Origin: a virus
Strand: one strand, 5' to 3'
DNA: 43,583 nucleotides
Virus record (IMG/VR): IMGVR_UViG_3300037247_001181
Coordinates: 1-43,583 of that record
Shown: piece after piece, positions 1 through 43,583 of the stretch
How positions within the stretch are numbered: position 1 is the stretch's first letter
Layout of the letters: the number at the start of each line of letters is the position of its first letter
The notes under the pieces: model-generated
The model's database searches: none
Told to the model about the DNA's origin: nothing
What the model saw: only the letters and a program-made list of their open reading frames with translations
Position numbers and translations under genes: made by a program

Positions 1-127
1 TCTAAAAACACAAAAATAATAGCTGTGTATTATCGCAAAGATAATTCTCTGCATACCGGGAAAGCTATCCCTGAAAAAACACTGAAAAAATACATAATAA
101 CACCTGGGGAAAAAATCAGGAGGGAAG
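1..127. repeat. Terminal direct repeat, left copy
   Basis: These 127 bases are identical to the last 127 bases of the window. 127 is a commonly used largest k-mer in short-read assembly, and the repeat starts and ends inside a reading frame, so I infer an assembly overlap of a circular or circularly permuted genome. A genuine 127-bp phage terminal repeat is the less likely alternative. Confidence 0.95.
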
Positions 128-318
128 GTATTTCCAAAAATAATACTGGCAATAAAAACGCCAGGCAAGGAAAAGAAAATAAAAATAAAACATTCGCAGG
201 CATTAGGGTGGATCAAGAAAAATTAGAGATTTTAATAAAAAATTATGAGCTATCTGGAGCGAACTGTCAAAGCTCATTCTTGATTGATTTAGGTTTAAAG
301 GCAGATGTTATTTTTTAA
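1..318 (+). CDS. C-terminal part of a 140-aa RHH-like protein (gene crosses the contig junction)
   Basis: This is the 3' part of a gene whose start is the ATG at 43352. Removing the duplicated 127 bases gives an uninterrupted 140-codon frame (35 codons before the junction, 105 after). A separate start at the GTG at 25 would be artificial. The protein is Lys- and Asn-rich. Its last third (FAGIRVDQEKLEILIKNYEL...) has the pattern of a ribbon-helix-helix or MobC-like DNA-binding region: a short basic strand followed by two helices. It lies between two near-identical operator/promoter elements (43015 and 350), so an autoregulatory DNA-binding role is plausible but is inference. The exact family is not recognised. 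Confidence 0.7.
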   Translation, partial: SKNTKIIAVYYRKDNSLHTGKAIPEKTLKKYIITPGEKIRREGISKNNTGNKNARQGKENKNKTFAGIRVDQEKLEILIKNYELSGANCQSSFLIDLGLKADVIF

Positions 319-349
319 TTTATTTTAATTATTATAGTTATTTTCTATT

Positions 350-385
350 TGTTTGCTTGACAAACAGATAAATATAAGTTATTAT
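350..385 (+). promoter_or_regulatory. Promoter with palindromic operator, copy 1
   Basis: -35 TTGACA (357..362), 17-bp spacer, -10 TATTAT (380..385). A 17-bp dyad TGTTTG-N5-CAAACA (350..366) covers the -35. The 30 bases 347..376 match 43012..43041 with one mismatch. It drives the gene at 427, and a regulator bound to the dyad would block RNA polymerase. The regulator is unknown. Confidence 0.75.
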
Positions 386-426
386 ATATTTAAAGGGTAA
401 GAAAAAAACAAACAAAGGAAAATAAA

Positions 427-921
427 ATGGAAAAAACAAACGTAGAAATAAAAAATGAAAATATCAAAATGACAAAAATTCAAGAAAATATGTTGGGAAA
501 CATAATAAGAATAAAATCCTTAAATATTGATGCATATAAGGTAAATGGAAAAATAATTATTGAGGCTTCTTTTTTTACATGCTGCGATGAAAAAGCTAAT
601 AAATCAACTATAATGGCAATGTACAAAAAAGGTATTATTGATTTTCCAATTAATGATTTAGATGAAGAACCACCAGTAGAAGAAATAGAAACACTAAATA
701 AAAGAATTAGAAATATAAATTGTAAAATTGCAAATTCAAAATTAGAAAAATTTAAAATGAATTCATTTGAAAAAAATGTAAGAACAGCAATCAAAGAAGC
801 TCCTCCAGAAAATGTTTTGGTAATAGTTAATCTTGAAAAATATACTTATAGGCATATAGATAGAATAAAGAAAGATAATTTGCTTCCAATGCCTGGATTT
901 AGCGGAGCATTTTTTAAATAA
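427..921 (+). CDS. Unknown early protein, 164 aa
   Basis: Not recognised. The ATG is preceded by a good ribosome site (AAAGGA about 7 bases upstream) and lies about 40 bases downstream of the promoter at 357..385. The protein is Lys-, Asn- and Ile-rich, soluble, with no membrane segment. A central acidic/proline stretch (DLDEEPPVEEIE, about residues 77-88) is followed by a predicted helix. It is the first gene after the strong early promoter and is followed by a stable hairpin and the gene at 969, so it is probably part of a short early unit. An early host-takeover role fits its position but nothing in the sequence shows it. Confidence 0.75.
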   Translation: MEKTNVEIKNENIKMTKIQENMLGNIIRIKSLNIDAYKVNGKIIIEASFFTCCDEKANKSTIMAMYKKGIIDFPINDLDEEPPVEEIETLNKRIRNINCKIANSKLEKFKMNSFEKNVRTAIKEAPPENVLVIVNLEKYTYRHIDRIKKDNLLPMPGFSGAFFK

Positions 922-928
922 AAATAAA

Positions 929-946
929 GGGGGATGAAAATCCCCC
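929..946 (+). other. Intercistronic GNRA-tetraloop hairpin
   Basis: GGGGGAT-GAAA-ATCCCCC: a perfect 7-bp stem capped by a GAAA tetraloop. It lies just after the stop of the 427 gene and about 15 bases before the next ribosome site. There is no T-run, so it is more likely an RNA stability or processing element than a terminator. Confidence 0.6.
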
Positions 947-968
947 ACCAAATAAGGAATTAAATAAA

Positions 969-1265
969 ATGAAAACAATTCACACAACAAAAGCAAAAAA
1001 TAATGCAGAAACAGAAAGCATGTTATTAACTCTTATTAATAGAGCAGACATAAAAGAAAATAGAAAAATAAGAGCAAGAAAAAAGCTTGAAAAATATTAT
1101 TCTGAAAGAATTCTTCAAGGCGTATGGGTTGCTATAGGAAATACATATAATAAAAAAGAAGAACTTAAGAAAGATGGATTTATTTATTGCAGCGGCTCCC
1201 AGATATGGTATTCAAGAGAGAGGAAAGTCAGCTCTATTGAGGGAGTTGAAATGATTAAGGGTTAA
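969..1265 (+). CDS. Unknown small basic protein, 98 aa
   Basis: Not recognised. The ATG at 969 has an AAGGA ribosome site. The protein is basic and mostly helical in its first half (residues 20-50, rich in Arg and Lys). The second half, with Trp-Val-Ala-Ile-Gly and Tyr-Cys-Ser-Gly-Ser-Gln-Ile-Trp, looks like a small beta-rich unit. It is the last gene of the rightward early unit and is followed 25 bases later by a rho-independent terminator. A nucleic-acid-binding role is possible from its charge, but that is a guess. Confidence 0.7.
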   Translation: MKTIHTTKAKNNAETESMLLTLINRADIKENRKIRARKKLEKYYSERILQGVWVAIGNTYNKKEELKKDGFIYCSGSQIWYSRERKVSSIEGVEMIKG

Positions 1266-1288
1266 GGATCAGGAAATAACAAATAAAA

Positions 1289-1319
1289 AAAAGACCGGAA
1301 TCAAACCCGGTCTTTTTTT
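1289..1319. terminator. Bidirectional rho-independent terminator
   Basis: Stem AGACCGG (1292..1298) / CCGGTCT (1307..1313) with an 8-base loop. An A-tract lies before it and a T-tract after it, so it can stop transcription from both sides. It separates the rightward early genes from the leftward replication/lysis operon, which converge here. Confidence 0.9.
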
Positions 1320-1383
1320 ATGGAAATTTGAAAAAATAAAATGAAGTATTCAAGTGGAATTTATTAACTTAATCATTAATCAT

Positions 1384-1752
1384 CTAAGTTGTCAACTTTT
1401 TTTTTGCACCAGTTGCCCCCAGATAAACATCTGCCGAAATTGATGATAAAACCTTCACCTTTGCGTCTTCATACCCAATACGAAATGGATTATTCTTAAT
1501 AATCATATTTATTGCAGTATTAAGCTTATCTGATTCCTTAATAATACCGATCGCAGCAGCTTCCTCTGCGTAATTGATAGCCTCAATTCCAAGCCTGTTT
1601 AATTTCATCTCCGCAGCCTCGGAAACCATGATTTTTGTTTTTTCTTCAAAATATTTCAATCCTGATTTTATAATTATTGGAACCGCAATGGTTGCAACGC
1701 CGGTAAAAATACTGAATAAAATAGATCCTACCATGGTTAAAATTTCAATCAT
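1384..1752 (-). CDS. Holin-like membrane protein (LLH-type)
   Basis: 122 aa with one strong N-terminal transmembrane segment (about residues 4-30), then a long amphipathic helical region and a basic C-terminus (AKKKL). The middle (EAINYAEEAAAIGIIKESDKL...) resembles the conserved region of LLH-family phage holins, in which a short membrane anchor is followed by an 'AV..AEQ' helix. A holin forms membrane lesions that release or activate the cell-wall enzyme at the end of infection. It has a strong AAGGAG site before the ATG, is the last gene of the leftward operon, and lies directly downstream of the DUF5675 gene; together they look like a lysis pair. Function is inferred from topology and position; no transport gene is seen nearby. 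Confidence 0.6.
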   Translation of the reverse strand: MIEILTMVGSILFSIFTGVATIAVPIIIKSGLKYFEEKTKIMVSEAAEMKLNRLGIEAINYAEEAAAIGIIKESDKLNTAINMIIKNNPFRIGYEDAKVKVLSSISADVYLGATGAKKKLTT

Positions 1753-1772
1753 TTTTTTCTCCTTTTTTTAAA

Positions 1773-2177
1773 TTAACAATCAATTATTGTAACTTTTAAT
1801 TCGTCTATATTTTCGGTCAAACCCATGAACCGAGCGCATGTTGCCTTTGTGTGTGTCACCCCCCTTTCTCCCTTAAAATCTCCATATGGAGTTCTTCCTA
1901 TCCCCACACACCCTTTAAAATTTCTTTTAGAGTTTCCTTTATGATTTATTATTATCCAAGTCCTATCAGGAACATTTTGAAGAACCCAGCACAATCCATG
2001 GCTTGTGGATCTGACTTTTCTTGCCAAATATTCGCCAGGAAGAACTCTTGATTTAAATGGAATATTATATTGGTCAGGGCATTCGATTGAAAATCCGATA
2101 AATTCATTATCAAGAAACTGCACACCTCTGTTTCCCTGAGTTTTTGAATGTTCAAATCTGTAAATTTTTAAATGCAT
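1773..2177 (-). CDS. DUF5675-family protein, candidate cell-wall enzyme
   Basis: 134 aa. The layout matches DUF5675: an N-terminal strand region, Leu-Pro-Gly-Glu-Tyr at 46-50, 'NVPDRTWIIINH' at 68-79, then H79-K-G-N82 and G89-C90-V-G-I-G. The His-Gly...Gly-Cys arrangement recalls the active site of L,D-transpeptidase (YkuD-like) enzymes, so peptidoglycan peptide cross-links are a plausible substrate; this is inference from the motif. It overlaps the upstream HNH-like gene by one base (TAATG), which suggests translational coupling, and is followed by a holin-like gene. No lysozyme, amidase or transglycosylase is recognised elsewhere, so this is the best endolysin candidate. Confidence 0.7.
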   Translation of the reverse strand: MHLKIYRFEHSKTQGNRGVQFLDNEFIGFSIECPDQYNIPFKSRVLPGEYLARKVRSTSHGLCWVLQNVPDRTWIIINHKGNSKRNFKGCVGIGRTPYGDFKGERGVTHTKATCARFMGLTENIDELKVTIIDC

Positions 2178-2677
2178 TACACCATTCCCCTCTCAATCCT
2201 TTGTTTTGTATTTAATCCTGTGAATAATATTATTTCTCTTATAGTTTTACGCTGGAATTTTTTCTCGTCTAAAGTCAAAGGCTTTTCTTCTTTTTTTTTA
2301 ACCTTTTTTGCAGCGTCGCTCACTTTTCTTTCAACCTCCTTTTTTTTATTTTTTTTCTCTTTTGGGGTCATTAATTTTAAATTGTTATATTTTATATCTC
2401 TTTTATTCCCATCAATAATTTTTACTCTATTGACGGGGTAAGCACCTGTAACGTAATAGACTGCAAGCATGTGTAAGCCGTATTCTTTACCTTTAATTAA
2501 ACATTTCAAATAACCTTGCGAGCTTATATGATGTTTTATTTCTCCCCCTGCTTTTACTAATATCTTTTTATAATTGTATGACATTTTATCTTTTTTATAT
2601 GTGAATTTTCCTGACTTTTTGCAATAATCGCAGTAGTTCAACAGTTCTGAGTGACTTATTATGTTTTTTTTCATCAT
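2177..2677 (-). CDS. HNH-endonuclease-like protein with altered active site
   Basis: 166 aa. The N-terminal 105 residues follow the phage HNH layout: an aromatic 'SGKFTYKK' strand, Gly-Tyr at 55-56, H69-M-L-A (first catalytic His helix), Val-Thr-Gly-Ala-Tyr-Pro and a terminal 'DGNKRDIKYNNLKL' block. Active members usually carry D-H-I-N-G at the start of that block; here the equivalent is K-I-I-D-G, so a key His appears to be missing. The C-terminal half is a Lys/Glu-rich coiled coil. It overlaps the VRR-NUC gene upstream by ATGA and the DUF5675 gene downstream by TAATG. It may be a degenerate homing nuclease or a DNA-binding derivative. Confidence 0.6.
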   Translation of the reverse strand: MMKKNIISHSELLNYCDYCKKSGKFTYKKDKMSYNYKKILVKAGGEIKHHISSQGYLKCLIKGKEYGLHMLAVYYVTGAYPVNRVKIIDGNKRDIKYNNLKLMTPKEKKNKKKEVERKVSDAAKKVKKKEEKPLTLDEKKFQRKTIREIILFTGLNTKQRIERGMV

Positions 2678-3102
2678 ATATTTTCCAAGTATTCAATTAA
2701 AACTTTCAATGCAGCCTCATGACCCTTACAAATAACAGCCTTGCGCCCCTGATCTGCCAGGAATTGAAGAAAATCTTTTTGCTCTTTACTAGCAACGCCT
2801 CCTTTTACACGTTTTAATTCTATGTGTAGCCCGGAATAATATTTGTTTTTTGCAGGAAGGTCTATGTCAGGCACGCCTTTTTTATTTCCTTGCTTTTTTG
2901 CTTTTATTCTCAATCCAACGGTTAACCTTACACCGCTCAGGCTTCCATTCATGTATTTTAATTCTGGGTATTTTTTTTGGTTATTGCAAGCCCATTTAAA
3001 AATCATTTCTTGCTCCCAGGATTCACGAGGAACATTATTTTTTTTAACAAGATTTTTATGATTCAATGTTTTTAGTTCTGTTGGGGATGCTATATGTTTC
3101 AT
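2674..3102 (-). CDS. VRR-NUC domain nuclease
   Basis: 142 aa, the normal length for a stand-alone phage VRR-NUC protein. Visible PD-(D/E)xK elements: E31 in the first helix, G-V-P-D79-I, E95-L-K97, Q108 and a terminal 'G..A...I.YL' helix. These nucleases cut branched or damaged DNA; in phages they sit with replication and recombination genes and probably process replication intermediates or concatemers. It has an AAAGGAG site before the ATG and overlaps the downstream HNH-like gene by four bases (ATGA). The family call is firm; the substrate is inferred. Confidence 0.85.
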   Translation of the reverse strand: MKHIASPTELKTLNHKNLVKKNNVPRESWEQEMIFKWACNNQKKYPELKYMNGSLSGVRLTVGLRIKAKKQGNKKGVPDIDLPAKNKYYSGLHIELKRVKGGVASKEQKDFLQFLADQGRKAVICKGHEAALKVLIEYLENI

Positions 3103-3113
3103 ATCTGCTCCTT

Positions 3114-3356
3114 TTATTTATTTTTATTATTTTCACCCTCAAGAATTATATCAATAACTTTTTGTGCATATGGTTCGTCTTGGTTGCAAACATAATATTT
3201 TTTATCTTCCAGTTTTTTACCAGTAGTTTTAAAATATTCTTCTTGTAAACCAATAAGAGCTTGGTCAAAATTTTCTATTATATAGGCCTGGATATCACTA
3301 TCATCTTCAAATATTTTAGTGTTTATAACGATAAATTTTTCTTCGTATTTTGCCAT
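3114..3356 (-). CDS. Unknown small acidic protein, 80 aa
   Basis: Not recognised. It has a strong ribosome site (ACAGGAG) upstream of the ATG and is spaced 12 bases from the VRR-NUC gene. It is acidic, with an early beta-rich stretch (KFIVINTKIF) followed by helices and a C-terminal 'QKVIDIILEG'. Part of the leftward replication operon. Confidence 0.7.
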   Translation of the reverse strand: MAKYEEKFIVINTKIFEDDSDIQAYIIENFDQALIGLQEEYFKTTGKKLEDKKYYVCNQDEPYAQKVIDIILEGENNKNK

Positions 3357-3372
3357 TATACTTTCTCCTGTG

Positions 3373-3549
3373 TTAATTTATTTTCTCATAAATCTTTATT
3401 TCAGTTCCTATTTCAAAAACATCTAACGATAACTCTATAGATTTACCTGCATCCAAATTAAAAAAATCTTTAGAATTAATATGGCTTACTTTCCAATATT
3501 TTTCCCCTTTGTCATCTATTTTTAATATTGCGGTTCCGGTTTCAATCAT
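3373..3549 (-). CDS. Unknown small protein, 58 aa
   Basis: A short gene supported by an AAAGGA ribosome site ahead of ATG (3549) and by tight packing between the genes at 3579 and 3356. The 58-residue product begins MIETGTAILKIDDKGEKYW and ends EIGTEIKIYEKIN. Its alternating hydrophobic pattern suggests a small beta-barrel or beta-sheet fold. No family is recognised. Confidence 0.6.
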   Translation of the reverse strand: MIETGTAILKIDDKGEKYWKVSHINSKDFFNLDAGKSIELSLDVFEIGTEIKIYEKIN

Positions 3550-3578
3550 TTTATTATCCTTTGTTTGTTTTTAATTAT

Positions 3579-3791
3579 TCACCTATCCCAGCAATCAGTT
3601 GTAAAATCATGAGTTTCGCACTTATTAACATTCACACAATTTTCACAATCTTTAAATGTCTCAACAAATTCAACACGGATATACACGTCATGCCCTTTGG
3701 TAATTATTTCGTTGCCTTCTCTGAACATGTCATATGTATCTGGGAAAAGTTCAAGTTTTTGTTGTATTTTCTTAATTTCTATTACTTTCAT
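3579..3791 (-). CDS. Unknown Cys-rich small protein, 70 aa
   Basis: ATG with an AAGGGA ribosome site. The C-terminal half contains C-E-N-C-x4-K-C-E and a last Cys (TDCWDR), a pattern that could bind a metal ion. No family is recognised. It directly follows the primase-helicase gene in the operon, so a replication-accessory role is possible. Confidence 0.6.
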   Translation of the reverse strand: MKVIEIKKIQQKLELFPDTYDMFREGNEIITKGHDVYIRVEFVETFKDCENCVNVNKCETHDFTTDCWDR

Positions 3792-3817
3792 ATATTCCCT
3801 TTATTTTTTTAATAGTG

Positions 3818-5530
3818 TTATCCATTTTTATATTGCACTATATCATCACGATACAGACTCGTAGCAGGTTCGTAATTCAATTCACACATACCTATTTTGC
3901 CAATATCTTTAAATCTTATCTTCTGCACAATTACCTGAACATGTCTTTTTTTATCTTCTTCAAATTGCCTATGGATACAAATACCATTATCAGCCTTATT
4001 CCTAAAATGAGCCCCACCAGCTATTGAATACATATCCGGCGCATCATATTTTCCTTTTGCATTTTTCTGTAATTTTTGTGGATGAGCAACAATAAAAATA
4101 TGAATCCCATTTAATCTTCCGAACCTTCTTAATTTACCCAATTGTTTTGAAATGTATTGTGTTTCAGTCATTTTCCCGAAATCATGGCTAACTTCATTCC
4201 ATGGATCAATTATTAATGCATTGATTCCGCTTCGAAAAAGGGCTATTTTAGCCAATTCAATTATTTTATCAATAGTTGGGTCGTCATCTTCTGGAGGTTG
4301 GATAAAACTAATCTTTTTATCAAGATAATTACTTACTGATTCAATTGCTAATTTATCCATTCGTGGGAATCTTTCACCATATGAGGCAGAAAATGGTTGC
4401 TCTGTTACTTTCTCACACAGTGTTTGTATATGCCTTTCAATCGGCCAGTTTTCAGGACTATATACTCCAAATTTCCACCCACCATTATTGATAAGGTTAA
4501 TCATTAAACAGTCAACAAAATTTGATTTACCGCTGCTTGGCATACCTGTTATTATTGTAAATTCTCCTTCTCTTACTGAAAAATACTTATCTAAACTGTG
4601 CCAGCCTGTCGGAGTCCCTTTCTTAACTCCAAAGTCATAAATATCTTCAAGTTTATTTTTAAAATCAGAGGCAATAAAGAGTCCGTCTATTGGAATTGGT
4701 TTTGCATTTTTAATTAATTCCTTAACTGAATCACGTCCATTTTTAACGAGTGCTTCGTTTGCATCTTTACAACCTTCTGGATAAATTACCCGGTAACACC
4801 TTTCACAACCGATACGCCTTGCAAGTTCTTCCTCTGCTCTTTTCCCCGGCTTATCATCGTCAGTCGCAAGTATAATTTTTTTATATTTTCTCAAACAAGT
4901 CTCAGCAGAGTTAAGAAAATTAAATTTTGTTGTGTAATTATTTGAATTATCGGATGGGGCTCCGTCTGGAATTGAAACAACTTCTGAAAAACCTGATTCT
5001 TTAAATGACAATAAATCAATTTCACCCTCACATATAATCAATGTGTCAGATTCATTTTTCATATTATCAAAACCATAGAAACATTTTTCAGCATCTTTAG
5101 CTTGTCTGAAATTTTTATTCCCGTCACGGTATTTTATATTTACAACTATTCCATGTTTATAAAATGGGAATTGTATTGCGTTTACTTCTTTGTTTTCCCG
5201 TGGCATCCAAATTAAACCGTAGCCTATTTTTGCATCTTTAAGTGTTTGTTTTGAAATTCCACGGTTTTTAAAATATTTGATTACTTTTTCTGGAAGTATT
5301 TCTGATTCTACAAATTCAGGCAATTTATAACTTTTACCACTTAATCCTCCGGCGTAATTGCAATGATGACAAAACCACGTTCCATCAATCGTATTAACAG
5401 CTAAATCTTTAATATTCTGTTTTTTTCTGGTTGGTGTGCACTTAGGGCATAACGTTCTTGCTTGTGTTCCAGCTTGTCCGCTTAAATCAATGCCATAATC
5501 TTCAAATGATTTCATAGTGCTGATTTCCAT
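3818..5530 (-). CDS. Primase-helicase (TOPRIM + DnaB/TWINKLE-like)
   Basis: 570 aa bifunctional replication enzyme. The N-terminal zinc ribbon (C28-x2-C31, C54-x2-C57) binds template. The TOPRIM core has E168-G-E-I-D and D224-D-D, which make RNA primers. The C-terminal RecA-type helicase has Walker A GMPSSGKSN (329-337), Walker B ALIIDPWNE (438-446) and a His-Pro sensor AHPQK (482-486). The size and order match T7 gp4 and mitochondrial TWINKLE. It unwinds DNA at the fork and primes lagging-strand synthesis, probably with host DNA polymerase because no phage polymerase is seen. It overlaps the upstream initiator-like gene by 19 bases. M6 (5515) is an alternative start with a slightly better ribosome site. 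Confidence 0.93.
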   Translation of the reverse strand: MEISTMKSFEDYGIDLSGQAGTQARTLCPKCTPTRKKQNIKDLAVNTIDGTWFCHHCNYAGGLSGKSYKLPEFVESEILPEKVIKYFKNRGISKQTLKDAKIGYGLIWMPRENKEVNAIQFPFYKHGIVVNIKYRDGNKNFRQAKDAEKCFYGFDNMKNESDTLIICEGEIDLLSFKESGFSEVVSIPDGAPSDNSNNYTTKFNFLNSAETCLRKYKKIILATDDDKPGKRAEEELARRIGCERCYRVIYPEGCKDANEALVKNGRDSVKELIKNAKPIPIDGLFIASDFKNKLEDIYDFGVKKGTPTGWHSLDKYFSVREGEFTIITGMPSSGKSNFVDCLMINLINNGGWKFGVYSPENWPIERHIQTLCEKVTEQPFSASYGERFPRMDKLAIESVSNYLDKKISFIQPPEDDDPTIDKIIELAKIALFRSGINALIIDPWNEVSHDFGKMTETQYISKQLGKLRRFGRLNGIHIFIVAHPQKLQKNAKGKYDAPDMYSIAGGAHFRNKADNGICIHRQFEEDKKRHVQVIVQKIRFKDIGKIGMCELNYEPATSLYRDDIVQYKNG

Positions 5531-6228
5531 TCTTCTTCTGGTGAGTTATTATTATTTTGTTTATTTTTTATAGGGTAGAAGCTTGACCATCCGTTTATTA
5601 TAGCTTCTTCCAGAATAGTTTTTGAATCTTCTTCGTTGCCGTTTGTTAATTTATTAAGTTTGTTTACGAGCCCTGTGAAAGATCTTTGTGTAACTTTTTT
5701 CTTAAGAACTTCTCTATTGATAATAAAGTCACAAAATATATTAATTAAATCTTTGGAATAGGTTTCTGGAAATGGAAATTCTTTTATTAGTTTCTTTCTT
5801 TTACTTTCTAATACATTCTTGTTTGTGTCCTCCGGCTGTCCTCCGGCTGTCCTCCCGTTGTCCTTATTGGTGTCCTTTTTTTTATCATCACCCTGGTAAG
5901 ACTCCCAATTCAATATTGTTATAACACTATAATGGGTGTCCGGCTTGATGTCCAGATTTTCGAGTTTTCTTAACTTTTCGATTCTATTTCTTACAGTTGA
6001 TGTTTTCATTTTTAATTGTTTTGCGGCTGAATGTCTTCCAAAAATAAATTGACCCGGGAATATTTCAACCTCTGTTTCTGTTATTCCAGTTTTTACAGAT
6101 ACAAATCTTTTTTTGAATGAAGCTTTGCACAAACACCAGATCCAAACTTTTAACAAACCCTCGTTTCTAAAAACTTGAGACTTAAGTGTTTTCCTGTATA
6201 ATTTTAAATAGGTCAAATCTTCATGCAT
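5512..6228 (-). CDS. DnaD/lambda-O-like replication initiation protein
   Basis: 238 aa. The N-terminal winged-helix region (residues 1-115) has the usual phage pattern: GQFIFGRHSAAKQL, then a TVRNRIEKLRKL recognition helix and SVITILNWESYQ. A low-complexity linker (about 115-145) joins a C-terminal helical domain ending in SSFYPIKN, typical of DnaD-like loaders. Such proteins bind the phage origin and load the helicase, which is encoded immediately downstream with a 19-base overlap. The linker DNA holds seven TGTCC iterons in helical phase, so, as in lambda O, the origin may lie inside this gene. Start ATG at 6228, just after the stop of the preceding small gene. Confidence 0.82.
   Translation of the reverse strand: MHEDLTYLKLYRKTLKSQVFRNEGLLKVWIWCLCKASFKKRFVSVKTGITETEVEIFPGQFIFGRHSAAKQLKMKTSTVRNRIEKLRKLENLDIKPDTHYSVITILNWESYQGDDKKKDTNKDNGRTAGGQPEDTNKNVLESKRKKLIKEFPFPETYSKDLINIFCDFIINREVLKKKVTQRSFTGLVNKLNKLTNGNEEDSKTILEEAIINGWSSFYPIKNKQNNNNSPEEEWKSAL
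5826..5953 (-). repeat. Iteron array inside the initiator gene, candidate origin
   Basis: TGTCC (plus strand; GGACA on the coding strand) begins at 5826, 5837, 5848, 5859, 5871, 5937 and 5949: spacings 11, 11, 11, 12, then 66, then 12. The core unit is GGACAGCCGGA. The 11-bp period is out of frame with the codons, so the repetition is at DNA level, not peptide level. The downstream flank (5760-5825) is AT-rich with strong purine/pyrimidine strand bias. This is the same layout as lambda ori within gene O. Confidence 0.65.
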
Positions 6229-6229
6229 T

Positions 6230-6364
6230 TCAGGAACCTTTTTTTATTTTATCAATCTCGTCCAGAATCAAATCAACTTTTAAACTTCTTTCTTTTGTAT
6301 ATTTTAAATTAGGAATTTTTGAAGCTTTCTTTTTTAACAGCCATTCTCTAAAAACTTTTATCAT
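6230..6364 (-). CDS. Small basic protein, 44 aa
   Basis: Short gene that overlaps the upstream zinc-finger gene by ATGA (6361..6364) and ends one base before the initiator gene starts. A GGGAGG ribosome site precedes the ATG. The product is basic (MIKVFREWLLKKKASK...) and predicted as two helices. No family is recognised; the overlaps on both sides are the main support. Confidence 0.6.
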   Translation of the reverse strand: MIKVFREWLLKKKASKIPNLKYTKERSLKVDLILDEIDKIKKGS

Positions 6365-6513
6365 TTCTTTTCCTCCCGTTTAATGTCCCATTTTCTATTT
6401 TTACAATCAGGGCATGATTTAGGCTTAAAATAAGTTCTTGGTGTCCAAACGTGTCCACACTTTTTACATGAGAGTTGATCCATACTGCTTAAAACTTCAC
6501 GATTATTATTCAA
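6361..6513 (-). CDS. Small zinc-finger protein, 50 aa
   Basis: It contains C-K-K-C-G-H-x-W-x-P and C-P-D-C-K, the treble-clef pattern of small CxxC...CxxC phage zinc fingers that often bind nucleic acid. The likely start is TTG (6511..6513), because AGGAG lies 8 bases upstream; an internal ATG (6481..6483) has no such site. It leads into the 44-aa gene through an ATGA overlap. Its role in replication is unknown. Confidence 0.65.
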   Translation of the reverse strand: MNNNREVLSSMDQLSCKKCGHVWTPRTYFKPKSCPDCKNRKWDIKREEKK

Positions 6514-6549
6514 TTTATTTCTCCTATTTATATTATTATCATAACCAAC

Positions 6550-6577
6550 TTATTATACAAAAAAATAAATATGTCAA
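6550..6577 (-). promoter_or_regulatory. Possible promoter for the replication genes
   Basis: On the minus strand, TTGACA (6572..6577) is followed after 16 bases by TAATAA (6550..6555). A perfect TATAAT lies at 6552..6557, but only 14 bases away. It sits just after the adenine methyltransferase stop and upstream of the zinc-finger gene. The spacing is not ideal, so this is a weak call. Confidence 0.35.
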
Positions 6578-6589
6578 TTGTTTTTATTT
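6574..6589. repeat. 16-bp direct repeat flanking the adenine methyltransferase, copy 1
   Basis: TCAATTGTTTTTATTT, identical to 7358..7373. It overlaps the stop end of the methyltransferase gene. The pair brackets the gene exactly. Confidence 0.7.
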
Positions 6590-7348
6590 GAATAACTTCA
6601 TTTGTTTGGTTTCAAGTTCGATTCTTTTTGCTGATATTTCGCAATATTTTTCTTCTTTTTCAATCATTATCCATTTTCTGTTTAAATTCTCACATGCGGC
6701 TGCAGTAGTTGAAGAGCCTGAACAGAAATCAAGAACTATATCATTTTCTTTTGTGTAAGTTTTTATAAAATATTCCATTAAGGCAATAGGTTTTTGTGTC
6801 GGGTGCATCTTCCCGGTTCTTTGTTTATCAGAAGAGAATTTCAAAACACTTCTCGGGTACCGCTCGGTTGAATTATAAAATGTAGTTTTTATGGCCTTTC
6901 CATAACATTCAGAGTTTTCATTTCTTTTTGTTGCAGTTTTCTTTTTATGCCCTGAGGTTTTTATCGGGAAGTAATTAGGTAATTTATCATAAAAAATTAA
7001 AACATTTTCATGGGCTTTCATAGGCATTTTTTTTGCATTTAAAAATCCCGTAGCAGATGTTTTCTCCCATATCCATTCGTATTTTAACATTTCTAAATTT
7101 GAAGAACCAAGAACTTTATCAAATGGCGTTTGTGCTGTTAGTATTATAACTGTTTTATCTTTTTTTATTCTGCATAATTGGTACCACATCAAAGGTAAAT
7201 TTATAACAGAATCCCATTTGCATTGCGTGGTACCATAAGGAATGTCTGAAATAATAGTATCAATGCTTTTATTTTCTAAATGTGGCATTATCTCGAAACA
7301 ATCCCCATGGTATAATTTTCCGTTCTCATTTTCATAATACGGCTTCAT
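6584..7348 (-). CDS. DNA N6-adenine (or N4-cytosine) methyltransferase, beta type
   Basis: 254 aa. It has the catalytic motif D35-I-P-Y-G (DPPY class) near the N-terminus and the AdoMet-binding motif FCSGSSTT (208-215) near the C-terminus, preceded by HPTQKP (182-187). That is the beta-class order. It transfers a methyl group to an exocyclic amine of adenine or cytosine in a short DNA target, probably masking phage DNA from host restriction or controlling DNA events. There is no partner restriction gene. Start ATG with AAAGGT upstream. The gene is bracketed by a 16-bp direct repeat, which suggests a movable cassette. The target sequence cannot be read from here. Confidence 0.9.
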   Translation of the reverse strand: MKPYYENENGKLYHGDCFEIMPHLENKSIDTIISDIPYGTTQCKWDSVINLPLMWYQLCRIKKDKTVIILTAQTPFDKVLGSSNLEMLKYEWIWEKTSATGFLNAKKMPMKAHENVLIFYDKLPNYFPIKTSGHKKKTATKRNENSECYGKAIKTTFYNSTERYPRSVLKFSSDKQRTGKMHPTQKPIALMEYFIKTYTKENDIVLDFCSGSSTTAAACENLNRKWIMIEKEEKYCEISAKRIELETKQMKLFK

Positions 7349-7357
7349 ACTTACCTT

Positions 7358-7373
7358 TCAATTGTTTTTATTT
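7358..7373. repeat. 16-bp direct repeat flanking the adenine methyltransferase, copy 2
   Basis: TCAATTGTTTTTATTT, identical to 6574..6589, placed immediately upstream of the methyltransferase ribosome site. Confidence 0.7.
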
Positions 7374-7377
7374 ATAT

Positions 7378-7401
7378 GTTCCCGAAATCTGTTTCGGGGA
7401 C
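7378..7401. other. Hairpin between the two methyltransferase genes
   Basis: GTTCCCGAAA-TCTG-TTTCGGGGAC: a 10-bp stem (one T-G pair on the plus strand, one mismatch on the minus strand) with a 4-base loop. No T-run follows in the direction of the genes, so it is not a classic terminator for them. It may be an RNA processing element or an antisense signal. Confidence 0.5.
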
Positions 7402-7436
7402 ATGGTTTAATTTTTTGTTATTGTTTGATTTATAGT

Positions 7437-8324
7437 TCACTTTATTCCTTTCAAAATATGTGCAATTACGTCTATTGTAAATCCATTCCCGAGCATCATG
7501 TAGCGTCGCGTATCGCTCATCATCCTTTTTAACCATGGGATTAAAGTGAAATTACATGGAACAGTTTGAAGCATTTCAGCTTCTTTAGGTGTCGCCATTC
7601 GTCTTTTGTTATTAATCTGAAGCATACTTCTTTTTCCGTCACATCCCTTGTGATAATTCGCATCTAAATTTTTGAATTTAGTATGTTTAAATTCAGATTC
7701 GTCTATTATACCAGACCTAAACCCAAAACCTCTCTCCTTAGACCTTATTAATATTTTTTGCATTGATAATTCTGTTTTTTCTGTAAAAAAATATTTATCG
7801 TCAACCACTGTAGATATAATACTATCAAGATATATTTCTTTATCTTTAGGTATTTCTGTAGGAATATTTGTCCAGTAATACCTCTTTCTCTCAAGGGCAG
7901 AAACTAATTTTGAATTAATAACTATAGGAGAAACACCCATTATTTTTGTTATAATATCCCTATCTACATTTTTCATACTCCCAACATTTTCTAATAAAAA
8001 ATTATCTGGATCTATTTGATCTTTCAGGCGTACATATTCATAAAATAATTTAGATTTAATTCCTTTCAGTCCCCTACCATTGATCTTTGCTCCACTTAAA
8101 TCGTTACAAGGCGAGCCTCCTATTAATAAATTTATATTATGATGTTTGAAAATATTAACCTTCTCAACGCCCCCTAATTGAATTGTCTTTGGGTAATGAT
8201 ACTGAGCTACCGCCATGGAATACTTATCAATTTCAGATGCATAGTAATTATCAATTTCTATATTAGCCCTCCCAAGCGCAATTTGGGCACCGGATAGTCC
8301 ATCAAATAAACTTAATACGTTCAC
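7437..8324 (-). CDS. DNA C5-cytosine methyltransferase
   Basis: 295 aa with the ordered C5 motifs: I LSLFDGLSGAQIAL (4-17); IV G-G-S-P-C73-N-D-L-S with catalytic Cys; VI E112-N-V; VIII ERKRYYWTN (145-153); IX RRMATPKEAEMLQ; X GNGFTIDVIAHIL. Most bacterial enzymes have PCQ; the PCN here and the short RYYWTN region resemble the phage/Dnmt3-like branch, with a very short target-recognition domain. Start is GTG (8322..8324), 6 bases after AGGAGGG and overlapping the stop of the small upstream membrane gene. It has no cognate restriction enzyme, so protection of phage DNA is the likely role. Confidence 0.9.
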   Translation of the reverse strand: MNVLSLFDGLSGAQIALGRANIEIDNYYASEIDKYSMAVAQYHYPKTIQLGGVEKVNIFKHHNINLLIGGSPCNDLSGAKINGRGLKGIKSKLFYEYVRLKDQIDPDNFLLENVGSMKNVDRDIITKIMGVSPIVINSKLVSALERKRYYWTNIPTEIPKDKEIYLDSIISTVVDDKYFFTEKTELSMQKILIRSKERGFGFRSGIIDESEFKHTKFKNLDANYHKGCDGKRSMLQINNKRRMATPKEAEMLQTVPCNFTLIPWLKRMMSDTRRYMMLGNGFTIDVIAHILKGIK

Positions 8325-8461
8325 TTTTCCCTCCTAATCTTCTTAAAATCTTCATCCATCTTTTTTAATGTATTTATTACAAAATCAATAAATCTATCTG
8401 CAAAACGTGAGATTAAAACCGCGATGAAAACTAATGTTATACATGTTATTATTTCGTACAT
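8321..8461 (-). CDS. Small single-pass membrane protein, 46 aa
   Basis: A 46-codon gene between 8464 and 8324. It has an N-terminal hydrophobic helix (about residues 3-19) and a charged C-terminal helix. Its stop overlaps the GTG start of the C5 methyltransferase, and its 3' end carries that gene's AGGAGGG ribosome site, so at minimum it is a translated leader. No family is recognised. Confidence 0.5.
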   Translation of the reverse strand: MYEIITCITLVFIAVLISRFADRFIDFVINTLKKMDEDFKKIRREK

Positions 8462-8463
8462 AA

Positions 8464-8838
8464 TTAACTCTCTTCGATTTTTAAAAGGTTAATATCAAAG
8501 TTAGATTTAATAAATTTAATACACAATTTTCTATTGCAGCCGCCTCCAAGATATGTATAAATAATGCTTAATTCGTCATTGTTCCACGACTTATTAAAAT
8601 ATTTATTTAACCTCTCAGAAAAATATATTTTAAATTTTTTCGTCATTCCTTTATGGGCAGGTCTGGAAAGATATTCAATCATTTTACAATCAAAATCTAA
8701 TTTTGTTTGAACATCGGCAAGCCTGAAATAAACATTATTTTTAGGTTCCAAAATAAGTTCTGTATTTAAGGTAATGAAAGCTTTTTCGAATAATCCTTGA
8801 ACTTTTTCTAAGCAATTTTTAACTTCTTTGGTATGCAT
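8464..8838 (-). CDS. Unknown phage protein, 124 aa
   Basis: Not recognised. ATG with a GGAG site. Mostly helical and basic, with a conserved-looking centre (YLSRPAHKGMTKKFKIYF, about residues 55-72) and a Gly-Gly-Gly-Cys-Asn motif near the end. No membrane segment. It lies between the first-gene lipoprotein and the methyltransferase block, after a hairpin at 8881. Confidence 0.65.
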   Translation of the reverse strand: MHTKEVKNCLEKVQGLFEKAFITLNTELILEPKNNVYFRLADVQTKLDFDCKMIEYLSRPAHKGMTKKFKIYFSERLNKYFNKSWNNDELSIIYTYLGGGCNRKLCIKFIKSNFDINLLKIEES

Positions 8839-8880
8839 TTTTTAATCTCCATGTTTAATTAATATTTAAACAAATCCACA

Positions 8881-8906
8881 AGCACCCACGAATTTTCATG
8901 AGTGCT
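8881..8906 (-). terminator. Hairpin after the first leftward gene
   Basis: On the minus strand AGCACTCATG-AAAATT-CGTGGGTGCT forms a 10-bp stem with two G-U pairs; on the plus strand the same positions mismatch, so the leftward RNA is the selected one. Only a weak U-rich run follows, so partial termination or mRNA protection is likely. Confidence 0.55.
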
Positions 8907-8913
8907 GATTGGT

Positions 8914-9291
8914 TTATTTTATTTTTAAATCAATATCAGGAATGATTGATTGTGGCTTGAAAATAACTCTATAGTGATATGCACTAACATCAGCAGATTC
9001 CAATTGCTCAACAAAAGGAAAAACGTTATCCGATCTGCCTAAATAATGTTTTTTATACGAATTGGGTCCGGTTTTAACAGTTACTGTGAATTTATTTGTG
9101 AAAAATTCAACCGAGCAGAAACCTTCAATAGATAAAATATATTGATCAGTGATTCCGTTGTAAAAAACAACACGTCTATATATTTCAAACTGGTCTGCTG
9201 CTTTGGAAAGGTTGCTTGATGCCACACGAGCGTCTGTATCACAACCGAAAAAAATACTTATGATAATTACTAATAATAAAAATTTCTTCAT
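8914..9291 (-). CDS. Phage beta-sandwich lipoprotein
   Basis: 125 aa with a lipoprotein signal (MKKFLLLVIIISIFFGC, Cys at 17). The mature part contains a run I recall as conserved among phage and prophage proteins called beta-sandwich lipoproteins: SKAADQFEIYRRVVFYNGIT, then IEGFCS, KKHYLGRSDNV and YRVIFKPQSIIPDI. It would be anchored in a host membrane, where phage lipoproteins commonly block superinfection; the role here is inferred. It is the first gene after a strong leftward promoter (TTGACA, 17 bp, TAGGGT) with GAGGAG upstream of the ATG, so it is made early and strongly. Confidence 0.75.
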   Translation of the reverse strand: MKKFLLLVIIISIFFGCDTDARVASSNLSKAADQFEIYRRVVFYNGITDQYILSIEGFCSVEFFTNKFTVTVKTGPNSYKKHYLGRSDNVFPFVEQLESADVSAYHYRVIFKPQSIIPDIDLKIK

Positions 9292-9325
9292 TTGAATCTC
9301 CTCAATTAAAGTTAATGTTTAAACA

Positions 9326-9354
9326 ACCCTAAATCTATTTATTTATTTTGTCAA
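9326..9354 (-). promoter_or_regulatory. Leftward promoter
   Basis: Minus strand: -35 TTGACA (9349..9354), exactly 17 bases, -10 TAGGGT (9326..9331). It drives the lipoprotein and replication operon. The -10 is imperfect, which could indicate activation or repression control. Confidence 0.7.
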
Positions 9355-9376
9355 CCGTTTTTATTTATTTTTCCAC

Positions 9377-9405
9377 TTGACTTTGGATTAATTATGAATT
9401 ACTTT
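9377..9405 (+). promoter_or_regulatory. Rightward promoter
   Basis: -35 TTGACT (9377..9382), 17 bases, -10 TACTTT (9400..9405). It drives the recombination operon. The two divergent -35 boxes are 22 bases apart, so one bound regulator could control both directions. Confidence 0.7.
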
Positions 9406-9441
9406 ATATTTGAAACTAATATTAATTAACAAGGAGAAAAG

Positions 9442-9594
9442 ATGAAACCAACAAAAATTCAGATTGAAGGAATTTCACAAAGTATTCAGGATATTATTGA
9501 AAAAGCAGCTACTAGGATTGGATTAAAAAAGAATGCTTTTATTATTATGGCTGCCACTAAAGAAGCAAATAAAATTATAAAGGATGGTGAATAA
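9442..9594 (+). CDS. Small RHH-like DNA-binding protein, 50 aa
   Basis: ATG with an AAGGAG site. The product (MKPTKIQIEGISQSIQDII...) starts with a short strand and continues with two helices split by 'RIGLKKNAF', the size and pattern of Arc/CopG ribbon-helix-helix repressors. It is the first gene after the divergent promoter pair, so control of those promoters is a natural hypothesis. Its stop is followed directly by the next ATG (TAAATG). Confidence 0.65.
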   Translation: MKPTKIQIEGISQSIQDIIEKAATRIGLKKNAFIIMAATKEANKIIKDGE

Positions 9595-9867
9595 ATGGGT
9601 TGTCCTGGAGATAGAGAATATTGTGCAATCTGCAATATTTGGTGGAAGAATTCCGCAACTGTAATTGAATGCCCTATGTGTATTTCTAAAAATAATGAAT
9701 ATAAGCCAGACTTGCGCTGTCAAGGCTGTACCTATGAAGATGAACTGGGTGAGTCCAGTAGTTCACTTGAGGACCTCCACAGTTCTTATTCAAAATTAAA
9801 TGACAAATATATTAAATTGGATGGCAAATGTAAAAAACTAAAGGAGTTTTTTGATAAAATCAACTAA
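9595..9867 (+). CDS. Zinc-ribbon protein, 90 aa
   Basis: The N-terminal half has three Cys pairs: C10-A-I-C13, C26-P-M-C29 and C42-Q-G-C45, spaced as in zinc ribbons. The C-terminal half (about residues 50-90) is a predicted helix or coiled coil. It starts immediately after the RHH gene. Function unknown; a metal-stabilised nucleic-acid or protein adaptor is plausible. Confidence 0.7.
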   Translation: MGCPGDREYCAICNIWWKNSATVIECPMCISKNNEYKPDLRCQGCTYEDELGESSSSLEDLHSSYSKLNDKYIKLDGKCKKLKEFFDKIN

Positions 9868-9899
9868 ATTACGAAAAGATCTTAAAATTATGAGGAGCT

Positions 9900-10268
9900 G
9901 TGATGAAATGTAAATACTGCAACACAAAGATAGATATTATAACTTCAAATAATGATGCGTGTAAGGGTTGTTATGATACATTGCACTGGGTTAAAATAAA
10001 CAAAGAAGCCGTTTTAAAAATATTAAAAGACAACGTAAAAATAGAAACAGCCTCAGACCATATGATTGAAATCAAAATTGATGATTGTTTTTATATTGTT
10101 TGTGGTGATTATTTTCATGATAACTTTGTAAAAGATGGTCGGCTTTATCATGAAAGTTTTGAAGTCCACGAAGTATATTCAGACATCGGAGAACGCCAAC
10201 CTTTATTTTTAGAGGAATATTTCCAAGATAATTTCATGGAAAAAATAATTGAAAATCTGGGGGAGTGA
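9900..10268 (+). CDS. Zinc-finger protein, 122 aa
   Basis: It starts M-K-C-K-Y-C-N with a second pair C-K-G-C about 15 residues later: a small zinc knuckle at the N-terminus. The rest is acidic, beta-rich and aromatic (FYIVCGDYFHDNF). A GAGGAG site precedes GTG (9900) and ATG (9903); either may be used. It overlaps the Erf gene by GTGATG, indicating coupled translation. No family is recognised. Confidence 0.65.
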   Translation: MMKCKYCNTKIDIITSNNDACKGCYDTLHWVKINKEAVLKILKDNVKIETASDHMIEIKIDDCFYIVCGDYFHDNFVKDGRLYHESFEVHEVYSDIGERQPLFLEEYFQDNFMEKIIENLGE

Positions 10269-11014
10269 TGAAAAAGGAAAAAGATGATAATAAAGAAATA
10301 GTAATATCAGGCAGTATTCCAGCTAAGATAGAAAATATTACACCATATGAAATGATGCTTTCTGCTGTAAAAAATGAAATACCTTTAGAGCAAATTGAAA
10401 AAATGATGGAGTTGCAGGAGAGGCATGATAAAAATGAAGCTAAAAAAGCTTTTATTACTGCCATGGCGAAATTTAAAGAGGTTCCTTTAATTATAACAAA
10501 GGATAAGAAAAACACTCAATACAATTCTAAATATACCACTATTGGTAATTTGGTAAACTCAACTCTACCAGGAATGAGCAAATGTGGATTATCTCATAAA
10601 TGGGACATGGATCAAACGGTCGCCGGTGTAATAAAAATCACGTGTGTTGTAACTCATGCAATGGGTCACAGCGAATCGGTCTCAATGTCTGCACCCCCTG
10701 ACAAATCGGGTTCAAAAAATCCAATTCAGGAAATAAAATCAACAAGAACTTATCTTCAAGCTGCGACTTTTGAGTCAATAATGGGTTTAGCCTCTTCTGA
10801 TGCAAATATTGATGATGATGGTAATGGATCAAAACAAAAACAGCTTCCCTCATTATCTGAGGAAACAATAGAAACAATAAACTCTTTTGATACCATTGAA
10901 GAATTAAAGATTTATTACAAGGAGAGTGAAGAAGATTGTTTGAATAAGGTAGACTTTGCAAAACTCGTAAATGCTAAGAAAAAGGAACTTGAGAAGTTAT
11001 CGGAGGCTGAGTGA
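10265..11014 (+). CDS. erf: Erf-family single-strand annealing recombinase
   Basis: 249 aa. The conserved Erf core is clear: 'FITAMAKFKEVP' (about 57-68), then 'KYTTIGNLV' and 'GLSHKW', 'ITCVVTHAMGHSES', and the final 'STRTYLQAATFESIMGLAS' helix. These proteins form rings that anneal complementary single strands and support recombination-dependent circularisation or concatemer formation, as in P22. The C-terminal tail is acidic. It is coupled by start/stop overlaps to the zinc-finger gene upstream and the YqaJ exonuclease downstream, forming a lambda Red-like pair. The symbol is used for family resemblance only. Confidence 0.85.
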   Translation: MMKKEKDDNKEIVISGSIPAKIENITPYEMMLSAVKNEIPLEQIEKMMELQERHDKNEAKKAFITAMAKFKEVPLIITKDKKNTQYNSKYTTIGNLVNSTLPGMSKCGLSHKWDMDQTVAGVIKITCVVTHAMGHSESVSMSAPPDKSGSKNPIQEIKSTRTYLQAATFESIMGLASSDANIDDDGNGSKQKQLPSLSEETIETINSFDTIEELKIYYKESEEDCLNKVDFAKLVNAKKKELEKLSEAE

Positions 11015-11628
11015 TGGAAATCATTACAAGTTATGAACAGGGCGACCCCCAGTGGTTTATTGATAGGTCACTGAGAATGACAGGCTCCCACGGTTATCCA
11101 ATAGGTGTAAATGGTACTGGTTTGGTAACTTATATAACAAAAAAAATGCGTGAACATTACCAAGTCACACCTGTTGAAAGATATGAAAGCAAAGGGATGA
11201 TAAGAGGCACATTGCTAGAACCTGAAGCCGGAGAACTTTATGAACTTGAAACATTTTCAAGAATAAAGAAAATTGCCTTTGTGATTCACAGTGCTTATGT
11301 CGGGGTTTCTCCTGATTTGTTTGTTGATGAGGATGGGCTTGCAGAAATTAAATGCCCTGAAAGTAAAGAGTATTTCCGGTTATTATTAATATATAAGAAA
11401 ACCGGAATACTTGAAATTGAATTAAAATACATGTGGCAGATTCAAATGCAGCTGCTTTGTTGTAAGAAAAAATGGTGTGATTATGTTGTTTACTCACCTG
11501 ATTTTAAGCAAAAAATTATGATTACAAGAGTTTTGCCTGATTTCAAAATGTATGCAGCACTTGGAAGAGGTTTTGTGGCTGGTGAAGAAATGATTAAAAA
11601 TACAATGAAAATAATGGAGGCGGCTTAA
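11011..11628 (+). CDS. YqaJ/lambda-exonuclease-type recombination nuclease
   Basis: 205 aa. Visible elements: 'GDPQWFIDR' (11-19), G66-x3-E70, G-V-S-P-D102, E112-I-K114-C-P and Q143-I-Q145 in the last helix. This is the YqaJ exonuclease signature. It would degrade one strand of double-stranded DNA from ends to feed the Erf protein, with which it overlaps by four bases. The product is cytoplasmic. The call is strong from the motif order; processivity and polarity are family knowledge. Confidence 0.9.
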   Translation: MMEIITSYEQGDPQWFIDRSLRMTGSHGYPIGVNGTGLVTYITKKMREHYQVTPVERYESKGMIRGTLLEPEAGELYELETFSRIKKIAFVIHSAYVGVSPDLFVDEDGLAEIKCPESKEYFRLLLIYKKTGILEIELKYMWQIQMQLLCCKKKWCDYVVYSPDFKQKIMITRVLPDFKMYAALGRGFVAGEEMIKNTMKIMEAA

Positions 11629-11835
11629 TTGTATAAAAAAAAATATAAACCCGGTAGAAAGATAAAATCACTTTCAACACTTTTAAAATATTTGAAAAAA
11701 AATAAATTTATTTATCACAGAGGAAAGATATACCACGAAGGGTGGGTTTTATCATGGCAGTTTAGATATGTTACAAGTTGCGTAAATGGTGGTCATTTTA
11801 AAAAAGCTATAAAGATAAATCAAAAGGAGTCTTAA
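11629..11835 (+). CDS. Unknown very basic small protein, 68 aa
   Basis: Start TTG directly after the exonuclease stop, with GGAGGCGG upstream. Very Lys/Tyr-rich (KKKYKPGRKIKSLSTLLKYL...), which suggests nucleic-acid binding. It sits between the exonuclease and the coiled-coil gene; no family is recognised. Confidence 0.6.
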   Translation: MYKKKYKPGRKIKSLSTLLKYLKKNKFIYHRGKIYHEGWVLSWQFRYVTSCVNGGHFKKAIKINQKES

Positions 11836-11836
11836 A

Positions 11837-13183
11837 TTGGAAAACCAAATAGTAGAATACAGCGTCACAGATTCACAAATTGAAGTATGGAAAAAGATGT
11901 ACACGGGTCTTAAAATTGAAGGTGAGGGCAAAGACCGTAAGAAGTCTTATAATGTCGTTAAGGATGCCTTAACCGTTATTAAAGATCAAAGGATTTCTGT
12001 TGAGAAAAAAAGAAAAGAACTTAAATCAGATGCTCTGGCATGGGGTAAGAAGGTTGACGGAGAAGCAAAAAGGATTAAAGCACTCCTTGAGCCTCTTGAG
12101 GTTGAACTAAAGGCCACAAAACAGGCAGAGGACAATATTGAAGTTGAAAGAAAAGCAGCAGAAGCAAAGAAAGAACAGGAAATAGCCGACCTGATTAAAT
12201 GCGAAATAGCCCACTTTGACTTAATGGTTGTTTCTGCTATTGGGAGATATAATGATCCATCTAAAGAGCAAGAAAAAAGCATTTTAAATATAATTGATTA
12301 TGATATCGACGGACTTTTCTTTATGGAGTTCTTCCCCGAAATGGAATCAAAAAAAGAAACTGCCCTCAGATCTTTAAATGATAATTTTGACAAAAAAGTT
12401 ACCCAGGAAAATGAAGCCGAAGAACTCAAAAAGCAAAAAGAAGAACAGGAAAAAATTGCGATAAAACAAGCCGCCGCGCAAAAGACTATTTCTGATAATA
12501 ACGCAAGTATGGAGGCTGAAATAGAAAAAGCTGAAAATGAACTGGCTGCTAAAAAAGAAGCATTCGAAGCTGAAAAACTCAAAAATGAAATTGAGATTCT
12601 TCACCTTGAGGCTTTATTGATGAATTCTGAATTTGATAAAAATAAAGCTATTCAAGGCAAAGAAGACGCAGAAAAAAAGGCCAAGCTTGAAAAAGATGAG
12701 GCTAAAAAAGAAAAAGAACTTGAAGAGGAACGATTAAAGTCTGAAAAAGCATTAAAAGAAGCAATTGCACTATTCGAAATTCAAGCAGCGGAACCTTATT
12801 TAATCGATGATTTTAAATGCTATGAGTCAATGTATTTATCAGAAGAGTCAGGAATTGAAGATTATTTTAAAGATAACGGATACGAATTTTTTAATTGTGG
12901 TCAAGGACATTATCAAGAAGAATCTGATATTCTTCTAAAGGTTTTGGATAAATTTTATAATGTAAACATATGTGCTGAAATTGGAAGCTCACAGCAGGAC
13001 AGGGGCGACAGGCTTTATTTTGTCGAAGAAATAACAAGCGTTACTTATGAAGAAACAGAAAAGCCTCTCCCAAAAGAAAAAGAATCTTACAATTATAAAA
13101 TAACATGCTCAACGGATCAAAAGAAATTCATTGAAAAGTTTTTTTCTGACAACGGGTTAATTTTTAAATTGATACAAGATTAA
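11837..13183 (+). CDS. Long coiled-coil protein of the recombination operon (DUF1351-like)
   Basis: 448 aa; start TTG (11837) with AAGGAG. Residues 25-100 (VVKDALTVIKDQR.. SVEKKRKELK) resemble the N-terminal part of DUF1351 phage proteins. Residues 190-320 are an uninterrupted Glu/Lys/Ala coiled coil. The last 110 residues are a separate acidic globular domain. It lies immediately after Erf, YqaJ and the basic protein and is likely co-translated. In other phages similar proteins accompany recombination or SSB functions, but the activity is unknown. The coiled coil predicts oligomers. Confidence 0.7.
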   Translation: MENQIVEYSVTDSQIEVWKKMYTGLKIEGEGKDRKKSYNVVKDALTVIKDQRISVEKKRKELKSDALAWGKKVDGEAKRIKALLEPLEVELKATKQAEDNIEVERKAAEAKKEQEIADLIKCEIAHFDLMVVSAIGRYNDPSKEQEKSILNIIDYDIDGLFFMEFFPEMESKKETALRSLNDNFDKKVTQENEAEELKKQKEEQEKIAIKQAAAQKTISDNNASMEAEIEKAENELAAKKEAFEAEKLKNEIEILHLEALLMNSEFDKNKAIQGKEDAEKKAKLEKDEAKKEKELEEERLKSEKALKEAIALFEIQAAEPYLIDDFKCYESMYLSEESGIEDYFKDNGYEFFNCGQGHYQEESDILLKVLDKFYNVNICAEIGSSQQDRGDRLYFVEEITSVTYEETEKPLPKEKESYNYKITCSTDQKKFIEKFFSDNGLIFKLIQD

Positions 13184-13197
13184 ATTATAAAACACCT

Positions 13198-13217
13198 GGG
13201 GCTTAAACGCCCCTTTT
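13198..13217 (+). terminator. Terminator after the recombination genes
   Basis: GGGGC-TTAAAC-GCCCC followed by TTTT. A short but GC-rich stem placed 15 bases after the stop of the coiled-coil gene. Confidence 0.7.
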
Positions 13218-13223
13218 AAATTT

Positions 13224-13337
13224 ATGGGAGGTTGTTTCATTTCAGATTGCTCAGGATTTGGAGAACAGCAGCTTGCATCTGTGCAGGAAGATCGTATTGA
13301 AATCATCGGAAATATCCATCAACAGAAAAACAAATAA
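13224..13337 (+). CDS. Doubtful small ORF, 37 aa
   Basis: An open frame starting ATG-GGA-GGT-TGT in the gap between the terminator at 13198 and the promoter at 13348. The composition is protein-like, but no ribosome site precedes it. It could be a remnant of a larger gene. Confidence 0.25.
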   Translation: MGGCFISDCSGFGEQQLASVQEDRIEIIGNIHQQKNK

Positions 13338-13347
13338 TAATTTAGTG

Positions 13348-13376
13348 TTGACTTTCAAGATAAATACAAGTAAAGT
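13348..13376 (+). promoter_or_regulatory. Promoter for the Rha-type gene
   Basis: -35 TTGACT (13348..13353), 17-base spacer, -10 TAAAGT (13371..13376), 26 bases before the ATG at 13403. It lies after a terminator, so the genes from 13403 form a second rightward unit. Confidence 0.7.
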
Positions 13377-13402
13377 TAAAGAAACTAAGAAAGGAAAAAA
13401 AT

Positions 13403-14122
13403 ATGGTTAACGAACTTGTATTAATAAATGGGAAAGTTCTTTATACAACATCAAAGAAAATAGCAGATGGTTGCAAAGTTGAACATGACTCAGTTGCAAT
13501 TCTTGTAAAAAAGTACAAAACAGATTTAAATGACATGGGCTTTGCCGATTTCAAATCGGTAAAGTTTAAAACTGCCGGAAGGCCAGGGATTGAATTTATT
13601 CTTGATGAAGAACAGTCAACATTCCTCATAACGCTTATGAAAAATTCAAGAATAGTTGTTGATTTTAAAAAAAAGCTTGTCAAGGAATTTTATAAACAGC
13701 GTTCTTTTATAATTAATACCGAAGCTATGAAAAAAAATGCTTCATGGATCGAAGAAAGAAAAAAAGGAAAGGTTTCCAGAAAAGATACAACAGACACAAT
13801 TAAATCATTTATTGAATATGCAGTTAAGAACGGCAGCAAGAACGGTGAAAGATATTATGGTAATTATACAAGAATGCAAAACGCTGCTCTCTTTATCCTT
13901 CAGCAAAAATATAAAAACATTCGTGACGTTCTTGATGGCCAACAATTATCAGTTTTGAATACATGCGACCAGATTGTTTCAAAAGCTATTCGGGATGGGA
14001 TGAAAGAAGGGTTATTTTATAAGGATATTTTCCAGAGAGCAAAAAAAGACGTTCTGTTGTTTGTTGAATTAATTGGGACTTCAATTGTCCCTACTCAAAA
14101 ATTATTATCTGGAGATAAATAA
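13403..14122 (+). CDS. Rha-family phage regulatory protein
   Basis: 239 aa. Residues 1-100 match the pRha pattern: hypothetical target strand 'LINGKVLYTTSKKIADGC', H28-D-S-V-A helix, 'GRPGIEFILDEEQSTFLITLMKN' and 'VVDFKKKLVKEFYK'. The C-terminal 110 residues form a helical domain ('KNGERYYGNYTRMQNAALF') seen fused to Rha or BRO-type N-termini in phages. Rha proteins are DNA-binding regulators that affect phage growth in hosts lacking IHF; the precise target here is unknown. It has its own promoter and an AAGGAA site. Confidence 0.75.
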   Translation: MVNELVLINGKVLYTTSKKIADGCKVEHDSVAILVKKYKTDLNDMGFADFKSVKFKTAGRPGIEFILDEEQSTFLITLMKNSRIVVDFKKKLVKEFYKQRSFIINTEAMKKNASWIEERKKGKVSRKDTTDTIKSFIEYAVKNGSKNGERYYGNYTRMQNAALFILQQKYKNIRDVLDGQQLSVLNTCDQIVSKAIRDGMKEGLFYKDIFQRAKKDVLLFVELIGTSIVPTQKLLSGDK

Positions 14123-14241
14123 TGAATATAAAACAAGTTCATGCAAAATTAAAAGAATTAGCACAAGGTAAATATATAAGTTTAACATACAAAATCTTAA
14201 TTCTGAGGTGGCATAATGGACATAATAAATACATATGTTGA
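14122..14241 (+). CDS. Short protein, 39 aa, possibly truncated
   Basis: The ATG overlaps the Rha stop (TAATG) and is preceded by GGAGA. The N-terminus (MNIKQVHAKLKELAQGKYIS) looks like the start of a longer phage protein type, but the frame stops after 39 codons while already overlapping the next gene by 26 bases. It may be intact and small, or the 5' part of a frameshifted gene whose remainder is the next frame. Confidence 0.5.
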   Translation: MNIKQVHAKLKELAQGKYISLTYKILILRWHNGHNKYIC

Positions 14242-14455
14242 TTTGCTTCATGAAACAAAAAACAATTTCCTAAAGCTATCAGACCTTACAGCTAAGAAAT
14301 TTATGTTAAAGCATAATTTTACAAAGAAGGATGCCTGGGGTTTAATTCAAACAATTTACACTGAAATACTCCGAGGCGGAAATTATAATTATATTATTCA
14401 CGACGTAAGTAATAAACTTACTTACGAAAAGTTAAATCTTTCAAGGATACATTAA
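14216..14455 (+). CDS. Unknown small protein, 79 aa
   Basis: ATG with GAGGTGG about 7 bases upstream. Helical with alternating charge; no motif recognised. It overlaps the 39-aa frame by 26 bases in another reading frame. If the two were once one gene, the join would be near 'NGHNKYI / TYVDLLHE'. Confidence 0.6.
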   Translation: MDIINTYVDLLHETKNNFLKLSDLTAKKFMLKHNFTKKDAWGLIQTIYTEILRGGNYNYIIHDVSNKLTYEKLNLSRIH

Positions 14456-14485
14456 AATAAAACTTAAAACTGGAGCTACAAAGCA

Positions 14486-15151
14486 ATGAAAACAAAAGAC
14501 GGAATAGAAACAAAAATAGGCAATTATTATTATATAGAGAATGGGCAGGTTGTATATTTGAACAATACAGCAACAGACGCACACGGCAATACTGTTTTTG
14601 TAGTAACGCCATTCTTTGAGGGTGAAACGATGGCTGTTAGTGGTGATGGTGGCAGACATTCAGAATATACAGCAAGATATGAACACGAAGGTAAAGAAAT
14701 GCTCGTGAATGACATCTTTGATTCAGAGCCGCTCGAAAAATTGGGTGCAAGATATAAAGAGAAATTAAAAGATATCCACCACATAGGCTTATCCGTTGGC
14801 ATCTTAACATCAGAGTTAAGCAGTTGCGAAAAAGTCAAATCAAAATTAAGAATAGATATTGATGGACTGAAGAAACTACATGAAGTTGAGCATAGAGAAT
14901 ATAAAGAAAATAAAGAAATTTTAGAGAATTTAAAAGAAGATGTTGCGGAAAAAAGACAAAAATTGAGTGAGCTTGAGGACTCAATAGCAGATTTAAAAAA
15001 CGAAGATGTATCAACATTGATTAGTAAGACTGAAATAATGAGACTAAATAAAAGAGATTATAAACTTAATTGTCTTGAAGCCGGTGGGGTTGATAATTGG
15101 GAGTGGTTTGATGAGTCATTAAAAGACTTTAGAGAAAGGTATCCGGGTTAA
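14486..15151 (+). CDS. Unknown protein with coiled coil, 221 aa
   Basis: The N-terminal 90 residues are beta-rich ('IGNYYYIENGQVVYLN', 'VFVVTPFFEG'). Residues 110-180 form a long Glu/Lys/Leu coiled coil, and the C-terminus is a short Trp/Asp-rich tail. No membrane segment and no family recognised. It has a GGAG-type site and lies in the rightward unit after Rha. Confidence 0.7.
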   Translation: MKTKDGIETKIGNYYYIENGQVVYLNNTATDAHGNTVFVVTPFFEGETMAVSGDGGRHSEYTARYEHEGKEMLVNDIFDSEPLEKLGARYKEKLKDIHHIGLSVGILTSELSSCEKVKSKLRIDIDGLKKLHEVEHREYKENKEILENLKEDVAEKRQKLSELEDSIADLKNEDVSTLISKTEIMRLNKRDYKLNCLEAGGVDNWEWFDESLKDFRERYPG

Positions 15152-15154
15152 AAA

Positions 15155-15433
15155 ATGGTTAGCATGAAAGCAAAGCTATTAAACTACGTCGAACATCACC
15201 TGCATGACGCACCAACATATAAACAGGGCTTGAAAATAGCGAGTGAAATATACGGAATAGTCAGCCCTGAATATTGTACGAGGAGCTCCGCAGATATGCA
15301 GATATGTTTTAAATATAGTGGCCGAAAAAGGTCATACTACTTTAGAACTAAAAAAGAATGCCATAAATGTGATAATGAGTATGATCTTAATGACAGTAAT
15401 TGTATAAGATGCTTGATGGGAATTAAGGATTAA
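15155..15433 (+). CDS. Zinc-ribbon protein, 92 aa
   Basis: A small helical N-terminus, a central strand region and a C-terminal zinc ribbon, C-H-K-C...C-I-R-C, near residues 69-87. ATG at 15155 or 15164; no strong site separates them. It is four bases from the coiled-coil gene. Function unknown. Confidence 0.6.
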   Translation: MVSMKAKLLNYVEHHLHDAPTYKQGLKIASEIYGIVSPEYCTRSSADMQICFKYSGRKRSYYFRTKKECHKCDNEYDLNDSNCIRCLMGIKD

Positions 15434-15435
15434 AA

Positions 15436-15930
15436 ATGGCAAAAGAACCCTTACTTGTACACAGAATTAATAAATCAATAATTGGTTTCACTGAAAAAGA
15501 TCAAGATTTATTAATGTCTGTCAAAGAAAATGTTCCTTTTGAGATTCAGACAAAAGGGATTAAAAATAAAATAGGTGCTTCACATATGCGTTTATATTGG
15601 GCTTGCTGCACATTTATGGTCAACCAGCTATGCGACAAAGACCTGGATAACAAATATAAAATAGACACGGCTTTAAGACACGAATTGAAATTCTATGATT
15701 TAGATAAATGTGTGATTAAATTTGAAAACGAAGTTGCTGTTCTTGTTATAATGGTTTTAATGTCTATTTCTATGAAAAATATAAATGCTATTTTAAAAAA
15801 AGATTATTTCAATAAAGCAATAAAGAAAATGGCTGAAATGTTAGGTAATGAGGTTGATACGTTTGTTAAAGAGGTTCAATCACAAATGCTTGACAAGCAC
15901 GGGAAATATTCAAACAAGGAGTCTAAATAA
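15436..15930 (+). CDS. Unknown conserved-looking phage protein, 164 aa
   Basis: ATG with AAGGAT. The stretch 'IGASHMRLYWACCTFMVNQL' followed by 'KFYDLDKCVIKF' resembles proteins of the recombination/nin regions of temperate phages (DUF1367-like pattern), but the match is not close enough to name. Mostly helical, with a basic C-terminus. It lies among zinc-ribbon and HNH genes, which supports a DNA-metabolism role by context only. Confidence 0.6.
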   Translation: MAKEPLLVHRINKSIIGFTEKDQDLLMSVKENVPFEIQTKGIKNKIGASHMRLYWACCTFMVNQLCDKDLDNKYKIDTALRHELKFYDLDKCVIKFENEVAVLVIMVLMSISMKNINAILKKDYFNKAIKKMAEMLGNEVDTFVKEVQSQMLDKHGKYSNKESK

Positions 15931-15931
15931 A

Positions 15932-16168
15932 ATGTGTGATTGCATAAAAGAAATTGAAAAAAAATTACATGAAAACTGTTTAAAACATAAGTACAGAAAA
16001 CCATTTGAAAAGGTTAAAATCGAACAAAGGTTTGTTATAAATAAAAAAGATGGCAGCTTGGGCCAAAGAATGTTCACAAAAGCTCTTATAACCCTTAATG
16101 GTCAAAATAAAAAATTAGAAGAAATAATTCTTCATTCCTATTGTCCGTTTTGTGGTGAGGAAATATGA
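15932..16168 (+). CDS. Small Cys-rich protein, 78 aa
   Basis: The start chosen is ATG 15932 because AAGGAG lies 10 bases upstream and it follows the previous stop directly; an in-frame ATG at 15848 would overlap the previous gene by 80 bases. It has an N-terminal M-C-D-C and a C-terminal C-P-F-C-G-E-E, so the two ends could form one zinc site. Its stop overlaps the next start (ATGA). Confidence 0.65.
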   Translation: MCDCIKEIEKKLHENCLKHKYRKPFEKVKIEQRFVINKKDGSLGQRMFTKALITLNGQNKKLEEIILHSYCPFCGEEI

Positions 16169-16482
16169 AAGTTAAAACTTATTTCAAAGAAAAGCCAGAG
16201 CGAAACGAGAAATATCTTAAGTTCATCCGGTCTAAAAGATGTTTAAAGTGTTGTGCAAGTATTAATATTTCAGCCCATCATGAGCAAAAAAAAGGTCACG
16301 GAGGGATAGCAACCAAATGTAGCGATAAAAGAACACTACCTCTATGTGCTGACTGCCATGTTTTATTGCCTAAATCAAGGCATCGAACATCAAGGGAAGA
16401 ATTTTGGGGGAAATTTTTGGGTGAAAAAATAGACATTGAGGCTAAAATAAAAGAATTTAATGCAGAGTGGGAAAATGTGTGA
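16165..16482 (+). CDS. HNH nuclease, DUF968-like
   Basis: 105 aa. Layout: C26-L-K-C29, A37-H38-H39 (first catalytic His), 'KKGHGGIATKCSDK' (glycine loop, 42-55), 'LPLCADCHVLL' with C61-x2-C64-H65, then a helical tail. This is the compact HNH fold seen in phage recombination regions near the position of lambda nin genes. It probably nicks or cuts branched DNA during recombination or packaging. It overlaps the preceding gene by ATGA, with GTGAGGAA as ribosome site. Confidence 0.8.
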   Translation: MKVKTYFKEKPERNEKYLKFIRSKRCLKCCASINISAHHEQKKGHGGIATKCSDKRTLPLCADCHVLLPKSRHRTSREEFWGKFLGEKIDIEAKIKEFNAEWENV

Positions 16483-16700
16483 TTATGTTTTATATTGTTT
16501 CTACAGGAATGCCAGAATGGGAGTTTGAAAATATATCAATAAAGTATGACATAGACTATTTCAATGATGCCAGGATTAGATTTAATTCTTTGGCAAAATT
16601 AGAAATAAAATCTATGTCAAAGGTAAAATTCAGAACGCAATGTCTAAAGGCCAGGGATAGACTTTTTAGAAATAATTATAACCGGAAGGGGAGGATTTGA
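16467..16700 (+). CDS. Unknown small basic protein, up to 77 aa
   Basis: The reading frame is open from GTG 16467; GTG 16479 and ATG 16485 are alternative starts, the latter just after the HNH stop. The core begins MFYIVSTGMPEWEFENISIK and ends in a basic helix (RDRLFRNNYNRKGRI). No family is recognised. Confidence 0.5.
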   Translation: MGKCVIMFYIVSTGMPEWEFENISIKYDIDYFNDARIRFNSLAKLEIKSMSKVKFRTQCLKARDRLFRNNYNRKGRI

Positions 16701-16777
16701 GTTTGATTAGTTATTTAGGAATTACCCCATTTATCCCGAAAAAAGGATTTGAACAAATGGTGATTTGGGATATGTAA
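16697..16777 (+). CDS. Very short ORF, 26 aa
   Basis: TTG start overlapping the previous TGA, with a strong GGGGAGGA ribosome site 5 bases upstream. It encodes MSLISYLGITPFIPKKGFEQ and six more residues. Too short to classify; kept because of the site and overlap. No clear terminator is seen in the 32 bases between it and the convergent tail-fibre gene. Confidence 0.35.
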   Translation: MSLISYLGITPFIPKKGFEQMVIWDM

Positions 16778-16809
16778 TTATAAAAGACTACTTAATTGCA
16801 TCCTTTTTA

Positions 16810-18759
16810 TTATAAAATTTTTATTGTAAAAACACCATCTTTTATCTTCCTGATCTGCCCAATAATTATTTTTAATTGCCCAAATGTTATATCTGTTTTT
16901 GATATTGTCATTCCTTTTATTTTTCCATTATCATCAACAGGAATCACATAATCACCAACATTTCCAGAATCTATATTTATAGGAACTTTACCACTATATG
17001 CAATTCTATCAACCCTCTGCCTTGATTCTTCAAGCTTTGTTAAATATTTATTAAGTTCAATTTCATATTCAGAAACCCTCTTTTTATAATCTTCTTCAGA
17101 TTCTTCTTTTCCAATAATTATAGTGTCATATTCTCCTGCGACTTTAGGTTTGTTAATTATTGTGGTATCATCTTTACCAAATATAGGTAATACACTTTCT
17201 TTAATAAGGACTCTTTCGATATCTGCTGGTATTTTAATAGGTACTTCAGGGACTGAACTACTCCCCCACACATCATCGCCAACAATACATGGGTTTGTTG
17301 ACTTTACGCCAAATGAAATAGATTCAGAAAATTTATCAGTAAGAAAACCATCTTTATCAAAACCACAGATATCACCCTTTTTTATCTCACCACATAATAT
17401 ACTTTTCGTTTCATATTCAGCATAATCGGCTCCTCCACTATTAAGTGTTCCTGATAAGCTTGCACTTCTACCTGTTCCAACGTTTTTTCCAACTTTCAAG
17501 GCGGTATTAGCTGCGTTATATGATTCGTCATCAACCGCATGCACAAGTAAACTGGTAAGCCCAGAGGCGTTGCTACTCTTAATTCTTGCCATTATGGAAT
17601 TAATTGCAACACTTTTTGACATATCTAAGGAATATGTTGGAACCCCTGGCCCAATACCAAGAAAACCACCTGGAAGGTAAACATAACTTGTATCTCTATC
17701 AATTGTTAATCTATCACTTAAAACAGTTGCACCTATTTTTATATGAAATTTATTTGTAGCCCCATCATAATGCACGTAGGCCCCGTTTTTAGTTGCCGTT
17801 GAGCCAGGGCCTTCAGTTAAAAAAATACCTGCGTTGCTAGGACTACTGTTGGTATTTATTATCAAATTCGTTTCGCCGCTGTTCTGTAAATGCAATTTTG
17901 CCATTGCGGATGGTGCACCCATAGATGTGTTGCCATTATTATCAACACTAACAACAGGATCAAGTGTACCATCAGGCGAAACTATTTTTGAATGCTTATG
18001 TATATCGACAACAGAATCATCAGTAAGCGAATTTAATTCTGATCCTGTGGCTGCCGTGTCACTGTGACTTGCTATCGTGTGAGATTCTGCGTGTCTTGCT
18101 GCTGTATTTGCCTGAATTTCTGCATTTGATAGTGTACCTCCGACGCTTGAATCTCCTGTGGAATGAACCTCAGAGGCCGTGAATACGTCTGTTGTGTCTA
18201 TTGTGTCTTCACCTAAAGTCAAGTGGTTCAAGAATTCATTTATACCTGAAACGTCACCTACTGTTATTGAATCGAGTCCGGTTCCTTCGGCATCAACAAC
18301 AGGAATTGAACCAGGTTCAGAGGGAAACACAAAGTCTATATCTTCAACTGAGCCACCTTCCCACACTTCAGAGCTAACCTTCACAGACCTCTCTATTAAT
18401 TCAGCTTGATCCTGGTTCTGCTTTGTAAGTTTATCCAAGGCAGCTTCTATATTTTTTGAAGAAAAATCACCTTTTTGTGGTAAACTAAGACCTTGGGTGA
18501 GAGCAACGTCTCTTTCTAATAACAAATCAAAATCACTCGTTATTGAAGAAACTAATGTCACGGCATTAGCTCCTCCAACTGGCAAGGCAACAGTATAATC
18601 GGTCGTCAAAACCAAAACCTCTGTAACACCTGACGAATTATTTATTTTTGTGACAACAACTTCATTTTGAGTACTAATATCCCATGTTATAGGGAATGGC
18701 CCTGTTGTCCCCGATCCTGTATACTGATTTGGTCTATAATTAGTTGATGATACTGTCAT
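16810..18759 (-). CDS. Tail fibre/spike with C-terminal Peptidase_G2-like chaperone domain
   Basis: 649 aa. Residues 1-130 match the T7-type fibre anchor (Y-x-G-x-G...FPITWDI, ...RDVALTQGL, 'NIEAALDKLTKQNQDQAELIERSVKV') that attaches to the tail. The middle (about 140-440) is Gly/Ser/Thr-rich with 'HAESHTIASHSDTAATGSEL' shaft-like repeats. The C-terminal domain has G442-A-D-Y-A-E-Y, then 'GDICGFDKDGFL', 'SFGVKSTNPCIVGDDVWG', as in Peptidase_G2 domains that trimerise the fibre and then self-cleave. Receptor binding is its expected role. A coiled coil at about 555-600 interrupts the C-terminal domain. It is the last gene of the late operon. Confidence 0.8.
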   Translation of the reverse strand: MTVSSTNYRPNQYTGSGTTGPFPITWDISTQNEVVVTKINNSSGVTEVLVLTTDYTVALPVGGANAVTLVSSITSDFDLLLERDVALTQGLSLPQKGDFSSKNIEAALDKLTKQNQDQAELIERSVKVSSEVWEGGSVEDIDFVFPSEPGSIPVVDAEGTGLDSITVGDVSGINEFLNHLTLGEDTIDTTDVFTASEVHSTGDSSVGGTLSNAEIQANTAARHAESHTIASHSDTAATGSELNSLTDDSVVDIHKHSKIVSPDGTLDPVVSVDNNGNTSMGAPSAMAKLHLQNSGETNLIINTNSSPSNAGIFLTEGPGSTATKNGAYVHYDGATNKFHIKIGATVLSDRLTIDRDTSYVYLPGGFLGIGPGVPTYSLDMSKSVAINSIMARIKSSNASGLTSLLVHAVDDESYNAANTALKVGKNVGTGRSASLSGTLNSGGADYAEYETKSILCGEIKKGDICGFDKDGFLTDKFSESISFGVKSTNPCIVGDDVWGSSSVPEVPIKIPADIERVLIKESVLPIFGKDDTTIINKPKVAGEYDTIIIGKEESEEDYKKRVSEYEIELNKYLTKLEESRQRVDRIAYSGKVPINIDSGNVGDYVIPVDDNGKIKGMTISKTDITFGQLKIIIGQIRKIKDGVFTIKIL

Positions 18760-18768
18760 TTTATACCC

Positions 18769-21435
18769 TTAATTTTGGAGTTTGTCGAACCAGTTGCGCC
18801 CACCAAATTCTTTATTGTATCTTTTTTCACGCCTTTTTCTTGCACCCGGAGAAACTGCATCTTGAACATGATTCATTATTGTATAATCCAAAACACTCTT
18901 TGACCACCACATATTTATGAAAGGTGTGTGGTTCTTGGCCTTATAAATTAAATCAGCAGCCTTTGCATCGCCTCTGTACATGTCTTGAAATAATTCTACA
19001 GCTTCGGCAACGGAACCAACAACAGGCCCGGCCAATGAGTCAATAAGCCCACCACCAAATCTATTATGTTTTGCAAGAAGAAAATCACCATAAAAAGCAG
19101 CTCCTCCACCTTGCAGTGCTGCTTTTAACCATGTTTCTGGCTTGTTTGGGTCTCTTGGAGTGTTACCTTTTGCAATGTCCTTCAGTGTCATGGCTGCATA
19201 GCCGAAAACCAGAGAGTTGGCTATAAAAAAAGCTAACCCGGCTTTATCCGATTGATTTACACCTTTATTGTTCCATCTTTGAGCCTTCAAAAATCTTTGT
19301 TGAAATGTCCATGGAAAAGCTTTGAATTGTGCCATGCTTCTTAATAATTCACCCTTTGCGGTTCCTGGCTTTGTGCCTTGTAATAATGCAGCCCTTGTTC
19401 TATCATCAGAGGCTATAATGCTTGTATCAACTTCATCAGCTACAAATGCAAAGTATTTTCTCTGTAAATCTTTTTTTGATTGTTCAATAATAGCTTTTCT
19501 GTCAATATCAATGCCTGACTCTAAATCGTCTATTATTTTTTGTATTTCTTCTATTTTGAATTTATGTTCTACTTTACCGGTTCTTAATAATTTATTTTTA
19601 CTTGACTGAATAGAATTTCTTAATTTACCAATCTCTTCTTTCCTTGACTTACTAAAAAGAGCTAATCTATCTTTTGCAATAGTTTTTCTAACAATTTTGT
19701 CGTCAACGTTTAATATTTCTTCCGGCAATAAGAATTCTTTTTTTGAAAGTCTTTTTGTGGATCTTCTGAGAACAGACCAATCGTTTTCGTCTATTCCGTG
19801 CAAATCGAAGACATTTTTCATTTGTCCTAAATCTTTAAATGATCTTCTTTTTAGATATGCTAATCTTCCTGAAAGTTGGTGGCTTGCTCCCATTTGTCCA
19901 ACTTCTGTTATTGCATTTAACCCTGACATTTTAAAAAATACGTCCATAGATGAAGACATTAACCCTGGTTGCCCCGCATCAGGGTCGAATCTACTCATGA
20001 CTGAGGTAATCATTCCGTCATAACCGTAGCCTAATGCATTAGCTACCTCTTTAATTTCCTTATCACCAAGACCAATAGTGTATTGCCTGAACGCATCTCT
20101 CCAAGCCTCAAACATGTTTTGTCCACGAAAACGAATATTCATTGCATTGATATACACATCAGCAGTTGCGCTTAATGTTGCAAATCCTAATTTTGTTATA
20201 CTCTCCCATGCTCTTAAGCCACTTCCTATAGATGCTGCGGTTAAGTTGATAGGATTAAGAGTTTCACCACTTGCCTCTGCAAATGATATCCCAACAGTTC
20301 CCTCTCTTTTGTCAAAATCGCCTGCAATTTGGTCTAAAAGTGATATATTATTAGGACTATTTTTTAGCTGTAATCTCTGCTCGCTTAGGATTTTTTTTAC
20401 CATAAATTCAGGATTAGTGCCAAGCCTGTTTAGCAATGCAAAGTTTCTACTTGACCTATTCATATGTGTTACTAATGATTCAAAAATTGTACCTCTTCCA
20501 TATTTATTATTATAAGCGATAACTGAATCTGCATCTTTATATTGGAAAACTCTATTTTTTGAAATCTTGGTTGCTAAATTTGATGGTGCTGAAAAGCTTG
20601 GAATCTCTTTTACATTTGAAACTCCTGTGACAATTGTTTCATATACTTCTTCTAAAACTTTTCGTGATTCAGCATCCGACAAACCAGGGAATGTTTCTTT
20701 GAGATCTAAATATCCCATTTGATCTTCTACCCATACAGGTTTTTTTGCTTTGTGCATTTTAAATCTGTCATGGCTTTGAGGTGTCCATCCCTCAATTTTT
20801 CCTATACCCGCACCCTCTTTATTTAGAGCTTCTCTGACTATCTCTGAATATTTTGATATTATTTTACCCATGGTTCTTGCTTGGCTATTTTTAGTTGAAA
20901 GTGGGGATCTTATTTCACGAATAATATCATCATTAAAGTCTTTACTTTTTAATAGCTTTCTAACTCCCTGTACAGCCCTGTTTGCTTCATCCATGAAAGA
21001 ATGTGACCATGATCTAAAAATACCATCTTTCATAGCTTGTATGGAATTTCGTGCCCCCTTAACTCTTAAATGAGAACCGAAGAATAATGCTTGCCATGCT
21101 TCCTTTACTGGTTTAGTTGCTAAGACCCTATCTTTTTTGAAGGGAATCTTAACTCCTCTTTGGGTAGGAGCGTTTTCAATTATATCATCCAAGCCTTTTT
21201 TAATCTGTTTCATTTTTACAATATTATTATAAGCATCAAATTTTTTCCGTAATAAAGCGTTTCTTTCTCTATATGCTAATTTGGTAATTTCATTGTCAAG
21301 AAATGCCCTTGGATCGTCCACTACACCAGAATTAATATAAGAAGCTCTTCTTGCCTCTACAATATCAACTATTTCAGCGACTTTTTCTTCTGATAATCCG
21401 GTCTTTGCTGCTACTTCTTCAATACATGTAGGCAT
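18769..21435 (-). CDS. Internal virion / ejection protein, 888 aa
   Basis: A large, mostly helical protein at the position of T7 gp16, just upstream of the fibre gene. It has long helical stretches with basic segments, a hydrophobic helix at about 731-750 (AGLAFFIANSLVFGYAAM) and a strongly basic C-terminus (GARKRREKRYNKEFGG). No lytic transglycosylase motif could be seen. Expected role: stored in the capsid core and ejected to form the DNA channel across the cell envelope. Family not named; the role is inferred from position, size and membrane segment. Confidence 0.65.
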   Translation of the reverse strand: MPTCIEEVAAKTGLSEEKVAEIVDIVEARRASYINSGVVDDPRAFLDNEITKLAYRERNALLRKKFDAYNNIVKMKQIKKGLDDIIENAPTQRGVKIPFKKDRVLATKPVKEAWQALFFGSHLRVKGARNSIQAMKDGIFRSWSHSFMDEANRAVQGVRKLLKSKDFNDDIIREIRSPLSTKNSQARTMGKIISKYSEIVREALNKEGAGIGKIEGWTPQSHDRFKMHKAKKPVWVEDQMGYLDLKETFPGLSDAESRKVLEEVYETIVTGVSNVKEIPSFSAPSNLATKISKNRVFQYKDADSVIAYNNKYGRGTIFESLVTHMNRSSRNFALLNRLGTNPEFMVKKILSEQRLQLKNSPNNISLLDQIAGDFDKREGTVGISFAEASGETLNPINLTAASIGSGLRAWESITKLGFATLSATADVYINAMNIRFRGQNMFEAWRDAFRQYTIGLGDKEIKEVANALGYGYDGMITSVMSRFDPDAGQPGLMSSSMDVFFKMSGLNAITEVGQMGASHQLSGRLAYLKRRSFKDLGQMKNVFDLHGIDENDWSVLRRSTKRLSKKEFLLPEEILNVDDKIVRKTIAKDRLALFSKSRKEEIGKLRNSIQSSKNKLLRTGKVEHKFKIEEIQKIIDDLESGIDIDRKAIIEQSKKDLQRKYFAFVADEVDTSIIASDDRTRAALLQGTKPGTAKGELLRSMAQFKAFPWTFQQRFLKAQRWNNKGVNQSDKAGLAFFIANSLVFGYAAMTLKDIAKGNTPRDPNKPETWLKAALQGGGAAFYGDFLLAKHNRFGGGLIDSLAGPVVGSVAEAVELFQDMYRGDAKAADLIYKAKNHTPFINMWWSKSVLDYTIMNHVQDAVSPGARKRREKRYNKEFGGRNWFDKLQN

Positions 21436-21436
21436 A

Positions 21437-22522
21437 TTACCTCGTTAAGCATTCGCCTGCTAATCTATAGGCGTTAAATGTTTCGTCAATATCAACCTCT
21501 GTACCCTTCAAGGTTAATTCGTCGTCCGCCGTTATCAAGCCTTCTTTTCTTAAATTTTCAATTTCATCAATTTGTCTAAAATGTCCTGTTTCTGCGTTTA
21601 TCCCTACGTCAGCTACTTCGTTTTTAATCTGGTCAATCTCTGTTGTGAATTTTTTTGGAGCCGGATTTGGTAAGTCTGGATATTGTTTTGCCGGTGAATA
21701 GTTTGTCTCTTCAATATTTATTTTTGAACCTTCAGGTAAATCTTTGTTTAAATCAGGGGCATATCTTCTATGTTGTGCTGAAATATCTATTTGTGCATCA
21801 ATATCATCGTCCACAAGTGCTTTTTCCATCATATTGCCAACCTTAAGCCTGTTCTCTTGCCTCAATGCTCTTCTTGCTGTAATCGCCCCACCCACTGCAC
21901 CAAAAGTGCCTCCTATTGCCGGGGCAAACATTAAATCTAAAGCAATCTGGTTGAATGTTATATCTTCGCCCTGTTTATTTAATTCACGGGCTATGAATGG
22001 TTCTGTCAATGCTGTCCCTATAAATGCATCAACAGCTCCAATTCCTGCGCGTCTTATTATATTTGAAGATGCAACAGCGGTTTTAATACCTTTTCCAACT
22101 GCTGCGCCTTTGCCTATAATTCCGGCAAACGGTATATAATTTACCGGGTCAATTAATTGAGTTATCATTGAAGCTCCAAACCCTGCAATTGACCTGAAGC
22201 CTGTAGGAGATCTTTCTATAAGGGATTTATTGTATTGCCTTTCATCAAAAAGCCTTGCATATTCAGAAGCTTGATTTTCAGAAAAATCTTCGAACTCTAT
22301 TTCTTTTCTGAAATTTTCTGATTGTTTCCATTCTTCCTTTGTAATTACAGGGTCATTCGTCTCAGATACTTTTATTGCGTTTCCAATTGCGCCTGGTGTT
22401 GTCCAATCAAAAGACTCACTAACCTTTGCACCTATAAATTCACTGAATGGCGTTTTTCTTCTTTCATAGTCGTTTGCTATTGACCGATCCGTTTCAACTC
22501 TTGATTTTGGAATTATTATCAT
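21437..22522 (-). CDS. Internal virion protein with hydrophobic segments, 361 aa
   Basis: The N-terminal third is charged and helical. Residues about 110-220 hold several Gly/Ala/Ile-rich hydrophobic segments ('ITQLIDPVNYIPFAGIIGKG', 'LDLMFAPAIGGTFGAVGGAI'), as in phage ejection proteins that insert into the membrane. It overlaps the 719-aa gene by ATGA and is followed one base later by the 888-aa gene. It forms the ejection-protein set with its neighbours; the assignment rests on context. Confidence 0.6.
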   Translation of the reverse strand: MIIIPKSRVETDRSIANDYERRKTPFSEFIGAKVSESFDWTTPGAIGNAIKVSETNDPVITKEEWKQSENFRKEIEFEDFSENQASEYARLFDERQYNKSLIERSPTGFRSIAGFGASMITQLIDPVNYIPFAGIIGKGAAVGKGIKTAVASSNIIRRAGIGAVDAFIGTALTEPFIARELNKQGEDITFNQIALDLMFAPAIGGTFGAVGGAITARRALRQENRLKVGNMMEKALVDDDIDAQIDISAQHRRYAPDLNKDLPEGSKINIEETNYSPAKQYPDLPNPAPKKFTTEIDQIKNEVADVGINAETGHFRQIDEIENLRKEGLITADDELTLKGTEVDIDETFNAYRLAGECLTR

Positions 22523-24678
22523 TGGCCAACACCTGTTATTGATTTAGCAAACTCAGACGCTTTTTTTGCTTTTTCTGATAAAGATTCTTGAGTTCCAAAA
22601 AATTTAGATCGTTTTTGTTGGTTGAAAAGATCAATTCTAAGCGAAAACTCCTGAGTTGATAATAAATCAGCAGTTGCAGTTATTCTATTCCCTTCTACAT
22701 CAAGAATAACGAATCCTGTTTTGTCAATTAGTTCATAGGTAGTTTTGTCTCTATTGATCCAAACGCCACCTTCTTTTATATCCCTTAATCTTTCTGCTTG
22801 GAAAAGGTCACTTGCAGATGGTAGCTGTTTTATTGATTTAGCATCTAAACTTTCCAAAAGAAAATTTAATCCGGTTGTGATTTTTTTGGGTTTGTATTCT
22901 GGTTCTATTTGAATTATCAAATGCTCATCTTCGTCGTTAACTATTTGAATACCACTAAACATCATTTCTGTTGATGCTTCAATGTTTCCATTATTAAAAT
23001 CAAGAACTTTTAAAAATGTTTCGGCCATATCTCCTGTTATTTTTCCATACTGTGGCTGTTTGCCGGATAACGTATTGAGATAACCTATATAAGTGTTCTG
23101 ATCTGCTGTGTAATTTTCAAGTTCATCTTTATTTTCTTTCCTGATTTCTGCAAGTGGTTCTATTTCAGCTCTTTTTAGTGGGATTAAGTCCATTATTTTC
23201 AATGCGTCCGGCTTTGATATATCTGATAAATATTGATAACTTGGTGATATATTTGTTTCTTTTGTTATAGCTCCTTGGTATTTCCCGTATTGTTTAAGTT
23301 GTTGAAGTAGTTCATATTTACTTTCAGATGTTCCTGTTTTAAACGTGTCTGTCCATTGTGCCATTGTTCTATTAGAAAGTATTCTTGCCTTTCCGTTATC
23401 TATTGTTGCGCCAAATTGAGCTTGTAGCTCTAAAGATTTATTAACCCATACTTCACCAGGGGCAACCTTACCAGCCCATTCAACCTGGTTATCATTTACA
23501 AATTTATTTGTTTCTTGCTCACCGAATCCAGCAGGGTCTTTTTCTCTAAATCTATTATTAGCTGCAATTACTTGCCTGGCCATTACTGAGACTTTTTGCC
23601 CCTCAATATCCCCAGGCTCAAGAACATTTATTCCAAATTTTTGTTCTATTATTTGAGATTGTTGTTGCTCTGACAAATACATTGTTTGTTTTATTATTTC
23701 ATGTGCTTCAACGCCTGCGCTTACAAGTGAATCAAGTTCTTTTGCAGTAGTAGCTCCTTTTTCTCCGTAATTATTTCTTATATCATCCAACGCATTTGTA
23801 ACTGTTTTGCTTATTTCCCCTGTTCTCATAACTTCCGCGCTGCTATTTTGAACAAATCTGCTCAATCTGTTTAAATTATGAGAATCAATGCTGCCATTTT
23901 CAGACATTGCAGATTTTATATTTCTTCTTAATTTTGGAATATTTGTATTTAACTGGTTTTTGTATGTATCGAGCCATTGCTCTGCCTCTGTGTATCTTTT
24001 TTGATCAATTAAACCAAGAACGCCTTGAGAATATAGATTTCTTGTTACAGGAACGTTTTGCGTGCCTTTATCCATCTCATCATTAATACCTAACCATAGT
24101 TGTCTCAAATCTTCGTTATCTTCTGCTATTCTATTTGGGTCAGGACTTTTAAAGGCTTCTGAGTTTAAAGAATCTTCTCGTCTTTTGTAAGAAGTATTTG
24201 CAAACTTCCTGTTTTCTGTGGCTTGGTGGTTACTTGATACCGATGTTTTTGTTCTGTAATATCTATTGTACATAGGATCAAATAATTTTAACTGTTCTTG
24301 GTTCATGTCCTTCGTGATATCAGTTCTCAACCCATCAAGGGCAATAACACTATCAGCATGGACATCTAAAGCGTTACCTTCTGTAAGCTGTAGTAATGCT
24401 GTATTTACAGGGGTATATTGATCATATAGTTCATTTATTCCATTTGTGGCTATGGTTACGTTATCTTCTTTTATCTTTTGGGCTTGTCTTCTCTGAAGTA
24501 GGTCATTCTTTCTTTCTTGTTCGGAGGAAATATCAATCAAGGCCTGTCCAACATCTGCAAAACCTCCAGAAAGTGAACGCTGACCAGCTCCTTCAATAAT
24601 AGCAGATTGATCTATGCTTTGTATCTGACTTGCTGTTGATGGGCCTACCGTTCTTCTTCTTGGAATTATTAATGACAT
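22519..24678 (-). CDS. Internal virion / ejection protein, 719 aa
   Basis: A large soluble helical protein with many Gln, Asn and Lys residues and no membrane segment. It sits in the T7 gp15 position between a small gp14-like protein and the hydrophobic 361-aa protein. The N-terminus (IIPRRRTVG) is basic. No enzyme motif seen. Likely part of the internal core and the ejected channel; a structural role is inferred. Confidence 0.6.
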   Translation of the reverse strand: MSLIIPRRRTVGPSTASQIQSIDQSAIIEGAGQRSLSGGFADVGQALIDISSEQERKNDLLQRRQAQKIKEDNVTIATNGINELYDQYTPVNTALLQLTEGNALDVHADSVIALDGLRTDITKDMNQEQLKLFDPMYNRYYRTKTSVSSNHQATENRKFANTSYKRREDSLNSEAFKSPDPNRIAEDNEDLRQLWLGINDEMDKGTQNVPVTRNLYSQGVLGLIDQKRYTEAEQWLDTYKNQLNTNIPKLRRNIKSAMSENGSIDSHNLNRLSRFVQNSSAEVMRTGEISKTVTNALDDIRNNYGEKGATTAKELDSLVSAGVEAHEIIKQTMYLSEQQQSQIIEQKFGINVLEPGDIEGQKVSVMARQVIAANNRFREKDPAGFGEQETNKFVNDNQVEWAGKVAPGEVWVNKSLELQAQFGATIDNGKARILSNRTMAQWTDTFKTGTSESKYELLQQLKQYGKYQGAITKETNISPSYQYLSDISKPDALKIMDLIPLKRAEIEPLAEIRKENKDELENYTADQNTYIGYLNTLSGKQPQYGKITGDMAETFLKVLDFNNGNIEASTEMMFSGIQIVNDEDEHLIIQIEPEYKPKKITTGLNFLLESLDAKSIKQLPSASDLFQAERLRDIKEGGVWINRDKTTYELIDKTGFVILDVEGNRITATADLLSTQEFSLRIDLFNQQKRSKFFGTQESLSEKAKKASEFAKSITGVGQ

Positions 24679-24687
24679 GTTAACCCT

Positions 24688-25158
24688 TTATAATTTTGAT
24701 ACTCCAAAGGCAATTCTACTTCCTCCTGACAATAGAGATGCAAAAGCTCCAGACTCTTGTGCGCTTGCAGAAGCTTCTCCGCCTGCTCTTGCTATTTCCC
24801 TGCCAGTCTCAAGTGCTGTAATCTTAGAAAGTCCTTCTCTCATTAATAGATCTGCGTCCAATGTGGCTTTTACATTATTTGACTGTAATAAATACTTTGC
24901 TGAACCTACGCCTGATTGTACCCCCGCTGATACTATCGCACCCTTTTGGCTTCCATAAAATTCATTGTAATCATCCCAAAACATATGGTCTTGTATTACA
25001 AGATTTTCTTTGGTTAATTGTATTTCATTATCAAAAGATTTAACTCTTTTTTTTGATATATCCCTTTGTTTTTTTGCCTGTTCAAGTCCGTTGAAGAAAT
25101 CAAATATAGAACTACCGGCAAGTATCGACAAACCTACAATTGCTAATCCTCCTGGCAT
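24688..25158 (-). CDS. gp14-like internal virion protein, 156 aa
   Basis: An N-terminal hydrophobic segment (GGLAIVGLSILAGSSIFDFF) is followed by a long helix with 'QAKKQRDISKKRVKSFDNEI' and an Ala/Gly/Ser-rich C-terminus (GGEASASAQESGAFASLLSG). This is the typical composition of T7 gp14-type ejection proteins, which enter the outer membrane. It starts at the stop of the nozzle gene (one-base overlap). Confidence 0.7.
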   Translation of the reverse strand: MPGGLAIVGLSILAGSSIFDFFNGLEQAKKQRDISKKRVKSFDNEIQLTKENLVIQDHMFWDDYNEFYGSQKGAIVSAGVQSGVGSAKYLLQSNNVKATLDADLLMREGLSKITALETGREIARAGGEASASAQESGAFASLLSGGSRIAFGVSKL

Positions 25159-27449
25159 TATGTTACCTCCGCTGCAATTTGGGTTATTGTTAACGGTAAT
25201 GGGCTGTCTTGAGTTATTCTTATTTTCACTTCATTTACTTCTGATGTTCCTGCTGAAGCTATAACATATCCAGTAAACAAACCCTCAGATGTATCATATG
25301 GAGTTGATGTGCTTCTCTTTGCGGTGCTGTATTTTGTCCAACCCGCTATGCCAGTATTAAGAACTGAAATGTCGGGTAATGTAGATTGATTAACTTTTAC
25401 AAAAACCTTGCTTAATTTTTTCTGATCCCCGGCTTTTTCAATTTCTGACATGTCAAGTGTTTCAATTTCTGAATCATACGAAAGTCCGAATGCACATTTA
25501 ACAACCAATCTACTCAAATCAAGTTGACCTCCGGCAGAGACAACTACATCGTCAAGAACCATACCATCGCCCAACGTTTCAACTGTTGCATTTGGCAACC
25601 AAGTTGCTCCTGTTATCGTATCAAAACTTTCTTGCCCTGTTCCCGATGTAAATACCTCGAAATCTGTTGTATCAATTGCAACCCCTGTTTCTGTATCTAT
25701 AAGTGTAAAAGTGTTTGTGGTAACATTGGCAACCTTATAATCATTTTCATTTACTTCTGTCATCCCAAGAGTGTCGTCAGTATAAAATCTGTAGAATTCA
25801 TCGTTTGATAACCCATGGGTTGAAATAGTCACAACTCCTGGACTTGCATTTGTTATTCCGGTCACTGTTTGAATAGTTGTTTCTTTAACAGATCCAGAAT
25901 CAAGGTAAAAAGAATCAATGGCAGTTGTGTTAAGTTGTAAGGTTTCCATTCTTTCCACATATCTAACCTCTGACCCGTCTATAGTTCTTTTTATAACGCA
26001 CCAAACCTCTGAACCATCCGGGCCAGGAAGAGTGGCGACTGATTCAAAATATCCTTGTGTTTCATGAATATGCCACCCTGCTGTGCCGTGCTGTTTATTA
26101 TAAGACAATCCTAACAAATGACCATCAGACCTTATGCACCAAATTATCTGAAAAGGTGAGGTTTGTACAGCCATGTCAATTATTGTGTGATTTTCTGTTA
26201 AATGCTCTGCTAAGACAGATAAGTCAAGCTCTGTATAACCATCAGAACTAAGTGAATATGTATACTCGCTTAGAACTTTGCTAAACCTATCAAGAAATAA
26301 TATTGCATTCCCCGCGCTTACAGGAGCAACGCCATTTGTCCCTATTTTTGTTTGTAAGTTTGTGGCGACACTTATTGGGCTTATAAGTTCACTATTTGCG
26401 CCAGACATGACATGCATTCCGTCCTTTGTGCCGATTATCAACCGTTCCAGAGGCACAATCCATTCCGCTGCGTTACCTGTGTTTGCAGATATAGCCCATG
26501 TAGCTGAATCTGTTGGGGACAAATAAGAAGCACCCTGAATAAAATCAAAATAATTCCCATCCCCTGCCTCAGAAAACCACAAAGTCTGTGGATATGTTTT
26601 TGTGCCTGCAAATGTTAGTTTATCGTCGAAAAAAGTACAGTCAACAGGGAATCCGTCTGTTAAATTCCATAATGCTTGTTCTTCTAAAAAGGTTGTTCCA
26701 TTTCCGAGTAATGCTGTTTCATAATCAGTTGCACCAGTGGTATCAATGGAAGTTGTTAATCCTACCTCTTTATATAATTCAGCCGTAAACGGGGCTGAAC
26801 TTGTTGGACTTTTAACATAGAAATCTCTATCATTTAATATAGACTCGCCTCCTGCTGCTGCTGCAAGACCTGCAACACCATCTATTCTTATTTTATCTGC
26901 TGCTAATAATTCCGGGTCTTCATCAAATGTGATTACGCACGGGTTTGCCTTGGTGGCATTTATTATGTTAACTGTTTTTACAACAGCCCTATCAAATGTT
27001 ATAGCATTAATTGTCCAATCAACATCAGAGGTTCTTGTTAAAACGTATGGTTCATGATCCGGGTGTGCCAAAATCATCAAATCAGCATTTTGGCAAAATT
27101 TTATATCAAAAATTTCTGTTTCATCATATGGTGATACAATATCCACAGGAACACTGCTGTCTTGAATGACACCAGTTTCCTTATAAACCCTGATATTTTC
27201 ATCACCAAATTCTAAAATATAAGCCTGTTCTTTACTGAATTCAAATTTTATCAGCCTTGCTTCTTTTGTGACATCTTCTGTTTCATTAATAAATTCAAAT
27301 CCAGGTCTTTTTATTACAGGCCCATGAGCTAAAACAACCATATTTTCACAAGTTGATAAACCTTGATGGTACTTATCAAGATCTAATCTACCTGAAAGCC
27401 TTGGAGCAATTTCCCCGGCTGTGAATGATGTTTGTATTAACTTGGTCAT
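25158..27449 (-). CDS. Tail nozzle (T7 gp12-like tubular protein B)
   Basis: 763 aa. The N-terminus 'SFTAGEIAPRLSGRLDLDKY' with 'GLSTCENMVVLAHGPVIKRP' and 'RLIKFEFSKEQAYILEFGD' is the hallmark of podovirus nozzle proteins. A central insert, 'GVVTISTHGLSNDEFYRFY' to 'NTFTLIDTETG' (about 555-600), looks like the FCCH-type domain often found in these proteins. It forms the distal hexameric tail tube, to which the fibre binds. It overlaps the gatekeeper gene upstream by four bases. Confidence 0.88.
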   Translation of the reverse strand: MTKLIQTSFTAGEIAPRLSGRLDLDKYHQGLSTCENMVVLAHGPVIKRPGFEFINETEDVTKEARLIKFEFSKEQAYILEFGDENIRVYKETGVIQDSSVPVDIVSPYDETEIFDIKFCQNADLMILAHPDHEPYVLTRTSDVDWTINAITFDRAVVKTVNIINATKANPCVITFDEDPELLAADKIRIDGVAGLAAAAGGESILNDRDFYVKSPTSSAPFTAELYKEVGLTTSIDTTGATDYETALLGNGTTFLEEQALWNLTDGFPVDCTFFDDKLTFAGTKTYPQTLWFSEAGDGNYFDFIQGASYLSPTDSATWAISANTGNAAEWIVPLERLIIGTKDGMHVMSGANSELISPISVATNLQTKIGTNGVAPVSAGNAILFLDRFSKVLSEYTYSLSSDGYTELDLSVLAEHLTENHTIIDMAVQTSPFQIIWCIRSDGHLLGLSYNKQHGTAGWHIHETQGYFESVATLPGPDGSEVWCVIKRTIDGSEVRYVERMETLQLNTTAIDSFYLDSGSVKETTIQTVTGITNASPGVVTISTHGLSNDEFYRFYTDDTLGMTEVNENDYKVANVTTNTFTLIDTETGVAIDTTDFEVFTSGTGQESFDTITGATWLPNATVETLGDGMVLDDVVVSAGGQLDLSRLVVKCAFGLSYDSEIETLDMSEIEKAGDQKKLSKVFVKVNQSTLPDISVLNTGIAGWTKYSTAKRSTSTPYDTSEGLFTGYVIASAGTSEVNEVKIRITQDSPLPLTITQIAAEVT

Positions 27450-28006
27450 AATCTTGAATCCGCTATTGTATTATCTTCGTTTGGATCTTCCTTGCCTTCA
27501 CTTGCATCAACATCTATTACTGATTTTAGTGATAATGCATATTGCCTCTCGAAGACTGGTATTAGTTCCTCTTTTCCAGTCATTGCAAAACCAATTACGC
27601 TTGTAATTCTTGCAGCTAAAAGCATCACGAATGTAGAATCAAATAAGACAGGGTCTGTGATATCTTTTACATAAGTTATTTTGGCATTTTCGGTGTCTGT
27701 TTCAAGAGTGTTGCCAACTTTTTTAAATTGGTCTGTTTCTTCTTCAAGAGAAATAACTTTCATTGAATCTCCTGGCAATGCATATGAATACGCATAACCA
27801 AACAAAGGAGCAGAGCTTCGAAGGGCAAGCATCGCTTTTTCAAGTGCAAAATTCCAAGGGTAAAGTCTTAAAAGCTCCTGTACAAGAGTTGGATATACTG
27901 CATTACAGATAATCGAGCCTTTATCATCTTTGTCTCCAAAGGAGGTTATCGTATCGACTCCTAATTTTGCTAATGCTATATTGCATATATCTACTTCAGA
28001 AGACAT
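27446..28006 (-). CDS. Tail gatekeeper (T7 gp11-like tubular protein A)
   Basis: 186 aa, the usual size. The N-terminus 'VDICNIALAKLGVDTITSFGD' with 'YPTLVQELLRLYPWNFALEK' is diagnostic of phage tail tubular protein A. It forms the dodecameric ring between portal and nozzle. Coupled to the nozzle gene by ATGA. Upstream is a 107-bp gap to the gene at 28113. Confidence 0.9.
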   Translation of the reverse strand: MSSEVDICNIALAKLGVDTITSFGDKDDKGSIICNAVYPTLVQELLRLYPWNFALEKAMLALRSSAPLFGYAYSYALPGDSMKVISLEEETDQFKKVGNTLETDTENAKITYVKDITDPVLFDSTFVMLLAARITSVIGFAMTGKEELIPVFERQYALSLKSVIDVDASEGKEDPNEDNTIADSRL

Positions 28007-28045
28007 AATTAATCCTTATAAATATCTTAATAGCCGTTTTTATTA

Positions 28046-28108
28046 TTACGCAAGCTTTAAGGTCGCCCCATTAGATGCTTCACTTAAAGTAATGACATAA
28101 TAATAGTC
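28046..28108 (-). other. Possible C-terminal gene remnant
   Basis: In the gap after the 205-aa gene, 20 codons read DYYYVITLSEASNGATLKLA and then TAA, preceded at once by a TAG in that frame and lacking a start. It looks like the tail of a structural protein. It may be a relic of a lost or shortened gene, or chance. Confidence 0.25.
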
Positions 28109-28112
28109 CTAT

Positions 28113-28730
28113 TTATTTTGAGTATTCTTCCCTACTTCCATTCATATCTTTTTCATAATGATAATCAACAAATTTAACAAGAACATCACCTGATACAACA
28201 TTATCGTCCCTATAAAATATCATATCTAAATTAGCACTAATTGTTTCATTTAATGGTGCGCTTATATCAGGGAATGGGATTATTTGTATAATAGAGCCTG
28301 AAACATACGTGTAGACAAGTGATTCTCCGCTTGTGTCAATGGTCGTAAAGTTTGGTATAGATTGGCCATTTTTATAAAGTCTATAATCAATTTTAAAAAT
28401 AGGTATGTCGGATGAATCTTGAACAAAGTGGACATGCATCTTTATAGCCATGTCAAGTTTTTTTTCGTGTGACATTTGGTCATTCACATAAACTTTTTCA
28501 GATGCATCATTTTGCGGAAATAATAAGCCTACATTCGTCAAATCAAAATCAGGTTTTGAAAGCGCACCAAGCCGTGTTGATGTCATTGGAAAGCTTTTAT
28601 CGTTCCAGACTGTAGCGTCACCGTATGAAACAATGGTTCCATCTTCTTCAATATGGGTATAGTCTCCCGACTTAACAGATCCAACTTTTAACCATTTAAA
28701 AATATAGCTTCTTAAAATAGAATCAATCAT
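28113..28730 (-). CDS. Unknown structural protein, 205 aa
   Basis: Beta-rich protein between the head-decoration genes and the tail gatekeeper. Features: 'GDATVWNDKSFPMTSTRLG', 'DMAIKMHVHFVQDSSDIPIFKIDYRLYKNGQ' and a jelly-roll-like alternation. I recall similar proteins in podovirus structural modules but cannot name the family. A head-neck or minor capsid role is inferred from position. Its start is three bases from the 107-aa gene's stop. Confidence 0.7.
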   Translation of the reverse strand: MIDSILRSYIFKWLKVGSVKSGDYTHIEEDGTIVSYGDATVWNDKSFPMTSTRLGALSKPDFDLTNVGLLFPQNDASEKVYVNDQMSHEKKLDMAIKMHVHFVQDSSDIPIFKIDYRLYKNGQSIPNFTTIDTSGESLVYTYVSGSIIQIIPFPDISAPLNETISANLDMIFYRDDNVVSGDVLVKFVDYHYEKDMNGSREEYSK

Positions 28731-28732
28731 AG

Positions 28733-29056
28733 TTAATCCTTCTTAAACACCAATGTGATTATTCTTGCAGAACCTTCAGTACTACCAGAAACGACCTTTA
28801 TATAATCAAAACTTAAAAAATCTGTAGGTAATATTCCGTAGGCTCCGTCCACCGCAACTGTTATAGCCACAGGGTCACCATCAGGCTTCTTATAATCTAA
28901 AAAAACTTGATCTTCAAAAGAAACTTGAAATGTAAATTCAGTACCAGTAAGCGCAGCCGGAGTTCTAATGCCAATCAAAGAACCTCCATCTTGATATGCC
29001 GCAGTGCTGACCGTCTCACTATTGGCTATTATAACTGTTTTTACAAACTGTGCCAT
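28733..29056 (-). CDS. Small structural protein, 107 aa
   Basis: Beta-rich ('VKTVIIANSETVSTAAYQDG', 'IGIRTPAALTGTEFTFQVS', ending 'ARIITLVFKKD'). This resembles small head-decoration or vertex proteins of podoviruses. It lies between the coiled-coil gene and the 205-aa gene. A hairpin precedes its ribosome site (CGGAGG). Confidence 0.65.
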   Translation of the reverse strand: MAQFVKTVIIANSETVSTAAYQDGGSLIGIRTPAALTGTEFTFQVSFEDQVFLDYKKPDGDPVAITVAVDGAYGILPTDFLSFDYIKVVSGSTEGSARIITLVFKKD

Positions 29057-29070
29057 TTAGTTTACCTCCG

Positions 29071-29090
29071 AACCCCTCCTAAGAGGGGCT
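29071..29090 (-). other. Intercistronic hairpin in the structural operon
   Basis: On the minus strand AGCCCCTC-TTAG-GAGGGGTT: an 8-bp stem (one G-U) with a tetraloop, directly before the CGGAGG ribosome site of the 107-aa gene. No U-run. It probably affects RNA stability or translation rather than termination. Confidence 0.55.
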
Positions 29091-29096
29091 GTTTAG

Positions 29097-29636
29097 TTAT
29101 TTAGCTGCATTAGCGTTATGCTTTGTAAGTTCAGACCTTGCTTTTTCAAGGCTCATGTCGGAAGAGGGAGTTAGCCCAAACGATGTCAAAGCAAGAAGCA
29201 TAGCTTGTCTTTCTTCTTCATCCTTTGATACATCTGGTTCTTTTTCAACACTAACCCAACATAAAGTCTTTGATTTTTCCGGAGGATTTTTAAAAAATCT
29301 CCTGTTACCTTTAAAATATCTCCGGTTATCTTTGAAGCATTTATTTACACAAACATACTCAACGAGTGGCTTCTTTTTTTCTAATTCTGCCAAATCATTT
29401 TCAAGTTTCTCTCTTGCATCTTTATCGGCTTGAATTTTTTCATCTTCTTTTATTTTTTCAAGCCTTTTTTTTTCAGCATCAAGAGAAATTTTTTCAAGCC
29501 GTTCTTCTTCTCTCAACTTTTCAGCCTCAAACTCTTTCCTTTCAGCATCAAGTTTTTTTCTATCTTCTTCAAGAAGATCTTTAGTTTTTTTATTGACAGC
29601 ATCAACTTTAAGCTGCTTATCTTTTTGGCCTTCCAT
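29097..29636 (-). CDS. Coiled-coil protein, 179 aa
   Basis: Residues 1-95 are a continuous Glu/Lys/Asp-rich helix. Residues 100-130 form a compact basic/aromatic segment (NKCFKDNRRYFKGNRRFFKN) with two near-repeats, and the C-terminus is helical (SFGLTPSSDMSLEKARSEL). It lies just downstream of the Bbp16-like gene. Function unknown; late structural or assembly accessory by position. Confidence 0.6.
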   Translation of the reverse strand: MEGQKDKQLKVDAVNKKTKDLLEEDRKKLDAERKEFEAEKLREEERLEKISLDAEKKRLEKIKEDEKIQADKDAREKLENDLAELEKKKPLVEYVCVNKCFKDNRRYFKGNRRFFKNPPEKSKTLCWVSVEKEPDVSKDEEERQAMLLALTSFGLTPSSDMSLEKARSELTKHNANAAK

Positions 29637-29647
29637 TATTTATCTCC

Positions 29648-30052
29648 TTAAGGTGTTTGGGTTCCAAGTGTTAACCCTGATGTAATGGCCCCTGCGGTCA
29701 TAGTGGTTGTCCCTATCGTATAGACAAGTTTGATATATTGCCTTACATCAGGGGGTAATTTGATCCTTAAAAGTTCAAATCCAGCCACAAGCGACGCTAC
29801 TGCAACATCTGCACCAAGAGGTATATTATCAACTGCCGCAAAACTTGAATCATCAGCAGAATCATGTACGTCTACCGACAAAGTGGCTGAACCATCAGAC
29901 GTGAACTCAGTTGTCACTAATGAATGAATCCACATTGCTCCACGCTCTCCGTAATCTGTGCTTTCTCCTAAATTAAGAACCGTATCTGAATCATGAGCGG
30001 CAGCGGTTGTTTCTTCCTGCCCATCTGAAAACATTAATTTTTTATCCCACAT
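29648..30052 (-). CDS. Bbp16-like capsid-associated protein
   Basis: 134 aa. The start 'MWDKKLMFSDGQEETTAAAH' with later 'LLRIKLPPDVRQYIKLVYT' and 'TMTAGAITSGLTL' fits the Bbp16 family named after Bordetella phage BPP-1, where the gene follows the major capsid gene as here. Probably a decoration or cementing protein, beta-sandwich fold. A 13-bp gap separates it from the capsid gene. Confidence 0.75.
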   Translation of the reverse strand: MWDKKLMFSDGQEETTAAAHDSDTVLNLGESTDYGERGAMWIHSLVTTEFTSDGSATLSVDVHDSADDSSFAAVDNIPLGADVAVASLVAGFELLRIKLPPDVRQYIKLVYTIGTTTMTAGAITSGLTLGTQTP

Positions 30053-30065
30053 ATTTAATTCTCCC

Positions 30066-31028
30066 TTATGTTAATGCTGATTCTGTATTTAAAATTTGAT
30101 CAACCATTCTTACAGGATGCCCGTCAAAGAACATAACCTTTCTTCCTGATAATGCTTCATCTGGTGACCATATAAGGTTAGATTTGTCTTTTAAGACAAT
30201 TCTCATCTGTGATTTAATGGTCTGGTTGGTATAAATTACCTTTGGCCCCGCAGGCATAATGTCAAGCAATCTGATAAGCGGATCTTCATCAAATATATTT
30301 GATGTTCCTGAAGTCTCAATGTTTGCAATTCGACCGATCGTACGGTCGTCTTTAACACAAAGCCCGGCTTTAATAGTGAAGATGTCAACATATGCTTCAT
30401 ACTCTTTGCCATCTGCATCTTCTACGGTTTGTTGATTTCTATCCATATGTTCTATACCAAGATTAGCAACTCCTGAACGCGGGTAACACATAAAGGTTTT
30501 ATTTTCTTCCCACATTACAACATAAATAGATGAAAGATCATCACCAGTACCACTATTTCCAAGAACATAAGTTCCAAGAGAACTTAACCGGGGAGCTAAT
30601 CCTGTGAATTCCAGTGGAGTAACAGAAGCATTACCATAAATCATTGTTTCTGCAAAATTCTGACCTAGCCCCTCTATAAATGGCCTTGCTTCAGTATTCC
30701 TTGCTGCATCTGGGTCTGGTGCTGCATCAATGAGTTCAATATCATTCGCTGATCTTGCCTGAAGAATACCAATTTTTTCATTTACGGTAATTGTTTTAGA
30801 TACTTCCCTGTCAACACCTTGGTTGATGCCCCTCCATGTTCCAGTTGGCTGTGAAAGTCGTCTTGTAATTCTGTTCGTATATGTATCATTTGCCGCCAAA
30901 AAAACCGGATCAACAAGAATCTCATTTGTCTCATCCAGAACTTCAGCGATCATTGATGTATTCCCATTTGGGTCAATCCTGTTTGCCAATTCTGCTAATG
31001 TTAATCCTGATGGGCTTACTGTCGCCAT
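30066..31028 (-). CDS. Major capsid protein (HK97 fold, BPP-1-like)
   Basis: 320 aa. An N-terminal arm with 'SPSGLTLAELANRIDPNG', then 'TRRLSQPTGTWRGINQGV', 'NAETRPFIEGLGQNFAETMI...' style P-domain helix and 'MAGLEHMDRNQQTV'-like segment; this order matches podovirus capsid proteins of the BPP-1 type. It sits between scaffold and Bbp16-like genes. It assembles the icosahedral shell on the scaffold. No maturation protease is seen, as usual for this type. Confidence 0.85.
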   Translation of the reverse strand: MATVSPSGLTLAELANRIDPNGNTSMIAEVLDETNEILVDPVFLAANDTYTNRITRRLSQPTGTWRGINQGVDREVSKTITVNEKIGILQARSANDIELIDAAPDPDAARNTEARPFIEGLGQNFAETMIYGNASVTPLEFTGLAPRLSSLGTYVLGNSGTGDDLSSIYVVMWEENKTFMCYPRSGVANLGIEHMDRNQQTVEDADGKEYEAYVDIFTIKAGLCVKDDRTIGRIANIETSGTSNIFDEDPLIRLLDIMPAGPKVIYTNQTIKSQMRIVLKDKSNLIWSPDEALSGRKVMFFDGHPVRMVDQILNTESALT

Positions 31029-31040
31029 TTTTTATTTCTC

Positions 31041-31676
31041 CTATTTTTTAAAACTTAATTGTCTTCTTCCGTTGTGCATTTTGGGGCCGCCTTTTGCGGG
31101 CACTCCTGAAACGAAAGCATCTTCTCTGACTGATTGGTGTAACACATGGAAGAGTTTAATAACTGCAGGATTATCAGCTAATGATTTGCCGTTTTCACCT
31201 TTTTTTGTTATCATTTCTTTCATTTCTGGTGGGAGCAAGTTAACCACAGCCCCGGCATTTTTAACATTTGTTTCAAAGTCTTTGCCCCACTCTTTTTTAA
31301 GGGCTTCAACAACCTTTGCCTTGTCGGCTGCAACATTTTCTAAGGCTTTTTTCTGGCCTAATTTTCCGGCTGAAAAAGTTTCCTCGACTAACCCTTTGTA
31401 TTGTGAATTGGTTAATCCAATCTTATGTGCTATAGCCTTAATCTGTGAGACATCTTCTTTTCCTTCATAGGCGTTGTAACCTTCAAGAGACATTGGGGTT
31501 CTTGTTTTATCCAATAGACCAATATACTCTTTTGCAACTTCGTTTACGTCTCTGCCCGTAAAATGACCTCTGTGTTCTTCTGACAAACCAGAAGTCCAAT
31601 GTGTTACCCGTGGTTGTGCTTCGTTTCCCGATGCGTTAGTGTTATTTTGTGCATTCGAGTTATTTTCATCTTCCAT
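31041..31676 (-). CDS. Capsid scaffolding protein
   Basis: 211 aa, charged and helical, with a disordered Asn/Glu-rich start (EDENNSNAQNNTNASGN) and a basic C-terminus (MHNGRRQLSFKK) that would bind capsid subunits. The 'WTSGLSEEHRGHF' block and 'KEWGKDF' helix are typical of phage scaffolds. Position immediately upstream of the capsid gene supports it. Overlaps the Bbp19-like gene by one base. Confidence 0.8.
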   Translation of the reverse strand: MEDENNSNAQNNTNASGNEAQPRVTHWTSGLSEEHRGHFTGRDVNEVAKEYIGLLDKTRTPMSLEGYNAYEGKEDVSQIKAIAHKIGLTNSQYKGLVEETFSAGKLGQKKALENVAADKAKVVEALKKEWGKDFETNVKNAGAVVNLLPPEMKEMITKKGENGKSLADNPAVIKLFHVLHQSVREDAFVSGVPAKGGPKMHNGRRQLSFKK

Positions 31677-32098
31677 TATTCTATATTCCTCTCAATTAAA
31701 GATTTAATTTCATCATAATCTATATCGTATTGCTTTGAAGCATTTTTTATATGTTCATCCATCTTATTTTCAAAAAGATCGTCAAGCCCTTTTTCATATA
31801 CTTCTTGTCGGTTGTTGAATGTTCCATGATTAATCATTTCCTGGATATACAGACCAATATCCTGTTTTCCGCAGTTGTAAAAAGTTCTTGAGTTCCCGGT
31901 AAAAATTGAGCTTCTGACTGAACAAAGTTCCAAAAGTTTATTTAAAACTAATTTACCTTCTTCACTGCCAAGAAAAACCTTCTTAAATGCCAATGATTCA
32001 TTTCTTGCATCACGTGCAACTTCTTTGTGATGCTTTTTTAATTCCGGTGAAATCTGGTTAATTAAATCAGTGAAATTCTTGTCAAAATCATTATCCAA
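31676..32098 (-). CDS. Bbp19-like protein, 140 aa
   Basis: Between portal and scaffold, as in BPP-1. The pattern 'LNKLLELCSVRSSIFTG', then 'TFYNCGKQDIGLYIQEMIN', fits the Bbp19 family (Leu-rich helix, a variable loop, G-x-x-x-I/V-x-L-x-I). Function not established; a head-assembly accessory. It overlaps the portal gene by eight bases. Confidence 0.65.
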   Translation of the reverse strand: MDNDFDKNFTDLINQISPELKKHHKEVARDARNESLAFKKVFLGSEEGKLVLNKLLELCSVRSSIFTGNSRTFYNCGKQDIGLYIQEMINHGTFNNRQEVYEKGLDDLFENKMDEHIKNASKQYDIDYDEIKSLIERNIE

Positions 32099-33731
32099 TT
32101 GTTGCCTCCTCTATTGCCCCGAGGTTTTCAGCATCAATATTTCCTAATTGTTCTGCTTGATTTAAACCTTGCTGTGCCTCTGCTTGTTTTTTTGCTTCTG
32201 CCTGTGCTTCTGCTCGTTGTTGTCTTATTGCTGAAACAGCTTCGTCTGAATTAACAGCGCCCGGTGGAACAGATTTCATATCAGCGTAAAGGTCAATTGT
32301 CTCATCTGTATTAACTTTGTCTATTGCGCTTGGGTCAAATTTAGAAACTTCAGCAACAAAGCCTAAATATTCAAATAAGCCCTGCGCTCCAATTGCTCTC
32401 TGAGCTTGGGCAAGGGTTGAAATAAATTCAAATTCTGCACTTACCCCTTCAAGCTCTTCCGGTGGAGGGGGAATTATTCCATTTCTTAAAAGCATATTAA
32501 ACGTTCTTTCCAAAACTGGCTGTAAAAATTGCTTCATTTGTCTTCCGATCATCGGGCCAACAAGTAATCTTTTTTCTTCTTTTAAAATTCCAACTTCAAA
32601 CGCTGTTTTTTCAACTGCTTGATCTAATGTTTGAAACAAGTGGTTAAAGAATCCTGTGTGTAACTGTGAGTGTATCAGAGCAACTCTTTGCCTCATTTCA
32701 CCCAAGTCAGGCTTTATTAATACAACAGGTTTTATAATATCATCTGCAATTAAGTTATTTGATGTAACGACAACTCCCGGAATATTTATATTTTTAAGCT
32801 CTCCTTTTAACCCTGATGGCGCAATCAAGGGAGGGTCTATCATCTTTTGATTTGCTTTCATCAACATCTTTGTATTTTGCTGTAATTCTTTTATGTGTCC
32901 AAGATATTCCTCACCAAGGCCATATCCGTAAACATTTGCTGCGTTTTCGTAAAGAGTAGGTGCTGCAATGGGGTTTTCTCTAAAACCTGAAATGCTTAAC
33001 ATTGTTTCACCGTCAAACATCATGTAAGCATGTGTAAATAACATGCTTAAATTATCTATCTTATTCGGGTCTTGTTCTGAGTTTGGTTCTATAACTCTTA
33101 AGACAGTGAAGTACTGGTTGTCGGTTGCATTTTCTACATCGTTGGGAATATTGTTTGGGAACTTTTCCCTTATCTGCCTTGCTGTCATTTCAATTTTTGA
33201 ATAGTGAGTATCAACGATATCTTTATCATTTTTTGACATTCTGTAAGTGCCATATGTTTGCACTTTAAAAACGGGTAATCCTGTATCGGGGTCTTCATCT
33301 GTAATTAAATTTCCAGTACCAAAACCACCCTCTTCTTCATAAACTATGTGAGAGCTTGTATAAAAATTTGTTGTTTGAAAAACGCCGTACATTATTTCTT
33401 CTACTAACGGGGCCCATTGTTTTCCGGCTGCGCTTTCTCTTGCTTGCGGATTTGTTAATCTAAACTTAAACCATGGCCTTGCAGGGCTTGACAATCCAGC
33501 CTGAATTCCGGCTGAATAGTTTTTTAGTGCCTGACTTCCTGCAGGGTCTAATATCTTAAGACCTTTTCTATCCCCCTGGTTCGGCTGATCACCTTCAAAA
33601 ACTCCTCTCCATGGAATTAAGTAATCACGGATAGTTTCACCCTTAGCCGCCCATTCTGCAAAAGCATCATTAAGCTCTTTGTATGTTTCTTTATATCTTT
33701 TTGCTCTTTCTTCTGGTTTTTCAAACGGCAT
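32091..33731 (-). CDS. Portal protein (head-tail connector)
   Basis: 546 aa, the size of T7-like connectors. N-terminal 'RAKRYKETYKELNDAFAEWA', 'LIPWRGVFEGDQPNQGDRKG', 'ILDPAGSQALKNYSAGIQAGLSSPARPWFK' (read in parts), a 'YEEEGGFGTGNLI' turn, and a Gln/Ala-rich helical C-terminus ('RAEAQAEAKKQAEAQQG'), all characteristic of podovirus portals. It forms the dodecamer through which DNA is packaged and ejected. Confidence 0.93.
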   Translation of the reverse strand: MPFEKPEERAKRYKETYKELNDAFAEWAAKGETIRDYLIPWRGVFEGDQPNQGDRKGLKILDPAGSQALKNYSAGIQAGLSSPARPWFKFRLTNPQARESAAGKQWAPLVEEIMYGVFQTTNFYTSSHIVYEEEGGFGTGNLITDEDPDTGLPVFKVQTYGTYRMSKNDKDIVDTHYSKIEMTARQIREKFPNNIPNDVENATDNQYFTVLRVIEPNSEQDPNKIDNLSMLFTHAYMMFDGETMLSISGFRENPIAAPTLYENAANVYGYGLGEEYLGHIKELQQNTKMLMKANQKMIDPPLIAPSGLKGELKNINIPGVVVTSNNLIADDIIKPVVLIKPDLGEMRQRVALIHSQLHTGFFNHLFQTLDQAVEKTAFEVGILKEEKRLLVGPMIGRQMKQFLQPVLERTFNMLLRNGIIPPPPEELEGVSAEFEFISTLAQAQRAIGAQGLFEYLGFVAEVSKFDPSAIDKVNTDETIDLYADMKSVPPGAVNSDEAVSAIRQQRAEAQAEAKKQAEAQQGLNQAEQLGNIDAENLGAIEEATIG

Positions 33732-33734
33732 AAG

Positions 33735-34739
33735 TTATCCTAATAAACTTCTTCCAGTTGAGGTTTCACCTTCTTCAAATAATAGCCCGGCTTGTCTTGA
33801 TAATAACCCTTGCATTCTTGCTCTTAATTGTTTTAACCTTTCTATGTCAAAGCCGAACCTTGATGCTATATCTGCAAGGTCGTCGTCGGTTGTTTGTTCA
33901 TTTATAAAAGGGACAGCTTCAAGTAGATTCTCAAAACCCTCTTCAATTAATGTATCTATTATTGCATCATCGCCCGCTAATAATGCAGTTCCTGCTCCTG
34001 AAACAGCAGGTATAATATCCTCACCTTCTCCGCCTGGTGAAAGTGTACTTACAAATGCCTCTAATCCTTGAAAATCTTCTGTCAATGATTCTGATGTTTC
34101 GCCACCAAATAATAAATCGGTTGCCCCTGATAACGTACCTTGAAGACCTTCTATTCCAGAAACACCTCCCGTAGATGGGATATTTCCTATTTGTTCCGAG
34201 CCTGTAATTACTGTTTCTAATAAATTAGTTGGGTCTATTTCTGTGGCTTTTTCTGATAAAACATCAAAAACTTCTGAAGAACCTTCTAAAAATCCTAATG
34301 GGTCTATTGTAAGGTCTAAATCATCTCCTAAATTAATTCCTGAAATATCCTGGGAAACATCACCTACATCAGTGATAAAATCTGAAAAATCTGTTATGTC
34401 AGCTTCTAAGAATGCCTCTGTGCCAAACTCCTGTAAGTCACTAAAGGCCGTTGATGCTGTTTGTCCTATATTGAGGAAATCAAAGACTCCATCGTCCTCT
34501 TGTACAACAGCACTTCCAATAGGTTCTAATTTCTCAAGAACTGTACTTGCAACATCAAGACCTGGTGTTTCCTGAAAAATATCTGTTAAATCATCAGATA
34601 CTTGTTCAGTTGCTGAGTCTTGCGCTGCGCCAACAACAGGCAGTAACTCTTGTATAGCTTCTAATGCATCCAAAGAATCCTCTTCACCTGTAGTTAATTG
34701 AATAGTTGTTTCTAATAAGTCCTTAGCCAATTTACCCAT
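33735..34739 (-). CDS. Unknown very acidic virion-module protein, 334 aa
   Basis: Residues 1-280 are strongly acidic and low in Lys/Arg, with repeated 'D-x-F-x-D/E' runs and Gly-rich turns. The last 45 residues are different: basic (RLKQLRARMQGLLSRQAGLL) and ending 'GRSLLG', like the C-terminal tail of small podovirus head proteins that end in K/R-x-LLG. It is placed between the terminase-side 112-aa gene and the portal. Possibly an internal head protein or DNA-mimic. The role is not known. Confidence 0.6.
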   Translation of the reverse strand: MGKLAKDLLETTIQLTTGEEDSLDALEAIQELLPVVGAAQDSATEQVSDDLTDIFQETPGLDVASTVLEKLEPIGSAVVQEDDGVFDFLNIGQTASTAFSDLQEFGTEAFLEADITDFSDFITDVGDVSQDISGINLGDDLDLTIDPLGFLEGSSEVFDVLSEKATEIDPTNLLETVITGSEQIGNIPSTGGVSGIEGLQGTLSGATDLLFGGETSESLTEDFQGLEAFVSTLSPGGEGEDIIPAVSGAGTALLAGDDAIIDTLIEEGFENLLEAVPFINEQTTDDDLADIASRFGFDIERLKQLRARMQGLLSRQAGLLFEEGETSTGRSLLG

Positions 34740-35077
34740 TACAAATCCCTCCCACTAATCATCAAAATAACTGGTTTATTAAACCCAAATTTTGTTATAA
34801 AAGATTCAAATTTATCATCGGGATACCGTTTTCTGCATATTAGATTTTTTAAACCCATAGACCTCAAATCATTTTTTATGATTTCCCAATCTTTTTGAGT
34901 TTCTATTTTTGTTTCTTTATCCCATCTTGTAATTAAGCAATGTATGACCCCAAGGGTTCCTGTTAATTCTACATTAAGTAATCCATATGATTCCCCGCTT
35001 ATGCTTAATTCATAAGCGACTATATCTCGTTTGCAATCCTTTAAGGTGTCAACAACTCTGTCTGTTTTTTTTATCAT
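34739..35077 (-). CDS. Unknown small protein, 112 aa (GNAT/gp13-like position)
   Basis: Alternating strands and helices with 'SYGLLNVELTGTLGVIHCLIT' and a terminal 'SFITKFGFNKPVILM', a weak likeness to the acetyltransferase-like T7 gp13 internal protein. Coupled by overlaps to both neighbours (terminase, ATGA; acidic protein, one base). The likeness is weak and the function is uncertain. Confidence 0.6.
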   Translation of the reverse strand: MIKKTDRVVDTLKDCKRDIVAYELSISGESYGLLNVELTGTLGVIHCLITRWDKETKIETQKDWEIIKNDLRSMGLKNLICRKRYPDDKFESFITKFGFNKPVILMISGRDL

Positions 35078-36651
35078 CCTGTGTACTCCAATGGGTCATA
35101 GTCTTGAGTTGTCATTATTTCGTCTCTTATTATACTATCTGTTGTGTATTCTGGGAAAAATGTTCTGAATTCTGCGTGCTTTATCCTTGCAATGCAATCC
35201 AGCATATCATCATGGTGAGCAACTGGAAAAGAAAGATATTCATCATCAATAAATTCCTGCACAAAATCATAAGTGCTTCCGTCGATACGAAGTTTCATTA
35301 ATGTGTGAGGTAAATAAAATCTTCCAGTTTGGAATGTTGGCACTAAAAGCTTTATTCTATCATTCTTTGGCATATTTCCAGCCACAGAGGTTATTGTGAA
35401 TCTATAGTTTTGCAACTCTTGAATTTCATTAATATGTTCAATGTCTGAATCTTTCCCATATTTTTCATAACCTACACCTAAAAGCCTTTTATTTATATTA
35501 TATTTTCTATGGAACCGCATAAGATGATCTGTTCTTTCGGTTAAATTCAGCCTATCCCTGATACCATCAACAAGGTAATAGTTATTATCTGGGCCTAAGC
35601 CTATAATAACCATGACAGTATAGTCATTTTCCTTTTTCTTCTCACTCGCCGGATCACAAAGCAAATAAAGATTTAAATTATCCCAGTTTTTAAGTGTATA
35701 TCTTGTATTTTTTATCCATTCCTCTCTAAAGCCTTGGGACTTGTCGGCCACAGGATTTTGAAGAATCTGACAAGAAAAAATATAGGGCCCCATGGTTCTT
35801 CGTTTCTTATCCCATGTTTTTTGATCCCACATTAAAGGTTTTCCATCAACTGTTCCATCGTCGGAGCCAGCGTATACTCTTGTTATTGCTGCTTTTCTTT
35901 TTATTAAAGTAAAATATGTATCATTGGCGTGATATCTTGTCGCTGCATATCTCTCTATATCTTTTTCTCCGGGATATGCAGCTATTGGGGCTTGACTTCC
36001 AAGGTTTAAACTTTGCTCCCATTGGTCAATACTCTTTTTTATCATATCAGGGTTTGAAACGTGCTTTTCTGTTATGATATCGTCATACATTCTAATATTG
36101 AAATGATAACTTGTAGGCAGTCCTTCCATAAAACCCCATGCGCTTACTGTGGCTTCTTTTTGAATGCCAACCCTCTTAACAACTATTCCACGGTCAAGTG
36201 ACCATTTTGGGCTTTCTGTAGATGGATTTTCATAAAGTATTTCAGGGAAAAGTATTTTAAGGAGTGTGTTCTCTTGAAGGGTTTCTTTTATCTGTGATAA
36301 AAAATTTTTTGCAATTCCAGAAGTAAAAGAAAAAATACCAATTGTTATTTCTGGGTCTCTTAAGATATCTTGGATTGTTAAGGTGTATGTAATTATTGTA
36401 CTTTTGAAATGCTCCCTACTCCACAAATCTAAATAGCCGTTTGGATTTTCCTTGACTTCACGACACCGGGCAAAAACAAAATCATTATTTGCAAATGAAA
36501 CGCCCAAAATATTTGTCAGTAAGAAAAACAAATCAGACTTACAGAATTTAACCATGTTTGGGAAATCTTTTTTTGCTAAGATATCTTTATAAATATCGTT
36601 GCATTGTTCCCGGGTTAATTTATGTAAACTCTTTAGTTCTTCGGGTGTCAT
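35074..36651 (-). CDS. terL: Terminase large subunit
   Basis: 525 aa. ATPase: Walker A variant W-S78-R-E-H-F-K83-S-T, Walker B M-Y-D190-D191. RNase H-like nuclease: L-C-D333-P-A, E396, and D481-D482-x2-D485. It translocates DNA into the prohead and cuts it. The frame is open to an ATG at 36693, but that extension (MCILRLTGFFYGVK) would be read through a terminator hairpin. The start chosen is ATG 36651, with GGAG five bases upstream, just after the hairpin. It overlaps the next gene by four bases. Confidence 0.92.
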   Translation of the reverse strand: MTPEELKSLHKLTREQCNDIYKDILAKKDFPNMVKFCKSDLFFLLTNILGVSFANNDFVFARCREVKENPNGYLDLWSREHFKSTIITYTLTIQDILRDPEITIGIFSFTSGIAKNFLSQIKETLQENTLLKILFPEILYENPSTESPKWSLDRGIVVKRVGIQKEATVSAWGFMEGLPTSYHFNIRMYDDIITEKHVSNPDMIKKSIDQWEQSLNLGSQAPIAAYPGEKDIERYAATRYHANDTYFTLIKRKAAITRVYAGSDDGTVDGKPLMWDQKTWDKKRRTMGPYIFSCQILQNPVADKSQGFREEWIKNTRYTLKNWDNLNLYLLCDPASEKKKENDYTVMVIIGLGPDNNYYLVDGIRDRLNLTERTDHLMRFHRKYNINKRLLGVGYEKYGKDSDIEHINEIQELQNYRFTITSVAGNMPKNDRIKLLVPTFQTGRFYLPHTLMKLRIDGSTYDFVQEFIDDEYLSFPVAHHDDMLDCIARIKHAEFRTFFPEYTTDSIIRDEIMTTQDYDPLEYTG

Positions 36652-36661
36652 TTTTACTCCA

Positions 36662-36732
36662 TAAAAAAAGCCTGTTAATCTCAAGATGCACATTCGCTTG
36701 GAACGAGTACCTAATTAAGATTTAACAGGCTT
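36662..36732 (-). terminator. Long-armed terminator before terL
   Basis: Minus strand: AAGCCTGTTAAATCT (36732..36718) pairs with AGATTAACAGGCTT (36681..36668) with one bulge and a 36-base loop, followed by a run of seven T. It ends 10 to 20 bases before the terL start. Its T-run on both sides makes it potentially bidirectional. It would separate terL and the structural genes from the upstream small genes unless anti-terminated. Confidence 0.75.
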
Positions 36733-36760
36733 GATTTTTTCAATACCTTTTAAAAATGAA

Positions 36761-36889
36761 CTATTTTTCTATCTCTATTGACTTATACTCTTCAATATGA
36801 ACTATATTGCCATTCTGAAAACGAATAGTCAACCTTCCGTGGAATTTTTTTTTGATTAGTTCAAAAACTATGGCTAAGATTTGTTTCAT
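36761..36889 (-). CDS. Small protein, 42 aa (DUF2292-like)
   Basis: ATG with AGGGA upstream. The sequence 'HGRLTIRFQNGNIVHIEEYK' follows the compact beta pattern of DUF2292 small proteins (G-x-V-x-I-x-x-Q-x-G-x-V-x-x-I-E). It is six bases downstream of the 78-aa gene and followed by the terminator before terL. Function unknown. Confidence 0.6.
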   Translation of the reverse strand: MKQILAIVFELIKKKFHGRLTIRFQNGNIVHIEEYKSIEIEK

Positions 36890-36894
36890 TTTCC

Positions 36895-37131
36895 CTATCC
36901 CTCATCTGCATTTTCAACAAATTCAAGGATTATTGTTGCCAATTCTTTTTTGCTAAAAAGTAAAAGCTCTGACATCATTTCTAAATATGTTTTTTTATTC
37001 CTGGGTTCATCCCAAAAAGATTCATAATCTATATTCTTATCTTTGCTCTCTAATCTTATTGACCCACCAGAGTAGCCAGCATCTATTATTAACTTTTTAT
37101 TTTTACAGGTTGCCTCTAACATTGCACACAT
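36895..37131 (-). CDS. Unknown small protein, 78 aa
   Basis: ATG with AGGGA six bases upstream. Acidic, with an N-terminal strand pair containing 'AGYSGGSIRLESKD' and C-terminal helices. Not recognised. Confidence 0.65.
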   Translation of the reverse strand: MCAMLEATCKNKKLIIDAGYSGGSIRLESKDKNIDYESFWDEPRNKKTYLEMMSELLLFSKKELATIILEFVENADEG

Positions 37132-37176
37132 TTTTTCCCTTAGAAAATTTTAAATTTTTAGTGAGCCGGTTTATGT

Positions 37177-37416
37177 TTATTCGTTTTTAATCTTTAATGG
37201 GATGCCTCGATAAAAGAATGTTCCGTTTTCAGGTGCTTTAATATCCTTTTGTTCATATGTTTTTGGCTCAAGATTTCTATCTTCGAATTCTTTTGTTAAC
37301 AAAGACAATTCTCTTTTAGATATTTCTATGCAGTCTATAACTTTTGCTCCTGTGCCAATAAAAATCATAGAATCTAATTCTTCCATTACTGTTTTATCTC
37401 TGTATATTGCTTTCAT
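37177..37416 (-). CDS. Unknown small protein, 79 aa
   Basis: ATG with TGGAGAT upstream, 26 bases downstream of the tRNA 3' end. A central 'AKVIDCIEISKREL' and C-terminal 'GTFFYRGIPLKI' suggest a small alpha/beta fold. Not recognised. Likely co-transcribed with the tRNA. Confidence 0.65.
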   Translation of the reverse strand: MKAIYRDKTVMEELDSMIFIGTGAKVIDCIEISKRELSLLTKEFEDRNLEPKTYEQKDIKAPENGTFFYRGIPLKIKNE

Positions 37417-37441
37417 AAATCTCCAGGAAGAATAAAATATT

Positions 37442-37527
37442 TGGCGGTAGGTATAGGATTCGAACCTATAGTGCTTTTAAACACGATTGTTTAGCAAACA
37501 ATTCCAATACCATTATGGGAACCTACC
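37442..37527 (-). tRNA. tRNA-Ser(GCU)
   Basis: 86 nt including an encoded CCA. Acceptor GGTAGGT/ACCTACC is fully paired; the D loop has GG; anticodon stem ATTGT/ACAAT with loop TTGCTAA and anticodon GCT (reads AGC/AGU); long variable arm with GTG/CAC, as expected for serine; T arm ATAGG-TTCGAAT-CCTAT. The discriminator is G. All arms are intact, so it should be functional. Confidence 0.93.
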
Positions 37528-37537
37528 TCATAGTGTC

Positions 37538-37638
37538 AGCCAACACAGCCATGGCAGACGGCAAAAAAATAACTGTGTTGACTCTATCTATACAATTTTT
37601 ATTACGCATGAAAATATTAAATTTTCAACGTGCCGTCT
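37538..37638 (-). ncRNA. Predicted pseudoknotted RNA upstream of tRNA-Ser
   Basis: In the leftward RNA, stem 1 AGACGGCA (37638..37631) pairs with TGCCGTCT (37563..37556). Stem 2 AGTCAACACAG (37583..37573) pairs with CTGTGTTGGCT (37548..37538), 11 bp with one G-U. The stems interleave, forming an H-type pseudoknot with a 12-base loop between the stem 2 5' arm and the stem 1 3' arm and 7 bases before the last arm. The first loop also holds a hairpin, TGAAAAT-TTAAT-ATTTTCA (37627..37609). It ends 10 bases before the tRNA. Confidence 0.5.
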
Positions 37639-37701
37639 CTCCCCATTTTTATATTACATTATTTTGGGGGAATATCAAGGAATAGAAAAGCCTTTTGGAA
37701 A

Positions 37702-37887
37702 TTAAATAGGGGTGGGAGTTGGGTTACATATATAAACAAAAACCCTGTGAGGGGGCACATGGGGGTCTTTAAACTCGCTAACTATTAATGACTTTTTGCT
37801 AAAATCTATGATATATTTCCATAAAGATAAGTATCTGTAATCATTGAAGGTGGTCACAAATTTCTCGGGGTTTATACTTTCCATCAC
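37702..37887 (-). CDS. Doubtful ORF, 61 aa
   Basis: Open frame beginning GTG/ATG near 37887 with no ribosome site. Composition is plausible, but the last residues (NPTPTPI) and the position inside a structured non-coding island argue against it. The island 37528..38079 otherwise holds the predicted pseudoknot RNA, a promoter and palindrome, and no convincing gene. Confidence 0.25.
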   Translation of the reverse strand: MMESINPEKFVTTFNDYRYLSLWKYIIDFSKKSLIVSEFKDPHVPPHRVFVYICNPTPTPI

Positions 37888-37964
37888 CGCGAAATAAAAG
37901 AATGTTAAGTATCTAATATGAATTGATAGTTACAATTACCCCGGGATTTAATAAAATGATATGT

Positions 37965-38010
37965 AATAATAGCCCAATATATGTATATTGGGCTATTATT
38001 GAAGAGTCAA
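37965..38010 (-). promoter_or_regulatory. Leftward promoter overlapped by a 36-bp perfect palindrome
   Basis: Palindrome: 17-bp arms AATAATAGCCCAATATA (37965..37981) and its exact complement (37984..38000) around a 2-base centre. Minus-strand promoter: -35 TTGACT (38005..38010), 17 bases, -10 TATACA (37982..37987). The -10 begins at the palindrome centre and the spacer lies in the right arm, so a dimeric regulator on the palindrome would control it. It drives the RNA/tRNA region towards terL. Confidence 0.65.
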
Positions 38011-38079
38011 GTATATCAATAGACTCAAGACGCAGAACCAGGAACGTGTTAAGTAACTGGTTATAATTGTTGGGGATTG

Positions 38080-38580
38080 TTATTCTGTGATTTTCTTTTG
38101 ATCCGGTGTGATATCTATTACATCTTGTTCGGGTTTATCGTTAGATAGTTTCTTAATGAGGCTATCAACGGTTTCGCAGGCCTGTTCTTTCGGGTCAAAA
38201 GCCTTGACTTCGTTGATTGTTTTGTTTACTTCGATGTAATTATGGTTACATTTGAGGGCAAATATTGCGCCTGTTGGATTGTTTTGTGTAATCGCACGGT
38301 TTAGTAAGGAATCCTCGCAAAGTAGCTTCAGCCTTTTAGTCGGTCGGTATAAATCGTGTGTTTTGTTAACCATCCAATTTGTCAAAGTGTCCTTGTCCAT
38401 TCCGGCAAAACAAGCAAACCCCACCATTGTAAGTGGTTTTCCTACTTCCTCGCATTTAGAAATATAATCGTCAATGTGTAAATCTAAAATATCTGGGTGA
38501 TTATATAATCTAGGCGCTCCTCTTTTTACGATAGGAATTGTTTTGGGCTTATCATCTTTTTTTATCTTAGGTTTTGGCAT
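38080..38580 (-). CDS. terS: Terminase small subunit
   Basis: 166 aa. 'YISKCEEVGKPLTMVGFACFAGMDKDTLTNWM' (read in parts) is the DNA-binding helix-turn-helix of small terminase subunits, followed by 'RLKLLCEDSLLNRAITQNNPTGAIFALKCNHNYIE', the central oligomerisation helices, and an acidic C-terminal tail. It recognises the packaging site and recruits the large subunit. Start ATG 38580 is preferred over TTG 38583 because GGAAAT lies eight bases upstream. It is separated from terL by about 1.4 kb of small genes, tRNA and RNA, which is unusual. Confidence 0.82.
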   Translation of the reverse strand: MPKPKIKKDDKPKTIPIVKRGAPRLYNHPDILDLHIDDYISKCEEVGKPLTMVGFACFAGMDKDTLTNWMVNKTHDLYRPTKRLKLLCEDSLLNRAITQNNPTGAIFALKCNHNYIEVNKTINEVKAFDPKEQACETVDSLIKKLSNDKPEQDVIDITPDQKKITE

Positions 38581-38875
38581 CAAGTATTTCCCTATCTTTT
38601 ATCAATTTTTCTTTCAGCTCCAAATACCGGCCGTTTTTTAGAGGAACTTGTCTTGTGATTATAACAACGTCATTTGTTGACGCCTTGAATTCAGTTTTAT
38701 TTATTGCATCATTATGTAGTTTATTCCAAATCCTAATAGCTCCATCCTTATTCTCTTTTGTTACTTCGATACCGCATGTTTCACAAACTATATCCCATTC
38801 AACTGAAAATGTGAGTGTGATTTCATGAATAGCAGGTATATCTCCACATAATTTACATTGTTTAGGCTTTGCCAT
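38567..38875 (-). CDS. Lar-like zinc-ribbon protein
   Basis: 102 aa from ATG 38875 (GGGAG seven bases upstream). C7-K-L-C10-G and C31-E-T-C34-G with the closing 'NKDGAIRIWN' (43-51, W-N) are the signature of Lar-family restriction-alleviation proteins (CPFCG...C..CG...eAI..WN). After the ribbon comes a C-terminal extension with 'VVIITRQVPLKNG'. Lar proteins modulate type I restriction-modification; together with two methyltransferases this suggests a layered anti-restriction set. Overlaps terS by 14 bases. Confidence 0.7.
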   Translation of the reverse strand: MAKPKQCKLCGDIPAIHEITLTFSVEWDIVCETCGIEVTKENKDGAIRIWNKLHNDAINKTEFKASTNDVVIITRQVPLKNGRYLELKEKLIKDREILDAKT

Positions 38876-39077
38876 CCCCAAACTCCCTGCTTAAAATAGT
38901 CATAATATCTATAGCTTTACGATTACCACACTTGTCTATTTCTACGAAGCCCATTCCTACACCATTGTTTTTTTTTGATTCTGGAAATGGATTTGAGGAG
39001 TTTATTCTATTTTCTATTTCTCTTGCTTCCTGTGATAATTTAATATTAATAAATGGTTTCTTTTTAGTTTTAGTCAT
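38862..39077 (-). CDS. Unknown small basic protein, 71 aa
   Basis: ATG with CGGAG eight bases upstream. Basic start (MTKTKKKPFINIKLSQEA), a Gly-rich middle and an acidic C-terminus. It overlaps the Lar-like gene by 14 bases. Not recognised. Confidence 0.55.
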   Translation of the reverse strand: MTKTKKKPFINIKLSQEAREIENRINSSNPFPESKKNNGVGMGFVEIDKCGNRKAIDIMTILSREFGDGKA

Positions 39078-39102
39078 TCACGTTCTCCGCAAGGGATTAT
39101 TT

Positions 39103-39300
39103 CTATTCCAACTCAGTTTTTAACGGTTTTTCAGGGCCATCTTTCTTGAAAATATAAATATTAACAACGGATTTTCTGATATCTATTTTGCAATTACAAT
39201 CTTGAGTTATTGTTTTGATGGGCTGCTTTACGGTTTTTATTTCTTTTTGGCATGATAAAAAAATCGGAATGAATATTATTAATATAATAAGTTTTTTCAT
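39103..39300 (-). CDS. Small lipoprotein, 65 aa
   Basis: Signal peptide with lipobox MKKLIILIIFIPIFLSC (Cys 17), giving a mature lipoprotein of 49 residues with a C-N-C pair and a beta-rich tail. It could be an outer-membrane spanin (Rz1-like size), but it lacks the Pro-rich stretch, so superinfection exclusion is as likely. It has its own promoter (39336..39364). Confidence 0.65.
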   Translation of the reverse strand: MKKLIILIIFIPIFLSCQKEIKTVKQPIKTITQDCNCKIDIRKSVVNIYIFKKDGPEKPLKTELE

Positions 39301-39302
39301 AA

Positions 39303-39378
39303 ATAAAAAACCCCTGGATTATTGTTTATATAGTTATTTTACAGAAATAAACTATATAAGTCAAGTAAATCCAAGGGT
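39303..39378 (-). terminator. Terminator with nested promoter
   Basis: Minus strand: ACCCTTGGATT (39378..39368) pairs with AATCCAGGGGT (39319..39309), 11 bp with one G-U, followed by TTTTTT. Inside its 48-base loop a second inverted repeat (TATATAGTTTATTT / AAATAACTATATA) encloses the promoter of the lipoprotein gene. It would stop transcription from the gene at 39414 while the nested promoter starts a new transcript. Confidence 0.65.
39336..39364 (-). promoter_or_regulatory. Promoter nested in the terminator loop
   Basis: Minus strand: -35 TTGACT (39359..39364), 17 bases, -10 TAAAAT (39336..39341). Transcript start would fall near 39330, giving a leader of about 30 bases that includes the 3' arm of the terminator before the ATG at 39300. 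Confidence 0.7.
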
Positions 39379-39413
39379 ATTTTAAACTATATAACTGTCA
39401 TTATTAATTACAT

Positions 39414-39638
39414 TTATTTTGTTGAGTCTATAGCTTCCATTATTGCATATGGATAATCATATCCAACGTGTCTCATCGCAGTTATTGTGAAGCTTAAAGA
39501 CCCTTGATCGTACTTGCCGAAATCCTTTATCGCACTCCCTAAATAATTTTTTATATTAATATCCGATTTTAAAGATCTATAAAAATGAGCCCAATATTCT
39601 TCAAGATATTGCTCAATTTCTTCTGTCCTTGATTTCAT
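39414..39638 (-). CDS. Unknown small protein, 74 aa
   Basis: ATG with AAGGAG. Helical, aromatic-rich ('QYLEEYWAHFYRSLKS', 'ITAMRHVGYDYPYAIMEAI'). Not recognised; part of the small-gene leftward operon and followed by a terminator. Confidence 0.65.
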   Translation of the reverse strand: MKSRTEEIEQYLEEYWAHFYRSLKSDINIKNYLGSAIKDFGKYDQGSLSFTITAMRHVGYDYPYAIMEAIDSTK

Positions 39639-39684
39639 TATCTTCCAATCTCCTTTTTATTTTAACCCGATGCATACTTATAAT

Positions 39685-40107
39685 TTATTTATAACTATTA
39701 TGATGATCACAAAAGTTCAAAAACTCCTGGATTTGCTCGTCCTTCTCCCTGCAATTAACATTATATAATCCTATGATAGATTTAACTTCCTCAACAAAAA
39801 CTTCGAAATCAAAATTTTTAAATCCTGTAACATACACGACCTCGTCTTCTGCTTCTGTATAATCACGGCTGTCTACAGATAATATTTCCATTTTTCCGCC
39901 TAATATTCTTAGATAACATTCACGATTCGTCCATTCGTGATAGTTATAATCGCTCACGGGCTTGTTATTGTCGTGATTATACAGTCCATTAAATGTATTT
40001 GATGTCAACTGCTCGACATCGTCTGCAAAGTCAAAGCTATTCATTAGTTTTTCAGCTTGCTTTAATCCTTTTTGAGTTGTGGTTTTTCTCTCTGCTAATT
40101 TCATCAT
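39685..40107 (-). CDS. Unknown protein, 140 aa
   Basis: ATG-ATG with AAGGAGA. N-terminal helix with 'TTQKGLKQAEKLMN', middle 'NRECYLRILGGKMEILSVDS' strand region, and C-terminal 'EEVKSIIGLYN'. Acidic. Not recognised; same operon as its neighbours. Confidence 0.65.
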   Translation of the reverse strand: MMKLAERKTTTQKGLKQAEKLMNSFDFADDVEQLTSNTFNGLYNHDNNKPVSDYNYHEWTNRECYLRILGGKMEILSVDSRDYTEAEDEVVYVTGFKNFDFEVFVEEVKSIIGLYNVNCREKDEQIQEFLNFCDHHNSYK

Positions 40108-40166
40108 TTTTCAATCTCCTTAAATTTATTATTTATACATGCTTTTATTCGGTTAAAACGAATATC

Positions 40167-40451
40167 CTAACTTAAGTCTAAATCGCTTGTTTTAATAGCA
40201 GTAAATTGCCATTGCCCAAGCCTAACCCTTTCGATCAGACCTTTCTTAATTAAGCTTTGAAGAGCGTTGTATTCTCTATCACCGACATAGTCAGTTACCA
40301 TATTTCTTCGTATTCTTTCGACTGTCCTTGTTTCAGTTTTATTTAATTTGTAATTATTAATTATTTCACTTGCTTTTTTAGAAATTCGCCCTTTAAGAAT
40401 TTCGTTATTTTCTTTTCTTCTTCTATATGTTTCTGTTTTATTATATTCCAC
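40167..40451 (-). CDS. Winged-helix-like small protein, 94 aa
   Basis: GTG start (40449..40451) with AAAGGAGAT. Very basic N-terminus (YRRRKENNEILKGRISKKAS). The second half 'YNALQSLIKKGLIERVRLG' then 'WQFTAI' has the helix-Leu-x-x-Gly-Leu-Ile pattern and wing of a small winged-helix DNA-binding domain. Possibly a transcription regulator of this operon; inferred. Confidence 0.55.
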   Translation of the reverse strand: MEYNKTETYRRRKENNEILKGRISKKASEIINNYKLNKTETRTVERIRRNMVTDYVGDREYNALQSLIKKGLIERVRLGQWQFTAIKTSDLDLS

Positions 40452-40463
40452 GTCAATCTCCTT

Positions 40464-40622
40464 TTATTTAGTAGCTCTAAGCCCTGCTTTTATTAAATAT
40501 CTAACCTGGGCCACAAAGTTTCTATCGTCTCTTTTAGCCCTAATTATTATCTTCGTTTCAAGACTCTTCGGCATCAACACGGACTTTTTTATTTCTTTTT
40601 CTTTTTCTTTTTCTTTTTTCAT
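40464..40622 (-). CDS. Arc-like RHH protein, 52 aa
   Basis: ATG with AAAGGGG. A Lys/Glu repeat start, then 'KSVLMPKSLETKIIIRAK' and 'NFVAQVRYLIKAGLRA': a beta-strand, helix, turn, helix arrangement typical of Arc/MetJ ribbon-helix-helix repressors. A candidate regulator of phage operators such as those at 350 and 43015. Confidence 0.65.
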   Translation of the reverse strand: MKKEKEKEKEIKKSVLMPKSLETKIIIRAKRDDRNFVAQVRYLIKAGLRATK

Positions 40623-40651
40623 TTTACCCCTTTATATATTTAAGTTTAATT

Positions 40652-40864
40652 TTATTCTAATATTTCAATAGCTTCAATAAGCGCTGCATATTTATTTTCA
40701 TGGAATATCCCTGTTAATATTTTTGGAGGGCCTATAGCATCAACACCAGAATTAATAAAAGTTAAATACTTGCCTTCCATGGGGAAATACGTACATGATG
40801 CAGTTTTATCTGCTTTTTTCATTCTATCTATTAAATCTTTAGTTTTTTCAGAATAATAATACAT
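40652..40864 (-). CDS. Unknown small protein, 70 aa
   Basis: ATG with AAGGGGG. An N-terminal basic helix (YYSEKTKDLIDRMKKADK), then a strand region 'GKYLTFINSGVDAIGPPKI' and a last helix 'YAALIEAIEILE'. Not recognised. Confidence 0.6.
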   Translation of the reverse strand: MYYYSEKTKDLIDRMKKADKTASCTYFPMEGKYLTFINSGVDAIGPPKILTGIFHENKYAALIEAIEILE

Positions 40865-40876
40865 ATAGTCCCCCTT

Positions 40877-41101
40877 TTATAAAACCCTCTCAAAAGTTTC
40901 TTTATTAAAAAAAGAACTGTCTTGTAAATTAAACTTAACCGGTCTTTTTCTATGAAGTTCCCAAACTTGCTGACCTTCGTATGTAGAAGAACAGCATCCA
41001 TAATTACTCATAGTGTCACCAAAAAACTTCATACTGGATCTTTCGAAAAAGTGACCGCCTACCTTTGTTTCATAATTGTATTTTAAATTAGATGGTGTCA
41101 T
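40877..41101 (-). CDS. Unknown small phage protein, 74 aa
   Basis: ATG with AAGGAG. The run 'HFFERSSMKFFGDTMSNYG' then 'QQVWELHRKRPVKFNL' and 'FFNKETF' is a pattern I recall from unnamed phage proteins with an 'FGDTM.NYG ... VWEL.RK.PVK' core; the function of that group is not known to me. Confidence 0.65.
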   Translation of the reverse strand: MTPSNLKYNYETKVGGHFFERSSMKFFGDTMSNYGCCSSTYEGQQVWELHRKRPVKFNLQDSSFFNKETFERVL

Positions 41102-41117
41102 TATTGTTTCTCCTTAT

Positions 41118-41267
41118 TTAATTATTAAATAAATCATTATACATATTGTCAATTGCTTCTTTCCTGGCTTCGGGTGTCCAGCTCGTGAAATCATAATCAA
41201 TATTTTTAATTATACTGTTTGCTATTTTATTTTTTATGATTTGTTTTTTTGTTAGTTGTTTTTTCAT
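41118..41267 (-). CDS. Unknown small protein, 49 aa
   Basis: ATG (41265..41267) with GGGGAC upstream; the first gene after the leftward promoter at 41298..41326. A basic N-terminal helix (MKKQLTKKQIIKNKIANS) and 'DFTSWTPEARKEAIDNMY'. Not recognised. Confidence 0.55.
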   Translation of the reverse strand: MKKQLTKKQIIKNKIANSIIKNIDYDFTSWTPEARKEAIDNMYNDLFNN

Positions 41268-41297
41268 GCCGTCCCCTTTGTTGTTAGATTTAAATTC

Positions 41298-41326
41298 ATA
41301 TTCTCAAATAAATATTATTCTGTCAA
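41298..41326 (-). promoter_or_regulatory. Leftward promoter with extended -10
   Basis: Minus strand: TTGACA (41321..41326), 17 bases, GAATAT (41298..41303) preceded by TGA (extended -10). The same TGA-GAATAT-G occurs in the promoter at 43022. It drives the small-gene operon from 41267. The flanking 41327..41489 shows no gene. Confidence 0.7.
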
Positions 41327-41489
41327 CACTTTTTATTCTTTTTTATTTAAACATGTTCTTAAATATTCTTAGATATAGAGTTGATAAGGGTTTGAGGAGA
41401 TAATTTTTATTGTATTTTATTTTCTCTTAAAGTATATATAGGTAGCTGTATTTTAAAGGAATTATTGAGATTTTAAGATAAAAAGTAGA

Positions 41490-41651
41490 TTATTTAAGTG
41501 GTAGTTTTACAGCAGTAGACAAGGTTTTTGACATATCAGAAACCTTGTCAACTTTTTTGAGGTTTGGGGTTTCATTTTTAGAAATACATATTCCCATAAT
41601 TTTCTCAAGATCATTTAAATATTCAAAATAATCTTTATCCGGCTTATTCAT
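41490..41651 (-). CDS. Unknown small protein, about 53 aa
   Basis: The frame is open to ATG 41678, but the ATG at 41651 overlaps the stop of the preceding gene (ATGAATAA) and is the more economical start. Product begins MNKPDKDYFEYLNDLEKIMG; the end is Lys/Ser/Thr-rich. Not recognised. Confidence 0.5.
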   Translation of the reverse strand: MNKPDKDYFEYLNDLEKIMGICISKNETPNLKKVDKVSDMSKTLSTAVKLPLK

Positions 41652-41799
41652 TGTTTTCCAGTTCATCAAGAGCCTCATTTTGTATATCTATTGATTCTTT
41701 TGTAACTCTTTTACAGGTTCTATTTTCGAAATATCTTCTGTACCAATTTTGATATCTCCAATCACCTTTATGTTGTTTGTAACCTTTTTTAGCTTTCAT
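41644..41799 (-). CDS. Unknown small basic protein, 51 aa
   Basis: ATG (41797..41799) with only a weak site. Product 'MKAKKGYKQHKGDWRYQNWY' is aromatic and basic, followed by 'RYFENRTCKRVTK' and an acidic tail. Not recognised. The following gene overlaps its stop. Confidence 0.5.
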   Translation of the reverse strand: MKAKKGYKQHKGDWRYQNWYRRYFENRTCKRVTKESIDIQNEALDELENNE

Positions 41800-41848
41800 A
41801 TTAAATAACCTATAGCCATCTAATTCTATTCAAAAATTCAAATCCTTG

Positions 41849-41881
41849 AAAAACTCCTCTATATTGTCATGGAGTCTTTTT
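41849..41881 (-). terminator. Weak terminator
   Basis: Minus strand: ACTCC...GGAGT (5 bp, 13-base loop) followed by TTTTC; an A-run before the stem extends the pairing. Confidence 0.4.
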
Positions 41882-41928
41882 GTTATTTTATATATTGTTT
41901 CTTTTATGTTCACTTTTCATGCTTAAAA

Positions 41929-41968
41929 AAGCTCTGTCCGACCGGGTGTATATTTTCGAACAGAGCTT
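41929..41968 (-). terminator. Terminator after the membrane-protein genes
   Basis: Minus strand: AAGCTCTGTTCGA / TCGGACAGAGCTT (9 bp plus an inner 3-bp extension), followed by TTTT. It closes the unit from the promoter at 42903. Confidence 0.8.
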
Positions 41969-42001
41969 GATTTTATATCATATTTTATCTGGTATTTCTA
42001 T

Positions 42002-42268
42002 TTATATGTTGTCACACATTCTGTTGCTACAAGTTGCCCGAATGTAATTATAAGCAATTCCCTGGAATAATCTTTTCACCGTGTCCGGTTTATTTTTTAG
42101 CTTTCTGCGGTGAGTTAAATTTAAATTTGCAGGGTCTTTGTTTTTCTTTAATACTAATAACCTTGATGGGTCTTTATTCTTTTTGACTTTTGAAATGTCT
42201 TCAACAAAGAAGACGGCCCTTGCCACGCAAAGCATGAATAATGTGAATAAGAAAATAAATATATTCAT
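42002..42268 (-). CDS. Small membrane protein, 88 aa
   Basis: ATG with AAAGGAG. N-terminal hydrophobic helix (IFIFLFTLFMLCVARAVFF), then a very basic tail with two near-repeats 'KKNKDP' (about 30-33 and 41-46). A single-pass protein, probably with the basic tail in the cytoplasm. It may be a holin regulator or exclusion protein; no family recognised. Confidence 0.65.
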   Translation of the reverse strand: MNIFIFLFTLFMLCVARAVFFVEDISKVKKNKDPSRLLVLKKNKDPANLNLTHRRKLKNKPDTVKRLFQGIAYNYIRATCSNRMCDNI

Positions 42269-42326
42269 AAAACTCCTTTCAATATACCTGATAAATTATT
42301 ATATTTTATATCAAGCCGGTTAATAT

Positions 42327-42455
42327 TTAAATGTTCTGGAAAAAATTAAGAATTTTAATAATCTTGCTTTGGTAGGGTATTACATTGTTGGGAATAGCTC
42401 CCAGGAAAACTTCAAATGCTGAAAGTACCGCAGGAATAAGGAAAAATAATTCCAT
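42327..42455 (-). CDS. Small hydrophobic protein, 42 aa
   Basis: ATG with AAAGGA eight bases upstream. Mostly hydrophobic (MELFFLIPAVLSAFEVFLGA) and without charged head. Likely a membrane peptide. Between two other membrane protein genes of the same unit. Confidence 0.55.
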   Translation of the reverse strand: MELFFLIPAVLSAFEVFLGAIPNNVIPYQSKIIKILNFFQNI

Positions 42456-42479
42456 CTTTAAATCCTTTCTTTTGATTAA

Positions 42480-42779
42480 TTAATCTGTGGCGTATACCTC
42501 TTTACTTTGCCAACAGTTCGGGTCATTGTCAGGGCATTTCTTGATTACAACTAAGTTCATAATGGAGTTCTTAAGGGCTGACATATCATTAGATAACGAT
42601 TCCATCCCCTGAGCATGCCTTGAAATATCAACCTTAAGGCTCTTCATTTCTTCTCTTAGACCTGTGACGTGTATTTTATTTTCAAGTACTGTATATGGCT
42701 GCATGAAGAGAAATAAAACCGATACAACTGTGATTCCGAATGTTACAGAGGTTATAATTATTTTCCAAAAGTTTGACAA
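42480..42779 (-). CDS. Membrane-anchored coiled-coil protein (i-spanin-like topology), 99 aa
   Basis: TTG start (42777..42779) with AAGGTGAT. One transmembrane helix (about residues 6-28), then a heptad-rich region 'VTGLREEMKSLKVDISRHAQ' to 'SLSNDMSALKNSIMN', and a C-terminal 'KKCPDNDPNCW' with two Cys. This topology is that of inner-membrane spanins, but no matching outer-membrane partner overlaps it, so the call is tentative. First gene after a leader with an attenuator-like hairpin. Confidence 0.6.
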   Translation of the reverse strand: MSNFWKIIITSVTFGITVVSVLFLFMQPYTVLENKIHVTGLREEMKSLKVDISRHAQGMESLSNDMSALKNSIMNLVVIKKCPDNDPNCWQSKEVYATD

Positions 42780-42800
42780 TAGATCACCTTGAAATGTTAA

Positions 42801-42829
42801 AACCGGGCCAGGATAACACCAACCCGGTT
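42801..42829 (-). promoter_or_regulatory. Leader hairpin (attenuator-like)
   Basis: AACCGGG / CCCGGTT, 7 bp with a 15-base loop; on the minus strand it is followed by TTAA. It lies in the roughly 90-base leader between the promoter at 42874 and the TTG at 42779. Confidence 0.5.
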
Positions 42830-42873
42830 AAAGGAAATAAGCAATGAAAAAACAATTTTTGGAGCATTGTGAT

Positions 42874-42903
42874 ATATTACTATTATTTTTTACTTTTTGT
42901 CAA
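42874..42903 (-). promoter_or_regulatory. Leftward promoter for the membrane-protein unit
   Basis: Minus strand: TTGACA (42898..42903), 18 bases, TAATAT (42874..42879). Together with 43015..43050 it makes another back-to-back promoter pair. The stretch 42780..43091 has no gene beyond these signals. Confidence 0.6.
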
Positions 42904-43014
42904 TAAAATATAATTTCCCATTTTATAAAAAATACTTCCGGGAGCTTAAAAATATAAACATAACAATTTCAACAACTTGGAAAATAAATACAAATAAACT
43001 TATCTTTTATCATT

Positions 43015-43050
43015 TGTTTGTTTGACAAACAGATAAATATATGAGAATAT
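43015..43050 (+). promoter_or_regulatory. Promoter with palindromic operator, copy 2
   Basis: Operator TGTTTG-TTTGA-CAAACA (43015..43031) over -35 TTGACA (43022..43027); 17 bases; -10 GAATAT (43045..43050) with extended TGA. It is the twin of the element at 350..385. Confidence 0.7.
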
Positions 43051-43091
43051 GTACTTGAAGCTAACGAAAAACAAAAAGGAAAATAAATAAA

Positions 43092-43277
43092 ATGATAAAC
43101 ACAAAATTAGCAAAAAAAGTATTAACAAAACAAGAACAAAAGCATTTAACTGAATGTGGAATAAAAAATATGGCGGGGTTGCACAGGCAAGTAAGATTAA
43201 TGAAACAACAATCTACTGGAGGGATACCTTGTTTTGATTGTAAACATATATCTGTAAAATTAGGGGTGTGGGTATGA
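43092..43277 (+). CDS. Unknown small protein, 61 aa
   Basis: ATG with AAAAAGGA upstream. A basic helical N-terminal half (KLAKKVLTKQEQKHLTECGI), then 'GGIPCFDCKHISVKLGVW' with one C-x-x-C. Immediately after its TGA the same frame is open for 30 more codons. Not recognised. Confidence 0.6.
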   Translation: MINTKLAKKVLTKQEQKHLTECGIKNMAGLHRQVRLMKQQSTGGIPCFDCKHISVKLGVWV

Positions 43278-43351
43278 AAAACGCATATTTTGACATCAGG
43301 TGTCCGGGAAGTTAAAACAGCTTATAATTTAGTTAAAAAAGGGGAAATACC

Positions 43352-43583
43352 ATGGATTTTAAATACAAATACAAAAATGTAAAATTGACCATCTTGGATC
43401 TATTAAAAAACGGAATTCCGTTCACGATATCGAAAACAACTATCTCGACATGGAACTCTAAAAACACAAAAATAATAGCTGTGTATTATCGCAAAGATAA
43501 TTCTCTGCATACCGGGAAAGCTATCCCTGAAAAAACACTGAAAAAATACATAATAACACCTGGGGAAAAAATCAGGAGGGAAG
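43352..43583 (+). CDS. N-terminal part of the 140-aa RHH-like protein (continues at 1)
   Basis: ATG 43352 with GGGGAA about 6 bases upstream. The first 35 codons (MDFKYKYKNVKLTILDLLKN...) precede the duplicated region at 43457; after that the frame is identical to 1..127 and continues to the stop at 318. Within the raw window it runs off the end and looks truncated, but the gene is complete on the circular genome. Confidence 0.75.
   Translation, partial: MDFKYKYKNVKLTILDLLKNGIPFTISKTTISTWNSKNTKIIAVYYRKDNSLHTGKAIPEKTLKKYIITPGEKIRRE
43457..43583. repeat. Terminal direct repeat, right copy
   Basis: Exact copy of bases 1..127. Remove one copy to obtain the 43,456-bp circle. Confidence 0.95.

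Follow-up and report, generated by a model that had tools for sequence, protein, structure and literature searches.

A probable iteron-type replication origin of 11-bp direct repeats inside the initiator gene of a phage

The phage described here very probably starts its DNA replication at 11-bp repeats within the very gene whose protein product would recognise them. The window, which is the whole analysed stretch of 43,583 nucleotides (IMG/VR record IMGVR_UViG_3300037247_001181), contains an array of GGACA boxes in the initiator gene, behind the part that encodes a winged-helix domain, and related phages keep this layout, with repeats conserved as nucleic acid and followed by a conserved A-rich junction. 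The array, embedded as it is in the initiator gene, is most likely a replication origin of the iteron type, a reading to which we give a probability of about 0.86 from sequence comparison and analogy with known origins. The best reading is an origin that functions in the manner of lambda ori, with direct repeats of 11 bp as its iterons. Following the paradigm of lambda and the iteron plasmids (PMC5043065), the array would bind the initiator, and unwinding, helicase loading and replication start would follow next to it.

The box array in the window

On the coding (minus) strand of the initiator gene, GGACA boxes start at 5953, 5941, 5875, 5863, 5852, 5841 and 5830, and their spacings along the gene are 12, 66 (6 x 11), 12, 11, 11 and 11 bp. 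They are the seven TGTCC boxes that an earlier, sequence-only reading of this DNA had listed at 5826, 5837, 5848, 5859, 5871, 5937 and 5949, and every one of them is present. The main iteron array is GGACACCAATAA GGACAACGGGA GGACAGCCGGA GGACAGCCGGA GGACA at 5826-5875 (-), with a per-locus p = 0.003 against synonymous shuffles, and the upstream pair is GGACATCAAGCC GGACACCCATTA, with 12-bp spacing, in wing-coding codons at 5930-5953 (-). The boxes had all been assigned to the linker-coding part of the gene. This is right for the five main boxes (5826-5875), which occupy linker codons 118-134, and wrong for the pair at 5937 and 5949, which occupies codons 92-97; in the AlphaFold model these encode the first strand of the wing hairpin and its turn.

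The 5-mer GGACA itself is not enriched: the window has 52 copies, with 50.6 expected. The pattern GGACA-N6-GGACA is found three times, always within the initiator-gene array, against 0.02 expected. Seven same-strand boxes fall within 128 bp here, and the highest number reached in 200 first-order Markov sequences is four. When any non-trivial 5-mer with at least four copies at 11/12-bp spacing is considered, the GGACA array is the sole chain window-wide. The boxes occupy all three codon phases, so the 11-bp period is not a codon-phase repeat. By inspection, neither the array of the window nor those of its relatives contain consistent dyads, and an exact 20-mer of the array is absent from the viral contigs searched.

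GC skew, which had been suggested as a check, tracks gene orientation in the window and marks no origin, and was rejected as an origin marker. The first and last 127 bases of the window form an exact direct terminal repeat (1-127 = 43457-43583). With such identical ends, the assembly is probably complete and circular (permuted), unless its ends overlap by the assembler word length, and no rival array would have been missed past them.

The initiator protein and its gene neighbourhood

The initiator gene (5512-6228, -) encodes a protein of 238 residues of the DnaD/O-like helicase-loader type with a winged-helix N-terminus, as indicated by profile matches to phrog_2514, ‘DnaD-like helicase loader’ (E 3.5e-26, residues 7-146), and phrog_678, ‘replication initiation O-like’ (E 5e-8, residues 100-229), and by the AlphaFold model (23-row alignment, pLDDT 78.6, pTM 0.49). 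The winged-helix DNA-binding domain comprises codons 1-112 (5893-6228, -) and is modelled as helices plus a wing hairpin (E92-96/E101-105), with pLDDT 90+ for most of residues 20-110. The linker, codons 113-135 (5824-5892, -), is predicted to be disordered, with pLDDT <50 at residues 116-130. It is followed by an O-like C-terminal helical domain (5578-5823, -; helices 136-217), which alone matches phrog_678 with E 5e-9. A sequence search found no solved structure of a relative, and the fold matches of the winged helix are generic winged helices, none with an E below 0.001.

The next gene downstream overlaps the initiator gene and encodes a Toprim/DnaB-type primase-helicase (3818-5530, -; phrog_239, E 2.6e-95; PF13155, PF03796). 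No relatives were found when they were sought through this primase-helicase. Two tandem DNA methyltransferases, one of the N6/N4 type and one of the C5 type, are encoded just upstream of the initiator gene (6584-8324, -). The protein at 8914-9291 (-) matches PF25682 (E 6e-50) and phrog_478, labelled as site-specific recombination directionality factor, a match that hints at a temperate phage. A 221-residue protein at 14486-15151 (+) has a C-terminal domain like T7 gp5.9, a RecBCD inhibitor (PF25708, E 2e-13), and its gene sits downstream of genes for an ERF annealing protein and a YqaJ nuclease.

Repeats in related initiator genes

Six close relatives come from IMG/VR. The collection was then widened with named phages, GTDB genomes and further IMG/VR records, and the usable set consists of 60 genes that form 40 clusters at 75% identity. 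Nearly all relatives have, by eye, repeats of 11-12 bp right behind an NWxxYQ motif, and the repeat units differ by relative, being GGACAACAAAT in L004 and L005, CCGACAACAAA in L010, TAACCAGCAGC in L055 and GGGCCAGCAAG in L064. In the 108 nt after NWxxYQ, the lag-11 self-match over the 40 clusters is 0.484 against 0.393 in shuffles that preserve protein and codon usage (z 14.7), and z is 12.6 at lag 22. Comparison of the linker DNA in relatives, which the sequence-only reading had proposed, is favourable to it: a register-free test for four units at 11/12 spacing, made against synonymous shuffles, reaches p <= 0.05 in 37 of the 40 clusters. Relatives that keep the protein and have lost the iterons were looked for among these clusters, and the three that miss significance in the four-unit test (L002, L017 and L062) have arrays that are weak rather than clearly empty. 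Chains of at least three boxes at 11/12 spacing are present in 30/40 clusters, against 4.8 (maximum 9) in shuffles, and in none of the 40 when only nucleotides 1-258 of these genes are taken.

Related phages from several bacterial phyla carry the same layout. Small plasmids living on the initiator gene alone were not found, and the matching plasmid records are all 39-263 kb long. The relative L111 has a 12-bp array (GTGCACCGCAAC) in codon frame, which gives peptide repeats (APQR three times), and its junction is read as HKQECKE.

The junction and the A-rich tract

In relatives, an A-rich junction, (C)ACAAACAAGAATGTAAAG, lies behind the array. The junction of the window, CACAAACAAGAATGTA at 5812-5827 (-), overlaps the last box and occurs in exact form nowhere else in the window. 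Directly behind the last box, CACAAACAAGAATGTAAAGAA or a near-match is present in most relatives, and at least 14 of 21 positions agree in 56 of the 60 genes. The junction is read in three frames across relatives and encodes different peptides, which are TNKNVKN in most of them, HKQECKN/HKQEGKE-like in L046, L055, L061 and L047, and PQTRMYK/PQTRSKEG in L058 and L060. L047 (HKQECKE) and L054 (NTNKNVKN), which belong to one 75% cluster, have identical 21-mers (21/21) in different frames, and at least four changes of junction frame are required on the winged-helix tree. Since the junction is common to three frames with different peptides, it is conserved as nucleic acid and not as peptide. In the open-access literature searched, its sequence is in no relevant paper.

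An independent check searched viral contigs with the 23-mer junction DNA alone, without any protein, and returned 110 stretches, from which 80 loci were read. All 80 have an open frame across the junction, and 72 have a [YF]Q motif at most 60 residues upstream of it. Upstream sequence was long enough in 38 clusters, nearly all of which have an array (lag 11 z 19.8). The boxes vary widely among these loci (TGTCCAGCAAA, GACCACTGAAA, TGCACCGCAACG), and the junction is fixed there by the query, so this search shows the neighbours of the junction and not its variability.

The sequence-only reading had also described an AT-rich, strand-biased tract after the array. Such a tract, a probable unwinding region, is real though modest at 5764-5823 (-): its 60 nt are 77% AT, with an A-T skew of 0.43, compared with ~69% AT elsewhere in the gene. 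In 35/35 relatives, AT is higher in the 60 nt behind the junction than in the N-terminal part of the gene, and A-bias is higher there in 34/35.

Comparison with known origins

The window has the features of the general kind of origin that is embedded in an initiator gene, namely at least three direct repeats in phase within the coding sequence of the initiator, conserved at the nucleic-acid level, and an adjoining AT-rich, strand-biased tract. The closest counterparts are the origins of the phage L/Sf6/HK620 type, in gene 18 (O-like) of P22-like/lambdoid phages. In Sf6, a putative rep_origin is annotated directly behind the winged-helix domain (28385-28480), and its sequence contains two groups of TTGTCCAACGG repeats with 11-bp spacing, with ATAAACAATAATATAAATAAT behind them. 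Gene 18 of Salmonella phage L contains six imprecise 11-bp repeats (TGTCCAACGGA), which were called the likely origin (PMC8022706). The winged helix of L010 matches the O/gp18 proteins of Sf6, ST64T, HK629, HK75 and mEp234 (E 1e-8 to 1e-7), while the window protein itself has no lambdoid O match at E 1e-5 and is tied to gp18/gene 43 only through the intermediate L010. As in these phages, the window has 11-bp direct repeats immediately after a winged helix, which is probably related to theirs, an A-rich tract past the repeats (AAACAATAATATAA in phage L and Sf6) and a helicase gene next to them. The box sequence and the C-terminal domain differ, and Sf6 and ST64T have two sub-arrays.

In lambda, the iterons are located at codons ~117-145 of O (L075 locus 435-519), compared with codons 118-134 in the window. 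Lambda also has an A-rich coding strand after the iterons and an initiator that binds within its own gene, as the window protein would do by analogy. Lambda ori has four dyad iterons of ~18-20 bp that are bound by O dimers (PMC5043065), whereas the window has direct repeats of 11-12 bp without consistent dyads, and the neighbouring gene encodes a primase-helicase (phrog_239) and not a gene P-type helicase loader. In Stx-phage, O binds iterons inside O, and the AT-rich part is required for opening and not for binding (PMC7466680). The likeness to lambda on which the sequence-only reading was built stands for place and layout, with differences in the type of repeat (11-bp direct repeats, not ~18-20 bp dyads) and in the two boxes in the wing. 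The origin that it proposed is supported by the same layout at the annotated rep_origin of Sf6 and at the likely origin of phage L.

The Rep proteins of the lactococcal phages Tuc2009 and TP901-1 are DnaD-like helicase loaders, as in the window, and the Tuc2009 record states that the gene ‘contains origin of replication’. These genes have another N-terminal domain, irregular repeats and no junction, and both proteins were rejected as direct homologues because their N-terminal domains differ. Iteron plasmids and the rep-ori of phage satellites (PICIs) share with the window phased short direct repeats and an AT-rich melting region, but their iterons are outside the initiator gene and those of the window are inside. 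In PICIs, the iterons are found 3' of rep, in two sets flanking the AT region (PMC6092414).

Given the precedents of Sf6, phage L, lambda and Stx-phage, the kind of origin is known, and this phage adds another member, whose anatomy is most like that of phage L and Sf6. The conserved junction, the synonymous constraint in wing codons and the swapping of C-terminal domains beside the origin are new to us. Our search was confined to open-access papers, and other literature may already have noted how general the 11-bp layout is; phage replication modules were reportedly reviewed by Weigel and Seitz in 2006, in a paper that PMC7466680 cites.

Proposed mechanism and alternative functions

In the proposed mechanism, copies of the winged-helix domain would line up on one face of the DNA helix, each bound to one 11-12 bp GGACA repeat per turn of the linker-coding DNA. 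They would probably also bind the box pair in the wing-coding DNA, some six turns further upstream. A single uninterrupted complex that includes the wing pair would fit both the 11-bp helical phasing and the gap of 66 bp, or six units. This complex would strain the DNA and open the adjacent A-rich tract, starting at the ACAAACAAGAATGTA junction, and the C-terminal domain would help to place the primase-helicase of the phage, encoded by the next gene, on the exposed strand.

The protein could instead bind its own gene as an internal operator, limiting expression or replication, with the true origin elsewhere. Iteron binding, as with the iterons of plasmids, often has a control role as well, and the wing-codon pair upstream of the main array could be a roadblock. 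An operator is nevertheless unlikely, since the complete genome contains no other 11/12-bp array and related genes are annotated (Sf6) or described (phage L) as holders of an origin, and it would leave the conserved A-rich junction right behind the array unexplained.

It is very improbable that the repeats are a peptide-level feature, a flexible Q/N/T-rich linker grown by repeat slippage and without DNA function. Disordered linkers tolerate repeats and this one is predicted to be disordered, but a period of 11 breaks the codon frame, the signal is above that of synonymous-codon shuffles which preserve the peptide, and the junction is found in three frames with different peptides. The peptide-repeat reading, which the sequence-only reading had already dismissed because of the 11-bp period, is largely refuted by these shuffles and frame changes, and was rejected. 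The chance that the strand-specific repeats and the junction act in the mRNA, by binding, processing or translation control, is just as slight. The period of one helical turn and the winged helix, a DNA-binding fold, both suit binding to DNA, and annotated or proposed origins are located at that place in related genes; in favour of a role in mRNA are the strand specificity of the element and its position within a transcribed gene, and sequence alone does not separate DNA-level from RNA-level constraint.

Wing codons and exchange of C-terminal domains

Synonymous sites were scanned in 73 codons around NWxxYQ (-66 to +6) over the 40 clusters. Most of these codons are unremarkable, and constraint is seen at few places. 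The wing codons -14,-13 (GACATC) and -10 to -8 are constrained with z -3.5 to -9.5, and codons -10 to -8 (xxC AAC AAA) have z -9.5, -6.4 and -9.2. Both sets are box-like and match the upstream pair of the window. A third constrained set, codons -5 to -2 (GTT GTA/ATA ACC ATT), with z -9.4 at -4, does not resemble a box; it may be a -10-like element or a further contact site. Its counterpart in the window is GTTATAAC at 5918-5925, within 5911-5928 (-). Isolated constrained codons are -43, -35, -20 and +3. The likeness of the wing box to the array of its own gene is 0.74 against 0.29 in shuffles, with a naive z of 5.4 that ignores kinship. This is a hint, which we do not put forward as a claim, that the wing box co-varies with the array of the same gene, since related sequences inflate z and no more than two independent pairs on the tree are well supported.

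The winged helix with its array is found in front of at least four different C-terminal parts, which are O-like of phrog_678 (window, L010), O-like of phrog_345 (L025, L061), DnaD/DnaB_2 (L033, L053, L068) and phrog_270 (L008, L011, L014). The array of the putative origin is located at the point where the C-terminal part is swapped.

With the array read as an origin, we tentatively suggest that phages of several phyla share a two-part code, in which fast-changing 11-bp iterons, particular to each winged helix, are combined with a near-invariant junction (ACAAACAAGAATGTAAAG) as a common signal for unwinding or helicase entry. The junction would be sharp enough for finding origins by DNA only, and the C-terminal helicase-contact domains would be swapped beside it. 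The origins of many uncultured phages could then be predicted by looking in DnaD/O-like genes for an 11-bp array that ends in ACAAACAAGAATG, and the odd Q/N/T-rich linkers of these initiators would be explained as the read-through of an origin. The binding domain of the initiator and its binding sites would travel as a unit, with the helicase-contact domain being swapped, and the conserved junction is a testable candidate for a role in strand opening. In L072, L070 and L074, from Listeria, Lactobacillus and Pseudoalteromonas phages, C-termini that by eye resemble that of lambda O (FW..NI.SP..LR.K) are fused to a winged helix with 11-bp iterons.
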